From assembly GCF_014205075.1 (NCBI RefSeq), contig NZ_JACHMU010000001.1:1860001-1924000 (forward strand): a stretch of 64,000 nt of DNA, in the 5' to 3' direction. This stretch comes from Microbacterium ginsengiterrae (GTDB lineage Bacteria; Actinomycetota; Actinomycetes; Actinomycetales; Microbacteriaceae). Both the position numbers and the translations under genes were made by a program. Under the pieces are notes generated by a model. It made no database searches and was not told where the DNA came from. It saw nothing but the letters and a program-made list of their open reading frames with translations. Position 1 is the stretch's first letter. Each line of letters starts with the position of its first letter. Below, piece by piece: positions 1 to 64,000 of the stretch.

Positions 1-561
1 GCCGACCTCGCGGTGATCAGCTGCTTCCCGTTCGACCGCGTCGATGAGGTCGACGCCCTCGCGGACGCCCTCGCCGATGCGCGCGTCGCGATCGATCCGA
101 ACCCGCGCGCCGGCATGCTCAGCGACCGCGCGGAGTTCGTCCGCGGATTCGAGCGCATGGCCGCGGATGCCGTGATCGCCAAGGTCGGCGCGGACGACGC
201 CGCGCTGCTGTACGACGGAGACCTCGACGCGCTGCGCGCGCGTCTGCGAGAGCGTGGAGCGCGCGCGGTGCTGGCGACGGCGGGCAAGGACGGCGCGATC
301 CTCGAGACGGATGACGGGGTCTTCCGCGCCGGCATCACCGAGCTCCCCGGGCCGATCGTCGACACCGTCGGGGCGGGCGATGCGACACTCGCGGCCGTGG
401 CGGAGGGGCTGGCCGCCGGCCTCCCCGAGGCGGGGGAGGAGTGGCAGCGTCTGCTCGACCGTGCCATGGCCGTCGCCGCGGCGACGTGCCGGGCAGAGGG
501 CGGTCTCCTGCGCACTCCCGAGTCGCTCGAGCAGGGCGATCGCGGCGTGCGGGGCAGCTGA
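1..561 (+). CDS. PfkB-family carbohydrate kinase, C-terminal part
   Basis: The frame is open from the first base of the window, so the gene begins upstream; 186 residues are visible. The C-terminal PfkB signature is clear: DTVGAGDATLAAVAEGL (about residues 120-136), in which the Asp of GAGD is the catalytic base of ribokinase-like kinases. An upstream segment, RVAIDPNPR, matches the D-x-N-x-R pattern of fructokinase and related enzymes. The family transfers phosphate from ATP to a sugar hydroxyl in the cytoplasm. The substrate cannot be told from this half, although fructose is plausible from the DPNPR motif. The tRNA-Tyr gene follows after 87 bp. Confidence 0.85.
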   Translation, partial: ADLAVISCFPFDRVDEVDALADALADARVAIDPNPRAGMLSDRAEFVRGFERMAADAVIAKVGADDAALLYDGDLDALRARLRERGARAVLATAGKDGAILETDDGVFRAGITELPGPIVDTVGAGDATLAAVAEGLAAGLPEAGEEWQRLLDRAMAVAAATCRAEGGLLRTPESLEQGDRGVRGS

Positions 562-570
562 CGTTTCGAT

Positions 571-599
571 TTCTTACACCTGCGCCGGACAGGTATGCT
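571..599 (+). promoter_or_regulatory. possible promoter of tRNA-Tyr
   Basis: A -10-like TATGCT lies at 594-599, 17 bp after a weak -35-like TTCTTA at 571-576, about 50 bp upstream of the mature tRNA-Tyr. The -35 is a poor match, so this rests mainly on the -10 and its position. Confidence 0.35.
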
Positions 600-648
600 T
601 GATACTCGCGCCCCCGGTTGGCTGTACAAGCTGGACGGGTGTGCACCT

Positions 649-733
649 GGCGAGTTACCCAAGCGGCCAAAGGGATCTGACTGTAAATCAGACTGCATTG
701 CATTCGGGGGTTCGAATCCCTCACTCGCCACCA
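649..733 (+). tRNA. tRNA-Tyr (anticodon GTA)
   Basis: The acceptor stem GGCGAGT (649-655) pairs with ACTCGCC (723-729), followed by discriminator A730 and an encoded CCA (731-733). The anticodon loop CTGTAAA gives GTA. A long variable arm (class II) and the GGTTCGAATCC T-arm are present, all as expected for bacterial tRNA-Tyr. Confidence 0.96.
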
Positions 734-743
734 ACCAAACGAC

Positions 744-778
744 AGAAGACCTCCGGGAAGCGGGGGTCTTCTTCTTTC
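744..778 (+). terminator. intrinsic terminator after tRNA-Tyr
   Basis: GAAGACC (745-751) pairs with GGTCTTC (765-771), extended by TCC/GGG pairs, and is followed by TTCTTTCTC. It starts about 11 bp after the tRNA CCA end. Confidence 0.75.
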
Positions 779-868
779 TCCGGATGCATTGCCGTGAGCC
801 ACTCGTCCCGAGCTCACGAAGCGGGGGCGAACGCGCCCGCCACCGCGACGAGTTCATAGACTGGAGCG

Positions 869-1363
869 ATGCGAGCGCTCACCGAGTCCGACGTCCGGGC
901 GTCGTTCATCAACGCCACCGACGACGAGCTGCGGATGATCGAGATGCCGCATGACTTCCTCCTCGTCGACTGGGACTTCCACGACTTCCTCGCCTGGCGT
1001 GATCCGGCATCCAGCAAGCGCGGGTGCATCGTCATCGACGCGGGGGAGGGGCCCGTCGGCATCGTCCTTCGGGCGAGTGATCCCGGGCGCTCGCGGTCCG
1101 GCATGTGCAACATCTGCCAGACCATGCAGCCCGGTAACCAGGTCGCCCTGTATTCGGCGCGCAAGGCCGGCCCTGCCGGTCACCGCGGCGACAGCGTCGG
1201 CACGTACATCTGCGCCGACCTGTCCTGCCACGAGAACGTGCGCCTCGCGCATCCACTCGCTCCCAACGAGGTCCGCGCCGCCGGACAGGTGGACATGCGA
1301 CTGGACGGCACCCGCCGCCGCATGGAGCGCTTTGTCGCTCGCGTACAAGAGGACACGGACTGA
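869..1363 (+). CDS. FBP/FusB-like zinc-finger domain protein
   Basis: This 164-residue protein resembles the actinobacterial family annotated as FBP domain proteins, related to the C-terminal treble-clef zinc finger of FusB/EF-G-binding proteins. What is visible: a Cys pair in MCNICQTM (about residues 77-84) and a second pair in ICADLSCHENVR (about residues 112-123), enough for a Cys4 zinc site, embedded in conserved-looking sequence GHRGDSVGTYICADLSC. FusB-type proteins release EF-G from stalled ribosomes and can protect against fusidic acid; whether this homologue does so is inference. It stands alone between the tRNA-Tyr terminator and the crotonase gene. Confidence 0.75.
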   Translation: MRALTESDVRASFINATDDELRMIEMPHDFLLVDWDFHDFLAWRDPASSKRGCIVIDAGEGPVGIVLRASDPGRSRSGMCNICQTMQPGNQVALYSARKAGPAGHRGDSVGTYICADLSCHENVRLAHPLAPNEVRAAGQVDMRLDGTRRRMERFVARVQEDTD

Positions 1364-1413
1364 CACGGCGCCCTGACTAGGCTGGCGGGGCCCGCGCTTC
1401 GAAGGAGATGCCC

Positions 1414-2211
1414 ATGACCGACGCCATCCTGTTCTCTGTCGATGAGGGCCTCGCCCGCCTGACGCTGAACCGTCCAGCCCGGCTCAACTCGTTCAATGCC
1501 GATCTCGCGCACGCGTGGCGGGATGCCACGACCGAGGCGACGACTCGCGATGACGTGAAGGCGATCCTCCTCGACGCCGCCGGCCCCGCATTCTGCGCGG
1601 GCGGCGACGTCATCGAGATGGCCTCGACGATGCACGACGGCTCTCCACTGACGGAGCTGGCCGGCGTGATCAACACCGGGATCCGCGCGCTGACCGAGTC
1701 CGCCGTGCCCGTGGTCGCCGCCGCGCACGGGACGACGGCGGGCGGAGGGCTCGGGATCCTGCTGAGCACGGACTACGCGGTCATCGGTGCGAGCTCGCGG
1801 ATCGGCAGCCTCTACGCGAACATCGGACTCACCCCTGACCTGTCGGTGTCGGCGCAGTTGGCGGATGCCGTCGGTCGCCGCCGCGCGCTGCAGCTCGTCC
1901 TGCAGGACCGTCTGCTCACCGCCGAGGAGGCGCTCGAGTGGGGCCTCGTCGCGGAGGTGGTGACGGGCGCGGATGCCGCAGCCGAGGCCGATCTCGTGCG
2001 CGCCCGCGCCGAGGAGGTCGCGCGGTTCTGGCTGGCCGGAGCCGCTGGGGCGTACGGCGAGGCCAAACGACTGGTGCGGTCGCAGCCCGGCCGCACGTTC
2101 GCCGAGCAGTTGGCGGAGGAGGCACGGTCGATCGGTGCGTCGTTCGACACGGAGGACGCCAAGGCCAGGGTGGCGGCGTTCGCCGCGGCATCCACGAAGA
2201 AGCCGCGCTGA
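1414..2211 (+). CDS. enoyl-CoA hydratase/isomerase family protein
   Basis: A crotonase-fold protein of 265 residues. Two ATGs lie six bases apart; GAAGGAG (1401-1407) abuts the first (1408) but sits six bases before the second (1414), so 1414 is preferred. The N-terminal strand LARLTLNRPARLNSFN, the oxyanion-hole segment FCAGGDVIEM and the second oxyanion glycines of TTAGGGLGIL are typical. At the positions where hydratases carry their two catalytic glutamates I read SSRIGSLY and NIGLTPDLS, without an obvious Glu pair. The reaction may therefore be isomerase, hydrolase or degradative rather than classical hydration. It is probably part of acyl-CoA catabolism; its neighbours give no pathway. 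Confidence 0.85.
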   Translation: MTDAILFSVDEGLARLTLNRPARLNSFNADLAHAWRDATTEATTRDDVKAILLDAAGPAFCAGGDVIEMASTMHDGSPLTELAGVINTGIRALTESAVPVVAAAHGTTAGGGLGILLSTDYAVIGASSRIGSLYANIGLTPDLSVSAQLADAVGRRRALQLVLQDRLLTAEEALEWGLVAEVVTGADAAAEADLVRARAEEVARFWLAGAAGAYGEAKRLVRSQPGRTFAEQLAEEARSIGASFDTEDAKARVAAFAAASTKKPR

Positions 2212-2295
2212 TTACTCACACATGCCGTGATGCCCCGCGCGATACGATCCGCGCGTGCAAGGATGAGGGCATCATCAGCTCAGGAGGGGGCCACC

Positions 2296-3561
2296 ATGTC
2301 TGAGGTCAACGGGACGAATGCGAAGCCGCAGGCATCGCTGCTGATCCGCGGAGCGATCTGGATCGCGATCGGCGCGCTCATCGCCGCAGCACTCGTCTGC
2401 GTCGTGTGGGTGCTCATCGGTGACCAGAACGGCATCATCGGCCGCGCTTTCCTGACGATCTTGCTGCTCGCGGGCTTCGCCGGCATCGCGATCCTCGAGG
2501 CGGGACTCGCCACGCGACGACCCGACTGGCTGGCTCTGGCGAGCATGATCACCTGGATTGTCGCCCTGATCGCGGGCGCCATCAAGATCTGGCTGCCGGA
2601 GGAACCGGAGGAGTACACCGGCGGTGTCGGACGCTTCTTCATGCTGTTGGTCATCATCGGTGTCCTGCAGCTCGCCCTGCTGCACGTGCGACTGTTCGTC
2701 CCTGCCGCGCAGCGGTACGTGACCACGTTCACCAGGGTCATCTACTATGTGACGCTCGCGATGCTCGTGTTGCTCGTCGCCATGCTCGTCATCTACCTCA
2801 CCCTTCCCGACACCTTCAGGTACGGCGACCTCTACTGGCGCTTCGTCGTGGCGCTGGCGATCCTCACCGCGGTCGGCACCACCCTGATCCCGCTGCTGAA
2901 CGCCCTGTTCGCGCCGAAGAAGCAGCCGGCGGCTTTCGCGCCAGGTGGCGCTCCCGCCGCCGCAGCGCCGTGGCCGACGTATGCGGACGGCGCGACCCCG
3001 CTCCCCGTGATGCCGGACGGATCACCGGACTGGAACGCGTACTACACGGGCCGGCCGAGCATGCCGGCCCAGAGCTACCCGCAGCAGCAGTCCTTCCCCG
3101 CTCTTCCGCCGCAGGAGCACTTCGCCACACCGGCCGCCCCGCAGGCGCCGCTGGTGTCCTCGCCGGATGCGCCGATCGGTGCAGACGGCCTCCCTGTTCC
3201 GCCCGCCGGTGCGCCCGCCGCACCCGACGGCATCGCGGGCGACTGGAACCCGACGGCCGCTGAGGAGGCACCCGCACAGACCCCTGAGGGCGCGCAGAGC
3301 GGTGGGCATGCTGCCGTCGACCCGTTCGCCCCGTCGCCGGAAGCCCCGCACGTGCCGGCGCCGCCTGTCGTGGCGCCGGAGGGTGAGGCGCCGGTCCCGC
3401 CCGCACCCGTGCCGCCTGCGCCTGCGACGCCGGGACCCCAGGCGCCCGCTGCGCCCGACGAGGGCGCGCAGCCGCCGGTGCCACCTCGACCGGACGAGCT
3501 GCCGACGGCGCCCCCGGCACCGGGGGCCTTCCCGCCGCCTCCACCGGCGCCGCGCCGATGA
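2296..3561 (+). CDS. multi-pass membrane protein with Pro/Ala-rich tail
   Basis: The start is the ATG at 2296, preceded by GGAGGGGG; the frame is open 69 bp further upstream without support. The 421-residue product has about six hydrophobic helices in residues 18-200 (the first IRGAIWIAIGALIAA, the last VVALAILTAVGTTLIPLL), then a roughly 220-residue low-complexity tail rich in Pro, Ala and Gly with scattered Gln and Tyr, presumably cytoplasmic. I do not recognise a named family for the membrane part; similar proteins occur in Microbacteriaceae. Its stop overlaps the start of the inositol-monophosphatase gene (ATGA), so the two are translationally coupled, which hints at a shared role but does not define one. 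Confidence 0.8.
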   Translation: MSEVNGTNAKPQASLLIRGAIWIAIGALIAAALVCVVWVLIGDQNGIIGRAFLTILLLAGFAGIAILEAGLATRRPDWLALASMITWIVALIAGAIKIWLPEEPEEYTGGVGRFFMLLVIIGVLQLALLHVRLFVPAAQRYVTTFTRVIYYVTLAMLVLLVAMLVIYLTLPDTFRYGDLYWRFVVALAILTAVGTTLIPLLNALFAPKKQPAAFAPGGAPAAAAPWPTYADGATPLPVMPDGSPDWNAYYTGRPSMPAQSYPQQQSFPALPPQEHFATPAAPQAPLVSSPDAPIGADGLPVPPAGAPAAPDGIAGDWNPTAAEEAPAQTPEGAQSGGHAAVDPFAPSPEAPHVPAPPVVAPEGEAPVPPAPVPPAPATPGPQAPAAPDEGAQPPVPPRPDELPTAPPAPGAFPPPPPAPRR

Positions 3562-4364
3562 TCGGCGACCAGCCCGTGGAGGTCCTGCTCCAGGAGCTCG
3601 CCGCGGACATCGCCCGTGAGGCCGGGGCCCTCGCCCGCGAGCGCAGGGCGGCCGGGGTCGCGCTCGCCGCGACGAAGTCGACCCTCGCCGACATCGTCAC
3701 CGAGGCCGACCGCGAGGTCGAGGACCTCATCCGTGCACGCCTGACTGCCGAGCGCCCGGGCGATGGTTTCCTCGGTGAGGAGTCCGGCGCGGCGCAGAGC
3801 ACGACCGGCGTGACGTGGGTCGTCGATCCGATCGACGGGACCGTGAACTACGCCTACGGCATCCCGATGTACAGCGTCAGCATCGCCGCTGTGGAGGGCG
3901 GGTCGGACCCTGACACCTGGCAGCCGCTCGCCGCCGCGGTGTGTGCCCCCGCGATCGGGGAGCTGTTCACCGCGTCGCACGGCGGCGGGGCCTGGCTCGG
4001 CGACCGGAGGCTCGCCGTCACGACGGAGACCCCGGCCGGCGCTCTGCTGGCGACGGGCTTCGGATACGACCCGTCTACGCACGACGGCGACCTCGCCACC
4101 GTGCGCAGAGTGATGCCCCTTGCGCGAGACCTTCGACGTGGCGGTTCGGCCGCGATCGACCTCGCGTACGTGGCCGCCGGCCGACTCGACGGATACTTCG
4201 AGCGTGGCCTGAACCCGTGGGACTTCGCGGCGGGCGCTCTTCTGGTCACCGAGGCCGGCGGACGCCTGAGCCGGTTCGACACCACGTCGAGCAGGCCGAT
4301 GGTGGTCGCTGCCGGACCTGCCCTGCACGAACGGCTTTCAGACCTTCTCCACAAGGAGGTCTAG
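3558..4364 (+). CDS. inositol monophosphatase family protein
   Basis: A 268-residue member of the Mg-dependent, Li-sensitive phosphatase fold. The first metal-binding glutamates are in FLGEESG (about residues 72-78). The signature WVVDPIDGTVNYAYG (about 90-104) carries the two metal Asp residues and the DGT loop. The second signature NPWDFAAGALLVTEAGG (about 220-236) carries the third metal Asp. Substrates in the family include inositol-1-phosphate, histidinol-phosphate (HisN) and nucleotide phosphates, and sequence alone does not separate these here. It overlaps the upstream membrane protein gene by four bases. Confidence 0.9.
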   Translation: MIGDQPVEVLLQELAADIAREAGALARERRAAGVALAATKSTLADIVTEADREVEDLIRARLTAERPGDGFLGEESGAAQSTTGVTWVVDPIDGTVNYAYGIPMYSVSIAAVEGGSDPDTWQPLAAAVCAPAIGELFTASHGGGAWLGDRRLAVTTETPAGALLATGFGYDPSTHDGDLATVRRVMPLARDLRRGGSAAIDLAYVAAGRLDGYFERGLNPWDFAAGALLVTEAGGRLSRFDTTSSRPMVVAAGPALHERLSDLLHKEV

Positions 4365-4487
4365 AGGGTGCCGTCATGGCATTCCCAGGACCGTCAGGGT
4401 AGGGTTTTTCTGTTCGTCGCCGTCGTCCCCCCGCACTGATCGACGCCGGTCGCCCCGAAATCGTCACCAGTTAGCCGAGAGACCGTT

Positions 4488-5825
4488 TTGCCCCTCGATT
4501 CCCCCATGGCTGAGCACGCGCCCACGCGCCGCTCCAGCCGTCGACAGACCGCGGATTCCGCGCTCTCAGCGGACATCGAGACATCTCCCGTCGTCGCCCC
4601 GGCCGACGTCCCCGCCGCGCCGCTGTCGCGACGTGCCCTTCGTGCGAGCCGGAGCGTTGCGGTCGAGCCCGCCGAGCGTTCGCCGGAACCCGAGGCCGAT
4701 ACCGCTGCCGAGTCGCTGATCGCAGAGGTGGCGGCGACGGTCGTCGCGGCCACCGAGGTCATCGTCGAGGCCGTCGCCGAGCCTGCCGCGTCCCCGCGTC
4801 GCATGCGCCGGTCGTCTCGCCCCGCACCGTCGCCCGCCGATTCCACGCACGTCGCATCCACGGCCGTCGACGCCGCCGCGGTCACCGCGCAGGCCGATGC
4901 GACCGCTCAGGCGACGACGGACTGCGAGGACGCCGACGCGTTCGCCGCGGCATCCCGAGCCCTCTGCTTCTCCGAGGCGCCCGTCACCGCACCTGTCACG
5001 GTCACGGGGCCGGATGAGCAGCGCGCATCCCTGCCGACGGCAGCCGTCCACGTTCCTGCCCGGCGCCGCGGCGCACGGCGCAAGTTCGCCGCTGCCGGCG
5101 CGACCGTCGGAATCATGGGGATCGCGGGCATGCTCGCCGTCTCGATGACATTGCCCGCCGAGGCCGTCGCGGCCTGGCAGGGCGGGCAGACGACCGCTGG
5201 CATGTCTCTCGTCGCGGGGGCGAAGGAATCCGGGGGGAGCGATTCGGATGCCGAGATCCAGGCGTTCGTCGCGTCGTCGGACCTTCCCGAGAACGTGATC
5301 CAGCGTGCTGAGGGCTTCTCCACGGCCTCCCTGATCGACCTGGCCACGCAGCAGGGCATCAACTACTCGAACACCGTCTACACGAACGACCCCGACGCGG
5401 CGATCCAGTGGCCCTTCATCGTCGGCGTCGCCATGAGCTACGGCTTCGGCATGCGCGACGGCCGGCTGCACGAGGGTCTCGATCTGCTCCCCGGCGAGGG
5501 CGCTCCGGTGCAGGCGATCGCGGACGGCAAGGTCCGCATCGCGACCGAGTCCGGCGGCAACTACGGCGTCACGGTGTACATCGACCACATGATCGACGGC
5601 GAGCTCGTGACGAGCCACTACTCGCACATGCAGTACGGATCGTTGCAGGTCGAATCCGGCGACACGGTCAAGGTCGGCGACATCGTCGGCAAGGTCGGGA
5701 ACACCGGTCGCTCGTACGGTGCGCACATGCACTTCGAACTCATCGTCGGCGGATCCACCATCGATCCGATGGCGTGGTTCACCGAGAACGCCGGGCGGTA
5801 CGACGGTGTCGCCCCGGTTTCGTGA
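4488..5825 (+). CDS. M23-family (LytM) metallopeptidase, membrane anchored
   Basis: A 445-residue cell-wall hydrolase type protein. The first half is an Ala/Val/Glu/Ser-rich charged segment, probably cytoplasmic, ending in a single membrane anchor (GIMGIAGMLAVSMTLPAEAVA, about residues 206-226). The C-terminal 130 residues are an M23 domain with zinc ligands His and Asp in HEGLD and His-x-His in AHMHFEL, plus the usual SHYSHM and GNTGRS loops. The family cleaves peptide bridges of peptidoglycan outside the membrane. The TTG at 4488 has GAGAGA upstream; an in-frame ATG at 4506 has no Shine-Dalgarno. No regulatory RNA of the ydaO type is visible in the 123 bp before it. Two tRNA genes follow. 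Confidence 0.9.
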   Translation: MPLDSPMAEHAPTRRSSRRQTADSALSADIETSPVVAPADVPAAPLSRRALRASRSVAVEPAERSPEPEADTAAESLIAEVAATVVAATEVIVEAVAEPAASPRRMRRSSRPAPSPADSTHVASTAVDAAAVTAQADATAQATTDCEDADAFAAASRALCFSEAPVTAPVTVTGPDEQRASLPTAAVHVPARRRGARRKFAAAGATVGIMGIAGMLAVSMTLPAEAVAAWQGGQTTAGMSLVAGAKESGGSDSDAEIQAFVASSDLPENVIQRAEGFSTASLIDLATQQGINYSNTVYTNDPDAAIQWPFIVGVAMSYGFGMRDGRLHEGLDLLPGEGAPVQAIADGKVRIATESGGNYGVTVYIDHMIDGELVTSHYSHMQYGSLQVESGDTVKVGDIVGKVGNTGRSYGAHMHFELIVGGSTIDPMAWFTENAGRYDGVAPVS

Positions 5826-5875
5826 GAACGCCGAAGTGATGGTATTCTCGTGTGGTTGCCTTCACGGGTGACAAC

Positions 5876-5947
5876 GCCCCGATAGCTCAGTGGCAGAGCA
5901 CTTCCATGGTAAGGAAGGGGTCGTCAGTTCAATCCTGACTCGGGGCT
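5876..5947 (+). tRNA. tRNA-Thr (anticodon GGT)
   Basis: The acceptor GCCCCGA (5876-5882) pairs with TCGGGGC (5940-5946), discriminator T5947, no encoded CCA. The anticodon stem CTTCC/GGAAG encloses ATGGTAA, giving GGT. A -10-like TATTCT lies at 5843-5848. Confidence 0.95.
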
Positions 5948-5982
5948 CGCAGCATTCGAAATTTCACAGCCGGATGCCGTGC

Positions 5983-6056
5983 GGCAGGGTAGCTCAGTTG
6001 GTGAGAGCGCACGACTCATAATCGTGAGGTCGCGGGTTCAAGCCCCGCTCCTGCTA
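5983..6056 (+). tRNA. tRNA-Met (anticodon CAT), elongator type
   Basis: The acceptor GGCAGGG (5983-5989) pairs with TCCTGCT (6049-6055) with terminal G-T pairs; discriminator A6056, no encoded CCA. The anticodon stem CACGA/TCGTG encloses CTCATAA, giving CAT. The paired first position argues against the initiator tRNA, which has a 1-72 mismatch. It lies 35 bp after tRNA-Thr and is probably cotranscribed. Confidence 0.93.
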
Positions 6057-6062
6057 CAGATC

Positions 6063-6091
6063 AAAACCCCCGGTTCGTCCGGGGGTTTTTG
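6063..6091 (+). terminator. intrinsic terminator of the tRNA-Thr/tRNA-Met unit
   Basis: AAAA-CCCCCGG (6063-6073) and CCGGGGG-TTTTT form a perfect 7-bp GC stem around TTCGT, flanked by an A tract and a T tract. It can work in both directions. Confidence 0.9.
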
Positions 6092-6238
6092 CGTACCCGC
6101 GTGAGGTTCCGTCGCGCAGCAGGTGCCGGTGGCCCGCTCCGGGTGGGATCGTTCTCCACGATGGGGCGTCCGAGCCTGTTCTCCGCAATGCGCGGAAGGC
6201 CAGGACCAAAGTGGTGCTGGCGCCGCGACGATGACCGC

Positions 6239-6454
6239 ATGGGAATCCGCTACTACGCATACGCATTCGACGCCGACCTCGCTCAGCAGGCGGTCCACGA
6301 TCCGCGCAGCATCGTCTCCAGCGATCCGCTTGCCGACGCATGGGGCATGGAACCCCACGCGTCCGTGGGCATCGCGACCTTCCTCCACCGTGCGCAGGCA
6401 TTCGTCGAGACCCTGACCGCGAACGGTCGCGGAATGGTCTACCTCATCGGCTGA
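6239..6454 (+). CDS. small uncharacterised protein, 71 residues
   Basis: The ATG at 6239 begins MGIRYYAYAFDADLAQQA. I associate this N-terminus with short actinobacterial proteins of unknown function, from memory only. No membrane segment or known motif is visible; the protein is mildly acidic with a likely alpha/beta pattern. The frame stays open 150 bp upstream, but that part is Arg-rich and looks non-coding. It is followed by a 12-bp inverted repeat that could end its transcript. Confidence 0.55.
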   Translation: MGIRYYAYAFDADLAQQAVHDPRSIVSSDPLADAWGMEPHASVGIATFLHRAQAFVETLTANGRGMVYLIG

Positions 6455-6483
6455 GGGCCCCGCCCCGGCGCAGCCGGAAGAGC

Positions 6484-6520
6484 GCGCGGTGAGGACGACG
6501 AGGGGCCATCCTCACCGCGC
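6484..6520. terminator. possible factor-assisted terminator hairpin
   Basis: GCGCGGTGAGGA (6484-6495) and TCCTCACCGCGC (6509-6520) are perfect inverted repeats with a 13-base loop, 30 bp after the stop of the small gene. There is no T tract, so this would be an I-shaped actinobacterial terminator at best. Confidence 0.5.
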
Positions 6521-6648
6521 TGACGGACGCCCTGGGGCGAGCCGCGGCATGAACGCGGGCTTCGGGGCTCCGCTACTTGAGAAGACGGCGCCGGCGGCGT
6601 TCTGTTACGCGAATCGCCGACATTCGCATCGCGCCCCTCCAGACGCAG

Positions 6649-6678
6649 GAGAACCCCCGGGGGACTCCGGGGGTTCTC
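6649..6678. terminator. possible bidirectional terminator hairpin
   Basis: GAGAACCCCCGG (6649-6660) and CCGGGGGTTCTC (6667-6678) form a perfect 12-bp stem around GGGACT. It lies between two convergent genes. No T tract follows on either strand. Confidence 0.55.
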
Positions 6679-6898
6679 GTGTATCTGGGGTGGGGTTCTG
6701 CAAATGTGCGGGGAGTGGGATGCCAGCCCGCCCGCCGCTCCGACCTGGGGGAGTCTGATGAACGGCGGACGGACTGTGAAACGGGGGGCCCGCACGATCT
6801 CCGGCCCCGCTGACGATGACGCTACGCGCCCTGGACGACGCACAAGAGGGGGTTGCACGAACCCACTGCGCTCATGTAAAGAGCGACGATTCGGCGTC

Positions 6899-7459
6899 TC
6901 ACGCCTCGAGGAGAGCTTCAGCGATGCGCCGAGCGCCTCGCAGGCGAGTCGTGTTCCCATCGATGCCCTGATGCGCGATCGCTCCCTCGAGGAGGAGGAA
7001 GACGTGCTCGGCGACGGCGACCGGATCGTCCACGCCGTCCTCACGGATGAGCTCCTCGAGCCTTGTGCGCACGCGGAGCTTGTGCTTCCGGATCACGACT
7101 CGGCCAGGGTGCGACTCCGCCAGTTCGGCGGCAGCATTGATGAACGCGCAGCCACGGCCCGAGGGGCGCACGTCATCGGCGTACGAATCGAACACGGTCA
7201 GCGCTCGCGGCGCAGTGGCCTGTGCGAGCCTCTCCTCCCAGCGGCCCCACCAGCGCACATCGCGGTCACGGAGGTATGCGACGACGAGAGCGTCCTTCGA
7301 CCCGAATCGGTCATAGAGGGTGCGCTTGGTGATCCCGGATTCCGTGGCGATCATGTCGACGCCGACTGCTGTGATCCCGTGGGCGTAGAAGAGCGCGGAG
7401 GCGGTGTCGAGGATGCGCCGTGCGGCCGGCGTCAACGCTGCATCATCGGTCCTCGTCAT
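6899..7459 (-). CDS. TetR/AcrR-family transcriptional regulator
   Basis: A 186-residue repressor-type protein. The N-terminal helix-turn-helix is standard: AARRILDTASALFYAHGI, then GVDMIATESGITKRTLYDRFGSKDALVVAYL (about residues 31-61, recognition helix around KRTLYDRFGSK). The remainder is the variable ligand-binding and dimerisation region with a TetR_C-like EHVFLLLEGAI segment. It is divergently placed 110 bp from the MFS transporter gene, the classical arrangement in which the TetR protein represses the exporter and itself. The ATG at 7459 has GGGGGTG a few bases upstream. The inducer is unknown. Confidence 0.92.
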   Translation of the reverse strand: MTRTDDAALTPAARRILDTASALFYAHGITAVGVDMIATESGITKRTLYDRFGSKDALVVAYLRDRDVRWWGRWEERLAQATAPRALTVFDSYADDVRPSGRGCAFINAAAELAESHPGRVVIRKHKLRVRTRLEELIREDGVDDPVAVAEHVFLLLEGAIAHQGIDGNTTRLRGARRIAEALLEA

Positions 7460-7470
7460 GTCACCCCCGG

Positions 7471-7498
7471 TTGACTTCGCCGATCAGTGTACTAGTGT
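7471..7498 (+). promoter_or_regulatory. candidate promoter of the MFS transporter gene
   Basis: TTGACT (7471-7476) and TAGTGT (7493-7498) are separated by 16 bp in the tetR-MFS divergent region. GTGTACTAGTGTG around the -10 is partly palindromic (core ACTAGT) and could be part of the TetR operator. Confidence 0.45.
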
Positions 7499-7520
7499 GG
7501 GGCATTCTTCACAGATCGGT

Positions 7521-7554
7521 GAAGTGGCGTGAAGTGGCGTGAGTGGCGTGAAGT
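7521..7554 (+). repeat. 10-bp tandem repeat in the MFS 5' leader
   Basis: GAAGTGGCGT occurs twice in exact tandem (7521-7530, 7531-7540), then as GAGTGGCGT with one base missing, then a partial GAAGT. It ends three bases before the GGGAGG ribosome binding site of the transporter gene. Confidence 0.85.
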
Positions 7555-7569
7555 AAGGGAGGCTGAGAG

Positions 7570-8754
7570 ATGGGCGGACGCGCGGGCGGCGCAACCACCG
7601 GGATCCTCGCTCCGGCGAAGGCGATCCACCTCGCCGCAGCCGGGATCTCGCTCATCGCCGTCTGCTACGGCCTCGCACGTTTCGCCTATGGGTTGTTCGT
7701 CCCCGCCTTCCGCAACACCTTCGACCTCGATGCCACCGCGGCCGGGGCGATCGCGTCGGGCAGCTACGTCGCATACTGCGTCGGCGTCCTGCTCGCCACG
7801 GCCGTCACCCCGCGGGCCGGTGCGCGGGTGGTCGCGCTCGCCGCCGGTCTGCTCGCCACGGTGGGGACGTCGGTGATCGCCATGGCGCCGGATGTCGTCA
7901 TGCTGGCGGTCGGCGTGATCATCGCCGGTTCGAGCACCGGCGTCGCATCCCCGCCGCTCGTGCACGCGATCGCGCGCCGCGTCTCACCAGAGGTGCGCGA
8001 CCGGACCCAGACGATCGTCAACGCGGGGACAGGCCTGGGGGTCATGGTCTCCGGACCGATCGCCCTCCTCGCGCAGGACCAGTGGCGCGTCGCCTGGTTC
8101 GCGTTCGCCGGGGTGGCGGCCGTCGTCACGCTCTGGAGCGCCATCGCCGTCCCTGCGGCGAGGGACGCCGCCGGTGAGAGTTCGCCGGGCGCCGAGCGGA
8201 CGCGCCACCGCCGACTGCCGCGCGGTCTGCTGAGGCTCGCCGCGGCCTCCGCCACGATGGGGGTCGCCAGTGCGGCCGGTTGGACCTTCGGGCAGGACCT
8301 GCTGACGACAGAGGGTGGGCACACGTCGCCGTTCGCGACGATCGCCTGGATCGTCCTCGGCGCATGCGGGCTGCTCGGTGCTGCGGCGGGTGACATGGCG
8401 GAGCGGCTCGGGCTCGGCCGCTCCTGGGTCCTCCTGATGATCGCCCTCGGTGGCAGCCTGGCCGCGCTCGCCGCGGCGTCGCAGAGCGCGATCGTCGCGA
8501 TCGCGGCATCCGCGGTCTTCGGCGCGGTCTACATCGCCCTCACCGGACTCCTTCTCGTGTGGAGCACGCGGGTGTTCGCCTCCGACCCTGCCAGGGGCGT
8601 CGGCGTGGTGTTCCTCGTCCTCGCCCTGGGGCAGGCGGGCGCGGCACCCCTGCTCGGAATCGCCTCCGACCTCAGCGGAAGCGTGGCAGCGGCGTTCTGG
8701 ATCGCCGCGGCCGTCGCGCTGCTCGGTGCGCTGATGCGGCCCGCGCGCGGCTGA
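7570..8754 (+). CDS. MFS transporter, YbfB/YjiJ-like
   Basis: A 394-residue protein with about twelve hydrophobic helices. The first helix carries AVCYGLARFAYGLFVPAFR, close to the G-x-x-R-F-x-Y pattern of YbfB/YjiJ-type major facilitator proteins, and helix 4 has GSSTGVASPPLV. A central basic loop (about residues 200-215, ERTRHRRLPRGLL) divides the two six-helix halves. The likely role is proton-driven export of a small molecule across the membrane. The GGGAGG site at 7558-7563 supports the ATG at 7570. The divergent TetR gene suggests drug- or metabolite-inducible expression. The gene is convergent with marR, 27 bp apart. Confidence 0.9.
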   Translation: MGGRAGGATTGILAPAKAIHLAAAGISLIAVCYGLARFAYGLFVPAFRNTFDLDATAAGAIASGSYVAYCVGVLLATAVTPRAGARVVALAAGLLATVGTSVIAMAPDVVMLAVGVIIAGSSTGVASPPLVHAIARRVSPEVRDRTQTIVNAGTGLGVMVSGPIALLAQDQWRVAWFAFAGVAAVVTLWSAIAVPAARDAAGESSPGAERTRHRRLPRGLLRLAAASATMGVASAAGWTFGQDLLTTEGGHTSPFATIAWIVLGACGLLGAAAGDMAERLGLGRSWVLLMIALGGSLAALAAASQSAIVAIAASAVFGAVYIALTGLLLVWSTRVFASDPARGVGVVFLVLALGQAGAAPLLGIASDLSGSVAAAFWIAAAVALLGALMRPARG

Positions 8755-8781
8755 GCTGCGCTTCGCCCGGCGTCATGGGAA

Positions 8782-9270
8782 TCACGCGGTCGGCCTCCAT
8801 GTCGTTCCGTGCCCGACTGCGTCAGAGATCCGGCGGGCGATCGCGCCGAGCTGCCTCGCCTGAGCGGAGGTGAGCGCGTCGAAGACGACCCGCCGGACGA
8901 GCGCCTGATGAGCGGGCGTGGAGCGCTCGACATGCGCGTGCCCCTCATCCGTGAGGATCGCGAGCGTGAAGCGGCCATCAGACTCGTCGACGGCGCGTCG
9001 GACCCACCCCTTGGCCTGCAGGCGCGTGACTGCGCGAGAGAGGCGCGAGAGTGAGCAGCTCGCGTAGTCCGCGAGCGTGCTGAGGCGCAGTGAACGCTCC
9101 GGGGCGTCATCGAGCGCATAGAGGATGCCGAACTCGAAGTGCGTGACATCACTGTCTCGCTGCAGCTGGGCGTCCAAAGCAGCAGGGAGGCGCTCGAGAA
9201 GTGTGGCGACCGAGGCCCAGATCTCGAGTTCGTCTGCGCTCAGGGGGGCGCTCTGCGGGGTCTCTGGCAT
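8782..9270 (-). CDS. MarR-family transcriptional regulator
   Basis: A winged-helix regulator of 162 residues. Visible features: an N-terminal dimerisation helix (LEIWASVATLLERLPAALDAQL), then LRLSTLADYASCSLSRLSRAVTRLQAKGWVRRAVDESDGRFTLAILTDEG (about residues 69-118), which contains the recognition helix and the D-x-R wing typical of MarR. The ATG at 9270 begins MPETPQS; a GTG at 9288 would add six residues. It diverges from a short-chain dehydrogenase gene, and the intergenic region holds two operator-like inverted repeats. Autoregulation and control of the dehydrogenase are therefore likely. The ligand is unknown, though phenolic or quinone-like compounds are common for the family. Confidence 0.9.
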   Translation of the reverse strand: MPETPQSAPLSADELEIWASVATLLERLPAALDAQLQRDSDVTHFEFGILYALDDAPERSLRLSTLADYASCSLSRLSRAVTRLQAKGWVRRAVDESDGRFTLAILTDEGHAHVERSTPAHQALVRRVVFDALTSAQARQLGAIARRISDAVGHGTTWRPTA

Positions 9271-9313
9271 GCCCCCAGCGTACGGCACGGGGCGGTCGAT
9301 CTGGCCCTATCCA

Positions 9314-9329
9314 ACTTGCTCAAGCAAGT
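9314..9329. promoter_or_regulatory. MarR operator candidate 1
   Basis: ACTTGCTCAAGCAAGT is a perfect 7+7 inverted repeat with a 2-base centre, a size and form typical of MarR binding sites. It lies in the marR/dehydrogenase divergent region. Its partner site has the same half-site AGCAAGT. Confidence 0.75.
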
Positions 9330-9346
9330 AATTGGGAGGTAGGTTG

Positions 9347-9362
9347 ACTTTCCTGAGCAAGT
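9347..9362. promoter_or_regulatory. MarR operator candidate 2
   Basis: ACTTTCCTGAGCAAGT keeps the right half-site AGCAAGT and the outer ACTT of the left half. Its centre is 33 bp from that of the first site, about three helical turns, so two dimers would sit on the same face of the DNA. Confidence 0.65.
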
Positions 9363-9398
9363 AAAACGACGAGACCTCCGTCGGGAATGGAAGTGCAC

Positions 9399-10190
9399 AT
9401 GGATCTGGATCTGCGGGGGAGAAGAGCATTCATCAGCGGCTCCAGTGAGGGCATCGGCTACGCCGTCGCCTCGGCTCTGGCGGCCGAGGGTGCCCAGGTG
9501 ATCCTGAACGGGCGGGACCCGGTTCGTCTGGCGGTGGCGGTAGATCGGATTCGCTCCGCACATCCAGGGTCGGACCCGTCCGGCATCGTCGCGGACTTCG
9601 CGGACTCCGAGCAGGTCGAAGCACTGCTGGACGAACTCGGCGCCGTGGACATCCTCATCAACAACGTCGGGCTCTTCGATCTCGCGGAGTTCGACGCCAT
9701 CGACGACGAGGCGTGGATGCGGTACTTCGAGGTGAACGTCATGAGCGGCGTCCGGCTGTCGCGGCGGCTGCTCGGCGGGATGCGAGAGCGCGGGTGGGGC
9801 CGGATCGTCTTCATCGGGAGCGAATCCGGCGTGAACGTCCCCGCGGACATGATCCACTACGGGGCGACGAAGGCGGCCATGCTCGCTGTGAGCAACGGTC
9901 TCGCCAAACTGACCCGCGGCACCTCCGTGACCGTCAACACGGTCCTCGGCGGTCCGACACTCTCCGACGGCGTCGCACGCACTGTGCGCGCGGTCGCCGA
10001 CGCCCAGTCGCTGCCTCCTGAGGTCGTCCGAGACGCGATCATCGGGCAGAACCGCACGACGTTGCTCGAGCGGTTCATCGAGCCCGAGGAGATCGCCCAC
10101 CTCGTCGCCTACCTGGCCAGCCCGCTGTCCTCCGCCACGAACGGCGCTGCCCTCCGAGCGGACGGTGGAGTGCTCACGGCGATGCTCTGA
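9399..10190 (+). CDS. short-chain dehydrogenase/reductase (SDR)
   Basis: A classical SDR of 263 residues. The Rossmann glycine motif is in ISGSSEGIGYAVA (about residues 11-23), the NNVG structural motif at about 87-90, and the catalytic triad as Ser in IGSESGV with Tyr and Lys in HYGATKAAM (about residues 153-161). The C-terminal motif EEIAHLVAYLASPLSSATNGAALRADGG is standard. It should catalyse NAD(P)-dependent oxidation or reduction of an alcohol or carbonyl. GGAAG (9389-9393) favours the ATG at 9399 over the in-frame ATG at 9387. The gene is divergent from marR with two operator-like sites in its promoter region. Confidence 0.92.
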   Translation: MDLDLRGRRAFISGSSEGIGYAVASALAAEGAQVILNGRDPVRLAVAVDRIRSAHPGSDPSGIVADFADSEQVEALLDELGAVDILINNVGLFDLAEFDAIDDEAWMRYFEVNVMSGVRLSRRLLGGMRERGWGRIVFIGSESGVNVPADMIHYGATKAAMLAVSNGLAKLTRGTSVTVNTVLGGPTLSDGVARTVRAVADAQSLPPEVVRDAIIGQNRTTLLERFIEPEEIAHLVAYLASPLSSATNGAALRADGGVLTAML

Positions 10191-10206
10191 CCGTCGACCG
10201 CCGGGG

Positions 10207-11637
10207 TCAGCTCTCGGTGCGGTCGGGTCCCGAGGGGCCCTGGTTTCCGGAGTTGTTCCCCGGGCCCTTGTTCGGGTTCGGAGCGCCGCCGGGGCCCTCG
10301 TTCGGGGCCGGTTCGTCCCCGGCCGGGCCGCCATCGCCCTCCGCCGGTCCACCGGCGGGCGGAGCGGGCGGAGCCACGGGAGCGGGGCCCGGCTCCTGCG
10401 GAGTGGACGGGGCGGGTTGCTCGACCGGCTGCGGCGCGGGCTCCTGCACCACCGGTTCCTGCACGGCGGGATCCTCTGCGGCGACGTCCTCGGCCTCATC
10501 CGCAGGAACCGTACTGGACGGAGCGCCGTCGGTCACTCCGTCGAATGATGCCGGAGCGGCCTCGCGCCCGAGCGACCCGGACGGGGCCAGCACCCAGATC
10601 CCGCCGACGATCACCGCGGCGGCCGCAGCGGCACCCACGATCGCCGCCCACGGCGCCCGCCTCCTGCGCGTCCGCCGCGCCGGGGTGGGGAGCGCGCTGG
10701 TGATCTCCCTCGTCGGACCGGTGAGGTGCGCGGTCGCCGCCAGCGGTGCGAGCGCCGACGGTGCGCGCAGTGGGCCGCCGACTGCGTCCTTGGCGGAGAG
10801 CTCATCACGCAGGTGCGACGCAGCCTGGGCGACTTCTTCGGCCGAGGGGCGCTCCTCCGGCGCGATGCGCGTCATGCGGGTGAGCAGGCAGACCCAGTCG
10901 GGCCCGAGATCGTCCGGGATGGTCGGTGGCTCGCTCAGTCGCAGCAGTGCCGTCTGCACACCACCGGAGACGGGGAACGCGGGTTCCCCGGTCAACGCCT
11001 CGATGAGCAGGAGCCCGAGGGAGTAGATGTCGACCGCAGGGGTGAGCTCCGCGGTGGTGACCTGTTCCGGCGCCATGTAGGCGGCGGTGCCGATGGCGAT
11101 GCCGGGCGAGGTGCGGCGGGCGTCGCCGAGACTGAACGCGATGCCGAAGTCGGTGAGCTTCGCCGTCCATCCGGCCTCCCGGCGCGACGACGGGGCCAGC
11201 AGGACGTTGGAGGGCTTCACGTCCCGGTGGATGATCCCCGCATCGTGCACGAACTCCAATGCTTCCGCGAGATCGAGCGCCAGCGAGGCGGCCTGCAGCC
11301 CCGTGAGCGGCGCGCGGCGCAGCGTCGTCGCAAGCGTCGGCCCATCGATGAGTTCCATGACGAGGAACTGCGGCTGCTGCGGATCGAGCCGCGCGTCGTA
11401 GAGCGTCACGAGGGAGGGGTGGTTCAGGGATGCCAGCACCGCGGTCTCGTCGTGCACGCGCTCGCCGGCCGAGGGCATGTCCTCGGACTGCCGGAGAACC
11501 TTGACCGCCACGGTGCGCCCGAGAAGGGTGTCCTCCGCGCGGTAGACGGCCGCCGTGCCGCCTCGTCCGATGCACTCGCCGATGCGGTATCTGCCGTCCA
11601 GCAGTGCCTCTGTCGGGCGTTCGTCGGTCGCATTCAT
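10207..11637 (-). CDS. membrane-anchored Ser/Thr protein kinase (PknB-like)
   Basis: A 476-residue eukaryote-like kinase. Kinase subdomains are complete: the Gly-rich loop IGRGGTAAVYRAE (about residues 19-31), the ATP Lys in VAVKVLR, the catalytic loop HRDVKPSNVLL, the DFGIAF magnesium loop, and AYMAPEQ. One transmembrane helix follows the kinase domain (PWAAIVGAAAAAAVIVGGIWVLA, about residues 329-351). The extracellular tail is rich in Pro, Gly, Glu and Gln and has no PASTA repeats. It would phosphorylate cytoplasmic targets in response to an outside signal, but no partner is encoded nearby. GGAG before the ATG at 11637 supports the start. It converges on the SDR gene, stop to stop 16 bp apart. 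Confidence 0.92.
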   Translation of the reverse strand: MNATDERPTEALLDGRYRIGECIGRGGTAAVYRAEDTLLGRTVAVKVLRQSEDMPSAGERVHDETAVLASLNHPSLVTLYDARLDPQQPQFLVMELIDGPTLATTLRRAPLTGLQAASLALDLAEALEFVHDAGIIHRDVKPSNVLLAPSSRREAGWTAKLTDFGIAFSLGDARRTSPGIAIGTAAYMAPEQVTTAELTPAVDIYSLGLLLIEALTGEPAFPVSGGVQTALLRLSEPPTIPDDLGPDWVCLLTRMTRIAPEERPSAEEVAQAASHLRDELSAKDAVGGPLRAPSALAPLAATAHLTGPTREITSALPTPARRTRRRRAPWAAIVGAAAAAAVIVGGIWVLAPSGSLGREAAPASFDGVTDGAPSSTVPADEAEDVAAEDPAVQEPVVQEPAPQPVEQPAPSTPQEPGPAPVAPPAPPAGGPAEGDGGPAGDEPAPNEGPGGAPNPNKGPGNNSGNQGPSGPDRTES

Positions 11638-11755
11638 CTTCGCTCCAGGTCAGCCGGCTCGGGTGCCGTGACTCTGGCGACTCTAAGAGGTCACACCGCA
11701 CGCGTCCCCGGCCTTGACAACGGCGTCCCGGCCTGCATGCGGAGGACGGCCGGCG

Positions 11756-13951
11756 TCAGCGGAAGGCGCGCAGCCGAAGACTGTTTCCCACGACGAAGAC
11801 GCTCGACAGCGCCATCGCCGCGCCGGCGAGCATGGGGTTCAGCATCCCGAACGCGGCGATCGGGATCGCCGCGACGTTGTACGCGAACGCCCAGAACAGA
11901 TTCGACCGAATGGTCCCCAGCGTGCGGCGCGACAACCGGATCGCGTCCGCCGCGCTGCGGAGGTCGTCGCGCACGAGTGCGATGTCGGCCGCCTCGAGGG
12001 CGACGTCCGTACCGGTGCCCATCGCGATCCCGAGGTCGGCCTGCACAAGGGCCGGGGCATCGTTGACGCCGTCGCCCACCATCGCCACGACGCGGCCTTC
12101 CGACTGCAGTCGGGCGACGGTGGCGACCTTGTCCTCCGGAAGCATCTCGGCGATGACCTCATCGACGCCGACCTGCGCGCCGATGGATCGTGCGGCCGCC
12201 TCGTTGTCACCGGTGAGCAGGATCGGTGTCAACCCGAGTGCGCGCAACTCCGTGATGGCCTGAGCGCTCGTCGCCCGCACCGTGTCGGCGACGACGAGGA
12301 TGCCCCGGGCCGTCCCGTCCCAGCCGACGGCGACGACGGTCTTCCCTTCGCCCTCGGCCTGCGCCTTGGCGGCCGCAGTGGACTCCGAGAGGGGCATCGA
12401 GCGCTCGGCGAGCAGCGACTCGCGCCCCACGATCACGCGGCGACCGTCGACGATGCCCTCCACGCCGCGACCGGCGATGTTCGAGAACCCGTCGACGGGT
12501 AGCAGGGGAGCGGGCGCCGCCTGCGCGACCGCCCGGCCGATCGGATGCTCCGACGCGTGCTCGAGTGCACCGGCGAGGCGCAGCAGTTCCTCGGCATCCC
12601 CCTGATCCTCGACGACGACATCGACGAGCGCCATGCGCCCCTCGGTCACGGTGCCGGTCTTGTCGAGCACGACGGTGTCGACCCGGCGGGTGGATTCGAG
12701 CACCTCGGGGCCCGTGATGAGGATGCCGAGCTGCGCCCCGCGGCCTGTGCCGACGAGCAGGGCGGTGGGCGTGGCGAGACCGAGCGCGCAGGGGCATGCG
12801 ATCACGACCACGGCGACCGCGGCGGTGAACGCGGTGGTCGCAGGGAAACCTGCCAGCAGCCAGCCGGCCAGCGCCGCGACGGCTATCACCAGCACGATGG
12901 GGACGAAGACGCCGGAGATCCGATCGGCGAGCCGCTGCACCTCCGCCTTGCCGGTCTGCGCCTCTTCGACGAGAGCGGCCATCTGCGCCAGCCGGGTGTC
13001 CGACCCGACCCTGGTCGCTCGTACGACCAGTCGTCCGCTCGTGTTGACGGTCGCGCCCACCACCGGATCCTGTTCGTCGACCTCGACGGGCACCGATTCG
13101 CCCGTGAGCATCGACGCGTCCACGGCGGAACGCCCCGACACGACCACACCGTCCGTCGCGATCTTCTCGCCGGGGCGCACGACGAACTCGTCGCCGACGC
13201 GGAGGTCATCGATCGGGATCGTCGTCTCGACGCCGTCCCTGAGCACCGACACGTCCTTCGCTCCGAGCTCGAGCAGGGCCCGCAGGGCGGCGCCGGCCCG
13301 GCGCTTGGCCCGCTTCTCCACGTAGCGGCCGGCGAGGATGAACGTCGTCACGCCGGCGCCGACCTCGAGGTAGATGTTCGAGGCGCCGTCGGAGCGCGCG
13401 AGGGTGAACTCGAACACGTGCCGCATCCCCGGCATCCCTGCCGTTCCGAGGAACAGGGCGTACAGCGACCAGCCGAATGCCGCGATCGTGCCGAGCGAGA
13501 CGAGGGTGTCCATCGTCGCCGCCCCATGGCGCAGGTTCGTCCAGGCTGCACGGTGGAACGGCCAGCCGCCCCACACGATGACGGGTGCGGCGAGAGTGAG
13601 CGAGGCCCACTGCCAGTACGTGAACTGCAGGGCGGGGATCATCGCCAGCAGGACGACGGGGACCGTGAGGATCGCGGAGACGATCAATCGCTGTCGGAGG
13701 CCGTCGAGCTCCGGATCCCGGTGCTCGGCATCCGGCTCCGTGCGGGCGGGCAGCTGCGCCGAATAGCCGGCCTTCTCGATCTCGGCGATGAGCGCCATCG
13801 CATCGAGCCCGGCCGGTACGGCCACCTTCGCCTTCTCCGTGGCGTAGTTGACGGTCGCCTCGACGCCGTCGAGCTTGTTGAGCTTGCGCTCGATGCGGGT
13901 GGCGCAGGACGCGCACGTCATGCCGCCGATCTCGAGTTCGACGCTGCCCAT
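11756..13951 (-). CDS. copA: copper-translocating P-type ATPase
   Basis: A 731-residue P1B-type ATPase. In order: an N-terminal heavy-metal domain with GGMTCASC (residues 9-16), eight expected transmembrane helices, the [15 protein letters not shown] membrane metal site, the phosphorylated Asp in [20 protein letters not shown] with the nucleotide-binding His-Pro, and the hinge [20 protein letters not shown]. Helix 7 has AYN and helix 8 has MALSS, the Cu(I) exporter (P1B-1) signature. It exports Cu+ across the cytoplasmic membrane. The gene is eight bases downstream of a CopZ-like chaperone and behind a CsoR-type operator, so it should be copper-induced. Confidence 0.95.
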
Positions 13952-13959
13952 GGTGTCGC

Positions 13960-14169
13960 TCAGACGCGGACGGCGGAGTATCCGGCCTCGTCGACGGCCG
14001 CGAGGACGTCGGCGTCGGAGACGGGGGCGGATGCCGTCACGACGAGCGTGCCGCTCTGTGCGCTGACCTCGATGGCGTCGACGCCGGCGATTTGAGCGAC
14101 CTCTTCGCGCACGGACATCTCACAGTGGCCGCAGGTCATGCCGGTGACCGTGTACTCGGTGGTGTTCAT
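13960..14169 (-). CDS. copZ: CopZ-like heavy-metal-associated chaperone
   Basis: A 69-residue single HMA domain protein with the metal site GMTCGHC at residues 10-16 and the usual beta-alpha-beta-beta-alpha-beta length. It would carry Cu(I) to the ATPase encoded just downstream. The ATG at 14169 is preceded by AAGGGA at good spacing. It is the first gene of the copZ-copA unit, with the CsoR-type operator and a TATATT -10 upstream. Confidence 0.93.
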
Positions 14170-14217
14170 GTCTGGTCCCTTCGTCGTGGTGCTCCGGAGC
14201 GTCGCCCCACGACCAAT

Positions 14218-14234
14218 ATACCCCCGAGGGGTAT
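14218..14234 (-). promoter_or_regulatory. CsoR-type copper operator
   Basis: ATACCCC-CGA-GGGGTAT is a perfect 7+7 inverted repeat with a 3-base centre, the G/C-rich TACCCC...GGGGTA form bound by CsoR-family repressors. On the minus strand it abuts TATATT (about 14214-14219), a likely -10 for copZ-copA. No csoR gene lies in the window. Confidence 0.8.
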
Positions 14235-14242
14235 CCCCTGGG

Positions 14243-14914
14243 TCAGTCGACGGCAGCGGTGACGAGGATGGGACGGTGATCGCTGGACCGCTGGGGCAGG
14301 GTCGTGATGCTGTCGATCCGGAACCCGTCCGACGTCGCGAAGTCGTAGTGACCCTTGAAGACGCGGTAGCGCGTGTACGTGCGGTCATCGCTGAGCGTGA
14401 GGGTGTATCCGTGATCGCGCACCGTCTGGCCGAGGTTCTCCTTGAAGACCGGATAGTTGTAGTCGCCGACCATGAGAACAGGGAGGCCGGGGCCCATCGA
14501 CTCCAGCTCGGTGAGCGCCGCACGGATCTGGTTGCGCCGCAGGGAGTTCAGTGCCGTCAGCGGCGCCGCGTGGAAGGACGCGACGATGAGGTCGCGACCG
14601 CTGTCGATGTCGTGCATCCGTACGCCGAGGACCCGCTCGTGGGCAGGCTTGAGCATCCGGTCGTGCAGGGACTTCTTCAGGCCGATCGTGCGGATGTCCT
14701 GCACGCGGAAGAGGTTGGTCCGGTAATACATCGCGAGTCCGAGTCGGTTGCCCTGGGTGGCGTCGGCCAGGGTGAGCCCGCTGATCTCGTCCGGAAGCGC
14801 GGACACGTCGCACTCCTGCAGGCACAGCACATCGGGCTCGTGGATCTCGACGAGTTCTTCGAGCTCCCGGGCGGCACGATGCTTGCGCAGGTTGTACGAG
14901 ATGACCTTCATCAT
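14243..14914 (-). CDS. endonuclease/exonuclease/phosphatase family protein
   Basis: A 223-residue protein of the metal-dependent DNase I-like fold. Family landmarks are present: Asn in ISYNLRKH near the N-terminus, the metal Glu in LCLQECD (about residue 33), the His of ASFHAAPL, MVGDYNY with the catalytic Asp and Asn, and the closing SSDHRPILV with the Asp-His pair. Substrates across the family range from DNA to phosphoinositides and phosphodiesters, so the specific target is not deducible. No signal peptide is visible. It lies 57 bp downstream of truA on the same strand and may share its transcript. Confidence 0.9.
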   Translation of the reverse strand: MMKVISYNLRKHRAARELEELVEIHEPDVLCLQECDVSALPDEISGLTLADATQGNRLGLAMYYRTNLFRVQDIRTIGLKKSLHDRMLKPAHERVLGVRMHDIDSGRDLIVASFHAAPLTALNSLRRNQIRAALTELESMGPGLPVLMVGDYNYPVFKENLGQTVRDHGYTLTLSDDRTYTRYRVFKGHYDFATSDGFRIDSITTLPQRSSDHRPILVTAAVD

Positions 14915-14971
14915 CGCAACGCTACTGCCCTCACCTGAGTCAGAGGTGTCGATGCGGACCGTGGCGTGCGC

Positions 14972-15814
14972 CTATTCCGCGTCGCGTCGCGCCCTCGTCT
15001 GCTCCGCACGCGTCGCCAGCAGCTCGTCCGCGGGATACCCCACCTCGGTCAGGGTGAGTCCGCGTGCCGCAAGCACCTTGAACTCGCTGGTGCGGCGCAG
15101 CGCGTCGCGCAGGACGACGAGGTCGCCGACGTCGAGCCGCTGCTCGCCGACCGCCGCGCACGCGCCCACGAGTGCCCGCACCATGCTGTGGCAGAACGCG
15201 TCCGCCTTCACCTCGGCGATGAGCACGCCGTCGTCGTCCCGGCTCCAGCCGTAGTCCAGCAGCGTGCGGATCGTCGTCGCGTCGTCGCGGGCCTTGCAGT
15301 ATGCGGCGAAGTCGTGCAGGCCGATGAGTGAGCGGGCCGCGGCATCCATCGCCTCGACGTCGAGCGTGCCACGGATGCTCGTGGTGTCGTGTCGGCGGGC
15401 CGGGTCGTAGCCGGCCGCGTCGTCGGCGAGGCGGTACCGATACCGGCGCCAGACCGCCGAGAAGCGTGCATCGAAGCCCGCAGGGGCGAGGGAGGAGCGG
15501 CGCACCACGACATCAGGGTACGCGCCGAGCACACCGCGCATCCTCGCGGCGATCGAGCCGGCAGGATCGGAGGCGGCTCGCCCGTGCCGTGCCTCGACGC
15601 GCGCCCACTGCGCATCGTTCAGGTCGACGTGCGCGACCTGACCGGAGGCGTGGACCCCGGCATCCGTTCGTCCGGCGACGACGAAGTGGACGTCCGACCC
15701 GACGATCCGCGCGAGCGCCGCCTCGAGCGTGCGCTGCACCGTGCGCAGCCCCGGCTGCTTCGCCCACCCACGGAAGTGCGTGCCGTCGTAGGCGATGTCG
15801 AGGCGGATTCTCAC
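14972..15814 (-). CDS. truA: tRNA pseudouridine(38-40) synthase
   Basis: A 280-residue TruA. It begins RIRLDIAYDGTHFRGWAKQPG and has the catalytic Asp in VAGRTDAGVHASGQVAHV (about residues 47-64). The C-terminal half has FCHSMVRALVGACAAVGEQR, matching the conserved F-x-H-x-M-V-R segment. It converts uridines 38-40 in the anticodon arm to pseudouridine. In many actinobacteria truA lies on the same strand in or near the ribosomal protein genes; here it is on the opposite strand to rplM, with two genes in between. Confidence 0.96.
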   Translation of the reverse strand: MRIRLDIAYDGTHFRGWAKQPGLRTVQRTLEAALARIVGSDVHFVVAGRTDAGVHASGQVAHVDLNDAQWARVEARHGRAASDPAGSIAARMRGVLGAYPDVVVRRSSLAPAGFDARFSAVWRRYRYRLADDAAGYDPARRHDTTSIRGTLDVEAMDAAARSLIGLHDFAAYCKARDDATTIRTLLDYGWSRDDDGVLIAEVKADAFCHSMVRALVGACAAVGEQRLDVGDLVVLRDALRRTSEFKVLAARGLTLTEVGYPADELLATRAEQTRARRDAE

Positions 15815-15937
15815 CGGTCCAGCCTAATCGGGCCGAGCTGCCTCCGCCTCGTGCGCAGGGTGCGCGCAGGCTCTGTCCGAACGCGTGCCTAGACTGGATC
15901 TCATCCTTCCGTCGGCGGTGCCGACGCGCCTCTCCCC

Positions 15938-17824
15938 ATGCCGAATCACACGACGTCCTCGCGGTTCGCGGGCCTCGACGGTCTGCGAGCGATCGCGGTC
16001 ACCCTCGTGATCGTCTACCACCTCTTCCCACAGTCGCCGCTGCGCGGCGGGTTCGTCGGGGTCGACGTGTTCTTCGTCATCAGCGGCTTCCTCATCACCT
16101 CGCTGCTGCTGCGTCCGTCGCGCGAGGGATGGCGCGGAGCGCCGCGCCGCCTGCTCGATTTCTGGCGGCGTCGAGCGCGCCGACTGCTGCCGGCGCTCGC
16201 CATCGTCGTGACGGTGTGCGCGACCGCCGCATGGCTGCTGGGCGGAGACCTCCTCGTCGGCATGGGGCGGCAAGTGCTGGGGGCTGCGACCTTCAGCTAC
16301 AACTGGCTGGCCGTCGCCGACGGCGCCGACTACTTCGCCGACACCGCCCCCGAGCTGTTCCGCAACTTCTGGTCACTCGCGGTCGAGGAGCAGTTCTACA
16401 TCGTGTGGCCGCTCCTGCTCCCGCTGGTGCTCCTCATTCCTGCGCGCGGGGCGCGGGTGGCTCTCGTCGTCGCCGCTGCGGCCGGTTCGGCGTGGTGGAT
16501 GGGACAGTTGGCCGCAGCCGGCGCCGTGACCCGTGCGTACTTCGGCACCGACGCCCACTCGTTCGGCCTGCTGCTCGGCATCGCGCTCGCGCTCGCCGTC
16601 GAGAACGTGCCGGAGCGGCCGTGGATGCGTTCGGCCGCGGCACGGAGCGCGTCGCTGAGCGCCGGACTGGTCGGTGTCACCGCGATCGTCGTCGCCGCGC
16701 TCATCCCAGAGACCTCCGACGCCGCGACATTCCCCGGCACCCTGCTGCTGGCGACCGGTGGAGCGGCCCTCGCGGTGTTCGCGGGGGTCTGGCCCGGGTC
16801 CTGGTTCGGACGCGCGGTGGATGCGCGCCCCCTGAAGTGGATCGGGGACCGTTCCTACGGCCTCTACCTCTGGCACTGGCCCGTCCTCGTCCTCGTGCTC
16901 GTGGGGGTCCAGGGGTTCGGGCCGGAGGGCGGCGTCCCGCCGTGGGCCGGTGCGCTCGCACTGCTGATCTCTGTCGCCGCGGCCGCCGCGTCGTACCGGT
17001 TCGTCGAGATGCCCTTCCGCCGACGCGGCTTCCGGCGCTCCCTGCGCGCCGTCGGGCGACGGATGGCCGGGAGACCGCTGAGCCGGTTCGCGGCGATCGC
17101 CGCGCTGGCGGTCGTCGCCGTGGCCCTCGGCGGGACGACGGCGGCGATCCTCGACGCGCCGCACACCACCACGGCCGCGGTGGCCATCGACCGCGGGCAG
17201 GACGCGCTCGAGGATGCCGCCGAGACTCCGGCGCCGGCCGATGCTGCGGAGGAAGAGCACGCCGACGTGATCCCCGACGGCACCGAGATCACGGCCGTCG
17301 GCGACTCGGTGATGCTGGCCTCTGCTCCCTCGCTCCTGGACGAGTTCCCCGGCATCGCCGTCGACGCGGAGGTGTCCCGCTCGATCTGGACGGGGCCGGA
17401 GATCCTCGACCGGCTGGCCGCGAGCGGAGAGCTGCGCGAGAACGTCGTCGTCGCACTCGGGACGAACGGGCCGGTCGACAGCGGGGTGCTCGGAGAGATG
17501 TCGCGGATCGTCGGCCCGGAGCGCAACCTCATCCTCGTCAACGCGCACGCGCCGCGCGACTGGATACCCGGCGTGAACGCCGACCTCGAGAGCTTCGCCG
17601 ATCGCCACCGCCGAGTGTGGGTCGCGGACTGGAACGGGGCCATCGCCCCGCATGAGGACCTGCTCGCCGGCGACGGCATCCACCCGGGCGACGCCGGGGG
17701 AGAGGTGTTCGCCGATTGCGTGAAGGACGCCCTCGCGACGATCGAGAGGGACCGCGTCCGTGCCGAGAAGCAGTTCGCGCAGGCACCATCAGGGCGCGCG
17801 CCGCGGATTCCCTTCCCGGAGTAG
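15938..17824 (+). CDS. OafA/YrhL-type membrane acyltransferase with SGNH domain
   Basis: A 628-residue two-part protein. The N-terminal about 370 residues form an acyltransferase-3 membrane domain with GLDGLRAIAVTLVIVYHLFP (the catalytic-type His in YH), GVDVFFVISGFLIT, RRARRLLPAL, and FWSLAVEEQFYIVWPLLL. After the last helix (about residue 390) comes an extracellular SGNH-like domain with TAVGDSVMLAS (Ser nucleophile block) and GDGIHPGDAGG (Asp-x-x-His block). The family O-acetylates peptidoglycan or surface polysaccharides, moving acetyl groups outward through the membrane. It lies close to, but outside, the polysaccharide locus. Confidence 0.92.
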   Translation: MPNHTTSSRFAGLDGLRAIAVTLVIVYHLFPQSPLRGGFVGVDVFFVISGFLITSLLLRPSREGWRGAPRRLLDFWRRRARRLLPALAIVVTVCATAAWLLGGDLLVGMGRQVLGAATFSYNWLAVADGADYFADTAPELFRNFWSLAVEEQFYIVWPLLLPLVLLIPARGARVALVVAAAAGSAWWMGQLAAAGAVTRAYFGTDAHSFGLLLGIALALAVENVPERPWMRSAAARSASLSAGLVGVTAIVVAALIPETSDAATFPGTLLLATGGAALAVFAGVWPGSWFGRAVDARPLKWIGDRSYGLYLWHWPVLVLVLVGVQGFGPEGGVPPWAGALALLISVAAAAASYRFVEMPFRRRGFRRSLRAVGRRMAGRPLSRFAAIAALAVVAVALGGTTAAILDAPHTTTAAVAIDRGQDALEDAAETPAPADAAEEEHADVIPDGTEITAVGDSVMLASAPSLLDEFPGIAVDAEVSRSIWTGPEILDRLAASGELRENVVVALGTNGPVDSGVLGEMSRIVGPERNLILVNAHAPRDWIPGVNADLESFADRHRRVWVADWNGAIAPHEDLLAGDGIHPGDAGGEVFADCVKDALATIERDRVRAEKQFAQAPSGRAPRIPFPE

Positions 17825-18004
17825 CCGGCGCGGCGGGTCCGGCTTCCGGGCCCGCCGCCACCCCAGAGGCGCGGGCCCGGATTCCGGAGAGGCGACCCCA
17901 GGCCTCGTCCCCAGACGGTTCTGCCTCGTATGGCGGGGGCCACGGGGCCGAACCGTAAGCTGAATCTAGGACAGCCGCCTTCACAGACGATCGAGGGAAC
18001 TGTG

Positions 18005-18899
18005 ATGAACGCATCGGCCGAGACGCCTGCGACGTTCTCCGAGGCGCTGCACGCCGCGATCCGCGACCACGGCGTGACCCTCGCATGGTTGCGCAGCCGG
18101 CTGGTCGACAGCGGCAATCCGGTGTCGACGGCCACGCTGAGCTACTGGCGATCAGGGGCACGCACCCCGGAGGGCGTGTCGTCCCTGGCCGCCGTCGAGG
18201 AGATCGAGCGCATCCTCGGCCTGCCGCGCGGTCACCTCGGATCGAGGATCGGGCCGTCGCCGAGGCTCGGCCGTGTCTCGGAGCAGGTCGTCCCAGTGGT
18301 CCCGGACATCGAGGACGCGTACGCGCAGACCGAAGCGGCCCTGTCCGCCCCGCCGATCTCCAGCACGCGCGGCATCTCCTGCCAGGTGCAGGCGTACATC
18401 GGGGCGGACGGTCTCCTCGCCCGCCGGGTGACGCGATCGCTCGTGCAGTCCACCGTCGACGGACTCACACATCTGCCCTTCTACGGGAGCGCACCGGATC
18501 CGATCAGCGCGATCCCGCAGATAACCATCCACGCCGGAGGACGGCTGGGGAGCACGCACCTGCACCCCAGTCGGCTCGTGTTCGGCTACCTCGTTGAGCT
18601 CGACGAGCCGCTCCGTGCCGGCGGAACGCTGTTGCTGGAGATCGAGGAGGAGACCGTCCCCGGGGCGGTGTCGGACATGTCGGTCGCGCAGAGGGACGAG
18701 CAACACGGTCAAAGAGCTCCTCCTGTGGGCGCGTTTCCACCCCGATGCCGTACCGTCGTGGTGCGAGGAGCACGAGCAGGCTGCCGGCGTCGAAGAGTAC
18801 GACACATGGCCGGCGCGGGTGTCGGCGGGCTCGGTGCACGCAGCCCGTCACGGCTTCGGCCCCGGCACGATCGCCTTCACCTGGGGATACGACCGCTGA
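18005..18899 (+). pseudogene. DNA-binding-type conserved gene with a frameshift
   Basis: The ATG at 18005, after GAGGGAAC, opens a frame starting MNASAETPATFSEALHAAIRD. It has a helix-turn-helix-like stretch, LAWLRSRLVDSGNPVSTATLSYWRSG (about residues 24-49), followed by a roughly 180-residue domain with VTRSLVQSTVDGLTHLP. At about 18690-18700 the coding signal leaves this frame (which runs on as Arg-rich sequence to 18934) and continues in the +1 frame as GTSNTVKELLLWARF through FTWGYDR, stopping at 18899. One extra base in CGCAGAGGGACG would explain it. It is either a real mutation or an assembly error. The intact product would be about 297 residues. It lies just before rplM. Confidence 0.7.
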
Positions 18900-18908
18900 C
18901 GGGTGCAT

Positions 18909-19069
18909 TTGGCCGGGCCGGTCGGATGCCGTAAGCTAACTCTTTGGTACTCGTCTGCCGAGCACCGCGAACGTGAGCCCTCCACTGGCGTGTTCCCCTC
19001 CTTCAGGAAGGAACCACCCCGGAGCGGGATTCACGAACCTCTCCGTTCGATCAAGAAAGCAGCACTATT
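18909..19069 (+). promoter_or_regulatory. promoter and long leader of rplM-rpsI
   Basis: TTGGCC (18909-18914) and TAAGCT (18932-18937) are 17 bp apart, a good housekeeping promoter. The transcript would have about 125 bases before the rplM GTG. TTCC and GGAA tracts around 18989-19012 can pair. A long structured leader before rplM suggests L13-dependent autoregulation, as known in other bacteria, but I cannot match a specific consensus here. Confidence 0.55.
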
Positions 19070-19516
19070 GTGACGCGCACTTACACCCCGAAGACCGGGC
19101 AGGTCCAGCGCGACTGGGTCGTCATCGACGCAGCCGACGTCGTCCTCGGACGCCTGGCCTCCCACGCTGCAGCGCTCCTGCGCGGCAAGCACAAGCCGAC
19201 CTTCGCGAACCACGTCGACACCGGCGACTTCGTCGTCATCATCAACGCCGACAAGGTCGCCCTCACCGGCCAGAAGCTCCAGAAGAAGATGGCCTACCGT
19301 CACTCCGGTTACCCGGGTGGCCTGAAGTCGGTCTCCTACGAGGAGCTCCTCGAGAAGAACCCCGTCCGCGCTGTCGAGAAGGCCGTCCGCGGCATGCTCC
19401 CCAAGAACAGCCTGGGCCGTCAGCAGCTGTCGAAGCTCAAGGTGTACGTGGGTGCCGAGCACCCGCACGCCGCTCAGCAGCCGCAGCCGTACACCCTCGA
19501 CCAGGTCGCCCAGTAA
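19070..19516 (+). CDS. rplM: 50S ribosomal protein L13
   Basis: 148 residues starting with [23 protein letters not shown]. The L13 core is present: [41 protein letters not shown] and the signature [22 protein letters not shown]. It is an early-assembly protein of the large subunit. It starts the rplM-rpsI-glmM series with 26 bp to rpsI, as in most actinobacteria. Confidence 0.98.
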
Positions 19517-19542
19517 GCGCCGCAACGACTAAGGACATACTC

Positions 19543-20025
19543 GTGGCTGACATCGACACCACCGAAACCCCGCAGAGCTACTCGACCTCCAGCCCGGAGA
19601 GCGTTTCGACCGAGGCGGCTCCCCGTCCGGTTCTCAACGTCTCCGGCGCCGCCGTGGGTCGCCGCAAGCAGGCCATCGCCCGCGTGCGCGTGGTCCCCGG
19701 CTCTGGCACCATCACGGTCAACGGCCGTACGCTCGAGGACTACTTCCCGAACAAGCTGCACCAGCAGCTCATCAACGACCCGTTCAAGACGCTGAACCTC
19801 GAGGGTGCGTACGACGTCATCGCGCGCATCTCCGGTGGCGGCGACTCGGGTCAGGCCGGCGCCCTGCGTCTCGGCATCGCCCGTGCCCTCAACGGCATCG
19901 ACGTCGAGAACAACCGTCCGGCTCTGAAGAAGGCCGGCTTCCTGTCGCGCGACGCGCGCATCAAGGAGCGCAAGAAGGCTGGACTCAAGAAGGCCCGCAA
20001 GGCGCCTCAGTACTCGAAGCGCTAA
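19543..20025 (+). CDS. rpsI: 30S ribosomal protein S9
   Basis: 160 residues from the GTG at 19543 (AAGGAC upstream). An N-terminal acidic/Ser-Thr extension of about 35 residues, usual in actinobacteria, precedes the core [19 protein letters not shown]. The S9 signature [19 protein letters not shown] is present, and the protein ends in the basic tail [12 protein letters not shown] that reaches the ribosomal P site. The frame is open far upstream, but only the GTG has a ribosome binding site and homology. Confidence 0.98.
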
Positions 20026-20039
20026 GGATCACCACTCCG

Positions 20040-21401
20040 ATGCCGCTTTTCGGCACCGACGGTGTGCGAGGACTCGCCAATGGCATCCTCACCGCCGATC
20101 TGGCGCTCTCCCTGGCCCAGGCGACTGCTGTCGTCCTGGGCCAGGGCCGCACCGCAGAGGCGCGCAGGGCAGAAGGCAAACGGCTCTCCGCCGTCGTCGC
20201 CCGCGACCCGCGCGTCTCCGGTGAATTCCTCGTGGCCGCCGTCTCGGCAGGCCTCGCCGCATCCGGCGTCGACGTGTTCGACGCGGGTGTCATCCCCACT
20301 CCGGCCCTGGCGTTCCTCGTCGGCGATCACGACGCCGACTTCGGCGTGATGGTCTCCGCGTCGCACAACCCCGCGCCGGACAACGGGATCAAGATCTTCG
20401 CCCGTGGTGGTGTGAAGCTCCCCGACGTCGTGGAGCAGCGCATCGAGGCCGCGATGGCGGGGGAGAAGCTCCTCCCCACCGGTTCCGGCGTCGGGCGCAT
20501 CCAGCGCTTCTCCGACGCGGAGGACCGCTACAAGCTCCATCTGCTCGGTTCCATGCCGCATTCCCTCGACGGCATACATGTCGTGCTCGACTGCGCGCAC
20601 GGCGCGGCATCCGGTGTCTCGCCGGAGACGTTCAAGGACGCCGGAGCGACCGTCACGGTCATCGGCGCCGAGCCGGACGGCATCAACATCAACGACGGCG
20701 TCGGCTCGACGCACCTCGACAATCTCGCCGAGGCCGTCGTGCGGCTCGGCGCCGATGTCGGCATCGCCCACGACGGTGACGCAGACCGCTGCCTCGCCGT
20801 CGACGCGCAGGGCAACATCGTCGACGGCGACCAGATCATGGCGATCCTCGCCGTCGCGATGAAGGAGCGAGGCCACCTCACCGACGACACGCTCGTCGCC
20901 ACGGTCATGAGCAACCTCGGTCTGCACATGGCGATGCGCGAACACGGCATCACCGTCCGGCAGACCGGTGTCGGCGACCGCTACGTGCTCGAGGACATGA
21001 ACGCCGGTGGCTACGCGCTCGGCGGCGAGCAGTCCGGGCATGTCATCATGAGCGAGTTCGCGACGACGGGCGACGGTGTCCTCACGGGTCTTCACCTCGT
21101 CGCCGAGATGGCGCACAAGAAGAAGTCGCTGGCTGAGCTCGCGTCCGTCATGACGGTGTACCCGCAGGTCCTCATCAACGTCCGCGGTGTCGACAAGGAC
21201 CGCTGCTCCGACGACGAGGGCGTCCAGGCCGCCGTCGCGGCAGTCGAGGCGGAACTCGGCGACACCGGCCGCGTGCTGCTGCGCAAGTCGGGGACCGAGC
21301 CGCTCGTCCGCGTCATGGTCGAGGCGGCGGATGCGGAATCCGCGCAGGCGTACGCGGAGCGTCTCGCCGCCGTCGTGAAGGACCGGCTCGCTCTCTCCTG
21401 A
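20040..21401 (+). CDS. glmM: phosphoglucosamine mutase
   Basis: 453 residues beginning [15 protein letters not shown]. The phosphoserine loop is [16 protein letters not shown] (about residues 97-112), the metal loop is [13 protein letters not shown], the sugar-binding loop is GGEQSGHVI, and the phosphate-binding C-terminus is [15 protein letters not shown]. It interconverts glucosamine-6-phosphate and glucosamine-1-phosphate on the way to UDP-GlcNAc, feeding peptidoglycan and the polysaccharide locus that follows. It is 14 bp from rpsI, with AAGGAT before the ATG. Confidence 0.97.
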
Positions 21402-21447
21402 GAACGCTGAGCTCCTGCCGTCATCGCTGCTCCGGCACGTCCGTTTG

Positions 21448-21463
21448 GTAACGGAACGGTAAC
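21448..21463 (+). promoter_or_regulatory. 11-bp-period TAAC direct repeat, copy 1
   Basis: GTAACGGAACGGTAAC: GTAAC at 21448 and again at 21459. The same element (ATAAC twice, 11 bp apart) lies at 54872-54887, at nearly the same distance from the shared leader structure. The form suits a response regulator of the OmpR family; GTAAC-type direct repeats recall actinobacterial MtrA sites, which is inference. Confidence 0.55.
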
Positions 21464-21517
21464 AACTCCATTCGACCGTATTTGAACTCCGGCAGACCAG
21501 GCGTAATTTTACGACGT

Positions 21518-21606
21518 CTCCTCCCGCTCGTAATCCGAGCGGACGGGAGGAGCTGGGGCTGGATGACCGTGACCTTCACTGGGGGAGGTCGATTGCGGTG
21601 ATCCAG
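21518..21606 (+). ncRNA. candidate structured 5' leader RNA, copy 1
   Basis: Hairpin 1: CTCCTCCCG-CTCG (21518-21530), loop TAATC, CGAG, a 4-base bulge CGGA, CGGGAGGAG (to 21552). Then CTGGGG (21553-21558). Hairpin 2: CTGGAT (21559-21564) pairs with ATCCAG (21601-21606); a G-G mismatch; ACCG pairs with CGGT; an asymmetric internal loop (T versus GATTG); GACCT (21571-21575) pairs with AGGTC (21586-21590). The same plan with compensatory changes is at 54943-55030. Confidence 0.6.
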
Positions 21607-21652
21607 AAACGGGGTCGAAGGGCCCGAGGGGAGTTCATGAGTCGTCGGTTTC

Positions 21653-21877
21653 GTGCGCGGAGCGCGCGTCGCGGCGATCGGCTGCTGGCCGGATGCTGGT
21701 CGAAACGGAGGGTCAGCACCAGCGGTCGAGGAGGATGAGACGGAGAGACGCGGACAGGCATCGTCCCCGCGATCGAGTCACCTCCGGCCGACGACTCTGA
21801 ATCCGCGGACCGCCCACTGCAGAGGCGGGCTTACGGACGTCGCCGTGCGAGCGTATGATCTGGTCGTGACCGGCTGA
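21653..21877 (+). pseudogene. possible remnant of a secreted-protein gene start
   Basis: From a GTG at 21653 the frame begins MRGARVAAIGCW, matching MRSSRVAIVGLL at the start of the pilus tip adhesin gene (GTG 55074). The flanking DNA TCGGTTTCGTGCGC is identical in both. After about 12 residues the likeness ends and the frame loses signal-peptide character, reaching a stop at 21877. It is probably not a functional gene. The remaining DNA up to 21908 shows nothing else recognisable apart from the GGGGGAG site of the next gene. Confidence 0.35.
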
Positions 21878-21908
21878 ACTGGGGAGGCCGGGACTCTTTG
21901 GGGGAGTC

Positions 21909-23411
21909 ATGAACACAGCGCGTTATCTGTTGGGGACAGGGCAGGACACGGCGCCGGCATTCGTCGACGACGACACCACGTACACGTACCGCGAGCTCCG
22001 AAGCGCAGTGGCCACGCTCGGGTCGCGGTTGGAGGATCTGCGTCTGCCGCCGGGCTTCCCGGTCGCGCTCGCCGGTCCGAACAGCTTCTTCTGGGTCGCC
22101 GCCTACCTCGCGATCATGGCGGCGGGACTCGTCTGCGTGCCGATGCCGGCGGCGCTGACCCCCGAGGAGTTCCGCTCCCGCCTGCAATGGGTCGGATGCC
22201 GGGCGGTGATGTTCTCCGGGCCGGAGCGCCGGCGCCACACCCTCGCGCCCGAGATCGCCGTGCTCGGCGACGAGCTGCTCGAGCAACAGGCCTCCGTGCC
22301 CTTCGAGATCCGTGACGTGGATCCCGACGGCGACGCGGCCTACCTGTTCACCTCCGGGACGACGGCCGCCCCGCGCGTCGTCCGGATCACGCATCGCAAC
22401 ATCCAGGCGAACACCGACTCGATCCTCGGGTACGTCGGGCTCACCGAGGAGGACCGGATGCTCGTCGTCCTGCCCTTCTCCTACGTCTTCGGCGCATCTC
22501 TGCTCCATACGCACCTGCGCGCAGGGGCCTGCCTGGTCAATCAGCCCTCCTGCGTGTACCTCGAAGCCGTCGTGAACCGGCTCGCCGGGCAGCGCTGCAC
22601 GGGCATCGCCGGGGTGCCGTCGAACTTCCACGCCCTCATGCGCAACAGCTCGTTCCGCTCACGCGACCTCCCCGATCTGCGCCTCATCCAGCAGGCCGGG
22701 GGCCGGATGTCCCCGACGATCATCGACGAGATCCGCACCGCGCACCCGCGAGCGAGGCTGTTCGTCATGTACGGGCAGACCGAGGCGACGGCGCGGCTGT
22801 CCTACCTGCCGCCGGAGGACCTCGATCGCCGCCCCGGTTCCATCGGCAGGGGTCTGCCCGGCGTGACGCTGCGGGTCGTCGACCGGGAGGGCCGGGACGT
22901 CGCGCCCGGCGAGATCGGCGAGATCTGGGCCTCCGGTGACAACGTCTCGCCCGGCTACCTGTTCGATGCGCGGCGGACGGCGGAGAAGATGCCCGGTGGT
23001 GTGCTGCACACCGGAGACCTCGCGACAAGGGATGCGGACGGGTACATCTACGTGGTGGATCGTGCCGAGGACTTCATCAAGTCCTGGGGGCACCGGATCG
23101 CCAGCCAGGACGTCGAGACGGCAGTGATGGAGCTGCCGGAGGTGATCTCCGTCGCCGCCGTCGGCGTGCCCGATGCCGTGGCGGGGGAATCGGTGGCCGT
23201 CGCCGTGGTCATGCGCCCGGATGCCGATGCGGATGCCGCGCGATTGACGGCGCACTGCCGCGCGCGCCTTCCCAAGCACATGGTGCCGGAGCGCGTCGCG
23301 TTCGTCGACCGGTTGCCGCTCAACAGCAGCGGCAAGGTCGTCAAACGCGAGGTGCGCGCGTGGTTCCATCCGGAGACCGTCGAGTCCAGCGTGCCGGCAG
23401 GAGCACGATGA
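21909..23411 (+). CDS. AMP-forming acyl ligase (class I adenylate-forming enzyme)
   Basis: A 500-residue ANL-superfamily enzyme. Visible motifs: the P-loop YLFTSGTTAAPRVVRITHRN (about residues 141-160), the A5 motif VMYGQTEATARLS, YVVDRAEDFIKSWGHRI near the hinge, and the C-terminal catalytic Lys in NSSGKVVKREV. It activates a carboxylic acid as an acyl-adenylate and passes it to CoA or a carrier-protein thiol. A phosphopantetheinyl transferase two genes downstream and an acyl carrier protein at 27954 suggest the carrier is the acceptor. GGGGGAG precedes the ATG. The next gene overlaps its stop (ATGA). The substrate acid is unknown. Confidence 0.9.
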   Translation: MNTARYLLGTGQDTAPAFVDDDTTYTYRELRSAVATLGSRLEDLRLPPGFPVALAGPNSFFWVAAYLAIMAAGLVCVPMPAALTPEEFRSRLQWVGCRAVMFSGPERRRHTLAPEIAVLGDELLEQQASVPFEIRDVDPDGDAAYLFTSGTTAAPRVVRITHRNIQANTDSILGYVGLTEEDRMLVVLPFSYVFGASLLHTHLRAGACLVNQPSCVYLEAVVNRLAGQRCTGIAGVPSNFHALMRNSSFRSRDLPDLRLIQQAGGRMSPTIIDEIRTAHPRARLFVMYGQTEATARLSYLPPEDLDRRPGSIGRGLPGVTLRVVDREGRDVAPGEIGEIWASGDNVSPGYLFDARRTAEKMPGGVLHTGDLATRDADGYIYVVDRAEDFIKSWGHRIASQDVETAVMELPEVISVAAVGVPDAVAGESVAVAVVMRPDADADAARLTAHCRARLPKHMVPERVAFVDRLPLNSSGKVVKREVRAWFHPETVESSVPAGAR

Positions 23412-24247
23412 CGACGCGCGGGCGTATCTGGACGACATCGGCGGCAGCGGTCGCCGTGCTCATCGCGATCGGAGTGTGGATGATGATGCCCAGGGCGACG
23501 ACGACCGAGGTCGCGGTGCCGGAGGTGACCCCGGCCGAGCTCGACGCGTTCGCCGGCACGACCGTGCTGTTCGGCCACCAGTCCGTGGGGGCGAACATCC
23601 TCGACGGCATCGCCGGCGTCTACGCGGATGCCGGACGTGCGGCGCCCGTGGTCGCCGACGCGACGAACGGCGTCGGGGCCGCGGACGGGGCATCGATCGT
23701 CCACGCATTCGTCGGTGTCAACGGCGACCCGCTGGGCAAGTTCGCGGCGTTCCGGGCACTCGTCGACGGCCCGGCGGGGGACGCGGCCTCCGTCGCGATC
23801 GTCAAGCTCTGCTACACCGACATCACGTCCGACACCGACCCCGTGCGCGTGTTCGAGGAGTATCGGGCGCTGATGGCGGACCTGGAGGCGCGGCATCCGG
23901 ACATCACCTTCCTGTACGCCACCGTGCCGCTCACCACCGACCGCAGCCTCGGGGCGAACATCAAGGCCCTGTTCGGTTCTGACGACCGGATGGGACCGGC
24001 CGACAACCGCGTCCGTGCGCAGTACAACGCCCTGATCCGCGCGCAGTACGCCGACAGCGGGCGGCTGTTCGACATCGCGGCCGTCGAGTCGACGATGTCC
24101 ACCGACCCCGCCGTGCGGACGCTGGACGGCGAGGAGTACCACGTGCTGAATTCGGCGTTGAGCGCGGATGCCGGGCACCTCGATCAGCGGGGTGGTCGGG
24201 TCGTCGCCGCAGAGATGATCCGGATTGTTGCCGGCCTCCGCTCCTGA
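23408..24247 (+). CDS. secreted SGNH-like protein, paralogue A
   Basis: 279 residues. An N-terminal hydrophobic anchor (SAAAVAVLIAIGVWMMMP, about residues 10-27) puts the rest outside the membrane. The domain begins VLFGHQSVGANILDGIAGVY, where hydrolases of this fold usually have GDS, and ends with SADAGHLDQRGGRVVAAEM, an Asp-x-x-His-like block with Asn/Gly between. The middle has VKLCYTDITSDTDPVRVFEEY and FLYATVPLT. A clear paralogue lies at 28852-29658. SGNH proteins hydrolyse or transfer acyl esters, but the missing GDS Ser makes the chemistry uncertain. The gene overlaps the acyl ligase upstream by four bases and the AcpS-type gene downstream by 23. Confidence 0.75.
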   Translation: MTTRGRIWTTSAAAVAVLIAIGVWMMMPRATTTEVAVPEVTPAELDAFAGTTVLFGHQSVGANILDGIAGVYADAGRAAPVVADATNGVGAADGASIVHAFVGVNGDPLGKFAAFRALVDGPAGDAASVAIVKLCYTDITSDTDPVRVFEEYRALMADLEARHPDITFLYATVPLTTDRSLGANIKALFGSDDRMGPADNRVRAQYNALIRAQYADSGRLFDIAAVESTMSTDPAVRTLDGEEYHVLNSALSADAGHLDQRGGRVVAAEMIRIVAGLRS

Positions 24248-24839
24248 GCCGTACCTGCGCGGGGTCGGGATCGACCTCGTCGATCTCGCGCGCTTCGCGC
24301 GGATCGTCGAGCGGCACGGCGCCGCCTTCACGGATCGCTGGTTCTCCGCTCGGGAGCGCGCGGAGACCGGAGGCGCGGCGCACGGGCTCGCCGAGCGGTT
24401 CGCCGTCAAGGAGGCCGTGTGGAAGGCGCTCGGCGTCGGCCGGCGAGAGGACGCGGTGCCGTGGCGGGACATCTGCGTGCACGGCGCCGCCCGCGGGTGG
24501 GACGTGCTCCTCACCGGCGCGGTCGCCGAGCGCGCGGCGGAAGGCGGGGTGCGCGGCGTGACGGCGGTCTCGACGATCACCGCAGACGTGGCCGCCGCGA
24601 TCGCGCACGCGACTGTCGGCGCCGGATCAGGCGAGGTCGAGATGCGACAGCTCGGCGACCGGGGAGACGAGGACGGGCGGCTCGTGCAGGTAGGCGGTGC
24701 TGCGGCGCTTCTGCTCGATGTCGCGGAACACGCGCTCGATCTGCTCCGCGCGCAGGCCGGCCGCCTCCGCGACGGTGGCGGCGTCGACCCCGTGGTTGAG
24801 GCCGTACAGGCACAGATCCATCAGCGAGTACGGGAGTGA
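24225..24839 (+). CDS. AcpS-type 4'-phosphopantetheinyl transferase
   Basis: The frame from TTG at 24225 contains the holo-ACP synthase signature: VGIDLVDLARFARIVERHG (about residues 14-32, with the metal Asp) and ERFAVKEAVWKALGVG (Glu and Lys of the second block). It transfers phosphopantetheine from CoA to the Ser of a carrier protein, probably the one encoded at 27954. Typical AcpS proteins are about 120-130 residues. Here homology-like sequence ends near residue 130 (about 24615), but the frame runs on 213 bp over the antisense 3' end of the NAD-synthase-like gene before a stop, giving 204 residues. The extra tail is read from the reverse of another gene and is probably non-functional. 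Confidence 0.8.
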   Translation: MLPASAPEPYLRGVGIDLVDLARFARIVERHGAAFTDRWFSARERAETGGAAHGLAERFAVKEAVWKALGVGRREDAVPWRDICVHGAARGWDVLLTGAVAERAAEGGVRGVTAVSTITADVAAAIAHATVGAGSGEVEMRQLGDRGDEDGRLVQVGGAAALLLDVAEHALDLLRAQAGRLRDGGGVDPVVEAVQAQIHQRVRE

Positions 24840-25622
24840 GAAGTAGAACTCCTCCTGCGACTGCGGCATCGAGTAGGTGTCGGTGGTCGGCTGACGGGAG
24901 CGGATCGACTCCGGGACGCCGAGGAACGCGGCCAGTGCGTAGACCTGCGTCTTGTACAGGTGGGCGATCGGCTTGATGTCGGCCGCTCCGTCGCCGAGCT
25001 TCACGAAGAAGCCCTGGTCGTACTCCAGCCGGTTCGGGGTCCCGGCGACCGCGTGGTTGAGCCGGTCCGCGTGGTAGTACTCGAGCATCTTGCGGGTGCG
25101 CTGCTTGAAGTTCGACGCGGCGATGATCTCGAGGTACGCCGCGGCCGTCAACCTCTCGGTGACCTGCTCCCCGGTGGGGGATTCCGCGACGACGGAGAAG
25201 AGCCGGAAGGCGTCCGAGTCGACGACGCTCGGCAGGACGATCTTCGATTTCCACCCCGGCCCGAAGTCCGGGACGACGCACCGGATGGCGTCGTCGCGTC
25301 GGCGGTAGCATCCTGCGGCGGTGAGGATCGGGGTGATGTTCTCGGTGACGGATTCGACCCCCAGCCAGTCGGTGAGCTCCGTGCTGTAGGACAGTGTGTC
25401 GTCCGAGGACTCCTGCTCCGGAAGGTGCAGCGCGAGCACCCGCTCAGGGCCGAGCGCCCGAACGCTGAGAGCGGCGACGACGCTCGAATCGATGCCGCCG
25501 GAGACGGCGACGACGATGCCCTTGCGTCTGGATGCGGCGAGATAGGCGCGGATGCGTTCGCTGATCCTGTCCACCTCGGCCGCCTCGTCGATGGCGAGGC
25601 TGTCCGGTCCGAATTCACTCAT
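24627..25622 (-). CDS. NAD-synthase-like ammonia-dependent amidotransferase
   Basis: 331 residues of the NadE ATP-pyrophosphatase fold without the nitrilase/glutaminase domain of the long NAD synthetases. The PP-loop is VVAVSGGIDSSVVAAL (about residues 37-52). The NAD-synthase-like block NRLEYDQGFFVKLGDGAADIKPIAHLYKTQVY is nearby, split by me into EYDQGFFVKLGDGAAD and IKPIAHLYKTQVY. A true housekeeping NadE is possible, but its place directly after an AsnB-type gene (starts inside it, eight-base overlap) inside a surface-polysaccharide locus suggests amidation or adenylation of a sugar- or carrier-bound carboxylate. The 3' end overlaps the convergent AcpS-type frame. Confidence 0.82.
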   Translation of the reverse strand: MSEFGPDSLAIDEAAEVDRISERIRAYLAASRRKGIVVAVSGGIDSSVVAALSVRALGPERVLALHLPEQESSDDTLSYSTELTDWLGVESVTENITPILTAAGCYRRRDDAIRCVVPDFGPGWKSKIVLPSVVDSDAFRLFSVVAESPTGEQVTERLTAAAYLEIIAASNFKQRTRKMLEYYHADRLNHAVAGTPNRLEYDQGFFVKLGDGAADIKPIAHLYKTQVYALAAFLGVPESIRSRQPTTDTYSMPQSQEEFYFSLPYSLMDLCLYGLNHGVDAATVAEAAGLRAEQIERVFRDIEQKRRSTAYLHEPPVLVSPVAELSHLDLA

Positions 25623-27630
25623 GATGCGTCCCCTTCTCGATTCCCGCTGTCCGCTCGGCCGACCTCCGGTCGAAGCACGTCACCGGGCCCGGCGGATCGG
25701 GCGCCGGTGCCCGCCATTCCCGGATGAACATCCGGTGCAGCAGCTGCGATGTCAGCACGGCCATGAGACGCATGCTGTCGGTGTTGCCCATGCCGTGACC
25801 CTGCACTCTGCGGCACTTCTCGATGAGCAGTTCGACGGCGCGCGGGTTCCAGATGCCGGCGTCCTCGACGGCGCGGGGCGAGACGTCCTCCGTCATCCAC
25901 TCCGGAGGGCGGTCGCCGAAGAAACTCGACGCGTCCGGTACGCGGTACGGCTGCTTGGGCCGCTGCACGATCTCGCGCGGAACGAGATCGGAGAACGCCC
26001 GCTTCAGCAGATGCTTCTCGTCGAGACCGAGGATCTTCTGCCGTGCGGGGAACTGCGCGGCGAGAGCGAAGACGTGGTGGTCGAGGAACGGGAAGCGGCC
26101 TTCGACGGAGTTCGCCATCAGCATCCGATCGCCCTGAGTCGACAGCAGGTAGCCGGAGAGCAGCGTGCGCATCTCCAGCCACTGCGCACGCGAGAGCGGA
26201 TCCCATCGCGAGGCGCCGGCGGGCATCGTGTCCAGCAGGCGGGATGCCGCCGCCTGCTCTCGCTCCGTGCGACGGGACGGATGCAGCATCGGTTTGATGC
26301 CGGCCGTGGACCGCCAGCGCGGCCGGTGGGACACCGCGGGGTCCGCCTCGTCGACGTCGCTGCCGAAGAAGCTCTGCGCGAAGGCGGGGACCTGGGTGGG
26401 CGAGCGCCGCATCCACGGGTACAGGAGCTCGATCGCGCGTCGCCGCATCGGCGAATCCGGATCCCGCGCGATGAAGGCCCGCACCTTGGCCTCGCGGAAG
26501 ATGTCGTATCCGGCGAGCACCTCATCGGCGCCCTCACCCGTCACGACGACCTTGTACCCCTCGGCCCGCACGAGCTGCGACAGGAGCATCATCGGCACGG
26601 GAGCCGAGCGCAGGAAGGCGGTCTCGGCCTGCCACACGGCCTGCGGGAGCCCGTCGGCGATGTCGCGTCCCGACACGACGAGCTCCCGGTGGGTGGTGCC
26701 GAGTCGCTCGTGCATCAGCTGCTGGTGCGGGCCCTCGTCGAACTCGGCATCCGCGAAGCGGAGCGAGAACGTGTGCACGTCCGTCTCGGCGGTCGCGGCG
26801 ATGGTCGCCGCGGTCACGGCGGAATCGATACCTCCCGACAGGTAGGCCCCGACCGGCACGTCGCTGCGCCGGAAGCGCAGCCTCGTCGCCTCCGCGACGG
26901 CGTCCCTGAGCCGCTCGGCGTTCTCACGCAGGTCCTGACTCTCCTCCGCGCCGCGGTCGGGGAACGTCGGATGCCAGTACTCGTGCGTGTGCACGCCGGC
27001 CTCGTCGAAGATCAGGCAGGTACCGGGGACGACCTGCCTGACGCCGGTGAACAGTGTCTGCGGGGCCGCGGGGGACCAGAAGGTGAGCAGCTCGTCGACG
27101 CCGTCCGGGTCGAGCTCACGGGGAACGGCGGGGTCGCAGAACAGCGCCTTGACCTCGGACGCGAACACGACGCGGCGCCCGATCTGCGCGTAGTGCAGCG
27201 GGTGGATCCCGAAGCGGTCGCGAGAGAGCACGAGCCGGCGGGTCCGCCGGTCCCAGAGCGCGATGGCCCACTGCCCGTTGAAGCGCGCGAAGCAGCCGGT
27301 GTCCCACTCCTCCCAGGCGTGCACGATGACCTCCGTGTCGCTCGCGGTACGGAAGCGGTGCCCGCGTGCGCGCAGCTCGTCGCGCAGCTCGACGTAGTTG
27401 AAGATCTCACCGTTGAACGTGACCCAGACGTGCTCGTCCTCCCCGGCCATGGGCTGCGTGCCGCCACGGACGTCGATGATCGACAGGCGCGTATGCCCCA
27501 GCGCGACCTCGTCGTCGAGATACCAGCCGCTGCCGTCGGGGCCGCGATGGCGGAGTGCGCCCATCATGCGGAGCACGAGATCGGAGGATGGGGGTTCCGT
27601 CCGATCGAGGACACCGCAGATGCCGCACAC
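25615..27630 (-). CDS. asparagine-synthetase (AsnB)-type glutamine amidotransferase
   Basis: The start is GTG at 27630, giving Met-Cys-Gly-Ile-Cys-Gly, so Cys2 becomes the N-terminal nucleophile of the class II glutaminase after Met removal; the longer open frame upstream is noise. 671 residues. The glutaminase domain (1 to about 210) has RHRGPDGSGWY and FNGEIFNYVELR. The synthase domain has the PP-loop LSGGIDSAVTAATIA (about residue 250) and VVTGEGADEVLAGYDIF. The family makes amides from carboxylates via acyl-AMP, with ammonia from glutamine. Members in polysaccharide and lipopeptide clusters often act on substrates other than aspartate. It is translationally coupled to the carrier-like gene before it and the NadE-like gene after it. 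Confidence 0.9.
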   Translation of the reverse strand: MCGICGVLDRTEPPSSDLVLRMMGALRHRGPDGSGWYLDDEVALGHTRLSIIDVRGGTQPMAGEDEHVWVTFNGEIFNYVELRDELRARGHRFRTASDTEVIVHAWEEWDTGCFARFNGQWAIALWDRRTRRLVLSRDRFGIHPLHYAQIGRRVVFASEVKALFCDPAVPRELDPDGVDELLTFWSPAAPQTLFTGVRQVVPGTCLIFDEAGVHTHEYWHPTFPDRGAEESQDLRENAERLRDAVAEATRLRFRRSDVPVGAYLSGGIDSAVTAATIAATAETDVHTFSLRFADAEFDEGPHQQLMHERLGTTHRELVVSGRDIADGLPQAVWQAETAFLRSAPVPMMLLSQLVRAEGYKVVVTGEGADEVLAGYDIFREAKVRAFIARDPDSPMRRRAIELLYPWMRRSPTQVPAFAQSFFGSDVDEADPAVSHRPRWRSTAGIKPMLHPSRRTEREQAAASRLLDTMPAGASRWDPLSRAQWLEMRTLLSGYLLSTQGDRMLMANSVEGRFPFLDHHVFALAAQFPARQKILGLDEKHLLKRAFSDLVPREIVQRPKQPYRVPDASSFFGDRPPEWMTEDVSPRAVEDAGIWNPRAVELLIEKCRRVQGHGMGNTDSMRLMAVLTSQLLHRMFIREWRAPAPDPPGPVTCFDRRSAERTAGIEKGTHHE

Positions 27631-27631
27631 G

Positions 27632-27826
27632 TCAGTGCCCGGTGAGCAGGTGCCGGAGGACGTCGGCGGATCGCAGCCCGTCGCCCTGGAGGAGGTGCTC
27701 GGGGAGGGTGATGCCCGTCGCATCCTCCACGTGGATCGCGGCGACGAGCGCGTCGAGTGCGTCATCGCCGGTGCGAGGCAGCTGGGCGATCTCGTCACCG
27801 AACCGAGACCAATCGCTCTCGCTCAT
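27632..27826 (-). CDS. carrier-protein-like small protein lacking the Ser
   Basis: 64 residues from the ATG at 27826, which has AGAAGGA seven bases upstream. The sequence GDDALDALVAAIHVEDATGITLPEHLL aligns by eye with the helix-II region of acyl carrier proteins, but the D-S-L phosphopantetheine site reads D-A-L, so no prosthetic group could attach at the usual place. The N-terminal helix region is also shorter than usual. It could be a degenerate carrier, a regulatory partner of the AsnB-type enzyme, or unrelated. The stop (27632-27634) is immediately followed by the AsnB start, so the two are cotranslated. Confidence 0.6.
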   Translation of the reverse strand: MSESDWSRFGDEIAQLPRTGDDALDALVAAIHVEDATGITLPEHLLQGDGLRSADVLRHLLTGH

Positions 27827-27904
27827 GGAGTATCCTTCTGGCTGTGCGGCACCGGAGACATCTGTGATACGCACATTAGGGCACGCGGGGCTGGGGGCAA
27901 CAGA

Positions 27905-27925
27905 GCGGATCCATCACTGATCCGC
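27905..27925 (+). other. hairpin in the acyl carrier protein leader
   Basis: GCGGATC (27905-27911) and GATCCGC (27919-27925) form a perfect 7-bp stem 29 bp before the carrier gene. It lies in the 127-bp divergent region between the two carrier genes, so it may equally be a protein-binding site. Confidence 0.4.
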
Positions 27926-27953
27926 ATCCCGCACTGGGGTAAGGGGACATGCC

Positions 27954-28214
27954 ATGGTTCAGATCGACACGCGCCTCGATGTTCGCATCGAGGACTTCAT
28001 CCTGAGCAGCTTTCTGTTCGGAGACGCGGCGAGGATGCCGTCGCGTTCGGAATCGCTCCTGCAGTCGGGGGTGATCGATTCGACCGGGGTGCTCGAGCTC
28101 ATCGAGTTCCTCGAGGCCGAGTTCGGCCTGCGCGTCGAGGAGACCGAGTCCGTTCCGGAGAACCTGGACTCGATCGACAACCTCGTCCGGTTCGTCGCGT
28201 CCAAGACCGATTGA
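27954..28214 (+). CDS. acyl carrier protein
   Basis: 86 residues from the ATG at 27954, with AAGGGGA at 27941-27947. The attachment site is Ser in SGVIDSTGVLELIEFLEAEF (about residues 38-57), followed by the usual acidic helix and SIDNLVRFV. It would be activated by the AcpS-type transferase at 24225 and charged by the acyl ligase at 21909. It is four bases upstream of a serine-acetyltransferase-like gene, which may use the carried acyl group. It is not the fatty-acid-synthesis ACP by context. Confidence 0.92.
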   Translation: MVQIDTRLDVRIEDFILSSFLFGDAARMPSRSESLLQSGVIDSTGVLELIEFLEAEFGLRVEETESVPENLDSIDNLVRFVASKTD

Positions 28215-28218
28215 GGCG

Positions 28219-28830
28219 ATGCGCGCGATGACGGCGGCGCGCGGGCAGCGCCCGTTCGCCGCCGACCTCTCGAGGATGTGCGCGACGTTCATGGCGGGTG
28301 AGGAGACACCGGCGCGCAAGGCGCTGCTGGTGCTGTCGAACTCCGAGGTGCACAGTGTCGCCTGCTACCGATTCGGTCGTTTCGCCGCGCGGGTGCGCAG
28401 GCGTTCACGCTTCGCCGGGCTCCTGTTCACGGTCGCCCATCGGCTGTGGAACAGGTGGGTGACGCACCTGCACCACTGCGACATCTCGTCACACGCCGAG
28501 ATCGGTCCCGGGTTGCTTCTCATGCATCGGACCGGGGTGATCATCGGACCGGCGACGATCGGGAAGAACGCCGTGATCCACCAGAACGTCACGATCGGTC
28601 AGCGTGTGGCCGGCGGTGCGCACGGGCTTCCGCGGATCGGCGACAACGTATGGATCGGACCCGGCGCGATCATCGCCGGGGCGATCAGCATCGGCGACGG
28701 CGCGACGATCTCGGCCGGCACCGTCCTCTCGCGGGACGTGCCGCCGCACGCGCTCGTCGCGGGAGTCCCCGGCCGCGTCGTCACACAGGACTACGACAAC
28801 CGGCTCATGCTCGGCGCCGTCGTGCACTGA
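28219..28830 (+). CDS. serine O-acetyltransferase-like hexapeptide acyltransferase
   Basis: 203 residues. An N-terminal helical part leads into a left-handed beta-helix with hexapeptide repeats: ISSHAEIGPGLLLMHRTGVIIG, then ATIGKNAVIHQNVTIGQRV, IGDNVWIGPGAIIAGAISIG and DGATISAGTVLSRDVPPHA, with the catalytic-type His in HRTGVIIG. The overall plan matches CysE-type serine acetyltransferases, but such proteins in polysaccharide loci commonly acylate sugars. Following the ACP gene by four bases, it may take its acyl group from the carrier rather than acetyl-CoA. ATGs at 28219 and 28228 are both possible. Confidence 0.85.
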   Translation: MRAMTAARGQRPFAADLSRMCATFMAGEETPARKALLVLSNSEVHSVACYRFGRFAARVRRRSRFAGLLFTVAHRLWNRWVTHLHHCDISSHAEIGPGLLLMHRTGVIIGPATIGKNAVIHQNVTIGQRVAGGAHGLPRIGDNVWIGPGAIIAGAISIGDGATISAGTVLSRDVPPHALVAGVPGRVVTQDYDNRLMLGAVVH

Positions 28831-28851
28831 GCCGTTCGACGGAGGAGGCGG

Positions 28852-29658
28852 ATGCCGATGCGCAGGATGCGGCGGCGATCGGCAGCGGTCCTGCTCCTGC
28901 TCGCCGCGTTCGCCGTCGCCTCCTGCGCGGGGCCGGTCGGAATTCCTCCGGCACCGGAGGTGCCATCGCCCTCCGCGGAGGCGTCATCGCCACCCGTTCC
29001 GGACACGTCGACACCGGATGCCGCGGACCTCGATGCGCTCGCCGGGATGCACGTGTTCTTCGCTCACCGCTCCGTCGGCGCGGACGTCATGGAGATGGGT
29101 GTGCCCGCCGTGTACGCGGCCGCGGGGGCGCAGCCGCCGCCGGACGGCTTCGGTGACCACTGGCTGGATCAGACGGACGATCCCGCCACGAAGCTCGCGG
29201 ACTTCGATCGCTGGGTACGGGAGGACGGCGTCGGGGAGAGGGCGGATGTCGCCTTCATGAAGCTCGGGTACGTCGACATCCTCGCCGACACCGACGTGCA
29301 GCGGCTGTTCGACGAGTACCGGGCGATGATGGACGCGTTGGAGTCGGACTATCCGGAGGTCGTGTTCCTGCACGCGACGGTGTCCGTGACCGCGTGGGAT
29401 CCGGAGAACAACGCCGCCATTGAGGCGTTCAACGCGCTGATGCGCGATCGGTACGCCGACACGGGGCGGCTCTACGATCTCGCCGCCGTCGTGTCGACCT
29501 GTGCGGACGGAACGCCCGCGCGCGGGGAGACCGCCGAGGGTGCCGTCTACTACCGGATCTGCGATGAGTTCACCCGCGACGGTGGACACCTCAACGAGCA
29601 CGGGGCGACGGTCGCGGCATCCGCGCTTCTGCGCCTGCTCGTGTCCGTGGCGCCCTGA
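28852..29658 (+). CDS. SGNH-like lipoprotein, paralogue B
   Basis: 268 residues with a basic N-terminus, a hydrophobic core and a lipobox VASC (about residues 22-25), so it is a predicted lipoprotein anchored outside the membrane. A Pro/Ser-rich linker follows. The domain starts VFFAHRSVGADVMEMGVPAVY, has FMKLGYVDILADTDVQRLFDEY and VFLHATVSVT in the middle, and ends TRDGGHLNEHGATVAASAL. These blocks match the protein at 23408 in order and spacing. Here too the usual GDS is replaced (AHRSVG). GGAGGAG at 28841-28847 serves the ATG at 28852 or 28858. A role in removing or transferring an acyl group on the surface polymer is inference. Confidence 0.75.
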   Translation: MPMRRMRRRSAAVLLLLAAFAVASCAGPVGIPPAPEVPSPSAEASSPPVPDTSTPDAADLDALAGMHVFFAHRSVGADVMEMGVPAVYAAAGAQPPPDGFGDHWLDQTDDPATKLADFDRWVREDGVGERADVAFMKLGYVDILADTDVQRLFDEYRAMMDALESDYPEVVFLHATVSVTAWDPENNAAIEAFNALMRDRYADTGRLYDLAAVVSTCADGTPARGETAEGAVYYRICDEFTRDGGHLNEHGATVAASALLRLLVSVAP

Positions 29659-29668
29659 AAGACGAGGC

Positions 29669-30265
29669 TCAGCGCCGGTGCAGCGCGCCGTCGTGTTCGA
29701 CATAGCGCTCGCCGGAAGCGGGGCACACCCAGTCCTCCCCGTCCCGTTCCAGGGGGCGACCCGCTCTGCCCACCCAACCGATCCGCCGGGCCGGGACTCC
29801 CACCATGAGCGCGTGCGCGGGGACGTCCTTCGTGACGACCGCTCCTGCGGCGACGAGAGCCCATGCGCCGATCGTCACCGGTGCGATGCACACCGCTCTG
29901 GCTCCGATCGATGCGCCCTCATCGATCGTCACCCCGACCAGCGTCCAGTCGTCGCCGCTCTTGGGCGAACCGTCCGGGTTCACCGCCCTGGGGAACTCGT
30001 CGTTGGTCAGCACGACCGCCGGACCGATGAACACCCCGGCGCCGAGCTGCGCCGGCTCGTACACGAGGGCGTGGTTCTGCACCTTGCACGCGTCACCGAG
30101 CACTATGCCGGGCCCGATGTACGCGCTGCGGCCGATCGTGCAGTCGCGACCGATCACCGCGTCCTCGCGCACCTGGGTGAGATGCCAGATGCGCGTCCCG
30201 TCCCCGATGCGAGCGGAGGGGGCCACGTCGGCGGATTCCTGGATGAGCACGGTCGGCTCTGACAT
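29669..30265 (-). CDS. WlbB/WbpD-like sugar N-acetyltransferase
   Basis: 198 residues of left-handed beta-helix from the ATG at 30265. IGDGTRIWHLTQVREDAVIG, then RDCTIGRSAYIGPGIVLGD, the charged turn VQNHALVYEPAQLGAG, and VFIGPAVVLTNDEFPRA follow the pattern of WlbB/WbpD, which N-acetylate the 3-amino group of UDP-2-acetamido-3-amino sugars. A short C-terminal Cys/His-poor tail is present. The matching oxidoreductase (35207) and aminotransferase (40345) are in the same locus on the plus strand, so a diacetamido sugar for the surface polymer is likely. A UDP-sugar 6-dehydrogenase is not seen in the window. Confidence 0.85.
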   Translation of the reverse strand: MSEPTVLIQESADVAPSARIGDGTRIWHLTQVREDAVIGRDCTIGRSAYIGPGIVLGDACKVQNHALVYEPAQLGAGVFIGPAVVLTNDEFPRAVNPDGSPKSGDDWTLVGVTIDEGASIGARAVCIAPVTIGAWALVAAGAVVTKDVPAHALMVGVPARRIGWVGRAGRPLERDGEDWVCPASGERYVEHDGALHRR

Positions 30266-30324
30266 GCGCACGCTCCTCGGATCGGTGGCGCTGAGTCCTC
30301 TCATGATCGATGGTGAAGACCCTC

Positions 30325-30352
30325 TGGCACAATGCCGCTCCAGCGGTATACT
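30325..30352 (+). promoter_or_regulatory. promoter of the large deacetylase gene
   Basis: TGGCAC (30325-30330) and a near-perfect -10 TATACT (30347-30352) are 16 bp apart, about 125 bp upstream of the ATG at 30476. The leader also holds a GACACC/GGTGTC hairpin (30361-30377). Confidence 0.6.
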
Positions 30353-30443
30353 GCACGCGGGACACCTTGTCGGTGTCACTTCGCCGGGGACTGCGGAGCG
30401 ACACCTTGGATTCGCGCTGGGGCATGAATCGTCAGCAGGGTGA

Positions 30444-30459
30444 TCGCGCGAAAGCGCGA
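30444..30459 (+). other. GNRA-capped hairpin before the deacetylase gene
   Basis: TCGCGC-GAAA-GCGCGA is a perfect 6-bp stem closed by a GAAA tetraloop and followed by AAAA. It ends 16 bases before the ATG at 30476, close to the ribosome binding region. Confidence 0.6.
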
Positions 30460-30475
30460 AAAACTGGGGGTGGTC

Positions 30476-33400
30476 ATGAGTTCGATCTCGCGTACCCGTC
30501 GCACGCCGTACGGGCGGGCGGGGCGAATGGCAGGGGCGGTCGCTGTGCTGCTCGCAGCGACGCTGTCGGTGCCGACGGGCGCGCAGGCCCTCCCGACGCG
30601 CGCGGCGGCACCCGCGACGTCCGCGTCGACGTCATCGGCTTCCCCGCTCGTGGCGGCATCCGCACTCGCATCCGCACCGGCGCTCACCACGGAGGCATCC
30701 GCACGGGCGCTCACACCGGCGCTCGCATCCGCACAGACCGGCGGGGGCATGGCGGCCCTGGCCGCGGGCGACACCTCGATCGTCGCGACACCGGCGCAGA
30801 TCGTCTTCAACGCCGTGCAGGGCGAAGAGTGCCCCGCAGTGCAGACCGTCGGCGTCACGACGGGCACCTCCGCCGAGACGGGCTGGCGCGCCGTCGAGGA
30901 CGCCGCGTGGTTGAGGGCGAGCGCGAGCGGGAGCACGACGCCGGCGACGGTGTCCCTCTCGGCCGCGTGCGCGACGCTCCCCGTCGGGGTGCACGACACG
31001 ACGCTCCTCGTCCAGGATGCCGGCGGTGCGACCGTCACCACGGTGGCGGTGACGGCGATCGTGAACGAGTCGTCTCCCGTCCGGGTGGCCACCTGGCGTG
31101 ACGGACACCGCGGCGCGTTCAGCGTCTCGGTCGACGACGGTCGCGACTCCGGTGGGGCGGAGCTGGCGGCGCACGGGATGGCCGGCACATTCGTGATGAA
31201 CGGCACGACGGCCCCGCCCACCTACCCCGGCCTGTTGTCGGCGGGGATGGAGCTCGGGTCGCACCTCGTCTCGCACTACTGCAGCGACGTCGACGACGAG
31301 ACGTGGCGGTACGAGATGGAGGCGAACATCGCCGGCGTCGCCGATGTGACGGGGTCCGCCGAGCGGGTGGTCAGCATGGTCTGGCCGTGCGGCTTCACCA
31401 CGCTCAAGGCGCAGGCGATCGCCAGCGAATACTTCATGTCGACGCGCGGGTACAACATCAACGCCCTCGAGGACGCGACGCCGGCGAACTTCATGAATCT
31501 GAAGAGCTACAACTCCCACGAGCACACCCCGTTCCCTCCCGCGGATCTGAAGACGATCGTCGACGGCGCCCAGTCGAGCGGGAAGTGGGCGAACCTCGTC
31601 CTCCACGACTTCCTCAACGACGACGGTGCGATCGCGTACGCCGCGACCAAGGACGTCTGGTCGGCGCCCATCGGGGATGTCGTCAAGTACATTCACCAGC
31701 GCGACCGGACCATCGTCAGCGGATACTCCGAATCGGCCGACGCGCTCGACTTCGATGTGCGGCGCCTGGCACTCACGGCCTCTCGCGGCCGGGACTTCGA
31801 GCCGACGTTCACCGCAGCCGACACCATCACGATGCAGGTGGCGCTGCCGAGCGGGCGGCACGCGCTCGCCGTCTCCGTCGGCGGGACAGAGGTGCCGTTC
31901 TCCACGTCGCAGTCGGCGGGGGTCGAATTTCTCACGTACTCCGCCCCCGTCTCGACGCAGACGCAGCACACGCGGGTGCAGTTGTCGGACTCCACGCCAC
32001 CGGCGCTGACGCTGTCCACCACGCACCTCAGCGCGAGTGCGGTGGCGGGAGCGGTGGTGCCGGCCTCCTCGTTCACCGTCACCAACAGCGGGCGGGGGAC
32101 GCTGCAGTGGAGCGCCACCACGAGCACACCGTGGCTGACCCTCTCGCCCTCCTCGGGGGTGAACGGGGGAACCGTCGAGGTGGGCTACACCGCCACCGGG
32201 CTCGCCGTCGGGACGCACACCGGGACCATCACCGTCACCGCGCCGGGGGCGGTCGGCTCGCCGAAGTCGATCGCGGTGACGCTCACCGTGCTGCCGCAGG
32301 GGGCGCAGCAGTATCCGTTCGATTACGCGTCGCGGTCGGAGCTGCTGGCGGATGGGTGGGACTTCATCGCGAGGACCCCGGCGGGGCAGCCCCGCAACAC
32401 AGAGCGCACGAGTGGCCTGACGGTGGGGTACTCGCCGACCGGGATGACGATCCCCGCGGATGTCGGGGACCTGTGGGAGTCGTTGAACAACACCCGCAAC
32501 AGCGTGTTCCGTGACCTGCCGGCGGACTGGTCGAGGGTGGAGCTGGGCGTGCAGTTCGCCCCGTGGGGCAACCACCAGCAGGCCGGGCTCGTCGTCTACG
32601 GTGACGATGACAACTACGTCCAGGTCACCCGCAACTTCAACTCCTGGTTGGGCGGCAACTCGGTCGCCTTCGTCAGCGAATCCCAGCGCGTCACCACGGA
32701 CCGGACGACGGCGACGGCGTCGACCAGCCTGCGGCTGAGACTCGAGCGCGATGGGGACACGACGCTGGCGTCGTTCTCGGCGGACGGGGGAGTGTCCTGG
32801 GTCGACGCCGGGTCGACGACGCAGACCATCGCCGCGCCGCGGCTCGGCATCATCGTCGGCGCCAACGACTCCGGGGGCGTCGCCCCGCCCGCGACGATCA
32901 CGGATGCCGTCGTGACGAGAGGCCAGACGCCGCCCGACCCCGAGCCGGGTGATCCGCCGGCGACCGGTGCCTTCGCCTTCGACTATGCGTCGCGGTCGGA
33001 GCTGCTGGCGGATGGGTGGGACTTCATCGCGAGGACGCCGTCCGGGCAGCCGCGGAACACGGAGCGCACGAGTGGTCTGACGGTGGGGTATTCGCCGACC
33101 GGGATGACGATCCCCGCGGATGTCGGGGACCTCTGGGAGTCGTTGAACAACACCCGCAACAGCGTGTTCCGTGACCTGCCGGCGGACTGGTCGAGGGTGG
33201 AGCTGGGCGTGCAGTTCGCCCCGTGGGGCAACCACCAGCAGGCCGGGCTCGTCGTCTACGGTGACGATGACAACTACGTCCAGGTCACCCGCAACTTCAA
33301 CTCCTGGTTGGGCGGCAACTCCGTCGCCTTCGTCAGCGAATCCCAGCGCGTCACCACGGAGCGATCGGATGTCCTCTCCGCGACCGCCCTCCGGCTGCGC

Positions 33401-35179
33401 CTGGAACGCGAGGCGGGGGTGACCACCGCATGGTTCTCCACGGATGCCGGGGCGACATGGCGGCAGTCCGGATCGACGACGCAGAGCATCACTGCTCCGC
33501 GGCTGGGGATCATCGTCGGGGCCAACGACAGCTCGGGGACGGCGCCGGTCGCACGGATCACCGACGCCGTGGTGACCGCAGGATCGGTGCCGGAAGATCC
33601 GCCGGTGGAGCCGAGCGACCCGCCTGTCGACCCGACGGACCCGACCGATCCGCCCGAGCCGCCGGTCGACCCGACCGATCCGCCCGAGCCCCCGGCGATG
33701 GCAGGCGGGGTCTACGCGTTCGACTACGGCTCGCGCGCGGAGCTCGAGTCCGACGGCTGGAGCTTCGCGGCACGGACGGCGGGCGGCGAGGTCCGTGACA
33801 CCGCACAGTCGAGCGGCATCACGTACAGCGAGTCGGGAACCCGCGTGGCCGCGGGGACCGGCGACCTCTGGGCCGGGCTGAACAACACTCGCAACAGTCT
33901 GTTCCGCCCGCTTCCTTCCGATTGGCGGACGACGGAACTGTCCCTGGACTTCGCGCCGTGGGGCGATTACCAGCAGGCCGGTCTGGTCGTGTACGGCAGT
34001 GACGACGACTACGTCCAGGTGACGAGGAACCACAACTCCGGCAGCGGCGGGCACTCGGTCGCCTTCGTGTCGGAGATCGGCGGGGTCGCGACCGCGAGGG
34101 CGGTCACGGTGAGCGCCACCGAGCTCGTGCTGCGACTCGTCCGGGACGGAGACCGGATCGAGGGGTCCTTCTCGGCCGACGGCGGGGTGACCTGGGTGCT
34201 CGTCGGCTCTGCGGTGCAGACCGTGTCCGCGCCGCAGTTCGGCATCATCGTCGGTGCCAACGAGTCCGGGGGGACGGCCCCGGAGGCGGTCATCCGCGAG
34301 GCGCGGATCGACGCGGCGGCGCCGCCGATCCTCGAGCGGACCGCGGCACCGGAGTCGGACGCGGGCGAGGCACCGGAACCGGAGCGTGCACCTGAGCCCG
34401 AGCAGGAGCCTACGCCCGAGCAGGAGCCCGCGTCCGAGCAGGAGCAGGAGCGCGCGCCGGAACCCGAGCCCGCTCCGGCACCCGAGCCCACGCCGGAGCA
34501 GGAGCCCGACCCGGCACCCGAACCGGCTCCGGAGCCGGAACCCGTGCCCGTCACGTCGACCTACTCGTTCGGGTACGGATCCCGCGACGCGATGCTCGGC
34601 GACGGATGGGACTTCGTCGCGCGCAGCGCGGACGGACAGCCGCGCGACACCGAGCAGGCCGCGCCGGATGGTGTCGCATACACGCCGTCGGGGCTGATCA
34701 TCCCCGTGTCGACGGGAGATCTCCTCGGAGGGGCCGATGGGACGCGCAACAGCGTGTTCCGCGACCTCCCCGAGGACTGGGTGACCGTGCAGGTCGCCGT
34801 CGATTTCGCGCCGACCGCGGGGAACCAGCAGGCCGGGATCGCGCTGTACCAGAACGATGACGAGTACGTGCAGATCACGCGGACCATCGACCAGGGCAGT
34901 GGCGAGAACGGTGTGGTCATGGTGACCGAGAGCGGCGGAGCGGTCGCCGTGCCAGGGACGGCGGCGACCGACGCGACATCGGTGCTGCTCATGCTCCACC
35001 GCGAGGACGGCGGGGTCACCGGGTCGTACTCGGTCGACGGCGGCGCATCCTGGAGCGGTGTGGCGACGGTGGCGCAGTCGATCTCCGCGCCGCGGCTGGC
35101 AATCATCGTCGGGGGAGGCGACGGGGGCACGGACGCACCCGTCGCGACGATCGTCAGGGCCACGGTCACCGCAGGGTGA
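30476..35179 (+). CDS. giant secreted polysaccharide deacetylase with lectin-like repeats
   Basis: 1567 residues from the ATG at 30476. A signal peptide (to about residue 38, ending PTGAQA) and an Ala/Ser-rich stretch lead to a BACON-like Ig domain (about 101-200), then a NodB-type deacetylase domain (about 201-440) with [10 protein letters not shown], the His-x3-His of [11 protein letters not shown] and VLHDFLND. A second BACON-like domain (about 508-608, [12 protein letters not shown]) follows. Four repeats of about 200 residues come next (about 613, 832, 1079, 1361 onwards), each with NTRNS, FAPWG-x-x-QQAGL and D-Y/N-YVQ-x-TR, resembling concanavalin-like DUF1349/xylosidase C-terminal modules. 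Pro/Glu-rich linkers separate them. It probably de-N-acetylates and binds the surface polymer. No LPXTG anchor is seen. Confidence 0.85.
32327..32700 (+). repeat. near-identical intragenic repeat, copy 1
   Basis: This segment recurs exactly 660 bp downstream with about a dozen substitutions by eye. It encodes the first half of lectin-like repeat 1. Repeats 3 and 4 of the same protein are clearly more diverged. Confidence 0.9.
32987..33360 (+). repeat. near-identical intragenic repeat, copy 2
   Basis: Second copy of the 374-bp segment, in repeat 2 of the deacetylase. Identity falls sharply after about 33360, so the similarity is patchy within the module. Confidence 0.9.
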
Positions 35180-35206
35180 CGACGGTCCACGGAAACAGGG
35201 GGACGG

Positions 35207-36286
35207 ATGACGAACACACTGGGGGTCGCCGTCGTCGGCGCCGGGTACTGGGGGCCGAATCTGGCCAGGAACTTCCAATACAGCAGGCACTGGCGGCTGG
35301 AGACGATCTGCGATCTGGACATCGAGCGGGCATCCGCCCTCGCGGCGCGCCTGGGCGGGACGGCGGTGACGCCGTCGCTCGACGAGGTCCTCGCGGACCC
35401 GTCGATCGACGCCATCGCCATCGCCACACCGGCCAGGACGCACTGGGCCATCGCGATGGCGGCGATCGCGGCGGGGAAACATGTCGTGGTGGAAAAGCCT
35501 CTCGCCGACAGCAGCGAACGCGCGCAGGCCATGGTCGCCGCGGCGCGCGACGCCGGGGTGGTGCTGATGACCGACCACACGTACTGCTACACCCCGGCGG
35601 TCCTGAAAATGCGCGAACTCATCGAGGCGGGTGACCTCGGCGACATCCTCTACATCGACTCCGTGCGGATCAACCTCGGCATCGTCCAGCCCGATGTCGA
35701 CGTCTTCTGGGATCTCGCGCCCCACGACCTGTCGATCATGGACTTCCTGCTGCCGGGCGGTCTGCAGCCGCTCTCCGTCACCGCGGTCGGTGCCGATCCT
35801 CTCGGCACGGGGAAGTCCTGCGTCGGTCACCTCTCGATGACGCTGCCGAACGGCGCCATCGGCCACGCCCACGTGAACTGGCTGAGCCCGACCAAGATCC
35901 GGCAGATGGTGATCGGCGGGTCGAAGCGCACCGTCGTGTGGGACGACCTCAACCCCCAGCAGCGGGTGAGCGTCTACGACCGGGGGGTGGATCTCGCCAC
36001 GCAGGCACTCGATCACGTCGAGCGGAACTCGACCCTGATCTCCTACCGGCTGGGGGACACCTGGGCCCCGGCGTTGCAGGAGCGGGAGGCGCTCGACGCC
36101 ATGGTCGAGGACTTCGCCCAGGCGATCCGCACCGGGAGCCGGCCGCGTACCGACGGCCACGCGGGACTGCGAGTGCTTTCCGTGCTCGAGGCCGCACGGG
36201 AGAGTCTCGCAGCACGGGACGACACCCTCATGACCTTCGGCGCGCAGCGCCGCGCCGAGCAGAGCCGGGAGCCCGTGGCCTCATGA
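35207..36286 (+). CDS. Gfo/Idh/MocA-family sugar oxidoreductase (WlbA/WbpB-like)
   Basis: 359 residues. The N-terminal Rossmann motif is VAVVGAGYWGPNLARNF (about residues 7-23) and the family signature is AAGKHVVVEKPLAD (about 88-101), whose Lys lies at the nicotinamide. FWDLAPHDLSIMDFLL provides the His of the active site. WlbA/WbpB enzymes oxidise C3 of a UDP-N-acetylhexosaminuronate to allow 3-amination; the matching aminotransferase (40345) and N-acetyltransferase (29669) are in the locus. Myo-inositol or other sugar substrates remain possible. A GGGGGA site precedes the ATG. It overlaps the next gene (ATGA). Confidence 0.85.
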   Translation: MTNTLGVAVVGAGYWGPNLARNFQYSRHWRLETICDLDIERASALAARLGGTAVTPSLDEVLADPSIDAIAIATPARTHWAIAMAAIAAGKHVVVEKPLADSSERAQAMVAAARDAGVVLMTDHTYCYTPAVLKMRELIEAGDLGDILYIDSVRINLGIVQPDVDVFWDLAPHDLSIMDFLLPGGLQPLSVTAVGADPLGTGKSCVGHLSMTLPNGAIGHAHVNWLSPTKIRQMVIGGSKRTVVWDDLNPQQRVSVYDRGVDLATQALDHVERNSTLISYRLGDTWAPALQEREALDAMVEDFAQAIRTGSRPRTDGHAGLRVLSVLEAARESLAARDDTLMTFGAQRRAEQSREPVAS

Positions 36287-37875
36287 CACCGGTCGTCCAG
36301 ACCGCCGACGCCGCCATCCGGCGCAGCGGTGCGATCGTCGATCGCCTGATCGACGTCGCGGTGTCGCGCGCCCGCGCCCGCCGCTTCTCCTCCGCGGCGC
36401 AGTGGGCGCGGACGGCCGCGAACTACGCGATGACGAACGCGTCCGGCCAGCTGCGCAGCACGCGGCTCGAGGTGACGATCGACCTGATCGCCGCCCGCGC
36501 CCTTCCGGTCTCCCCGCCGCGTCGGCCATTGGGCGACCGGCGCCGCGTGCTGCATGTGCTGAGCGAAGCGGCGGAGATCGGTGGACTGACGCGGCTCGCC
36601 GCACGGTGGATCACGCACGAGGAGACCAGCGTCTCCTCCGTCGCCGTCACCCGGCAGACCCACGTCACCGCCTCGCTGGAGGCTGCCGTCCGGCGGTCGG
36701 GCGGCGAGGTGCACGCACTCGGGAGCGGCGATCCGGTGCGCAGTGCCGGGCGTCTTCGAGGACTCAGCGCCGAGTTCGACACGATCGTCTGCCACCTGCA
36801 GCCGGACGATCCCATCCCCGCGCTCGCATTCGGGGCAGGGTACGGTGGTCCGCCCGTCGCGGTGTTCAATCATGCGGATCACCTGTTCCTCCTCGCACCG
36901 ACACGGGCGACGACGATCGTCGACTTCCGTCCGGTGGGCCAGGCGCTCAGCATCCGTGCCAGAGGTTATCTGCCCCAGGCGTGCTTCATGCTTCCTCTCC
37001 TCGTGCCCGACGACGGCAACGGCACGCAGGCGTCCGGTGCCTCCGACGACGGTCAGGTCGTCGCGGTCACGGTCGCCCGGCCGGTGAAGTTCCAGGACAC
37101 GGCCCTTGCCCCGACGTTCGCCGGCATCGTCGCCGAGGCGCTCGAGCGGCATCCGAACATCGTCGTCCGCGCCGTCGGGCCGCGACCGGAGGAGGCGCCG
37201 TGGCCCGAGCTGCAGCGCCGCTATCCCGCGCGGGTGCAGGCGGTCGGCCCGGTGAGTGATCCGATGCCGTACCTGCGCAGCGCGGACGTGTACATCGACA
37301 CCTTCCCGTTCTCCTCCCTCACCTCGCTGCTGGAAGCCTCGTCGCTCTCGCTGCCGGTCCTCACCCTCGACGCGCATCACGGTCTGCGACGGGCCTTCGG
37401 CATCGCGGACTTCGTCGCGGACGACAGCGATCGGCCCGCCGATCTCGACGGGTTCCTCGCGCGGCTGGGGGATCTCGTCAGCGGTCCGGAGGAGCGCAGA
37501 GCCGGGGGCGAGCGTGCGCGTCGCTCCTACGAGTTGATGGTGCCCTCCGACGAGTGGGCGCGGAACGTGCGCGACCTGTACGAGGTGCTCGACGAGCGGG
37601 TGCGCGACGGGCGGATGCTCGGCGAGTCGGCGGCGCCCCTCTACGACGAGGAGCTCGCCCACTACCACCGCGGCCTGCTCGCGATCGAGCAGCGCGTCCC
37701 CCTGTTGTGGACGATGATCGGCTACCTGCCGGGATTCGACGACCGCGAGCGGGCCTGGCTGTCCGCGCGGATCACACTCGTGCGGGCGGTGCAGAAGGTC
37801 GCCAGGACGCTGCGCCTGCCGGTGGAGGGGGCCGAGCGGTTGCTGGTGCCGGCACCGAGGGAGGGACGATCATGA
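36283..37875 (+). CDS. glycosyltransferase, GT4-like
   Basis: 530 residues from the ATG overlapping the previous stop; the open frame extends upstream but only as a shadow. The N-terminal about 90 residues are basic and helical. A GT-B fold then seems to follow: RRVLHVLSEAAEIGGLTRLAARW (Gly-rich nucleotide-sugar loop), VFNHADHLFLLAP, VAVTVARPVKFQD, and in the second domain YLRSADVYIDTFPFSSLTSLLEA, which matches the acceptor-side E-x7-E region only loosely. Sugar and linkage are unknown. It belongs to the six-gene run 35207-42485, in which every gene overlaps the next by four bases. Confidence 0.75.
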   Translation: MTPVVQTADAAIRRSGAIVDRLIDVAVSRARARRFSSAAQWARTAANYAMTNASGQLRSTRLEVTIDLIAARALPVSPPRRPLGDRRRVLHVLSEAAEIGGLTRLAARWITHEETSVSSVAVTRQTHVTASLEAAVRRSGGEVHALGSGDPVRSAGRLRGLSAEFDTIVCHLQPDDPIPALAFGAGYGGPPVAVFNHADHLFLLAPTRATTIVDFRPVGQALSIRARGYLPQACFMLPLLVPDDGNGTQASGASDDGQVVAVTVARPVKFQDTALAPTFAGIVAEALERHPNIVVRAVGPRPEEAPWPELQRRYPARVQAVGPVSDPMPYLRSADVYIDTFPFSSLTSLLEASSLSLPVLTLDAHHGLRRAFGIADFVADDSDRPADLDGFLARLGDLVSGPEERRAGGERARRSYELMVPSDEWARNVRDLYEVLDERVRDGRMLGESAAPLYDEELAHYHRGLLAIEQRVPLLWTMIGYLPGFDDRERAWLSARITLVRAVQKVARTLRLPVEGAERLLVPAPREGRS

Positions 37876-38831
37876 GCGGCGAACGCCTGCACGTGGCGAT
37901 GTGCGTCGACGAGGGATACGCACTGCCGCTGGCGGTGTCGCTGGCGAGCCTGGACGGTGCGAGCGCCGGAACGGACGTGACGGTGCACATCGTGCATCCT
38001 GGCTTCTCGCGCACGGCGCGGGAGCGGATCGCGTCGAAGCTGAGCAACCTCCGGGTGGCGTGGATCGCGATCGAGGGCGACGAGGTGGCGGGCGCGTCGT
38101 ACTCGTGGTTCCTCTCACGGGGCTCGCTGTTCCGGCTGCTGCTCGGCGAACTCCTGCCGCCGGACGTCGAGCGTGTGCTCTATCTGGATGCGGACATCCT
38201 CGTGTCGGCGTCGCCGGCCGCGCTCATCGCGCAGGACCTACAGGGCAGGACGCTGGGGGCGGTCCGCGACGCGAACACCCCATGGGCGGCGAGCATGATG
38301 GGGTCGCCGTGGCGTCGGTGGGGGATCGACCCTGCGAGCCCGTACTTCAACTCCGGCGTGCTGCTCATCGACCTGCGGCGGTGGCGGGCGCGCGAAGTCG
38401 GTACGCGCAGCATCGACCTGCTCCGGGACTACACGCCCCGGTGGGGCGACCAGGACGCGCTCAACGCGGTGCTCGAGGGTGACTGGGTGGAGCTGCACCG
38501 GCGATGGAACCTGCAGACTCCGGTGCTGACCGGCGACAGCCCGGATTGGGCGCTGTGGCGTGCGGAGGTCGAAAGCGCGGTGGCGGCGCCCGGCGTCGTG
38601 CATTTCACCGGCCTCGACAAGCCGTGGAACCACGGCACGGAGCATCCGATGGCGTCGCAGTGGATGCAGTGGCTCGACCGCACGGCCTGGGCCGGATGGC
38701 GGGCCGATGCGCCCAAGGAAGGACGGCTCGAGGCGGTCGGCCGCCGCGCGGTGCGCTGGTACCGCGCGCGGCGCGACCGGCGGGTGAGCCACAACAGCGT
38801 GGTCCTCGATCTGGATGCCGCACCATCATGA
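37872..38831 (+). CDS. glycosyltransferase family 8 protein
   Basis: 319 residues, GT-A fold. HVAMCVDEGYALPLAVSLASL at the N-terminus, the metal-binding D-x-D in ERVLYLDADILVSASPAAL (about residues 97-115), SPYFNSGVLLIDLRRW, WGDQDALNAVLEGDW and VVHFTGLDKPWNHGTEHP are all diagnostic of GT8 enzymes of the LgtC/glycogenin type. These are retaining enzymes that transfer glucose or galactose from UDP-sugars. It probably adds a side or main-chain residue to the repeat unit on the cytoplasmic face. It overlaps the genes on both sides. Confidence 0.93.
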   Translation: MSGERLHVAMCVDEGYALPLAVSLASLDGASAGTDVTVHIVHPGFSRTARERIASKLSNLRVAWIAIEGDEVAGASYSWFLSRGSLFRLLLGELLPPDVERVLYLDADILVSASPAALIAQDLQGRTLGAVRDANTPWAASMMGSPWRRWGIDPASPYFNSGVLLIDLRRWRAREVGTRSIDLLRDYTPRWGDQDALNAVLEGDWVELHRRWNLQTPVLTGDSPDWALWRAEVESAVAAPGVVHFTGLDKPWNHGTEHPMASQWMQWLDRTAWAGWRADAPKEGRLEAVGRRAVRWYRARRDRRVSHNSVVLDLDAAPS

Positions 38832-40348
38832 CCCGATCCATCGATGACACCGCCCCGGCGACGGCCGGGGACCCAGGCCCGCACGGTGGGCTGACCGGCC
38901 GCACTGCCGCGGGCGTGGCGTGGATGATGTCGCAGCAGTGGGTGCTGCGGGTCACCGGTTTCGTCACCGTGCTCGTGCTCACGCGGATCCTCGGACCGGA
39001 GGCGTTCGGCATCGTCGCCGTCGCGATGGCGCTCATCCCGTTCGTGCAGCTGGCGGCCGACATGGGGATCTCGACCTACCTCGTGCAGGCGGACCGTCCG
39101 GAGAAGCGCACCTACGACACGGCGTTCTGGTACTCGGTCGTCACCGCCGTCGTGCTCGGTGGCGTCCTCGTGCTGTGCGCGCCGGCGATCGGTGACCTCC
39201 TGGGCGCACCGGCGGTCGTGCCGGTCGTACGGGTCCTCGCGCTCATCGCGCCCCTCACACTCATGGGCATGGTGCCGCTGGTGATCCTCCGGCGTGCGAT
39301 GCGGTTCCGGGCGATCGCCGTGCAGTCCGTCGTCGCCGGCGCGCTCGGCCAGGTCGTCGCGATCGTGCTCGCGCTCACCGGTGCCGGGGTGTGGGCCCTG
39401 GTGTGGCAGCTCCTCGTCTACCAGGCCTGCATCACCGTCCTCGCCTGGGTCTTCGCCCGCTGGCTGCCGTCGATGCGGTTCTCGCGTGCACGGCTGGGGG
39501 AGATGATGCGGTTCGGCGTCAAGGTCGTCGCCAGCGACGCCGTCTCGGCCGTGCGCGTCATGCTCGAGAACGCCCTCATCGTCGCGGTGCTGGGGACGAC
39601 GGGGCTGGGGTACTTCGCGATCGCCCAGCGGCTCGTGCAGATCGCGCACGAGCTGACGACGAATGCGCTCTCGCCGGTGTCGACCGTCGTGTTCGCGCAG
39701 ATCCGCGGCGTCCGCGAACGCCTGCGCTCCGGGTACCTCCGGGCCCAGTTCACCGCGCATGCGCTCATCGTCCCGGTGATGCTGCTGATCGCCGTCGGCG
39801 GACCCGTCCTCTACCCCGTGCTGTTCGGCGACCAGTGGGGTCCGAGCATCGTGCCCGGTCAGATCCTCGCCCTCGCGGGCATCGTGACGATGAGCGGGAT
39901 CGACAAGGGCCTGTACCTCGGGCTCGGCAGACCGGGGAGATGGTTCCTCTACGTGCTCGTCGTCGATCTCGCGACCATCCTCGTCGCCTGGCTCGTGGTG
40001 CCGTACGGTCTCGTCGCGTACGCGATCGGCTTCCTGTGCGTGGCGTCGGCGGCCACCGCCGCACGCTGGGTGATGGTCGCCCGCATGCTCGACGCGCGGT
40101 GGTGGCAGGTCGCCGCGCCGTTGACGCGTGTCCTCATCCCCGCAGCCTGCGCCGCCGCCGGCGGGCTCGCCGTGGCCTGGTGGACGCAGGAACTCGCGCC
40201 CCTGCTGTCACTGGCGCTGAGCGCGGCGGCGCTCCTGGCGATCTACCTGCCGGCCTCACGCATCTTCGTCCCGAACGTCTGGATCGAGCTGCGGGGCCTG
40301 TCCCGTGCGCTCACCTCTCGATTCCGACCCGCAAGGAGCACGACATGA
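38828..40348 (+). CDS. Wzx-type polysaccharide flippase
   Basis: 506 residues with about 12-14 hydrophobic helices. The N-terminus GVAWMMSQQWVLRVTGFVTVLVLTRILGPEAFGIVAVA is typical of the MOP-superfamily exporters (seen as MSQQWVLRVTGF then TRILGPEAFGIVA). It flips lipid-linked repeat units to the outer face of the membrane for polymerisation. It overlaps both neighbours by four bases. The Wzy- and Wzz-like genes at 46.7-49.6 kb would act after it, and the priming transferase at 53085 before it. Confidence 0.93.
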   Translation: MTRSIDDTAPATAGDPGPHGGLTGRTAAGVAWMMSQQWVLRVTGFVTVLVLTRILGPEAFGIVAVAMALIPFVQLAADMGISTYLVQADRPEKRTYDTAFWYSVVTAVVLGGVLVLCAPAIGDLLGAPAVVPVVRVLALIAPLTLMGMVPLVILRRAMRFRAIAVQSVVAGALGQVVAIVLALTGAGVWALVWQLLVYQACITVLAWVFARWLPSMRFSRARLGEMMRFGVKVVASDAVSAVRVMLENALIVAVLGTTGLGYFAIAQRLVQIAHELTTNALSPVSTVVFAQIRGVRERLRSGYLRAQFTAHALIVPVMLLIAVGGPVLYPVLFGDQWGPSIVPGQILALAGIVTMSGIDKGLYLGLGRPGRWFLYVLVVDLATILVAWLVVPYGLVAYAIGFLCVASAATAARWVMVARMLDARWWQVAAPLTRVLIPAACAAAGGLAVAWWTQELAPLLSLALSAAALLAIYLPASRIFVPNVWIELRGLSRALTSRFRPARSTT

Positions 40349-41463
40349 CGGTTCCGTTCCTCGATCTCGCCGCACAGCAGGCAGAGGTGTCCGCCGAGGT
40401 GCTGGCAGCGTGGCGCGATCAGCTGCTCTCCGCCGCATTCGTCGGCGGCGCAGAGGTCGACGCGTTCGAGCGCGAGTACGCCGACCACATCGGCGTGCGG
40501 CACTGCATCGGCGTCGGCAACGGCACTGATGCGCTGGAACTCGCGTACCGGGCGACGGGGATCTCGCCGGGGGACGAGGTCATCATGCCGGCCAACACGT
40601 TCATCGCCACCGCAGAGGCGGCCTCCCGCATCGGCGCCGTCCCGGTGTTCGTCGACGTCGACGACGAGCACCTGTTGATGGACCCCGGCGCGCTCGCCGC
40701 CGCCGTGACGGCGCGGACGAAAGCGGTCGTGCCCGTCCACCTGTTCGGGCAGACCGCCGACATGGTCGCGATCCGCGCCGTGGCGGAGCGGCACGGGCTC
40801 ACCGTCATCGAGGATGCTGCGCAGGCGCAGGGCGCGGCATCCGACGCCGGGCAGGCCGGGGCGCTCGGCGCGGTGGCGGCCACGAGTTTCTACCCTGGGA
40901 AGAACCTCGGGGCGGCGGGTGACGCCGGCGCCGTGCTCACCGACGACGACCGTGTCGCCCGCACCGTGCGGACCATGGCCGCACACGGCAGCACCGTGAA
41001 GTACGTCCACGAGATGGTGGGGGTGAATTCACGGCTGGATGCCGTGCAGGCCGTCGTGCTGCGTGCGAAGCTTCGCCGGTTGGAGGCGTGGAACACGCAG
41101 CGCCGTGCGGCTGCCGCGTACTACGGCGAGCTCCTCGCGGGGGTGGCGGGGGTGCGTCGGCCCGTCTCGCGCCCGGGGAACATCGACGTCTGGCACCTGT
41201 ACGTGATCCGCCTCGCCGAGCGCGACCGCGTCGCCGCCGCACTGCAGAGTGCGGGGATCGGTACCGGCATCCACTATCCGACACTCGTGCCGTTCACCCC
41301 CGCCTATGCGCACCTCGGGTACCGCCGCGGGCGGTTCCCCGTCGCCGAGGCCGCGGCGGAGGACATGTTGTCCCTGCCGATGTCGCCGCATCTCACCCGC
41401 GCGCAGCAGGCCGAGGTCGCCGAGACGCTGGCGAACGTCGTCGGTGTGGAGGAGGCGGCATGA
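40345..41463 (+). CDS. DegT/DnrJ/EryC1-family sugar aminotransferase (WlbC-like)
   Basis: 372 residues, with AAGGAG before the ATG. The PLP fold is clear: GVGNGTDALELAYRATGISPG, then DEVIMPANTFIATAEAASRIG, VIEDAAQAQGA with the PLP-contacting Asp and Gln, the Schiff-base Lys in FYPGKNLGAAGDAGAV (about residues 176-191), and VNSRLDAVQAVVLRAKL. It transfers an amino group from glutamate to a keto-sugar nucleotide. With the oxidoreductase at 35207 and the N-acetyltransferase at 29669 it would make a 3-acetamido sugar, as in the Wlb/Wbp pathway. A dTDP-keto sugar is the alternative. Confidence 0.93.
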   Translation: MTVPFLDLAAQQAEVSAEVLAAWRDQLLSAAFVGGAEVDAFEREYADHIGVRHCIGVGNGTDALELAYRATGISPGDEVIMPANTFIATAEAASRIGAVPVFVDVDDEHLLMDPGALAAAVTARTKAVVPVHLFGQTADMVAIRAVAERHGLTVIEDAAQAQGAASDAGQAGALGAVAATSFYPGKNLGAAGDAGAVLTDDDRVARTVRTMAAHGSTVKYVHEMVGVNSRLDAVQAVVLRAKLRRLEAWNTQRRAAAAYYGELLAGVAGVRRPVSRPGNIDVWHLYVIRLAERDRVAAALQSAGIGTGIHYPTLVPFTPAYAHLGYRRGRFPVAEAAAEDMLSLPMSPHLTRAQQAEVAETLANVVGVEEAA

Positions 41464-42485
41464 CGGCGCAGCCGCGGGTGTCGGTGGTGATCCCCTGTCA
41501 CGACTACGGTCGGTTCCTCGACGATGCGGTCTCATCCGCCCTCGACCAGCAGGGCGTCGACGTCGACGTGACGATCGTCGACGACGCCTCCACGGACGAC
41601 TCAGTGGCGAGGGCGGAGGCATGGGCGGCGCGGGATGGCCGGGTCTCCGTCGTCGCACACCGGCGCAACCGGGGCCACATCCGGACGTTCAACGAGGCGC
41701 TCGCCCGCGCGACGGCCCCGTACGTGGTGAAGCTCGACGCCGACGACCTGCTCACCGCCGGGTCGCTGCGCCGGTCGGCGGATCTCCTCGAGGCGCACCC
41801 CGGCGTCGTCCTCGTCTCCGGTGAGGTGGAGCATTTCGCCGGAGACGCGCCGAGCGGACTGTCCGACCGGGTGCGCTCGTGGCGCATCCAGGAGGGCGGG
41901 CAGTGGATCGAGGGGCGCATGCGGCGACCGCGCAATCCGCTGTCGCAGCCCGAGATCATGATGCGCCGCGCGGCCCTGGAGCAGGTCGGCGGTCACCGCG
42001 GCGAGGTGCCGGCGTCGAGCGACTTCCACCTGTGGCTGCGCATGGCGGCGGTCGGCGATGTCGCCAGGATCAACGGCGCGGTGCAGGGACTGTACCGCGT
42101 GCACGGCGCGAACATGCAGGCCACGATGCACGCCGGTCTCCTGCGCGACCTGCAGGCGCGGCGCGACGCGATCGAGCTGTTCCTCGCCGAGGAGGGGGCC
42201 GCGCTGCCGGACGCGGCGCGGCTGCGGGAGATCGCGCGGACGGCGCTCGCGCGGGATGCCGTGCGAGCGGCCTTCCAGGAGCTGGAGGCGGGGCGCGATC
42301 CGCAGACGCTCGTGGATGAGGCGCAGGAACTCGACCCTGACATCGTCCGGACTCTCAACTGGAAGCTCCTCGAGCGGCAGCGCCGGGTGGGGGAGCGCGC
42401 CGACGGGTGGATCGCGGCCGGGCACCTGCAGCGTGACCTCGCCGCCAGAGTGCGCTGGCGCATGTGGCGCCGCTACGGCATCTGA
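41460..42485 (+). CDS. glycosyltransferase family 2 protein
   Basis: 341 residues. A GT-A domain fills the N-terminal half: VSVVIPCHDYGRFLDDAVSS, VTIVDDASTDDS, then YVVKLDADDLLTAGSL with the D-x-D-type metal site (about residues 84-99). The C-terminal 130 residues are helical and charged, without a membrane segment. It is an inverting transferase; donor and acceptor are unknown. It is the last gene of the plus-strand run, overlapping the aminotransferase by four bases, and it converges on the GT4 gene with a 36-bp gap containing a short CCGCCTGACCGCTC repeat. Confidence 0.9.
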   Translation: MTAQPRVSVVIPCHDYGRFLDDAVSSALDQQGVDVDVTIVDDASTDDSVARAEAWAARDGRVSVVAHRRNRGHIRTFNEALARATAPYVVKLDADDLLTAGSLRRSADLLEAHPGVVLVSGEVEHFAGDAPSGLSDRVRSWRIQEGGQWIEGRMRRPRNPLSQPEIMMRRAALEQVGGHRGEVPASSDFHLWLRMAAVGDVARINGAVQGLYRVHGANMQATMHAGLLRDLQARRDAIELFLAEEGAALPDAARLREIARTALARDAVRAAFQELEAGRDPQTLVDEAQELDPDIVRTLNWKLLERQRRVGERADGWIAAGHLQRDLAARVRWRMWRRYGI

Positions 42486-42521
42486 CCGCTCCGCCGCCTG
42501 ACCGCTCTGCCGCCTGACTGC

Positions 42522-44114
42522 TCAGTGCACGCGCGCCCGGGCCGCCGCGGCGAGGATGGTGGCGTGCTGATCGAGCATCTCCGACAGCCGCGCTGCCGCC
42601 GCTCGAACGGCGGTGTCGTCCGCCGGTGTCTCGGCCGGGCGGTTCGCGACCATGCGGCGGACGGCAGCGGCAAGAGCCTCGGCGTTGTCCTGGTGGCGAG
42701 AGTGGCGACGCGCGGTGCGCACCGCCGCGTCGCTCACCGCCTCGGGTGTGCCGACGGCGTTGGGGATGAGGATCGAGCGGGCAGGGTCGTCCGCGACGAG
42801 TTCCGCCGCGCCGCCGAACTCGGCGAGCAGCAGCGGCAGCCCGCGGGCCGCGGCCTCCGACGCGGCGACCGGCCACCCCTCGAAGAACGAGTTCAGCAGG
42901 AACGCGTCCGCGGCGGCGAGCAGGAGGTCCGCGTCGGACGGACCGAGCAGATGCACGCGGTCGCGGTGGGGCGAAGCGTCGCGCAGCGCGCGGGCCCTGC
43001 GGTACTCGACCCAGTCGGATGCCGCGCCGGCGAACACGAGCCGGGGCGCCGGCCCGGCGTCCGATGGTGCCGCGTCGAGGGCGCGAAGGAAAGACGCCAC
43101 GGTCCCGGCGACGTTCTTCTGCGCGTCGTATCGACCGAGCGCGACGAACAGTACGTCGTCATCGAGGTCTGCGCCGAGCATCGCGCCGAGGAGGCGACGG
43201 GCGGCGTCCCTCCGCGCCCGGTGCTCCGCGGGCGGCGCTGCGCCGTTCGCGACGGTGGTGAAACGGTCGGCCAGCGCCGGGGGACAGTGCCGCACGTGGA
43301 AGGCGCGCACGGTGTCACTCACGGCGATCGCCGTCGCCGATCGCTCCAGAAGGGCGGCGAACCGCACCCAGCGGGCGGTGGAGAAATGGATCTCGGTGTT
43401 GTGCAGCACGGGGACCATCGGGACGCCGGAGGCGATGGCCGCGCGCTCGAGGTACTCCGGTGCGCCGTGCAGCTGCAGCACGTCGGGGTCCAGTTCTCGC
43501 AGCAGTGCGGTCGCGGTGCGTTCGTCGGCGGCGACGAGGGCGCGGATGCCGCGATCGCGCAGCCGGCGTGACCTGTCGCCGTCCGCGGGGGAGAGGACCA
43601 CCGGCTGCACGCCGCGCGCCGCGAGCCCGTCCGCGAGGAGCTCCACGACGGTGCCGATGCCGCCGACGTCGAGGGCGTCGGTGAGGAGCACGCAGCGCAC
43701 CGGCTCGGTGCCGGGAGCCGGGCCCGGTGCGCGGGCCGCGGCGACGACATCCACGCGCGCGGGGCGGCCGGAGGTGGCGGCATCCGCATCGCCAGGTCGT
43801 GCTGATACCGCGTCACCCGCACCGCCGGGTCGCTCCCGATCGACGGCATCCGCCTCGTCGGGTCGCTCCCGATCGACGTCATCCGCATCGCCGGATCGCG
43901 TGCGATCGACGGCATCCGCGCCGTCCATCGTCCCCGCGCCCGCGGCATCCGTGTGCCAATCGCCGACGAGGCGGAGGAGTGGCCGGTGCAGCACGGCGGC
44001 GGTGGCGCGGTGCACGTATCCGTAGCGCGCCCGCGGCGGCAGCATGTCGGTGGCCCAGGCGGCCGCGCCCCACAGCGTCGCCGCCATGGAGGCCATCACG
44101 GACGCGGCTGTCAT
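42522..44114 (-). CDS. glycosyltransferase family 4 protein with tandem-repeat linker
   Basis: 530 residues from the ATG at 44114, which overlaps the stop of the gene before it (ATGA). After about 55 N-terminal residues comes an acidic linker of five 11-residue repeats of the type DAVDRERPGGA, then a GT-B enzyme: LLTDALDVGGIGTVVELLADGL, HGAPEYLERAAIASGVPMV, FVALGRYDAQKNVAG (donor-domain start), and FLLNSFFEGWPVAASEAAARG, the E-x7-E retaining GT4 motif. The sugar is unknown. The linker is encoded by 33-bp DNA repeats and might vary in length between strains. Confidence 0.88.
   Translation of the reverse strand: MTAASVMASMAATLWGAAAWATDMLPPRARYGYVHRATAAVLHRPLLRLVGDWHTDAAGAGTMDGADAVDRTRSGDADDVDRERPDEADAVDRERPGGAGDAVSARPGDADAATSGRPARVDVVAAARAPGPAPGTEPVRCVLLTDALDVGGIGTVVELLADGLAARGVQPVVLSPADGDRSRRLRDRGIRALVAADERTATALLRELDPDVLQLHGAPEYLERAAIASGVPMVPVLHNTEIHFSTARWVRFAALLERSATAIAVSDTVRAFHVRHCPPALADRFTTVANGAAPPAEHRARRDAARRLLGAMLGADLDDDVLFVALGRYDAQKNVAGTVASFLRALDAAPSDAGPAPRLVFAGAASDWVEYRRARALRDASPHRDRVHLLGPSDADLLLAAADAFLLNSFFEGWPVAASEAAARGLPLLLAEFGGAAELVADDPARSILIPNAVGTPEAVSDAAVRTARRHSRHQDNAEALAAAVRRMVANRPAETPADDTAVRAAAARLSEMLDQHATILAAAARARVH
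43778..43926 (-). repeat. 33-bp in-frame tandem repeat inside the GT4 gene
   Basis: Units start at 43778, 43811, 43844, 43877 and 43910 (the last partial). Each contains a CATCCGC or CACCCGC core followed by a TCG-rich stretch ending GATCGA. The period is a multiple of three, so copy changes keep the frame. Confidence 0.85.
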
Positions 44115-45316
44115 GCGATCCCCAGTTCCTCTCGCAGCACCTCGACGACCGCCTCCTCCGCGGGGTCCCAACTGCGCCCGCTGACGCTCCGCGCCGCCGC
44201 GGCGGCCCGTGCACGCCTGTCGCTGTGCGCCAGGACGGAGCCGAGCGCATCCGCGAGGGCGGCGGGGGTGGCGGCGGCCCAGACCACGCCGGGGGCGCGC
44301 AGGACCATCCGCGCGTGCGGATCCTCGTTGACGACGGGGATGGCCCCGGCGGCGAGCAGCTCCTCCGGCACGAGCGACACGTTCGTGAACGACAGTGCGA
44401 GGCCGGCGACCACCGTGTTGTACAGCTCGTTCAGCCGTGCCGCCGACAGCACCCCGTGGTGGGTGACGGGGAACGGCAGCCCGGAGACGGCGTCGCCGTA
44501 CACGTGGATCGGCTCGTCCGGGTGCTCCTCGTGGAACAGCTGCAGTGCGCGGACGGCGTGCCGATAGCCGCGCCGGTCGCTGCCCGTCTTCGCGTACCAG
44601 CACACCCCGCGGCGCTCGGTGGTCGACGGGAGCAGGCGGTACGTGCGCGTGTCGAGGCCGAACGGGATGAGGTCGCTCGCCACGCCCAGCTCGTCACGGA
44701 GCAGCCCCTGCACCATCTCGCCGAGGGCCAGGTGGCGGAAGCCGAGCCGGTAGGAGTCCTCGGCGTACGCGTACTCGGACCCCCGCGGGGTGAAGAAGGG
44801 TTCGTAGTCCTGGATGAAGTAGAGCCGCTTCCCCTCCACCGCCCGCGATGCGATGACATGCGCGGTCGACCAGCTCGAGGCCACCACCGCGTCGTATCCG
44901 CTGATGCGCTCGCCCACCATGGCGATGCCGACGTCGGAGAGCGACGGCCAAGCGTGACGGATGACGTCGTGGTAGTACCGGTGGTCGCCGTGGTGCAGGT
45001 CGTACAGCAGGAGCGTGCAGGCGAAGCCCGCGTCGGCCGCGGCTCTCACCATCCGGAACAGGGTCGTGTGGCCCCCGGAGCCCGGCGTCGGAGGGTGGAT
45101 CACCCACGCGACGGACGGCCGCGACCCCGGCGTGACGGCACGGGTGCGGAACGGCCGGAGCCGGGACGAATCGGCGAGGTCGCGGTCGAGAACGGGGAAC
45201 AGCAACTGCGCGGCGCCGGTCTTCTCGTACAGACGGAGCGCGGCGTAGCGCAGCAGGTAGGAGGGGCTGCGGCGGCGGAGCCTCGCGAGGATGCTCCGCT
45301 TCGGTGAGCTCGTCAT
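44111..45316 (-). CDS. WsaF-like rhamnosyltransferase (GT4)
   Basis: 401 residues from the ATG at 45316, with GGAGGG upstream. VAWVIHPPTPGSGGHTTLFRMV (about residues 67-88), KRLYFIQDYEPFFTPRGSEY, FGLDTRTYRLLP, VCWYAKTGSDRRGYRHAV and LSFTNVSLVPEELLAAGA match the order of blocks in WsaF-type rhamnosyltransferases, best known from S-layer glycan assembly. It would add a deoxyhexose to the repeat unit; a dTDP-rhamnose pathway is not encoded in this window. The genes on both sides are on the same strand, one overlapping. Confidence 0.82.
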   Translation of the reverse strand: MTSSPKRSILARLRRRSPSYLLRYAALRLYEKTGAAQLLFPVLDRDLADSSRLRPFRTRAVTPGSRPSVAWVIHPPTPGSGGHTTLFRMVRAAADAGFACTLLLYDLHHGDHRYYHDVIRHAWPSLSDVGIAMVGERISGYDAVVASSWSTAHVIASRAVEGKRLYFIQDYEPFFTPRGSEYAYAEDSYRLGFRHLALGEMVQGLLRDELGVASDLIPFGLDTRTYRLLPSTTERRGVCWYAKTGSDRRGYRHAVRALQLFHEEHPDEPIHVYGDAVSGLPFPVTHHGVLSAARLNELYNTVVAGLALSFTNVSLVPEELLAAGAIPVVNEDPHARMVLRAPGVVWAAATPAALADALGSVLAHSDRRARAAAAARSVSGRSWDPAEEAVVEVLREELGIA

Positions 45317-45338
45317 GCGCGTCCCTCCTCGCCCGTCA

Positions 45339-46703
45339 TCACAGCGCGATCCGGTAGATGCGGTAGTCGCGCTCGTTCGCGAACACATCGGTGAACGCGC
45401 CGTCCTCGATGGGACGATCACCCGTCCCTCCGATCGCCTCGGCCGTGGTCCCCTGGATCTCCGGCGGCAGGGTGAAACGGCGCTCGCCGGTGGTGCCGTC
45501 GGTCATCGCGAAGACGTACGCGTGACCGTCGTGGATCTTCAGCATGGTGTCGAGGCCGTCACCGAAGTCCCACGCATAGGACTGCGTGTTCAACACCGGT
45601 GCGAGGTCGCGGATCAGCCGGTTCACCTCTCCCATCGCGGCCACCTGGGGCGCGCCGCACCACGCGTCGCCTTCGATCTGCGCCGTACGGATGACGTTCG
45701 TCGACTGACACGGACCGGTGAAGGACTGGTTGAACCACACCAGCCCTCGTGCCTCGTTGATGATCGACGACATCGCCGCGCCGCGCAGCTGCTCGGGCGA
45801 GATGTAGCCGAGGTGCTCGTGACCGGAGAGCCCGTTGAGGTTCTCGATGAACTGCCAACGCGGCTGGAGCAGTCCGTCCTCGGCATCGCGGAGCGTGAGG
45901 GCGTCCATCGTCCGCCCGTAGCTCGACGCCGTGCGGCAGACCTCCTGCGGCACCGGAGCGGCGTACGCCTCGCCGCGGTACGGACGCCAGTCGCAGAACG
46001 GGATCGTGTACCAGTACATGTCGACGGAGACCGCATCCGTGAACGCGTTCACGTACTTCTCCTGCACGTCGACGTCGAGGTCGTCGCCGATCACCAGCTG
46101 GGTGAAGTTCGCGTAGCGGAACCGGCCGGAGCCCGCGGCATCCGCACTGAGTTCCTCGAGATGGGCGAGCCCCTCCTCGGGGCTGAAGCGCCCGTCGACC
46201 TCGTCGTCGAGCACGACACCGGGCCAGTGCGGTGACGCGGGATCGAACGTGTCGTTCAGGGCGCCGCCGATCCAGTAAACCCCGCCCTCCTCGAACAGCG
46301 AGAAGTCGGTGCCCTCCCACAGGCCCAGATAGGTGTTGATGCCGTGCTCGGTGTCCCAGGCGACCTCCTCCGCCGAGCTGATCCCCGAGTGCCAGATGCC
46401 GATGGGGAAGAACGACGGGTCCGTCCACTCCGATGCCTGGGCGAACGAGGCCCAGTACTGCGGCCCGCCCTCCCACGGGATGCGCTCCAGCTCCAGCTCG
46501 ACCTCGATCTCCGCTGTCGGCGATGCCGTCGGCGATGATGTGGTGGTCGGGGCCGGCGGGCGTCCCTCCGCGGCCTGCGGGGCGTCGCGCGTGAGGGCGA
46601 TGACGATGATGCCGACTCCGACGAGCACGACGACGGTCGCGACGGCCCAGACCGGTCTGGTCGACCGTCTCTCCGCGGGGCGGGCAGCACGGTCCTCAGG
46701 CAT
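45339..46703 (-). CDS. membrane-anchored extracellular protein, possible glycoside hydrolase
   Basis: 454 residues from ATG 46703 (ATG 46709 also possible). One N-terminal membrane helix (VWAVATVVVLVGVGIIVIAL, about residues 17-36) is followed by a Pro/Thr/Ser linker and a roughly 390-residue outer domain. The latter has PSFFPIGIWHSGISSAEEV, GINTYLGLWEG, VVLDDEVDGRFSPEEG, SVDMYWYTIPFCDWRPY and ARGLVWFNQSF, which reads like a TIM-barrel glycosidase with Asp/Glu candidates in DDEVDG, but I cannot name the family. It may trim or edit the polymer. It overlaps the Wzy-like gene by a few bases. Confidence 0.65.
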   Translation of the reverse strand: MPEDRAARPAERRSTRPVWAVATVVVLVGVGIIVIALTRDAPQAAEGRPPAPTTTSSPTASPTAEIEVELELERIPWEGGPQYWASFAQASEWTDPSFFPIGIWHSGISSAEEVAWDTEHGINTYLGLWEGTDFSLFEEGGVYWIGGALNDTFDPASPHWPGVVLDDEVDGRFSPEEGLAHLEELSADAAGSGRFRYANFTQLVIGDDLDVDVQEKYVNAFTDAVSVDMYWYTIPFCDWRPYRGEAYAAPVPQEVCRTASSYGRTMDALTLRDAEDGLLQPRWQFIENLNGLSGHEHLGYISPEQLRGAAMSSIINEARGLVWFNQSFTGPCQSTNVIRTAQIEGDAWCGAPQVAAMGEVNRLIRDLAPVLNTQSYAWDFGDGLDTMLKIHDGHAYVFAMTDGTTGERRFTLPPEIQGTTAEAIGGTGDRPIEDGAFTDVFANERDYRIYRIAL

Positions 46704-48084
46704 GCGCATCCGCCGAAGTCGCGAACTGCAGCGGGAGATTCTGACTGACCCGCCATGCCCCGGCGCAGAGCCCCGGCGCGAGCGCGAGGAGCCCGAAGGC
46801 CTTGGGGAACGAGAACGAGTCGAAGAAGATCGACAGGCTGACGGCGACGAGGCACCCCGCCGCGAGCGCGGCCGCGATCCCCGAGATGGCCGGCGGCGCC
46901 GTCCGGCACCGGGCGACGCACACGATCGCGGCCACGTGGACGGCGACGAATGCGAGCGTCCCGACGATCCCCACCTCGATGAGCAGCAGGATGATCTGAT
47001 TGTCGAAGATCTGGTACGCGGGCAGGAAGGTGCCATGCCCTCTGCCCACCCATGGGCTCAGGGGGAGGAGCACATCCACCAGTTGCAGGCTCGCGGTGCG
47101 CGAGAGCACGCTGGTGTCCGACCCCGCCGTGAGGAAGAGGTTGCGCAGCGTCCCGATCATGCCCGGCACCGCGACGTACACGAGGGCGATCGCGGCGATG
47201 CCGCCGATGGCGGCGGCGACGCGCTCCCTCGCACCGAGCACGAGCAGGAGGGGGATCGCACCGACGAGGAGGCCGACGATGGCCGAGCGGGACCCCGCCA
47301 GGACGAGGGAGACGCCGATGAGCCCGGCGCAGGAGATCATGATCACCCGCGTGCGGTTGCTCGTCCGCAGCGCGAGCATCAGCGCGACGGGGAACGCGAT
47401 CGACAGGGCGGTCGCGTACTCGAGCGGATGGATGGCCGTCGCCGTCGAGCGGAGGAAGTCCCCACGCATGTCCTCGCCACCGCCGCCGCCGCTGACGAGG
47501 CCGGGGGTCGGGATCATCGGGGCGAGCGGTCGGCGGAGGAAGAACTCCACGATGCCGATCGTCGCGACGACCGCCGTGAGCAGGACGAGTCTGCGCAGCA
47601 GGGTCTGCAGTCGTGCGAAGGACCGGATGCCGGTCGATGCGACGAGCACGACGCCGAGGAACGACAGCATGCGCAGCAGAGCCCGGTCGGCGGGGAGCAC
47701 CTCGGCCACCGGGATCGGACGCATCATCGCGAAGACGTAACTGAGCAGCATCGTGCCGATGAAGATCCACGCGGCGACCGAGACGGGGGAGAGGAGGAGC
47801 CTCTCCTCGCGGGGCCGACTGAGGACGTGCCAGATCCACCACAGGAAGCAGGCGAAACCCCACATCACCGCTGGTGCACCGAGGTTCCCGAGCCCGGGGA
47901 GCACCCGGTCGGAGGGGACGAGCAGCAGCAGGGCGAGGTAGACGGTCAGCGCGCTCACGGCATCGAAACCCGTGCGCGGCGTGCCGTCCTCCGCGACCTC
48001 GACGACGTCGAAGGTGCGGCGGCGGTGCTCGACCGACCGCCGTGGCCCCGGCGCCGTCCGCAGCCGCCTATCTGTGAGACTCAT
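46696..48084 (-). CDS. O-antigen polymerase/ligase (Wzy-like) membrane protein
   Basis: 462 residues with about 11 transmembrane helices. The landmark of the O-antigen ligase/polymerase family is the long periplasmic-type loop with the preceding SGSRSAIVG-like block, here LVLAGSRSAIVGLLVGAIPLLLV, and a later loop with SPWVGRGHGTFLPAY. The HPLEYATALSIAFPVALML segment is also typical. It polymerises flipped repeat units or joins them to an acceptor outside the membrane. Its start overlaps the Wzz-like gene by 17 bases, so the two are coupled. Confidence 0.87.
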   Translation of the reverse strand: MSLTDRRLRTAPGPRRSVEHRRRTFDVVEVAEDGTPRTGFDAVSALTVYLALLLLVPSDRVLPGLGNLGAPAVMWGFACFLWWIWHVLSRPREERLLLSPVSVAAWIFIGTMLLSYVFAMMRPIPVAEVLPADRALLRMLSFLGVVLVASTGIRSFARLQTLLRRLVLLTAVVATIGIVEFFLRRPLAPMIPTPGLVSGGGGGEDMRGDFLRSTATAIHPLEYATALSIAFPVALMLALRTSNRTRVIMISCAGLIGVSLVLAGSRSAIVGLLVGAIPLLLVLGARERVAAAIGGIAAIALVYVAVPGMIGTLRNLFLTAGSDTSVLSRTASLQLVDVLLPLSPWVGRGHGTFLPAYQIFDNQIILLLIEVGIVGTLAFVAVHVAAIVCVARCRTAPPAISGIAAALAAGCLVAVSLSIFFDSFSFPKAFGLLALAPGLCAGAWRVSQNLPLQFATSADAHA

Positions 48085-48847
48085 CGACTTCCGCCACCGA
48101 TTCGTCGCTCGTCCGCGTGCGGTGCGGCCGCTTCGGGCTCTTGATGATGGGGCGCGTGCTCTCGACGGGCCGGGTCAGGTCACTGGCGAGCAACGGCTCG
48201 AGGGTCCCCCGCTCGCGCGGCGGCGGCGCGTTCCGCGCGGCGCGAGCGCGAGCCCGGGTGGCCGCGATCCCCTCCACCGCTGCGGCGATGATGACGGTGA
48301 GGACGACGCCGACCGCACCGACCGCGAGCGTGAGCTGCAGCCTCGTCGACGACAGCTCGGTGGCCTCGACGTCGGCGACCACGGGCATCGACTGGATGCT
48401 CGCCGTGCCCGTGATCTCGAGCTCCTCCTGCATCGCGGCCAGCTGCGCCACCGCCTCATCTCCCACGGCGCTGAGGAGATCCAAGGCATCCCGTTCCTCG
48501 TCGGCCTGCGTGGTGATGTGCAGGAAGGCCGCCCCCGAGGTGGTGTCCCCCGAGACGCCGTACTCGGTGTCGTCGGTGACGAGCTCCTCATGGATCGCCT
48601 GCGAGTTCAGCCGCTCGGCGAGCACGGCCAGCGCCTGCCCGAGTCCGCCGAGGAGCAGATACGGGTTGGAGCCGTCCTGCAGGTCGACGCTCTCGGCGGG
48701 CGGAAGCAGCAGCATCGAGGCGTTCGCCTCGTACCGCACGGGGATCGCGTCGTACATGAAGTACGCGCCGGTCCCCGCCAGCGCGAAGCCGAGCAGCAGC
48801 ACGTACCAGCGGCGGAGCAGACCGCGGATCAGATCACTGAAATACAT
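48068..48847 (-). CDS. Wzz-like chain-length/co-polymerase protein
   Basis: 259 residues. Two membrane helices (about residues 14-32 and 168-190) flank a 130-residue outer loop with conserved-looking VRYEANASMLLLPPAESVDL. This is the Wzz/CapA plan for setting polysaccharide chain length. The C-terminal cytoplasmic tail is short and basic with no Walker motifs, so no BY-kinase is fused. The second Wzz-like protein is encoded divergently 85 bp away. GGAGGGG-like sequence precedes the ATG at 48847. Confidence 0.8.
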   Translation of the reverse strand: MYFSDLIRGLLRRWYVLLLGFALAGTGAYFMYDAIPVRYEANASMLLLPPAESVDLQDGSNPYLLLGGLGQALAVLAERLNSQAIHEELVTDDTEYGVSGDTTSGAAFLHITTQADEERDALDLLSAVGDEAVAQLAAMQEELEITGTASIQSMPVVADVEATELSSTRLQLTLAVGAVGVVLTVIIAAAVEGIAATRARARAARNAPPPRERGTLEPLLASDLTRPVESTRPIIKSPKRPHRTRTSDESVAEVDESHR

Positions 48848-48932
48848 GCTCCCCTCCTCTCAATGCACCCTGCGCTCGTTCGGCGAGCGCCCGGGGTAGA
48901 GTTGAGCCCCCGACCACGAACGACGGTTCAGG

Positions 48933-49592
48933 ATGACTCTGGCTCGAATTCTCCGCATGCTGGCCCGGCAGTGGCTGGTTCTCGTGGTCGGCACGGCGCT
49001 CACCGTCGCCGGCGCTGTGGCCGCCGTCCAGATGACCGGCGTGTTCACGGCCCGGACGACGATCACGCTGCTGCCGCCGCCCGGCTGGGCCATCGGCGGG
49101 AACACCCTGACCGACAGCGCGGCGACCATGGTCGGCTTCGCCAAGCTCATCGAACAGACCGTCAACGACAGTCAGGACGGTCAGCTGTTCGCCGCGCCGG
49201 ACACGCCGCTCTACGGCGCGGGCGTCCGACAGGGCGAGCTCGTCTACGTGCCCAACGCGGGGGGACAGTGGGCGCCGAACTTCAATCGCCCGTTCCTCTA
49301 CATCGACGTCGTCGGGCCGACGCCCGAGTACGTCGAGTCGCGCGTCGAGGCGCTGACGGAAGAGGTGGCCGACGCCGTCGACGAGCGCCAGGACGAGTTC
49401 GGCGTCGCGGAGGATCAGCGGGTGACGTGGGATGCGACGCCCGCGACCCCTGAAGTGTCGTACGTCGGGCCGAACCGGCTGCGGATGCTCGGCGGGATCG
49501 CGCTGCTCGGGGCGGGCGTCACGGCTGGAGCGGCGTTCGGCGTCGACCTGCTGCGGAAGCGCCGTGCTGATGCGCGCGCGACTGTTCACTGA
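48933..49592 (+). CDS. second Wzz-like protein
   Basis: 219 residues with membrane helices at about residues 13-32 and 186-208 and a loop with FTARTTITLLPPPGWAIGGN, the same plan as the minus-strand neighbour but without close identity. An ATG at 48957 is an alternative start; neither has a strong ribosome binding site. It is the only plus-strand gene between 42.5 and 55 kb, and its last seven bases overlap the convergent fusion glycosyltransferase gene. No tyrosine kinase or phosphatase partner is present in the window. Confidence 0.75.
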   Translation: MTLARILRMLARQWLVLVVGTALTVAGAVAAVQMTGVFTARTTITLLPPPGWAIGGNTLTDSAATMVGFAKLIEQTVNDSQDGQLFAAPDTPLYGAGVRQGELVYVPNAGGQWAPNFNRPFLYIDVVGPTPEYVESRVEALTEEVADAVDERQDEFGVAEDQRVTWDATPATPEVSYVGPNRLRMLGGIALLGAGVTAGAAFGVDLLRKRRADARATVH

Positions 49593-52231
49593 GTCACCAT
49601 CCTCGACTTGATCCTGTCGAGGCCGTCCTTGCCGACGACCATCAGCAGTGCGTCCTTCGTCACGCGACGGACCCCCTCCTTCGTCGTCCGCAGCGGAGTG
49701 CGCACGATCCGGTCCGCGGCGAGCGCGGTGATCCGCGGCGCAGGGATCCCCGCCAGGGCGTCTCCGAATCCGTCGCGGTGCGGCTCGGGCGAGACCCGGA
49801 CCCCGCGGACCCGGTTGCTGACGTTGCCGCCGTGCACGACCTGCAGCCACGCGGGCCGGCCGTCGTCGGTGATCACCGGGAAGTGCGTGTGCAGCAGCGT
49901 GTGCCAGTCCCGCCACGCGGTCTGCGGATCCGTCCAGCTCTCGACGACGCTGCAGAACGCGTTGGCCCCGTCGCGGCGCAGGTACACCTCTTCTCCTGAG
50001 CTGATGAGTCCGCGTGTGAGGTACAGCGCCGCCCGCCGGTGCACGCGGGCGAGGTGCTGCAGCCGCTCGACGAAGTCGGCCGCGACGGCGTCGTCGTTGT
50101 CGAGGTTCGTCGTCAGCAGCAGCGATCCGTGTGCGCCGGTGACGGTGCGTGCGTCGGCGGCGACGTCCTGCCAGGTGACCGCCTCGCGGAACAGCGGGGT
50201 GAACAGTCCTCGGTCGATGTGCGGCTGCAGCCGCTCGACGAGCCAGTCCGGACTCTGCGGGTCGAGGTAGATGATCCAGCGGAAATCCTGCACGGTCTGC
50301 CGCGCGATCGACGGGACCGTGTACCGCTCGAACAGGTCGATCCGCTCGCGGAGCCATCCCTCCCGAGCCCGCACCAGGCTCTCCACGCCGGGTGTGGGCA
50401 GGTTGAAGCGCGTGAGGATGACGTGATCGACAGCGGTGTCTTCGCGATGGGTGGCCGCGGCATCCGCACGGCTCGTCTCGTCGCGCTCCCACGTGTCTGT
50501 CTGCGCCGGGGCCTTCCGTGCGGCGATGCGTGCGCGCAGGGCGAACCACGCGTAGGTCGCGGCATCCCCTGCGGTCACCGGTCCCCGGACCGACCGCGCG
50601 AGTTCGCGCAGGGTCGAGGCGCCGGTGTCGGCGGACTGCTGGGCAGGCCCTCGTCTCGCGCGGGTGAACACGGCGAGCAGGGCGCGGGCGTCACGCGGGG
50701 CCTGTACGGCGACCGGCTGGGTGTCGACGATGGACTTCTCCTCCGGTGCGAAGACGGTGTCGACGTAGAAGTCGTCGGCGATGACCTCCGGGAAGGCGCC
50801 GAACCGGTCGTGGCCGGCTTCCGAGAGCGCGTAGACACCGGCGCCCCACAGGTGCGCCGACATCGACGGCATGCGATCGCGGGCCCGGTAGTAACGCCGC
50901 ACCGCACCGTCGGAGCGACTGGTGTCGACGACGGCGATCGGCCGCGCGGCCCTGGCTTCGTCGCACTCGAGGTGCGCGACGACATCGGCGAGTGCGCGGG
51001 GGCTGAGCACGATGTCGGCGTCGAGGTACACCCGCGGCCACAGATGCGCGGCGCGGTCTCCCGCGTTCAGCGCCGCGGTCTTCGACGCCTCCGGCACGTC
51101 CACGACCTCGACACCGGGCACGGCTGCGGCGGCCGCGGCCGTGCCGTCCGTGCAGCCGTTGCAGGCGACGACGACCTCGATCTCGCCCGTCTCGATGAGC
51201 GGGGCGAGGGGCTCGAGCGTGCGGCCGATGACCGCCTCCTCGTTGTGGGCGGGGATGATGACGGCGCAGCGGGGGAAGTCCCCGGCGACCTCTCCCCACG
51301 ACGGTCCAGGAAGTGCGGCCCACCGGTCTCTGCTCCACAGCGCCCAGCGCGCACGGTCGTGCGTCGGGTCTCCGCGGCGCAGCTGCTCGCCGAGGATGAC
51401 GAGTGCGCGGTACAGCCCGGCCGTGCCGGGGTGGTGCTTCTCGGCGTAGCGCACACGGTTCACGACCGACAGGGCGACGAGGTCTCGCGAGACGCCGGAG
51501 CCGCCGCCGCGATGCATGACGGTCGCGTCCGGTTCGTAGACCGCTCGCCACCCCGCCGCTCTGCTGCGGCGGAAGTAATCGGTCTCCTCCGAATAGAGGA
51601 AGAACCGTTCGTCCCACGGGCCGACCCGGTCGGCCGTCTCACGGCGGATGAGCATCGCCGCCCCCGTCGCCCAGTCGACGACGCGTGCGCTGTCGTAGCG
51701 GGCGGGGTCGCGGATGTACTCCGTCAGTGCGGCGGGCCTCGCCTGCCACATCCGCCCGAAGAGGGCGTCGGATGCCGCGCGCAGCAGCCCCGGTTCTCTT
51801 CGGAGCGACCAGGAGGTGCTGCCGTCCTCGTCGAGGATGCGCGGCACGACGATCCCCGTGGACGCGTCGGAGCGGAGACGCGACAGCATCCGGCGGATCG
51901 TCCCCGTCCCCACCCGGAGGTCCGGGTTGAGGATGAGGACGGCTGCCGCGTCACCGGCGGCGCGCATGGCGGCGTTGATGCCGCCCGCGTAGCCGCGGTT
52001 GCCGCCGGTACGGACGAGGATGACGTCGTCCTGCGCTGCGACGATGCCGACGGTGTCGTCGGCGGAGTCGTTGTCGGCGACGATGAAGCGGAGGCGCAGC
52101 TGCGCGGCATCCGGACGGACGGAATCGATCAGCCCGGCGATGTCGCCCGCGCTGTTGTAGGTGACGACGATGACGGCGACGTCGGCAGGCGCGTCCGGCG
52201 ACACGAACCGGGCGGGGTCTGAAGTGTTCAT
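49586..52231 (-). CDS. three-domain glycosyltransferase fusion (GT2-GT2-rhamnosyltransferase-like)
   Basis: 881 residues from the ATG at 52231. Domain 1 (about 1-320) is a WbbL-like GT2: VAVIVVTYNSAGDIAGLIDS, AVLILNPDLRVG, WATGAAMLIRRE and FLYSEETDYFRR. Domain 2 (about 340-570) is another GT2: CAVIIPAHNEEAVIGRTLEP, VVVACNGCTDGT, VYLDADIVLSPRAL. Domain 3 (about 620-881) has DHVILTRFNLPTPG, FRWIIYLDPQSPDWL, LLLTTNLDNDDAVAADFVE and is like the family named putative rhamnosyl transferase. One protein may therefore add two or three successive sugars. No stop codon or obvious frameshift separates the parts. Confidence 0.88.
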   Translation of the reverse strand: MNTSDPARFVSPDAPADVAVIVVTYNSAGDIAGLIDSVRPDAAQLRLRFIVADNDSADDTVGIVAAQDDVILVRTGGNRGYAGGINAAMRAAGDAAAVLILNPDLRVGTGTIRRMLSRLRSDASTGIVVPRILDEDGSTSWSLRREPGLLRAASDALFGRMWQARPAALTEYIRDPARYDSARVVDWATGAAMLIRRETADRVGPWDERFFLYSEETDYFRRSRAAGWRAVYEPDATVMHRGGGSGVSRDLVALSVVNRVRYAEKHHPGTAGLYRALVILGEQLRRGDPTHDRARWALWSRDRWAALPGPSWGEVAGDFPRCAVIIPAHNEEAVIGRTLEPLAPLIETGEIEVVVACNGCTDGTAAAAAAVPGVEVVDVPEASKTAALNAGDRAAHLWPRVYLDADIVLSPRALADVVAHLECDEARAARPIAVVDTSRSDGAVRRYYRARDRMPSMSAHLWGAGVYALSEAGHDRFGAFPEVIADDFYVDTVFAPEEKSIVDTQPVAVQAPRDARALLAVFTRARRGPAQQSADTGASTLRELARSVRGPVTAGDAATYAWFALRARIAARKAPAQTDTWERDETSRADAAATHREDTAVDHVILTRFNLPTPGVESLVRAREGWLRERIDLFERYTVPSIARQTVQDFRWIIYLDPQSPDWLVERLQPHIDRGLFTPLFREAVTWQDVAADARTVTGAHGSLLLTTNLDNDDAVAADFVERLQHLARVHRRAALYLTRGLISSGEEVYLRRDGANAFCSVVESWTDPQTAWRDWHTLLHTHFPVITDDGRPAWLQVVHGGNVSNRVRGVRVSPEPHRDGFGDALAGIPAPRITALAADRIVRTPLRTTKEGVRRVTKDALLMVVGKDGLDRIKSRMVTQ

Positions 52232-52263
52232 GAGAGTCTCGCTCGGTCGGTGTGGGACGCGGG

Positions 52264-53085
52264 TCAGGCGGCGGACCGGCGCACCGCGAGATACGCGGGC
52301 GGGCCCTCGATGAGGTAGCGGCGGGCGAGCCTCTTCGGCTCGAGCATGAGGCGCCAGGCCCATTCCATCCCGGCATCAGACACCCACGACGGGGCACGGG
52401 AGACCCGGCCGGCGAGGAAGTCGACGACGGCGCCGAAGGCGAGGAGGACCCCGGCCCCCGTGGCGGCGCCGTACTCGGCGATCCACTTCTCCTGGCGCGG
52501 CTTCCCCAGGCACACGAGCACGATGTCGACGCCGGCCTCGCGCATCTCCGCGGCGATCCGGGCGGATGCCGCGGGGGAGGCGAGCTCGTCGCGACCCGGT
52601 GTCCAGTGCCCGGCGAACCGGAGGTGCGGCCAGTCGGATTCGAACCGTCCGGCCAGCGTCGCGGTGACCTCCGGCATGCCGCCGATCACCGCGACGGAGA
52701 GCCGGTGCTGGTCGGCGTCGCCGAGTACGGGAACGATGAGGTCGCTGCCGGAGAGCTTCGGGCACGGCACCCCGCTGACCCGGCGCACCTGCTTGGCGAT
52801 CGGGGCGCCGTCGACGAGGTTGAGCCACTCCAGTTCCTCGCCGACCGGATCGGGGTCGATGTGCCGCGCCGCGAGTTGCGACCGGCCGAAGTGGTGCACG
52901 TGGTCGAGGTTCACGGAGACGACGGCCAGCGGCTTCGTGCTCACGTGCTCGGCGGCGTCCGCGATGATGCCGCGGGCGTCCTCGTCGTCGATGACGTGCA
53001 CGGGCGTGCCGTCGATGTCGATGGTCGGGATGCCGGAGACCAGCGATCCCGGCAGGAATCCGCTCGCGCGGTCGATGAGCGTCAT
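52264..53085 (-). CDS. WecG/TagA/CpsF-family glycosyltransferase
   Basis: 273 residues from the ATG at 53085, whose first base overlaps the stop of the priming transferase. Family blocks are clear: VVSVNLDHVHHFGRS, LSGSDLIVPVL, AVIGGMPEVTATLAGRF, and DIVLVCLGKPRQEKWIAEYG (about residues 194-213), then LAFGAVVDFLAGRVSRAPSW and GMEWAWRLMLEPKRLARRYL. The family transfers a second sugar, such as ManNAc or ManNAcA, onto a lipid-linked sugar phosphate. Following the priming transferase in one operon, it is the likely second step of repeat-unit assembly. Confidence 0.93.
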   Translation of the reverse strand: MTLIDRASGFLPGSLVSGIPTIDIDGTPVHVIDDEDARGIIADAAEHVSTKPLAVVSVNLDHVHHFGRSQLAARHIDPDPVGEELEWLNLVDGAPIAKQVRRVSGVPCPKLSGSDLIVPVLGDADQHRLSVAVIGGMPEVTATLAGRFESDWPHLRFAGHWTPGRDELASPAASARIAAEMREAGVDIVLVCLGKPRQEKWIAEYGAATGAGVLLAFGAVVDFLAGRVSRAPSWVSDAGMEWAWRLMLEPKRLARRYLIEGPPAYLAVRRSAA

Positions 53086-54614
53086 CAGTACGCACCTTTC
53101 GGAGCGAACATCACTCGTGCCGTGCGCCACATGATCTGCAGGTCGGTGATGACCGACCAGTTCTCCACGTAGCGCAGGTCGAGGCGAACGCTCTCGTCCC
53201 AGCTCAGGTCACTGCGACCCGAGACCTGCCAGAGCCCGGTGATCCCGGGTTTGATGTACAGCCGTCGCGAGACGGTGCCGTCGTATGCGCGCACCTCGCT
53301 GGGCAGCGGGGGTCGCGGGCCGACGACGCTCATGTCGCCGACGAGCACGTTCCAGAACTGCGGCAGCTCGTCGAGTGAGAGCCGGCGCAGCACTCTGCCG
53401 ACGCGGGTGACCCGCGGGTCGTCCTTGAGTTTGAACAGGAGCCCCGCGCCGTCGTGGTTCGTCTGCAGCGCGGCGAGGTGATGCTCGGCGTCGGCGCGCA
53501 TGGTGCGGAACTTCACGATCTGGAACAGGCGCCCATCCCGGCCCACGCGCTCCTGGAAGAAGAACACGGGGCCGGGAGAATCGAGTCTGATGAGCAGGGC
53601 CAACAGCGGCGTCACGAGGATGATCGGCACGAGCGCCACGGCGGACACGATGATGTCGAGGGCGCGCTTGAGCGTGTGTCTGGCGCCTTCGTAGGTCGGG
53701 ATCTGCACGCGGATCAGCGGCAGGCCGTCGATCGGAGCGAACGAGAGTCGAGGGCCGGCGACGTCGGCCAGCCGGTTCGAGAGGACGAGTTCGGCGGCGG
53801 TGCCCTCCAGCTGCCAGCCGAGTCGCTTGATGAAGTCGGGGTCGCTCTCCGGGTGGCCGGCGACGACGATCGTGTCGGCGCTGAGCGAGCGGGCCACCTC
53901 CGCGACGGTGGTGAGGTTGCCGAGGACGGGGACGGTCGTCGTCCCGATCTCGAGCTCTCGGGCGTTGCCGTCGAGGAGCGTCGCGCCGATGACCTGATAC
54001 CCGGCGGCGCCGATCGGCTGCAGGGTGCGGATGGCATATTCGACCTCTGCCCGATTGCCCACCACGAGGGTGCGCGAGGTGAAGCGGCCATGACGGCGCT
54101 GGATGCTCAACCAGCGCCGCCACGACCACCGACTCATCAGCAGGCCGAGCAAGCCTGAGGGGACGCCGATGAGGACGGTGAGCCGCGTCGAGTCCCAGTC
54201 GAGCACCACGGCGACAAGGGCCATCATCCCGATGGCGATGCCGGAGGCATGCGCGATGCTGCGGTACTCTTCTGCACTCGAACGGAACAACGCCGCGTCA
54301 CGGGTGCGCATGACGAGCAGCGTGACGAGCCACGCCGTCGCCAGGAGCGCGCCGCGCAACGCGACGTCAGCCGGCGGTTCACCGAGTTGGAGCTGGATAC
54401 CGACCGTGACGCCGACGGCGAGCACGATGACGGCTGCGTCCGTCGACGCCAGGCGAGCGCGGTGCGCCCGTTCCCAGTGCAGACGGTGCTCCAGCGTCGC
54501 CGAGACGCGCGGCATGGGAGCCGTGGTCGTCTCGACCCGGACGCGCGAAACCGACGCCGGTACGGCGGTCGACTTCTCGCGAATGATGCTCAGGGCGTCT
54601 TCGACGGACGACAT
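53085..54614 (-). CDS. WbaP/CpsE-type undecaprenyl-phosphate sugar phosphotransferase
   Basis: 509 residues from the ATG at 54614 (a TTG 39 bp upstream is possible). Four or five N-terminal membrane helices precede a Rossmann-like middle domain (TLVVGNRAEVEYAIRTL). The C-terminal catalytic domain has KRALDIIVSAVALVPIILV, FFFQERVGRDGRLFQIVKFR with TMRADAEHH, SLDELPQFWNVLVGDMSVVG and PRPPLPSEV, then KPGITGLWQVSGRSDLSW. It moves a sugar-1-phosphate from a nucleotide sugar to undecaprenyl phosphate, starting the repeat unit. It is the first gene of the leftward operon and diverges from the pilus operon. Confidence 0.95.
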   Translation of the reverse strand: MSSVEDALSIIREKSTAVPASVSRVRVETTTAPMPRVSATLEHRLHWERAHRARLASTDAAVIVLAVGVTVGIQLQLGEPPADVALRGALLATAWLVTLLVMRTRDAALFRSSAEEYRSIAHASGIAIGMMALVAVVLDWDSTRLTVLIGVPSGLLGLLMSRWSWRRWLSIQRRHGRFTSRTLVVGNRAEVEYAIRTLQPIGAAGYQVIGATLLDGNARELEIGTTTVPVLGNLTTVAEVARSLSADTIVVAGHPESDPDFIKRLGWQLEGTAAELVLSNRLADVAGPRLSFAPIDGLPLIRVQIPTYEGARHTLKRALDIIVSAVALVPIILVTPLLALLIRLDSPGPVFFFQERVGRDGRLFQIVKFRTMRADAEHHLAALQTNHDGAGLLFKLKDDPRVTRVGRVLRRLSLDELPQFWNVLVGDMSVVGPRPPLPSEVRAYDGTVSRRLYIKPGITGLWQVSGRSDLSWDESVRLDLRYVENWSVITDLQIMWRTARVMFAPKGAY

Positions 54615-54871
54615 GTCCGCGCACCCCAAGCAATGCATGCACGCATACCCCAATGCGACATTGCTTCCCCAGATTCATCCCAGAAAATCCCGTCCGCCCC
54701 ACGCGTCCGGGTCATCCGTCACCGCTGATGCGGTGTTGCCGGACGACGTGATCCCACATCACGCTGTGCGTGCCGTCTTTCCCCTGGCCTGCACTGTCCG
54801 GCAATTCGGATGTGGGTCACAGTAGCCCACGATTCCGTCGAGCGGAAGAGGAAACTTCTGAAACCCCGTTT

Positions 54872-54887
54872 ATAACGGACAGATAAC
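54872..54887 (+). promoter_or_regulatory. 11-bp-period TAAC direct repeat, copy 2
   Basis: ATAACGGACAGATAAC: ATAAC at 54872 and 54883. Compared with copy 1 (21448-21463), the order, period and core TAACGGA are kept. It is 107 bp before CTGGGGCTGG; copy 1 is 105 bp before it. It also lies in the promoter region of the divergent priming transferase, so it could act on both. Confidence 0.55.
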
Positions 54888-54942
54888 GAATCGCGACGGC
54901 AGGCTGGCGCGGACGGCCGGCGACGTTACGTTGAGCTTGCTT

Positions 54943-55030
54943 CGAACGAGATCTGGGGATCTACACCGTTCGCAGCGACTGGGGCTGGGACGCCACGACC
55001 GAATGGGATCGGTTGTATGCGGCGTGCCAG
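54943..55030 (+). ncRNA. candidate structured 5' leader RNA, copy 2
   Basis: Hairpin 1: CGAACG-AGATC (54943-54953), loop TGGG, GATCT, a 4-base bulge ACAC, CGTTCG (to 54972). Then CTGGGG (54979-54984). Hairpin 2: CTGG (54985-54988) pairs with CCAG (55027-55030); a G-G mismatch (54989/55026); ACGCC pairs with GGCGT; internal loop AC versus GTATGC; GACCGA (54997-55002) pairs with TCGGTT (55009-55014). The region between the priming transferase start (54614) and this point shows no gene. Confidence 0.6.
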
Positions 55031-55073
55031 ATGAGGGTTGGGGGACCCCTTGGGGAACAGAGAAGTCGGTTTC

Positions 55074-58000
55074 GTGCGCTCTTCGCGCGTCGCCATCGTC
55101 GGCCTACTGGCCACAGCGCTGATCGTCAGCGGTGCCACTCTCGCTTCGGCGGAGGATGGGGCATCTGCGGGCGACACAGCATCAACGCCTCAGGCGATCA
55201 CGACGACGAGCGTCAGCTTCCCGGATGCCGCATCGTCGGCTCCGGTCGAGGCTCCTGCCGCCGACGACTCGTCCCCGCAAGCGGCGCCTGCTCCGGCGCT
55301 CCCCTCCGCGCCGGAGCAGCGCGTCATGTCAGGAGAGGCGCCGGCGACGCCGGAGCCCCCTGCCGAGACGCCGACGGAGCCGGGCGAGCCGGGTGAGCCG
55401 GTCGATCCGACGGATCCGACCGTGCCCGCCGCCGATGAGCCGGCGCCGCCGCGCGCCGCGGCGCGTGAGGTCGCACCGACGGCCGAGATCGCGGCGCGGG
55501 CGGACAGCTCGCACGCCGACATCGTGATCCGCAAGCGCGTCACCGCCGAGCCGACGCAGGTGACGGCGGCGCCGTCCGTGAACATCGGCACCGACCACTC
55601 CGACACCGTCGGCACGGTGTTCCGCCTCTTCGCGAACACCGGGAGCAACACGGTGGGCGCGGCGACGGCATACACGTGCACGATCACGACCGGCGGCGAG
55701 TGCACGATCACGGTCGACGCCGTGAACAGCGGCGGCGCGAACAGCGGCAAGCGCTTCTGGGTCGTCGAGCAGGCGCCGGTCCCCGGCAGCCCGGCGGCGC
55801 TGAACACGTACATCAACAGCGAGCTGTATGTCGGCGACTACACCGGTCCGCAGGATGTGCGCAGCCTCGTCGGTCTCACCAAGGCGCTGGGCGCGAACCA
55901 GACCACGTACATGCCGATGACCACCGGCGTCTCCTCCGGTTCCGGTTACACGAACATCGCCTCGGCCGACCTGCCGAACACGTCGGCGACCGTCGGCGAG
56001 GCGGGATCCTTCGGCGCGGTCGTCGGGTCGCGCAAGAACCCGGTGATCGCCGCGAAGTGCGAGGCGACCCCGCTGCGGATCGGCATCGTCATCGACCAGT
56101 CGGCATCCATCACGGCCAGTCAGTGGACGACGTTCCGCAACGCGCTCGTCGACGGCCCGAACTCCGTGCTGCGACAGCTGCGCGATGCGAATGCGGCCGT
56201 GTCGATCCTGGGCTTCGGGTCGAGCGTCGTGAGCCCGAACGGTTGGCACTACGGCTCGACGGGGCCCACGGCTCTGCCGGCGAACAACACCACGCTGCAG
56301 AATCTGATCCCGTCGTCGCGTCCCGGTGGTTCCAGCAACGCGACCAACTGGGATGCGGCGCTGAGCACGATCCAGTCGGCCAATCCGTCACACCGCTACG
56401 ACATGGTTCTGTTCGTCACCGACGGTGCGCCGAACTACATCCTCAACGGCTCGCAGCCCAGCAGCACCGAGGTCGCGCTCCGTTCGCTCGAGGCGCCGAT
56501 GTACGCCGCGAACGCGATCAAGGCCGCCGGTACCCGACTCGTCACGGTCGGCGTCGGTGCGGGGGCGTCGGGCACGAAGGTCGCCAAGAACCTTCGCGCG
56601 GTGTCGGGGGAGACGTTCGGCTCGGACTACCTGCAGGGCGACTGGGATGCGTTGAAGCAGATCCTGTCCGACATCGTGACGGCCGCGACCTGCCAGGTGC
56701 CCGTCGAGGTGTCGAAGACGCAGGTGAACGCCGACGGCTCGACGACGACGACGGCCGCGAACTGGCAGTTCGCCGCGGCGCTGCAACCGGGGACGACTTC
56801 GGGAGTCACCCTGTCGGGCACGGCGGGGCAGACGACGACCGCCGGTGTCGCCGGCAAGGCGCGCTGGACGATCCGGTTCACGCAGCCGGGCGGTCAGACC
56901 GCGGTGCTGAAGCTCAGCGAGACGCAGAAGTCCGGGTGGGCGCTGCAGTCGGTCGCCTGCACCCTGGATGCCGTGCCGATCACCACGACGGTCGGGGGAG
57001 ACGGCGCGTCGATCGTCGTGAACGGTCTGCACCCGAGCGCCGGAGCGCTGTCGTGCGTGTTCACGAACAAGCAGTCGACGCCGGCATCCGTCACGGTGAA
57101 CAAGGTCTGGAAGATCGACGGTGAGACGTTCGCGCACGGCGACCAGCCGGGCGGCATGGATGCGGCACTGGCGCTGACCCCGGCAGGACAGACCGGCACG
57201 CCGAAGTGGGGGCAGACGCGCACCGGGTTCCTCGTGGGTGACAGCGTCACCATCGCCGAGACGACGTCGATCGATCCGACGCTCTTACCCGGTTGCATCC
57301 TGACCGGGAGCACGATCGCCGGGCCCGGCATCACGGGAGGCGCCGCTCTGCCCGCCGACGGCCACGCGGTGACGCTGGCGAGCGCATCGAGCACCTACAC
57401 GGTGACGAACTCCGTGCAGTGTCAGCGGCTGACGATCGTCAAGGACGTCGACAACCGCTTCGGGGGCGACGGGACGTCCGATGATTGGAACGGCGGGCTG
57501 TTCGCGCAGCGCGACGATCAGCCGCAGCTCGCGTTCGATTCGGGCGAGACGCAGTACGTCGCCGCCGGGTCGTACGCGCTGAGCGAGGCCGAGCGCGACG
57601 GGTACGGACAGCGTGGGCTGTCGTGCACCGGGGGGACGCTCACCGGATCCCGCGTCGAGGTCGCGGCGGGCGCTCATGTGACCTGCACCTTCGTCAACGA
57701 GGATCTGCCAGGGCAGGTGTCCTGGACCAAGACCGACGGCACGACGAAGCTCGCCGGCTCCGAGTGGACGCTCACCGGCCCCGGCGGTAGGACCACTGTC
57801 GTCGACGACTGCGTCGGCGCGAATGTCGCCGCGTGCGCGGGCATGGCCGATCAGGATCCTGCGGCCGGTGCCTTCCTGCTGAAGGATCTCGACTGGGGCG
57901 ACTACTCGCTCGTCGAGACGGCAGCACCTCTTGGATACGTGCTCGATTCGACGCCGCATCCCTTCTCCGTCGGCGCCACGTCAGCTGGTTCGGTGATAGC

Positions 58001-58175
58001 TCTGGGGGCGTTCATCAACACACTCGGCGTGGCGCCGGCCCTTCCGCTCACGGGCGGACTGGGCAGCGATTTCTACACGTTCTTCGGGCTCGGTGTCCTC
58101 GTGCTCGCCCTTCTGCTGCTGGCCATCCGGCGGCTGTGGGTGCGCAGGCAGGTCGCCGAGGTGGGAACCCGATGA
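55074..58175 (+). CDS. VWA-domain LPXTG surface protein, pilus tip adhesin type
   Basis: The GTG at 55074 gives MRSSRVAIVGLLATALIVSG, a signal peptide cleaved near TLASA; the frame opens at TTG 55038, which is a weaker start. About 1033 residues. A Pro/Glu/Ala-rich stretch is followed by a CnaB-like region, then a von Willebrand A domain with the MIDAS loop VIDQSASITASQW and a later FVTDGAPNY. Several CnaB/SpaA-type domains end in YSLVETAAPLGYVL (E-box). The sorting signal is LPLTGG, a hydrophobic helix and an Arg-rich tail. This matches tip pilins of SpaA-type pili. It is the first gene of adhesin-pilin-sortase, behind the structured leader. Confidence 0.9.
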   Translation: MRSSRVAIVGLLATALIVSGATLASAEDGASAGDTASTPQAITTTSVSFPDAASSAPVEAPAADDSSPQAAPAPALPSAPEQRVMSGEAPATPEPPAETPTEPGEPGEPVDPTDPTVPAADEPAPPRAAAREVAPTAEIAARADSSHADIVIRKRVTAEPTQVTAAPSVNIGTDHSDTVGTVFRLFANTGSNTVGAATAYTCTITTGGECTITVDAVNSGGANSGKRFWVVEQAPVPGSPAALNTYINSELYVGDYTGPQDVRSLVGLTKALGANQTTYMPMTTGVSSGSGYTNIASADLPNTSATVGEAGSFGAVVGSRKNPVIAAKCEATPLRIGIVIDQSASITASQWTTFRNALVDGPNSVLRQLRDANAAVSILGFGSSVVSPNGWHYGSTGPTALPANNTTLQNLIPSSRPGGSSNATNWDAALSTIQSANPSHRYDMVLFVTDGAPNYILNGSQPSSTEVALRSLEAPMYAANAIKAAGTRLVTVGVGAGASGTKVAKNLRAVSGETFGSDYLQGDWDALKQILSDIVTAATCQVPVEVSKTQVNADGSTTTTAANWQFAAALQPGTTSGVTLSGTAGQTTTAGVAGKARWTIRFTQPGGQTAVLKLSETQKSGWALQSVACTLDAVPITTTVGGDGASIVVNGLHPSAGALSCVFTNKQSTPASVTVNKVWKIDGETFAHGDQPGGMDAALALTPAGQTGTPKWGQTRTGFLVGDSVTIAETTSIDPTLLPGCILTGSTIAGPGITGGAALPADGHAVTLASASSTYTVTNSVQCQRLTIVKDVDNRFGGDGTSDDWNGGLFAQRDDQPQLAFDSGETQYVAAGSYALSEAERDGYGQRGLSCTGGTLTGSRVEVAAGAHVTCTFVNEDLPGQVSWTKTDGTTKLAGSEWTLTGPGGRTTVVDDCVGANVAACAGMADQDPAAGAFLLKDLDWGDYSLVETAAPLGYVLDSTPHPFSVGATSAGSVIALGAFINTLGVAPALPLTGGLGSDFYTFFGLGVLVLALLLLAIRRLWVRRQVAEVGTR

Positions 58176-58231
58176 CGATCCGGCAGTACCGCTTCACCTT
58201 TCATCCATCACGTCAATTGGGGAGACAAGAA

Positions 58232-59713
58232 ATGAACGAAAGAAGGCCGATCCGTCGCCTGGCATCCGGGGTGGGAGTGCTCGCACTCGCTCTCGCGGGG
58301 GTCATCGGTGGGGCGAGCATGGCGAGTGCGACGACGGCGGGTCCGGGTCAGCCCGGGGCGCCTGATGAGGGCACTCTGGTCGTGTACAAGTACGCCGGAA
58401 GTGCGACTGAGCAGAGTGACAACGGTACGGAGCAGACCGTCGATCGTCCGCCTCTGGGGGGCGTCACGTTCGAGGTCACGCCGGTCGGGAAGGATTCCGG
58501 CAGCGGGTGCGTCGCGCTCGATCTGGGCACGGCCGCCGGGTGGGCGGATGCGCAGGTCGCGGTCGGCTCGATGCCGCCGGCATCGCCGTACTGTCTCGCG
58601 ACGGCGGACTCCGTCACGCAGGTGACCGACGCCACGGGGACGGCGTCGTTCTCCGGTCTGCCGCTGGGGCTCTACCACGTCGATGAGACGGCTGCTCCGG
58701 CGGGTGTCGTTCCGTCGGTGGAGTTCTATGTGACGCTTCCGTACGCGAGCGAGCAGGGGAAGAGCACCGACTGGCTGTACACGGTGCACACGTATCCGAA
58801 GAACACGCTCGAGGGTGACGGCGACAAGACCGTCGCCGACCCGTCCGCGCACGGTCTGGGTTCGACGGTTCCGTGGACGATCCAGTCGAAGCCGATCGGT
58901 TCGTTCAACGACGGGCAGCGGCTGACGTCGTTCTCGCTGCATGACAACCTCGACGCGAAGCTCACCTACACCGCGACGCCGGCGGCGACGCTGACGTACA
59001 CGGAGCCGGGTGGTTCGCCGGTGGCGGTGCCGAGCTTCTCGCTCACGGAGCCCACGGGTGCCGGGGGGACGCTGACGGCAGCGGTGACCGACATGGATTG
59101 GCTCAACGAGCGGCCGGCCGGGACGTTCTTCACGTTCTCGTTCAGCACGGTCGTGACGGGTGTCGGTGACATCAAGAACGAGGGTTTCCAGAATTCGGGT
59201 GGGGATCCGGTGACCCTCGGTGAGGCGTCGACGCAGTGGGGGCCGGCGGAGATCCTGAAGCACCAGAAGGGCGACAAGAAGAAGACGCTCGCGGGTGCGA
59301 AGTTCTCGGTGTTCGACTCGCCGAATGGCACGGACTGCACGGGTCCGCTCGGTGCTGCGCTGACCGTGAACGGTCAGACGGAGTTCGAGTCCGGTGCGAA
59401 CGGTGTCGTGGCGATCGCGGGTCTGTGGGTCGGCAACGACAACACGGTGGCCTCTCGGGTGTACTGCGTCGTGGAGACGCAGGAGCCGGTGGGGTACGTG
59501 AAGGACACGACGCCGCGGATGATCACGGTGAAGCCGGAGGCGACGGCGACGACGACCGCGCATATCGATGTGGCGAACACGCCGGTTCCCGGTCCGTCGC
59601 TGCCGATGACGGGTGCGAACGGGACGCTGTGGTTCACGGTCGGCGGCATCGCGCTGATCGCGATGGCCGGTGGCGGTCTGCTGCTCGTGCGTCGGGCTCG
59701 CTCGCACGAGTGA
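58232..59713 (+). CDS. major pilin, LPXTG-anchored, isopeptide-forming
   Basis: 493 residues from the ATG at 58232, with GGGGAGA upstream. A signal peptide (ending ASMASA) precedes an N-terminal domain with GTLVVYKYAG. The pilin motif is DWLYTVHTYPKN (about residues 186-197), whose Lys is joined by the class C sortase to the Thr of the next subunit. A C-terminal CnaB domain has the Lys of LAGAKFSVFD and the E-box YCVVETQEPVGYV for an internal isopeptide bond. The sorting signal is LPMTGANG plus a helix and RRARSHE. It is the shaft subunit of the pilus polymerised by the downstream sortase. Confidence 0.93.
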   Translation: MNERRPIRRLASGVGVLALALAGVIGGASMASATTAGPGQPGAPDEGTLVVYKYAGSATEQSDNGTEQTVDRPPLGGVTFEVTPVGKDSGSGCVALDLGTAAGWADAQVAVGSMPPASPYCLATADSVTQVTDATGTASFSGLPLGLYHVDETAAPAGVVPSVEFYVTLPYASEQGKSTDWLYTVHTYPKNTLEGDGDKTVADPSAHGLGSTVPWTIQSKPIGSFNDGQRLTSFSLHDNLDAKLTYTATPAATLTYTEPGGSPVAVPSFSLTEPTGAGGTLTAAVTDMDWLNERPAGTFFTFSFSTVVTGVGDIKNEGFQNSGGDPVTLGEASTQWGPAEILKHQKGDKKKTLAGAKFSVFDSPNGTDCTGPLGAALTVNGQTEFESGANGVVAIAGLWVGNDNTVASRVYCVVETQEPVGYVKDTTPRMITVKPEATATTTAHIDVANTPVPGPSLPMTGANGTLWFTVGGIALIAMAGGGLLLVRRARSHE

Positions 59714-59802
59714 TCTGAGTCAGATCGTCGGATGCGGAGGGCGGGGAGGCGTGAGCTTCCCCGTCTTCCGTCTTCGGCGGCCGTCGGAGGGGGAGATGAC
59801 GG

Positions 59803-61014
59803 ATGTCGCGAGTGGATGAGTTCTCCGGCACGGTGGCGGATGCGCCCGGTGGCCGGGATGCGTCGGGTCAGGATGCCGGTGGGGATGCGTCGGGGGCTCT
59901 CGGCGCGGACGCCCGCGGGTGGCGGATGCCGTGGGGCATGTTCGTCGTGGTCGTGGTGATGTTGGCGGGGGTGGGGCTGCTGCAGTATCCGGTGGTGGCT
60001 GCGTGGTTGTCGCAGTACTACCAGTCGCAGCTGATCGAGGATGTGTCCGGTGAGGTGGGGCAGGAGTCGGGCGCGGATCTGGTGTCAGAGATTCTGCGGG
60101 CGCATGCCTACAACGATCTGCTGGAGAGCGGGGCTCTGTTGGCGGCGAATGCGAACAAGCCGACGGGGGATTCGGCGCGGGTGGACGAGTTCGCATACTC
60201 GGATCTGTTGCGGGCGACGCCGGCGGGGGTGATGGGGCGGTTGCGGATTCCGGTTATCGATGTGGATCTGCCGATCTATCACGGGACGTCGGATTCGACT
60301 CTCGCGAAGGGCGTGGGGCATCTGGAGGGGACGTCGCTTCCGGTGGGTGGTGTGTCGCAGCATTCGGTGCTGACGGCGCATCGCGGTCTGCCGGAGGCGG
60401 CGTTGTTCAACGATCTCGACAAGGTGGGGATCGGTGATCGGTTCACGGTCGAGGTGTTCGGTGAGGTTCTCACGTATGAGGTGATCGAGACGCGGGTGGT
60501 GGATCCGGATGATTCCGACACTCTGCGGGCGGTGGCGGGTGAGGATCTGATGACTCTGGTGACGTGCACGCCGCTGGGGATCAATTCGCATCGGTATCTG
60601 GTGACGGGGGAGCGGGTGACGCCGACGCCGATCGAAGATGTGGCGGCTGCCGGTGAGCGTCCGGATGTTCCTGGTTTCCCGTGGTGGGCGGTGACGTGCG
60701 GTGGTGCTGGGCTGCTCGGTGCGGCGTTGGTCGTGCTCGGCGGGCGGAGGTCGCGGCCTGCGGGTGGTGTTTCTCGTGACGCTCATGACGCTGGTGACGC
60801 TGGTGACGCTGGTGACGCTGGTGACGCTGGTGCCGCTGGCGGCGCTGGCGACGCCGACCGGTCGGGTGGTGATCGGCTGGCGCGTGGGCAGGCGGATGGT
60901 GATCGGCTGGCGCGTGGGCAGGCGGATGGTGATCGGCTGGCGCGTGGGCAGGCGGATGGTGATCGGCTGGCGCGTGGGCAGGCGGATGGTGATCGCCGCG
61001 GGAGTAGTGACTGA
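59803..61014 (+). CDS. class C sortase with repeat-rich tail
   Basis: 403 residues. An N-terminal membrane helix (MFVVVVVMLAGVGLLQYPVVA, about residues 46-66), then the sortase domain: GRLRIPVIDVDLPIYHGTSD, VLTAHRGLP with the catalytic His, and LMTLVTCTPLGINSHRYLVT with the Cys and Arg. TLVTCTP and the second membrane helix (WWAVTCGGAGLLGAALVVLG) mark class C, the pilus polymerases. The C-terminal about 75 residues are unusual: five DAG triplets and four perfect copies of a 10-residue unit GDRLARGQAD. The tail is cytoplasmic by topology and has no known function in sortases. Confidence 0.92.
   Translation: MSRVDEFSGTVADAPGGRDASGQDAGGDASGALGADARGWRMPWGMFVVVVVMLAGVGLLQYPVVAAWLSQYYQSQLIEDVSGEVGQESGADLVSEILRAHAYNDLLESGALLAANANKPTGDSARVDEFAYSDLLRATPAGVMGRLRIPVIDVDLPIYHGTSDSTLAKGVGHLEGTSLPVGGVSQHSVLTAHRGLPEAALFNDLDKVGIGDRFTVEVFGEVLTYEVIETRVVDPDDSDTLRAVAGEDLMTLVTCTPLGINSHRYLVTGERVTPTPIEDVAAAGERPDVPGFPWWAVTCGGAGLLGAALVVLGGRRSRPAGGVSRDAHDAGDAGDAGDAGDAGAAGGAGDADRSGGDRLARGQADGDRLARGQADGDRLARGQADGDRLARGQADGDRRGSSD
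60787..60831 (+). repeat. 9-bp tandem repeat, five perfect copies
   Basis: GACGCTGGT repeated five times, followed by two diverged copies to about 60849. It encodes Asp-Ala-Gly triplets in the sortase tail. Confidence 0.95.
60871..60990 (+). repeat. 30-bp tandem repeat, four perfect copies
   Basis: Units at 60871, 60901, 60931 and 60961, each beginning GATCGGCTGGCGCG and ending GGCGGATGGT, identical in all 30 bases. They encode the 10-residue repeats of the sortase tail and keep the frame. Confidence 0.98.
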
Positions 61015-61040
61015 ACGACGTGGCGTGGTGGCTGAGCGCT

Positions 61041-61076
61041 TCGAGTGCCTCGAGTGCCTCGAGTGCCTCGAGTGGC
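61041..61076 (+). repeat. 9-bp tandem repeat after the sortase stop
   Basis: TCGAGTGCC three times and TCGAGTGGC once, 27 bp after the sortase stop. This is the third different short repeat within 300 bp. The 215-bp stretch 61014-61228 otherwise shows only GGCTGG-rich low-complexity DNA. Confidence 0.9.
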
Positions 61077-61228
61077 TGAGCGGCCGGGGTGGCCGAGATG
61101 GTTGGGCGATGGGCCAGGCGAAATGGCTGGGATGGCTGGGATCGTCGGATAACCGGACAGCTGATTGGGCTCGCCGTTCCGGCGGGGTGACCTGCTCGCC
61201 CGCCGTTCGGACGCCTGCAGGCCGTTCG

Positions 61229-62944
61229 TCAGGCGGGCTGCAGCTCCCCGGCGCGGTCGCGAGCTCGAGTCGGAGCGGTGGCGGGCATACTTCTCCAATG
61301 CGGCCACTCGGGTGGCGGATCCCATGCCCAGCGCAGCGGCGACCGGCTCGTGAGAGCGATCGGCTCCGAGGTGGCAGGTTCGGTTGCGCCGTGACTCTGG
61401 CCACCGCCACCCTCACCGCTCCCTCTCCGCCCGGGCGGATGGAGCATGAACGGGCCGAGGTCGTCTCGGGTGATCTTCCATCCGTTGTTGTGAAGCAGCA
61501 TGTGGTGATGCCGGCACAGCAGGATGCCCCGGTCGAGGTCGGTGCGACCGTCGTCGTCGAGCCAGTGGTCACAGTGGTGCGCTTCGCAATAGGAAGCGGG
61601 AACCCGGCACTCCGGGAACATGCACCCTCCGTCACGCACCGCCAGCGCCACCCGCTGACGTGACGTGTAGAGCCGCTGCTCCCGACCGACGTCGAGAGGG
61701 TTGCCGTTGCCGTCGACGCGCACACTGCGACTGCCGACGGTGCAGAGGTTCCGGTCGACCACCGTGCCCGGGAGCGCGTCGCCGCCGTCTTCGAGGTGCG
61801 CGGTGGCGAGCATCCGACCGAAGGCGTCGTGCGCCCCGGTGGCTCCGTCGATCGTGACGATCCGGATCCCCGGCTGCCGCGCACCGAACACATCGGACGC
61901 ACTCGCCAGTGCCCCGGCGCGGAGAATGTCCATGAACAAGTCGTAGGCGATCTGATCGTTCGTGCGGGCATCGTCCACGAGCGCGCTCGCCGCAGCACGT
62001 TCGTCTTCGGTCATGAACCGCGGCCCGCCGCGACGCGGACGCAGAGCCGCATCGCGAATCGAATCGAGCCACGCCGCCGTCTCATCGTCGGAGACGATGT
62101 GCGTGTGATGCGCGCCGTCGGCGTTGCGCCACGACCGCCAGGACCGCTGAGCGTACGACTGCTCGAACCGCTCCTGCACCCCCTCGGGGTCGAGCGTGTC
62201 GCGCACCTGCCTCGCCCGCCGCACCAGATCTTCCACCGACATCTCGCCCGCTTCGCCGACGAGCTGGGCCGCGGCGAGAGACCACACCTCGGTCGTCGAC
62301 TCACTCGGAACCTCGTCCTCGCCGCGCACCGGAGGCTGCCCCAGCCCCCGGAAGATCGCATCATGCTGCGCCGTCGTGACCCTGCCCTCGAACAGTGCCC
62401 GGCGCAGCGGTTCGTGCCACGGCATCCGCACGTCCGCCGCCCGCCCCGAACCGCCCGACCCCGCACCCGCACCGAACAGCCCGCCCGCATCGCCCGAGTC
62501 GCCCGCATCACCCGCGAGACCCCCACCGACAGCATCGCCAGGCTGACCACCGACGCGATCGCCCCCACCGCCCCCAACGAACGCACCACCCGCCGCCGCA
62601 TCCGCCCCCTCCGACAGGCTCTCGCCCAACCGCACGGCACGCGCAGCATCCGCCCGCGTTCCACCGACGATCGACTGCACGAGCGCGACCGCGTTCCGCT
62701 GCCCGCGCGAGGCGGCCAACCCGGAGTGCCCGTCTTCGCGCCGCGACCGCTCGGCGACCACGCCGGCGCCGACCGTCAGCATCCGCTCTGCGCAGTGCGC
62801 GATCTTCGCCGCATCCGCCATGGCATCGACGATCGCTTCGTCGTCGAGCCCGCGCATGACCGTCAGCAGCGCGTCGATCTCGACGTCGCCCATGCGCGAT
62901 TCGAGCCCGAGAAGGACTTCGCGTAATTCGCTGAAAATGGCCAT
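61229..62944 (-). CDS. DUF222/HNH endonuclease family protein
   Basis: 571 residues. The N-terminal about 350 residues are the helical DUF222 domain (VDALLTVMRGLDDEAIVDAM-like start, GHSGLAASRGQRNAVALVQ), interrupted by a Gly/Ala/Asp-rich low-complexity insert (about 110-165). The C-terminal HNH nuclease has CMFPECRVPASYCEAHHCDHW and LDRGILLCRHHHMLLHNNGW, with the Cys pairs and His residues of the beta-beta-alpha metal site. These proteins are abundant, often multicopy, in Microbacteriaceae and Micrococcales; some are linked to 13E12 elements. Function is uncertain. The ATG is at 62944. Confidence 0.92.
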   Translation of the reverse strand: MAIFSELREVLLGLESRMGDVEIDALLTVMRGLDDEAIVDAMADAAKIAHCAERMLTVGAGVVAERSRREDGHSGLAASRGQRNAVALVQSIVGGTRADAARAVRLGESLSEGADAAAGGAFVGGGGGDRVGGQPGDAVGGGLAGDAGDSGDAGGLFGAGAGSGGSGRAADVRMPWHEPLRRALFEGRVTTAQHDAIFRGLGQPPVRGEDEVPSESTTEVWSLAAAQLVGEAGEMSVEDLVRRARQVRDTLDPEGVQERFEQSYAQRSWRSWRNADGAHHTHIVSDDETAAWLDSIRDAALRPRRGGPRFMTEDERAAASALVDDARTNDQIAYDLFMDILRAGALASASDVFGARQPGIRIVTIDGATGAHDAFGRMLATAHLEDGGDALPGTVVDRNLCTVGSRSVRVDGNGNPLDVGREQRLYTSRQRVALAVRDGGCMFPECRVPASYCEAHHCDHWLDDDGRTDLDRGILLCRHHHMLLHNNGWKITRDDLGPFMLHPPGRRGSGEGGGGQSHGATEPATSEPIALTSRSPLRWAWDPPPEWPHWRSMPATAPTRARDRAGELQPA

Positions 62945-62989
62945 ACTTCATAGTGGCAGGGGCCACTGACATTCGAACAGAAGTGCGAG

Positions 62990-63481
62990 CTACCGAAGCA
63001 CCTCGACCAGCACCACCCACGACATGACGATCGCGGCGACGACGGCGAGCAGGCATCCCACCGCGGTCAGGACGAGTCCGACAGGGCTCCCGGCGATGAG
63101 CGCGACGCCGGCGGCGAGATATCCGGCGACCGGCAGGAATCCGAGAACGGCTTTCGCGCCGCGCGCACGCTGCTCTGGATCGTTGTCGCGAATGAGAACC
63201 CGCATCGCATGCACCGCGAACATCCCGGCGGCGACCGCGCAGACGAGCAGGATGATGCCGTACCAGGTGAGGTCCAACCGCGGCACGAGACCGAGGGCGG
63301 ATGCGACGAGCGCCAGCACGAGCGCGGCGATGGCTGCGCCCAACCGAGCGGTGAGAGTGCCCGCGCGGATGATCTTGTCGATGTTCACACTCGCCGCGAC
63401 GATGACGAGTCCGGCGAGGGCCGCGCTCGCCCCGGCCATCGCGACGTTGAAGTCGCTCCACTCGCCCAGGGCGCCTGTCAT
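62990..63481 (-). CDS. small multi-pass membrane protein
   Basis: 163 residues from the ATG at 63481, beginning MTGALGEWSDFNVAMAGASA; the frame continues upstream only as low-complexity noise. About five hydrophobic helices: AALAGLVIVAASV, LGAAIAALVLALVASALGLV, WYGIILLVCAVAAGMFAVHA, AGYLAAGVALIAGSPVGLVL and AVGCLLAVVAAIVMSWVVLV, with a basic loop between the third and fourth. The N-terminus FNVAMAGASAALAGLVIVA is familiar from actinobacterial hypothetical proteins, but I know no function. It lies 45 bp upstream of the HNH gene on the same strand. Confidence 0.7.
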   Translation of the reverse strand: MTGALGEWSDFNVAMAGASAALAGLVIVAASVNIDKIIRAGTLTARLGAAIAALVLALVASALGLVPRLDLTWYGIILLVCAVAAGMFAVHAMRVLIRDNDPEQRARGAKAVLGFLPVAGYLAAGVALIAGSPVGLVLTAVGCLLAVVAAIVMSWVVLVEVLR

Positions 63482-63667
63482 GCGCTCACGATACTCCTGC
63501 GCGCGAGGCCGGCCACAGAGATCGCAAGACCGCAGATGAGAACGGATGCCGCACGCACCAAGACCCTGAAAGAGACGGATGCCGCACACACCAAGACCCC
63601 CCCGAGACCGAGACCCCCCCCAGACCGCAAGCCCCGAGAAACCACCGAACACCCGAGACCAAACCAA
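63482..63667. other. low-complexity spacer
   Basis: 186 bp rich in GAGACC, CCCCCC and GATGCCGCACRCACCAAGACC, the last present twice (around 63545 and 63578). No gene is supported here. Confidence 0.5.
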
Positions 63668-63701
63668 AGCGGCCGCAACCCCCGAAGGAGTTGCGGCCGC
63701 T
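63668..63701 (-). terminator. terminator of the LPXTG protein gene
   Basis: AGCGGCCGCAAC (63668-63679) and GTTGCGGCCGCT (63690-63701) form a perfect 12-bp stem. On the minus strand it lies 12 bp after the stop at 63714 and is followed by TTTGGTTT. Confidence 0.85.
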
Positions 63702-63713
63702 GAAGTACTTCGG

Positions 63714-64000
63714 TCAGGCTGCGTTCTTGTTGCGACGCACGGTGCTCGCAACAGCGATGCCACCACCGACGAGCAGCAGGGCGCCGCCGCCGACCCAGAG
63801 GGTCAGCAGTGCGTCGCTGTTCGCACCCGTGGCGGGCAGGCTGCCGTCGCCCGAGCCGGCGCCGGCGTCAGAACCGACGCTGACCGTGGCCGAGACGCCG
63901 ACAGGGTTGCTCGGCGACGTGGCGACGACCGTGTAGGTGCCCGACGCGTTCGAGGGCAGCTGGATCTGCGCGGAGACGTTGCCGTCGGCGTCGGCCTCGA
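63714..64000 (-). CDS. LPXTG-anchored surface protein, C-terminal part
   Basis: The minus-strand frame is open from the window edge to a TGA at 63714-63716; 94 residues are visible and the N-terminus lies beyond 64000. It ends with a beta-strand-rich Ig-like stretch (GTYTVVATSPSNPVGVSATV), a Gly/Ser linker, the sorting signal LPATGANSD, a hydrophobic helix (LLTLWVGGGALLLVGGGIAVA) and the tail RRNKNAA. A sortase would link it to the cell wall. The housekeeping sortase for such a protein is not in the window; the class C sortase nearby normally acts on pilins. Confidence 0.9.
   Translation of the reverse strand, partial: EADADGNVSAQIQLPSNASGTYTVVATSPSNPVGVSATVSVGSDAGAGSGDGSLPATGANSDALLTLWVGGGALLLVGGGIAVASTVRRNKNAA

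Follow-up and report, generated by a model that had tools for sequence, protein, structure and literature searches.

In this study, a window of 64 kb from the genome of Microbacterium ginsengiterrae (G000, a single contig of 3.04 Mb; window G000:C1:1860001-1924000) was analyzed, and two copies of a folded RNA were found in it, one before pilus genes and one standing alone behind a glmM-type gene. This RNA is undescribed and lies outside the catalogued RNA families. We consider it probable that the copies belong to two transcription units with one type of promoter and one module of three hairpins (H1-H2-H3), copy 2 (54943-55049) being a pilus leader with translational control and copy 1 (region 21518-21606) being part of an RNA of its own, about 280 nt long, which arose from a lost pilus-tip gene. 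The observations behind this reading are the fold, its covariation, homologues in other genomes, a shared upstream box and the gene neighborhood. The features are listed in Table 1.

Table 1. Features assigned in the 64-kb window; positions are those of the window
Feature	Positions	Strand	Basis and remarks
glmM-type phosphoglucosamine mutase gene, upstream neighbor of copy 1	20040..21401	+	annotation
Direct repeat GTAAC-GGAACG-GTAAC, candidate MtrA-type box of copy 1	21448..21463	+	pattern scan; cf. available text of PMC3353115
-10-like TAATTT (TATGCT in G078, G099, G333, G348)	21504..21509	+	by eye
Whole stand-alone structured RNA candidate (copy 1)	21518..21797	+	alignment A9, covariation, hold-out test
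H1 of copy 1	21518..21552	+	helix 1 with 13 pairs, of which 6 have two-sided change; 96.9% formed across 5 genomes
Linker CTGGGGCTGG, common to copy 1, copy 2 and G033 only	21553..21562	+	sequence comparison
H2 of copy 1	21559..21606	+	folding, covariation
H3 of copy 1, with GAAG as loop in place of the UUGGGG seen elsewhere	21612..21625	+	folding
3′ domain within the stand-alone candidate (closing strands GAGTCGTCGG/CCGACGACTC)	21639..21797	+	alignment fold; resembles pilus-tip codons
Direct repeat ATAAC-GGACAG-ATAAC, candidate MtrA-type box of copy 2	54872..54887	+	pattern scan
H1 of copy 2	54943..54972	+	folding
H2 of copy 2	54985..55030	+	folding, covariation
H3 of copy 2, GGGTT-GGGG-GACCC, ending one base 5′ of the start codon	55035..55048	+	same layout in G033
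Pilus tip protein (VWA and SpaA domains, LPLTG anchor; start TTG)	55050..58175	+	start set by comparison with G033
SpaD-type pilin, LPXTG anchor	58232..59713	+	domain matches
Sortase	59803..61014	+	gene annotation

Fold, upstream box and relatives of the two copies

A sequence-only reading of the window had proposed two copies of common architecture, and box, fold and spacing were indeed found to be common to both. Folded alone, 21518-21606 reached -48.4 kcal/mol with z -4.42, which 0 of 200 shuffles matched, and 54943-55030 reached -36.6 kcal/mol with z -2.25, matched by 6 of 200. Addition of the tail made the signal weaker (21518-21640: z -3.62, 0 of 200; 54943-55075: z -0.96, 30 of 200). 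The string CTGGGGCTGG is exactly shared, as had been noticed (in copy 2 at 54979-54988), and by itself is common, with 20 places in the genome. Also, the folds of both copies bore out that the stems differ in their letters and yet pair. Further details of the proposed architecture had to be revised. Counted from the top, the G-G mismatch keeps its place, five pairs below the bulge in either copy; counted from the bottom it does not, since the outer stem has six pairs in copy 1 and four in copy 2. The proposed short/long internal loop became a 0/4 bulge in the fold, and the 4-base bulge of hairpin 1 is present in only one of two near-equal folds of H1 in copy 1.

Covariation was evaluated with a four-row alignment (A7, built with MAFFT, its sequence ends picked by agreement of the folds) and a six-row alignment (A8). 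On A8, which comprises six copies and, being fitted to the covariance model, leans towards it, standard pairs make up 80.9% of the H2 cells, and two-sided changes are seen in 8 of 19 pairs. Neither value was reached by any of 500 shuffles, and with the partner slid they fell to 30-43% paired cells and 0-4 pairs. Among five measures in all, the one for further pair types was reached by 49 of the 500. Thereby, the earlier idea of a covarying structured RNA gained support. For the outer H2 helix on A7, 81.3% of cells were paired and 3 of 12 pairs had two-sided changes (slid versions 29-42% and 0-1; 21 of 500 shuffles as high), and RNAalifold recovered H2 plus three H3 pairs from A8.

The pattern RTNAC-N6-RTAAC, which was written post hoc with the copies already seen, occurs exactly twice in the window, once ahead of each copy (0.11 expected; 1 of 100 shuffles with two). 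In seven of seven copies the box starts 69-71 nt before H1, and the distances of 70 and 71 nt in the window confirmed that the spacing to a shared upstream motif is kept. According to the available text of PMC3353115, the MtrA site of Corynebacterium glutamicum has the form (A/G)TAACAATttn(A/G)TAACAAT and, at activated genes, precedes the -35 region. Because the box fits this form, it looks like an MtrA site, and control by MtrA may be proposed. MtrA-regulated promoters are known from actinobacteria such as Corynebacterium, Streptomyces and Mycobacterium; like the box found here, the activated targets of C. glutamicum (PMC3353115) have an RTAAC...RTAAC direct repeat of 11-bp period upstream of the promoter core. 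In the accessible parts of PMC6265350, PMC5650626 and PMC13189361, the MtrA sites of other genera are similar and have spacers of 2 to 6 nt. Automatic scans found neither a promoter nor a terminator. Downstream, the string GTCGGTTTCGTGCGC-N4-CGCGCGTCGC is shared at 21644 and 55065, and in copy 2 it lies within signal-peptide codons.

A covariance-model search of actinobacterial genomes and a comparison with Rfam had been suggested as checks, and both agreed with a structured RNA outside the known families. Model R2 (copies 1 and 2 plus two relatives) was run on 366 congeneric genomes, and model R3 (six copies) on 398 genomes of the family and then again on the 366 congeners. Thereby, seven copies were detected in 6 of the 366 congeneric genomes, namely G000 (twice), G099, G078, G033 (M. 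esteraromaticum), G333 and G348; the five homologues beyond the window came with supporting covariation. These matches were accepted as real because the box and neighboring hairpins were present in each; G348 was absent from the R2 matches listed. For the 398 family genomes, R3 yielded no convincing match beyond G000 itself. The searches ran with strict filters, by which weak matches can be missed, so absence in other genomes is no proof. Among 35 weaker matches that were inspected besides the first four, including every R3 match at E <=0.02, none other than G033, G333 and G348 had the box, and most were inside genes by eye; L089 and L092, where the contig ends, were read without the match itself. 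From R2, which gave a match at E <=1 in 132 of the 366 genomes, the inspection covered the higher-ranked ones.

Sequence searches with each copy in 99 congeners recovered the G078 homologue, and the other matches (1 and 11) were unrelated by eye. The downstream-motif pattern with up to one mismatch returned three already known places only in 99 genomes; at two mismatches, 18 more places appeared in 366 genomes, none with the upstream box. Reading of the stretch behind glmM in the 25 nearest congeners gave the unit in G000, G078 and G099. No relative was found by a protein scan of genome contigs, and a pattern scan returned M. esteraromaticum plus two records from unrelated taxa which were taken as chance. 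Rfam 15 contained no match at E up to 1 for 21430-21750, 54850-55130 or the loci of the five relatives, and the whole window gave three tRNAs only at the gathering cut-off. Literature searches, as far as text was available, gave nothing on this RNA.

Structure and proposed descent of the unit behind glmM

Copy 1 directly follows glmM in G000, and its relatives do so in G078, G099, G333 and G348. There, it is part of a unit of about 280 nt in G000 and about 280-330 nt across the five genomes, the 3′ end of which was set by the closing helix 21639-21648/21788-21797. The full unit is represented by these five sequences only, aligned as A9. Their consensus has 97 pairs with 91.5% of cells formed, and 29 pairs show two-sided change, compared with 12.1 +/- 2.5 in shuffles (0 of 500 as good) and 2-9 in slid versions. 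The alignment folded with -95.1 kcal/mol, whereas column shuffles gave -55.5 +/- 4.5, none of 100 being as good; the minus strand reached -68.5, and 75 G-U cells stood against 13 A-C cells. The 3′ half of the unit also carries conserved structure. In a hold-out test of G000, the fold obtained from the four relatives formed 74 of 81 pairs, and 17 of 24 unseen pair states were standard versus 9.5 by chance. For the other genomes, the pairs formed amounted to 92% (G078), 95% (G099), 87% (G333) and 80% (G348). Their unseen pair states were little above chance in G078 (6 of 12, 4.7 expected) and G099 (4 of 8, 3.2 expected), at chance in G333 (5 of 15, 5.8 expected) and below it in G348 (6 of 23, 8.8 expected). 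As single sequences, the 3′ domains gave modest z values of -1.8 (G000), -1.1 (G078) and -1.7 (G099), with -3.3 and -3.4 for the other two units.

Fourfold sites of glmM served for comparison; at these, 0.38-0.47 differ between G000 and the rest and 0.23 between G078 and G099. Over the five genomes, the 3′ domain has 87 invariant columns among 157 ungapped ones and H1 has 18 among 34, versus 44 of 154 glmM fourfold sites (p 1e-6 and p 0.007, respectively). Around H3, 13 of 31 columns are invariant; for linker plus H2 the count is 5 of 50, and the flank ahead of the box has 4 of 44. According to these counts, sequence is conserved in H1 and in the 3′ domain, and H2 is conserved in structure only.

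At the place used for translation start by copy 2 and by G033, all five units behind glmM have no start codon after H3, and their signal-peptide frame is broken by differing indels (both by eye). The 3′ half of copy 1 matches tip codons of copy 2 (GCATCGTC...CCGACGACTC; 0 of 500 shuffles as good), and the signal-peptide stretch of G333 does so equally (0 of 500). This match is weak in G348 (12 of 500) and at chance for the 3′ halves of G078 and G099 (118 and 290 of 500); copy 1 showed no match above chance to the codons of G033 (57 of 500). Because of the broken frames and the matches to tip codons, the unit resembles the 5′ part of a pilus-tip gene with a lost body, the trace being clearest in G000 and G333. 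Copy 1 would accordingly descend from the promoter, the leader and the first 70-odd codons of such a gene, the remainder having been lost. The signal-peptide frame would have decayed with the RNA fold kept, and the 3′ domain would be multi-branched.

These traits bear also on the main rival explanation, in which all five units behind glmM would be an old pseudogene made up of promoter, leader and a tip-gene stub of no own function, still recognizable because decay is slow. Missing start codons, frames broken in different ways and the likeness to pilin codons agree with it. Furthermore, the linker string and the UGGG loop of H2 are lost in G078, G099 and G333, H2 drifts like the flank, and the hold-out pair states of G333 and G348 do not exceed chance. 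On the other hand, the excess of invariant columns in H1 and the 3′ domain over glmM fourfold sites and the two-sided changes in 29 of 97 pairs speak against a mere stub. The box was kept in five of five units, and the 3′ fold is not seen in the coding relatives, in which it is weak (z -0.9 for copy 2, -0.2 for G033). We regard a pseudogene as the less likely reading; in our view, copy 1 is most probably a non-coding RNA that originated from a pilin gene since lost.

The leader of the pilus operon

Judged by its position, copy 2 serves a sortase-pilus operon as 5′ leader, as had been assigned before; tip protein, SpaD-type pilin and sortase genes follow downstream. The order in G033 is leader, ATG after H3, SpaA-repeat tip protein with LPLTG end, SpaD-type pilin and sortase, and this operon is located downstream of glmM with RelA-like and VanZ-like genes between (by eye). 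The two tip proteins are 50% identical over 202 C-terminal residues. In both genomes the start is one base apart from H3 (GGGTTTGGGGACCC-A-ATG in G033, GGGTTGGGGGACCC-C-TTG in copy 2), and from the placement of the ATG in G033 and the TTG at the same place in copy 2 the start of the tip protein was put at 55050. A conserved fold directly 5′ of the pilus-tip start was found in these two genomes, both with intact operons, and the intact leader is known from these two operons only; a regulator of surface genes at large, as the sequence-only reading had it, would go beyond these cases.

From this arrangement we infer where transcription may start and how the leader may act on translation. The MtrA-type box would activate transcription from a start about 70 nt further down, close to the foot of H1. 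In the resulting mRNA, the leader would control translation by the G-rich, Shine-Dalgarno-like UUGGGG in the loop of H3, and since H3 adjoins the start codon, its opening or shielding would set pilus-tip translation. Linker and H2 loop would offer further UGGG single strands which a factor could bind. There are translational-control leaders which carry the ribosome site within a hairpin. Copy 2 is like them in that its H3 ends one base from the start codon and has the Shine-Dalgarno-like loop; it differs in that it is not known to bind a ligand or protein.

A small-molecule riboswitch would likewise explain a start codon adjoining H3 and a conserved fold in which copy 1, copy 2 and G033 have CTGGGGCTGG single-stranded. 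We consider this improbable, given that the H2 sequence varies freely, Rfam had no match at E up to 1, the RNA is present in 6 of 366 congeners only and the terminator scan was negative.

The more general idea that hairpins with UGGGG loops mark the starts of surface genes was rejected, as 7 were near starts in 464 kb versus 6-16 for six control words, which is no enrichment. In the window, raw counts without shuffle control gave 21 TGGG-loop hairpins on the plus and 20 on the minus strand. One hairpin at 21892-21908 (GACTC-TTTGGGG-GAGTC), directly 5′ of the ATG of an AMP-binding ligase, resembles H3 before the pilus tip.

Coding capacity, neighbors and possible action of the stand-alone RNA candidate

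The unit might encode a short protein instead of an RNA, as open frames of 146 aa in G078 and 164 aa in G099 begin at a TTG in the H3 loop and have SAPAxEEEASxRSRHRV in common, and a start-like site GGGGGAG...GTG is present in G078, G099 and G348. However, the frame from the same TTG stops after 27 codons in G333 and 29 in G348, G000 is without that TTG, the GTG/ATG peptides of 7 to 34 aa are mutually unlike (by eye), and chance open frames are common in G+C-rich DNA. Owing to the two open frames, this reading keeps a little weight, and we judge it quite unlikely.

The sequence-only reading had taken copy 1 as a leader of the polysaccharide locus, for which the co-directional AMP-binding ligase (21909), starting 111 nt past the conserved unit in G000, would speak, but the unit closes in its own helix at 21797 and the ligase has its own TATGAT (21854-21859) and start hairpin just upstream (by eye; promoter scan negative). 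The closest gene behind the unit has the opposite orientation in each of the four other genomes, being RmlC-RmlD in G078 and G348, a lipoprotein-like ORF in G099 and an RmlD-like frame by eye in G333; on this ground the assignment was dropped, and a cis leader at this place appears most improbable. As a separate observation, the polysaccharide region contains at 30440-35179 a protein of 1579 residues with four GH43_C2-type and three DUF1349 stretches. Another set of hairpins, with TGGGA-type loops, was noticed in L051 and L054 (G112 and G111) at about 2490-2690 in glmM orientation, downstream of glmM and a VanZ-like gene; the gene that follows resembles, by eye, a sugar-phosphate transferase of exopolysaccharide synthesis.

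The non-coding RNA favored here would probably act in trans or via a bound factor. A decoy mimicking the leader of a coexisting pilus mRNA was rejected, as it fits G000 only. There, linker CTGGGGCTGG and UGGG loop are kept in both copies; G099, G078 and G333 do not fit, having lost them, and a second leader was not found. No pilus match was obtained in the regions read of G078 (80 kb), G333 (36 kb) and G348 (7 kb). In G099, of which 80 kb were read, another type of sortase pilus operon is located about 50 kb from the stand-alone RNA (L145, 5866-10875, minus strand), without leader or box.

The 6C sRNA (RF01066) is an actinobacterial RNA with C-rich loops. It was rejected as partner of the UGGGG loops, since G000 had no RF01066 match at E up to 0.001. 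Over 10 genomes it was not found in nine, including G000, G099 and G078; a sub-threshold match occurred in G100 only (L070, G100:C1:649446-649525, 43.5 bits versus a cut-off of 47). In 5′-UTR-derived sRNAs, such as that of rhlI in the available text of PMC6786874, the RNA likewise shares promoter and leader with an mRNA and ends early; copy 1 differs by its separate locus with the gene body gone.

Tentatively, several Microbacterium species may go back to an ancestor in which the body of the tip gene was lost, and leader, promoter and signal-peptide codons may have become a free-standing structured RNA, still under MtrA-type control and acting in trans, in G000 perhaps on the pilus leader or in competition with it. 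The results add an RNA family which is absent from Rfam 15, and they give actinobacterial sortase pili a candidate two-level switch consisting of MtrA-type box and RNA leader. Also, because one congener still has an intact pilus operon near glmM, they provide a testable case of the 5′ end of a protein gene turning into a non-coding RNA.
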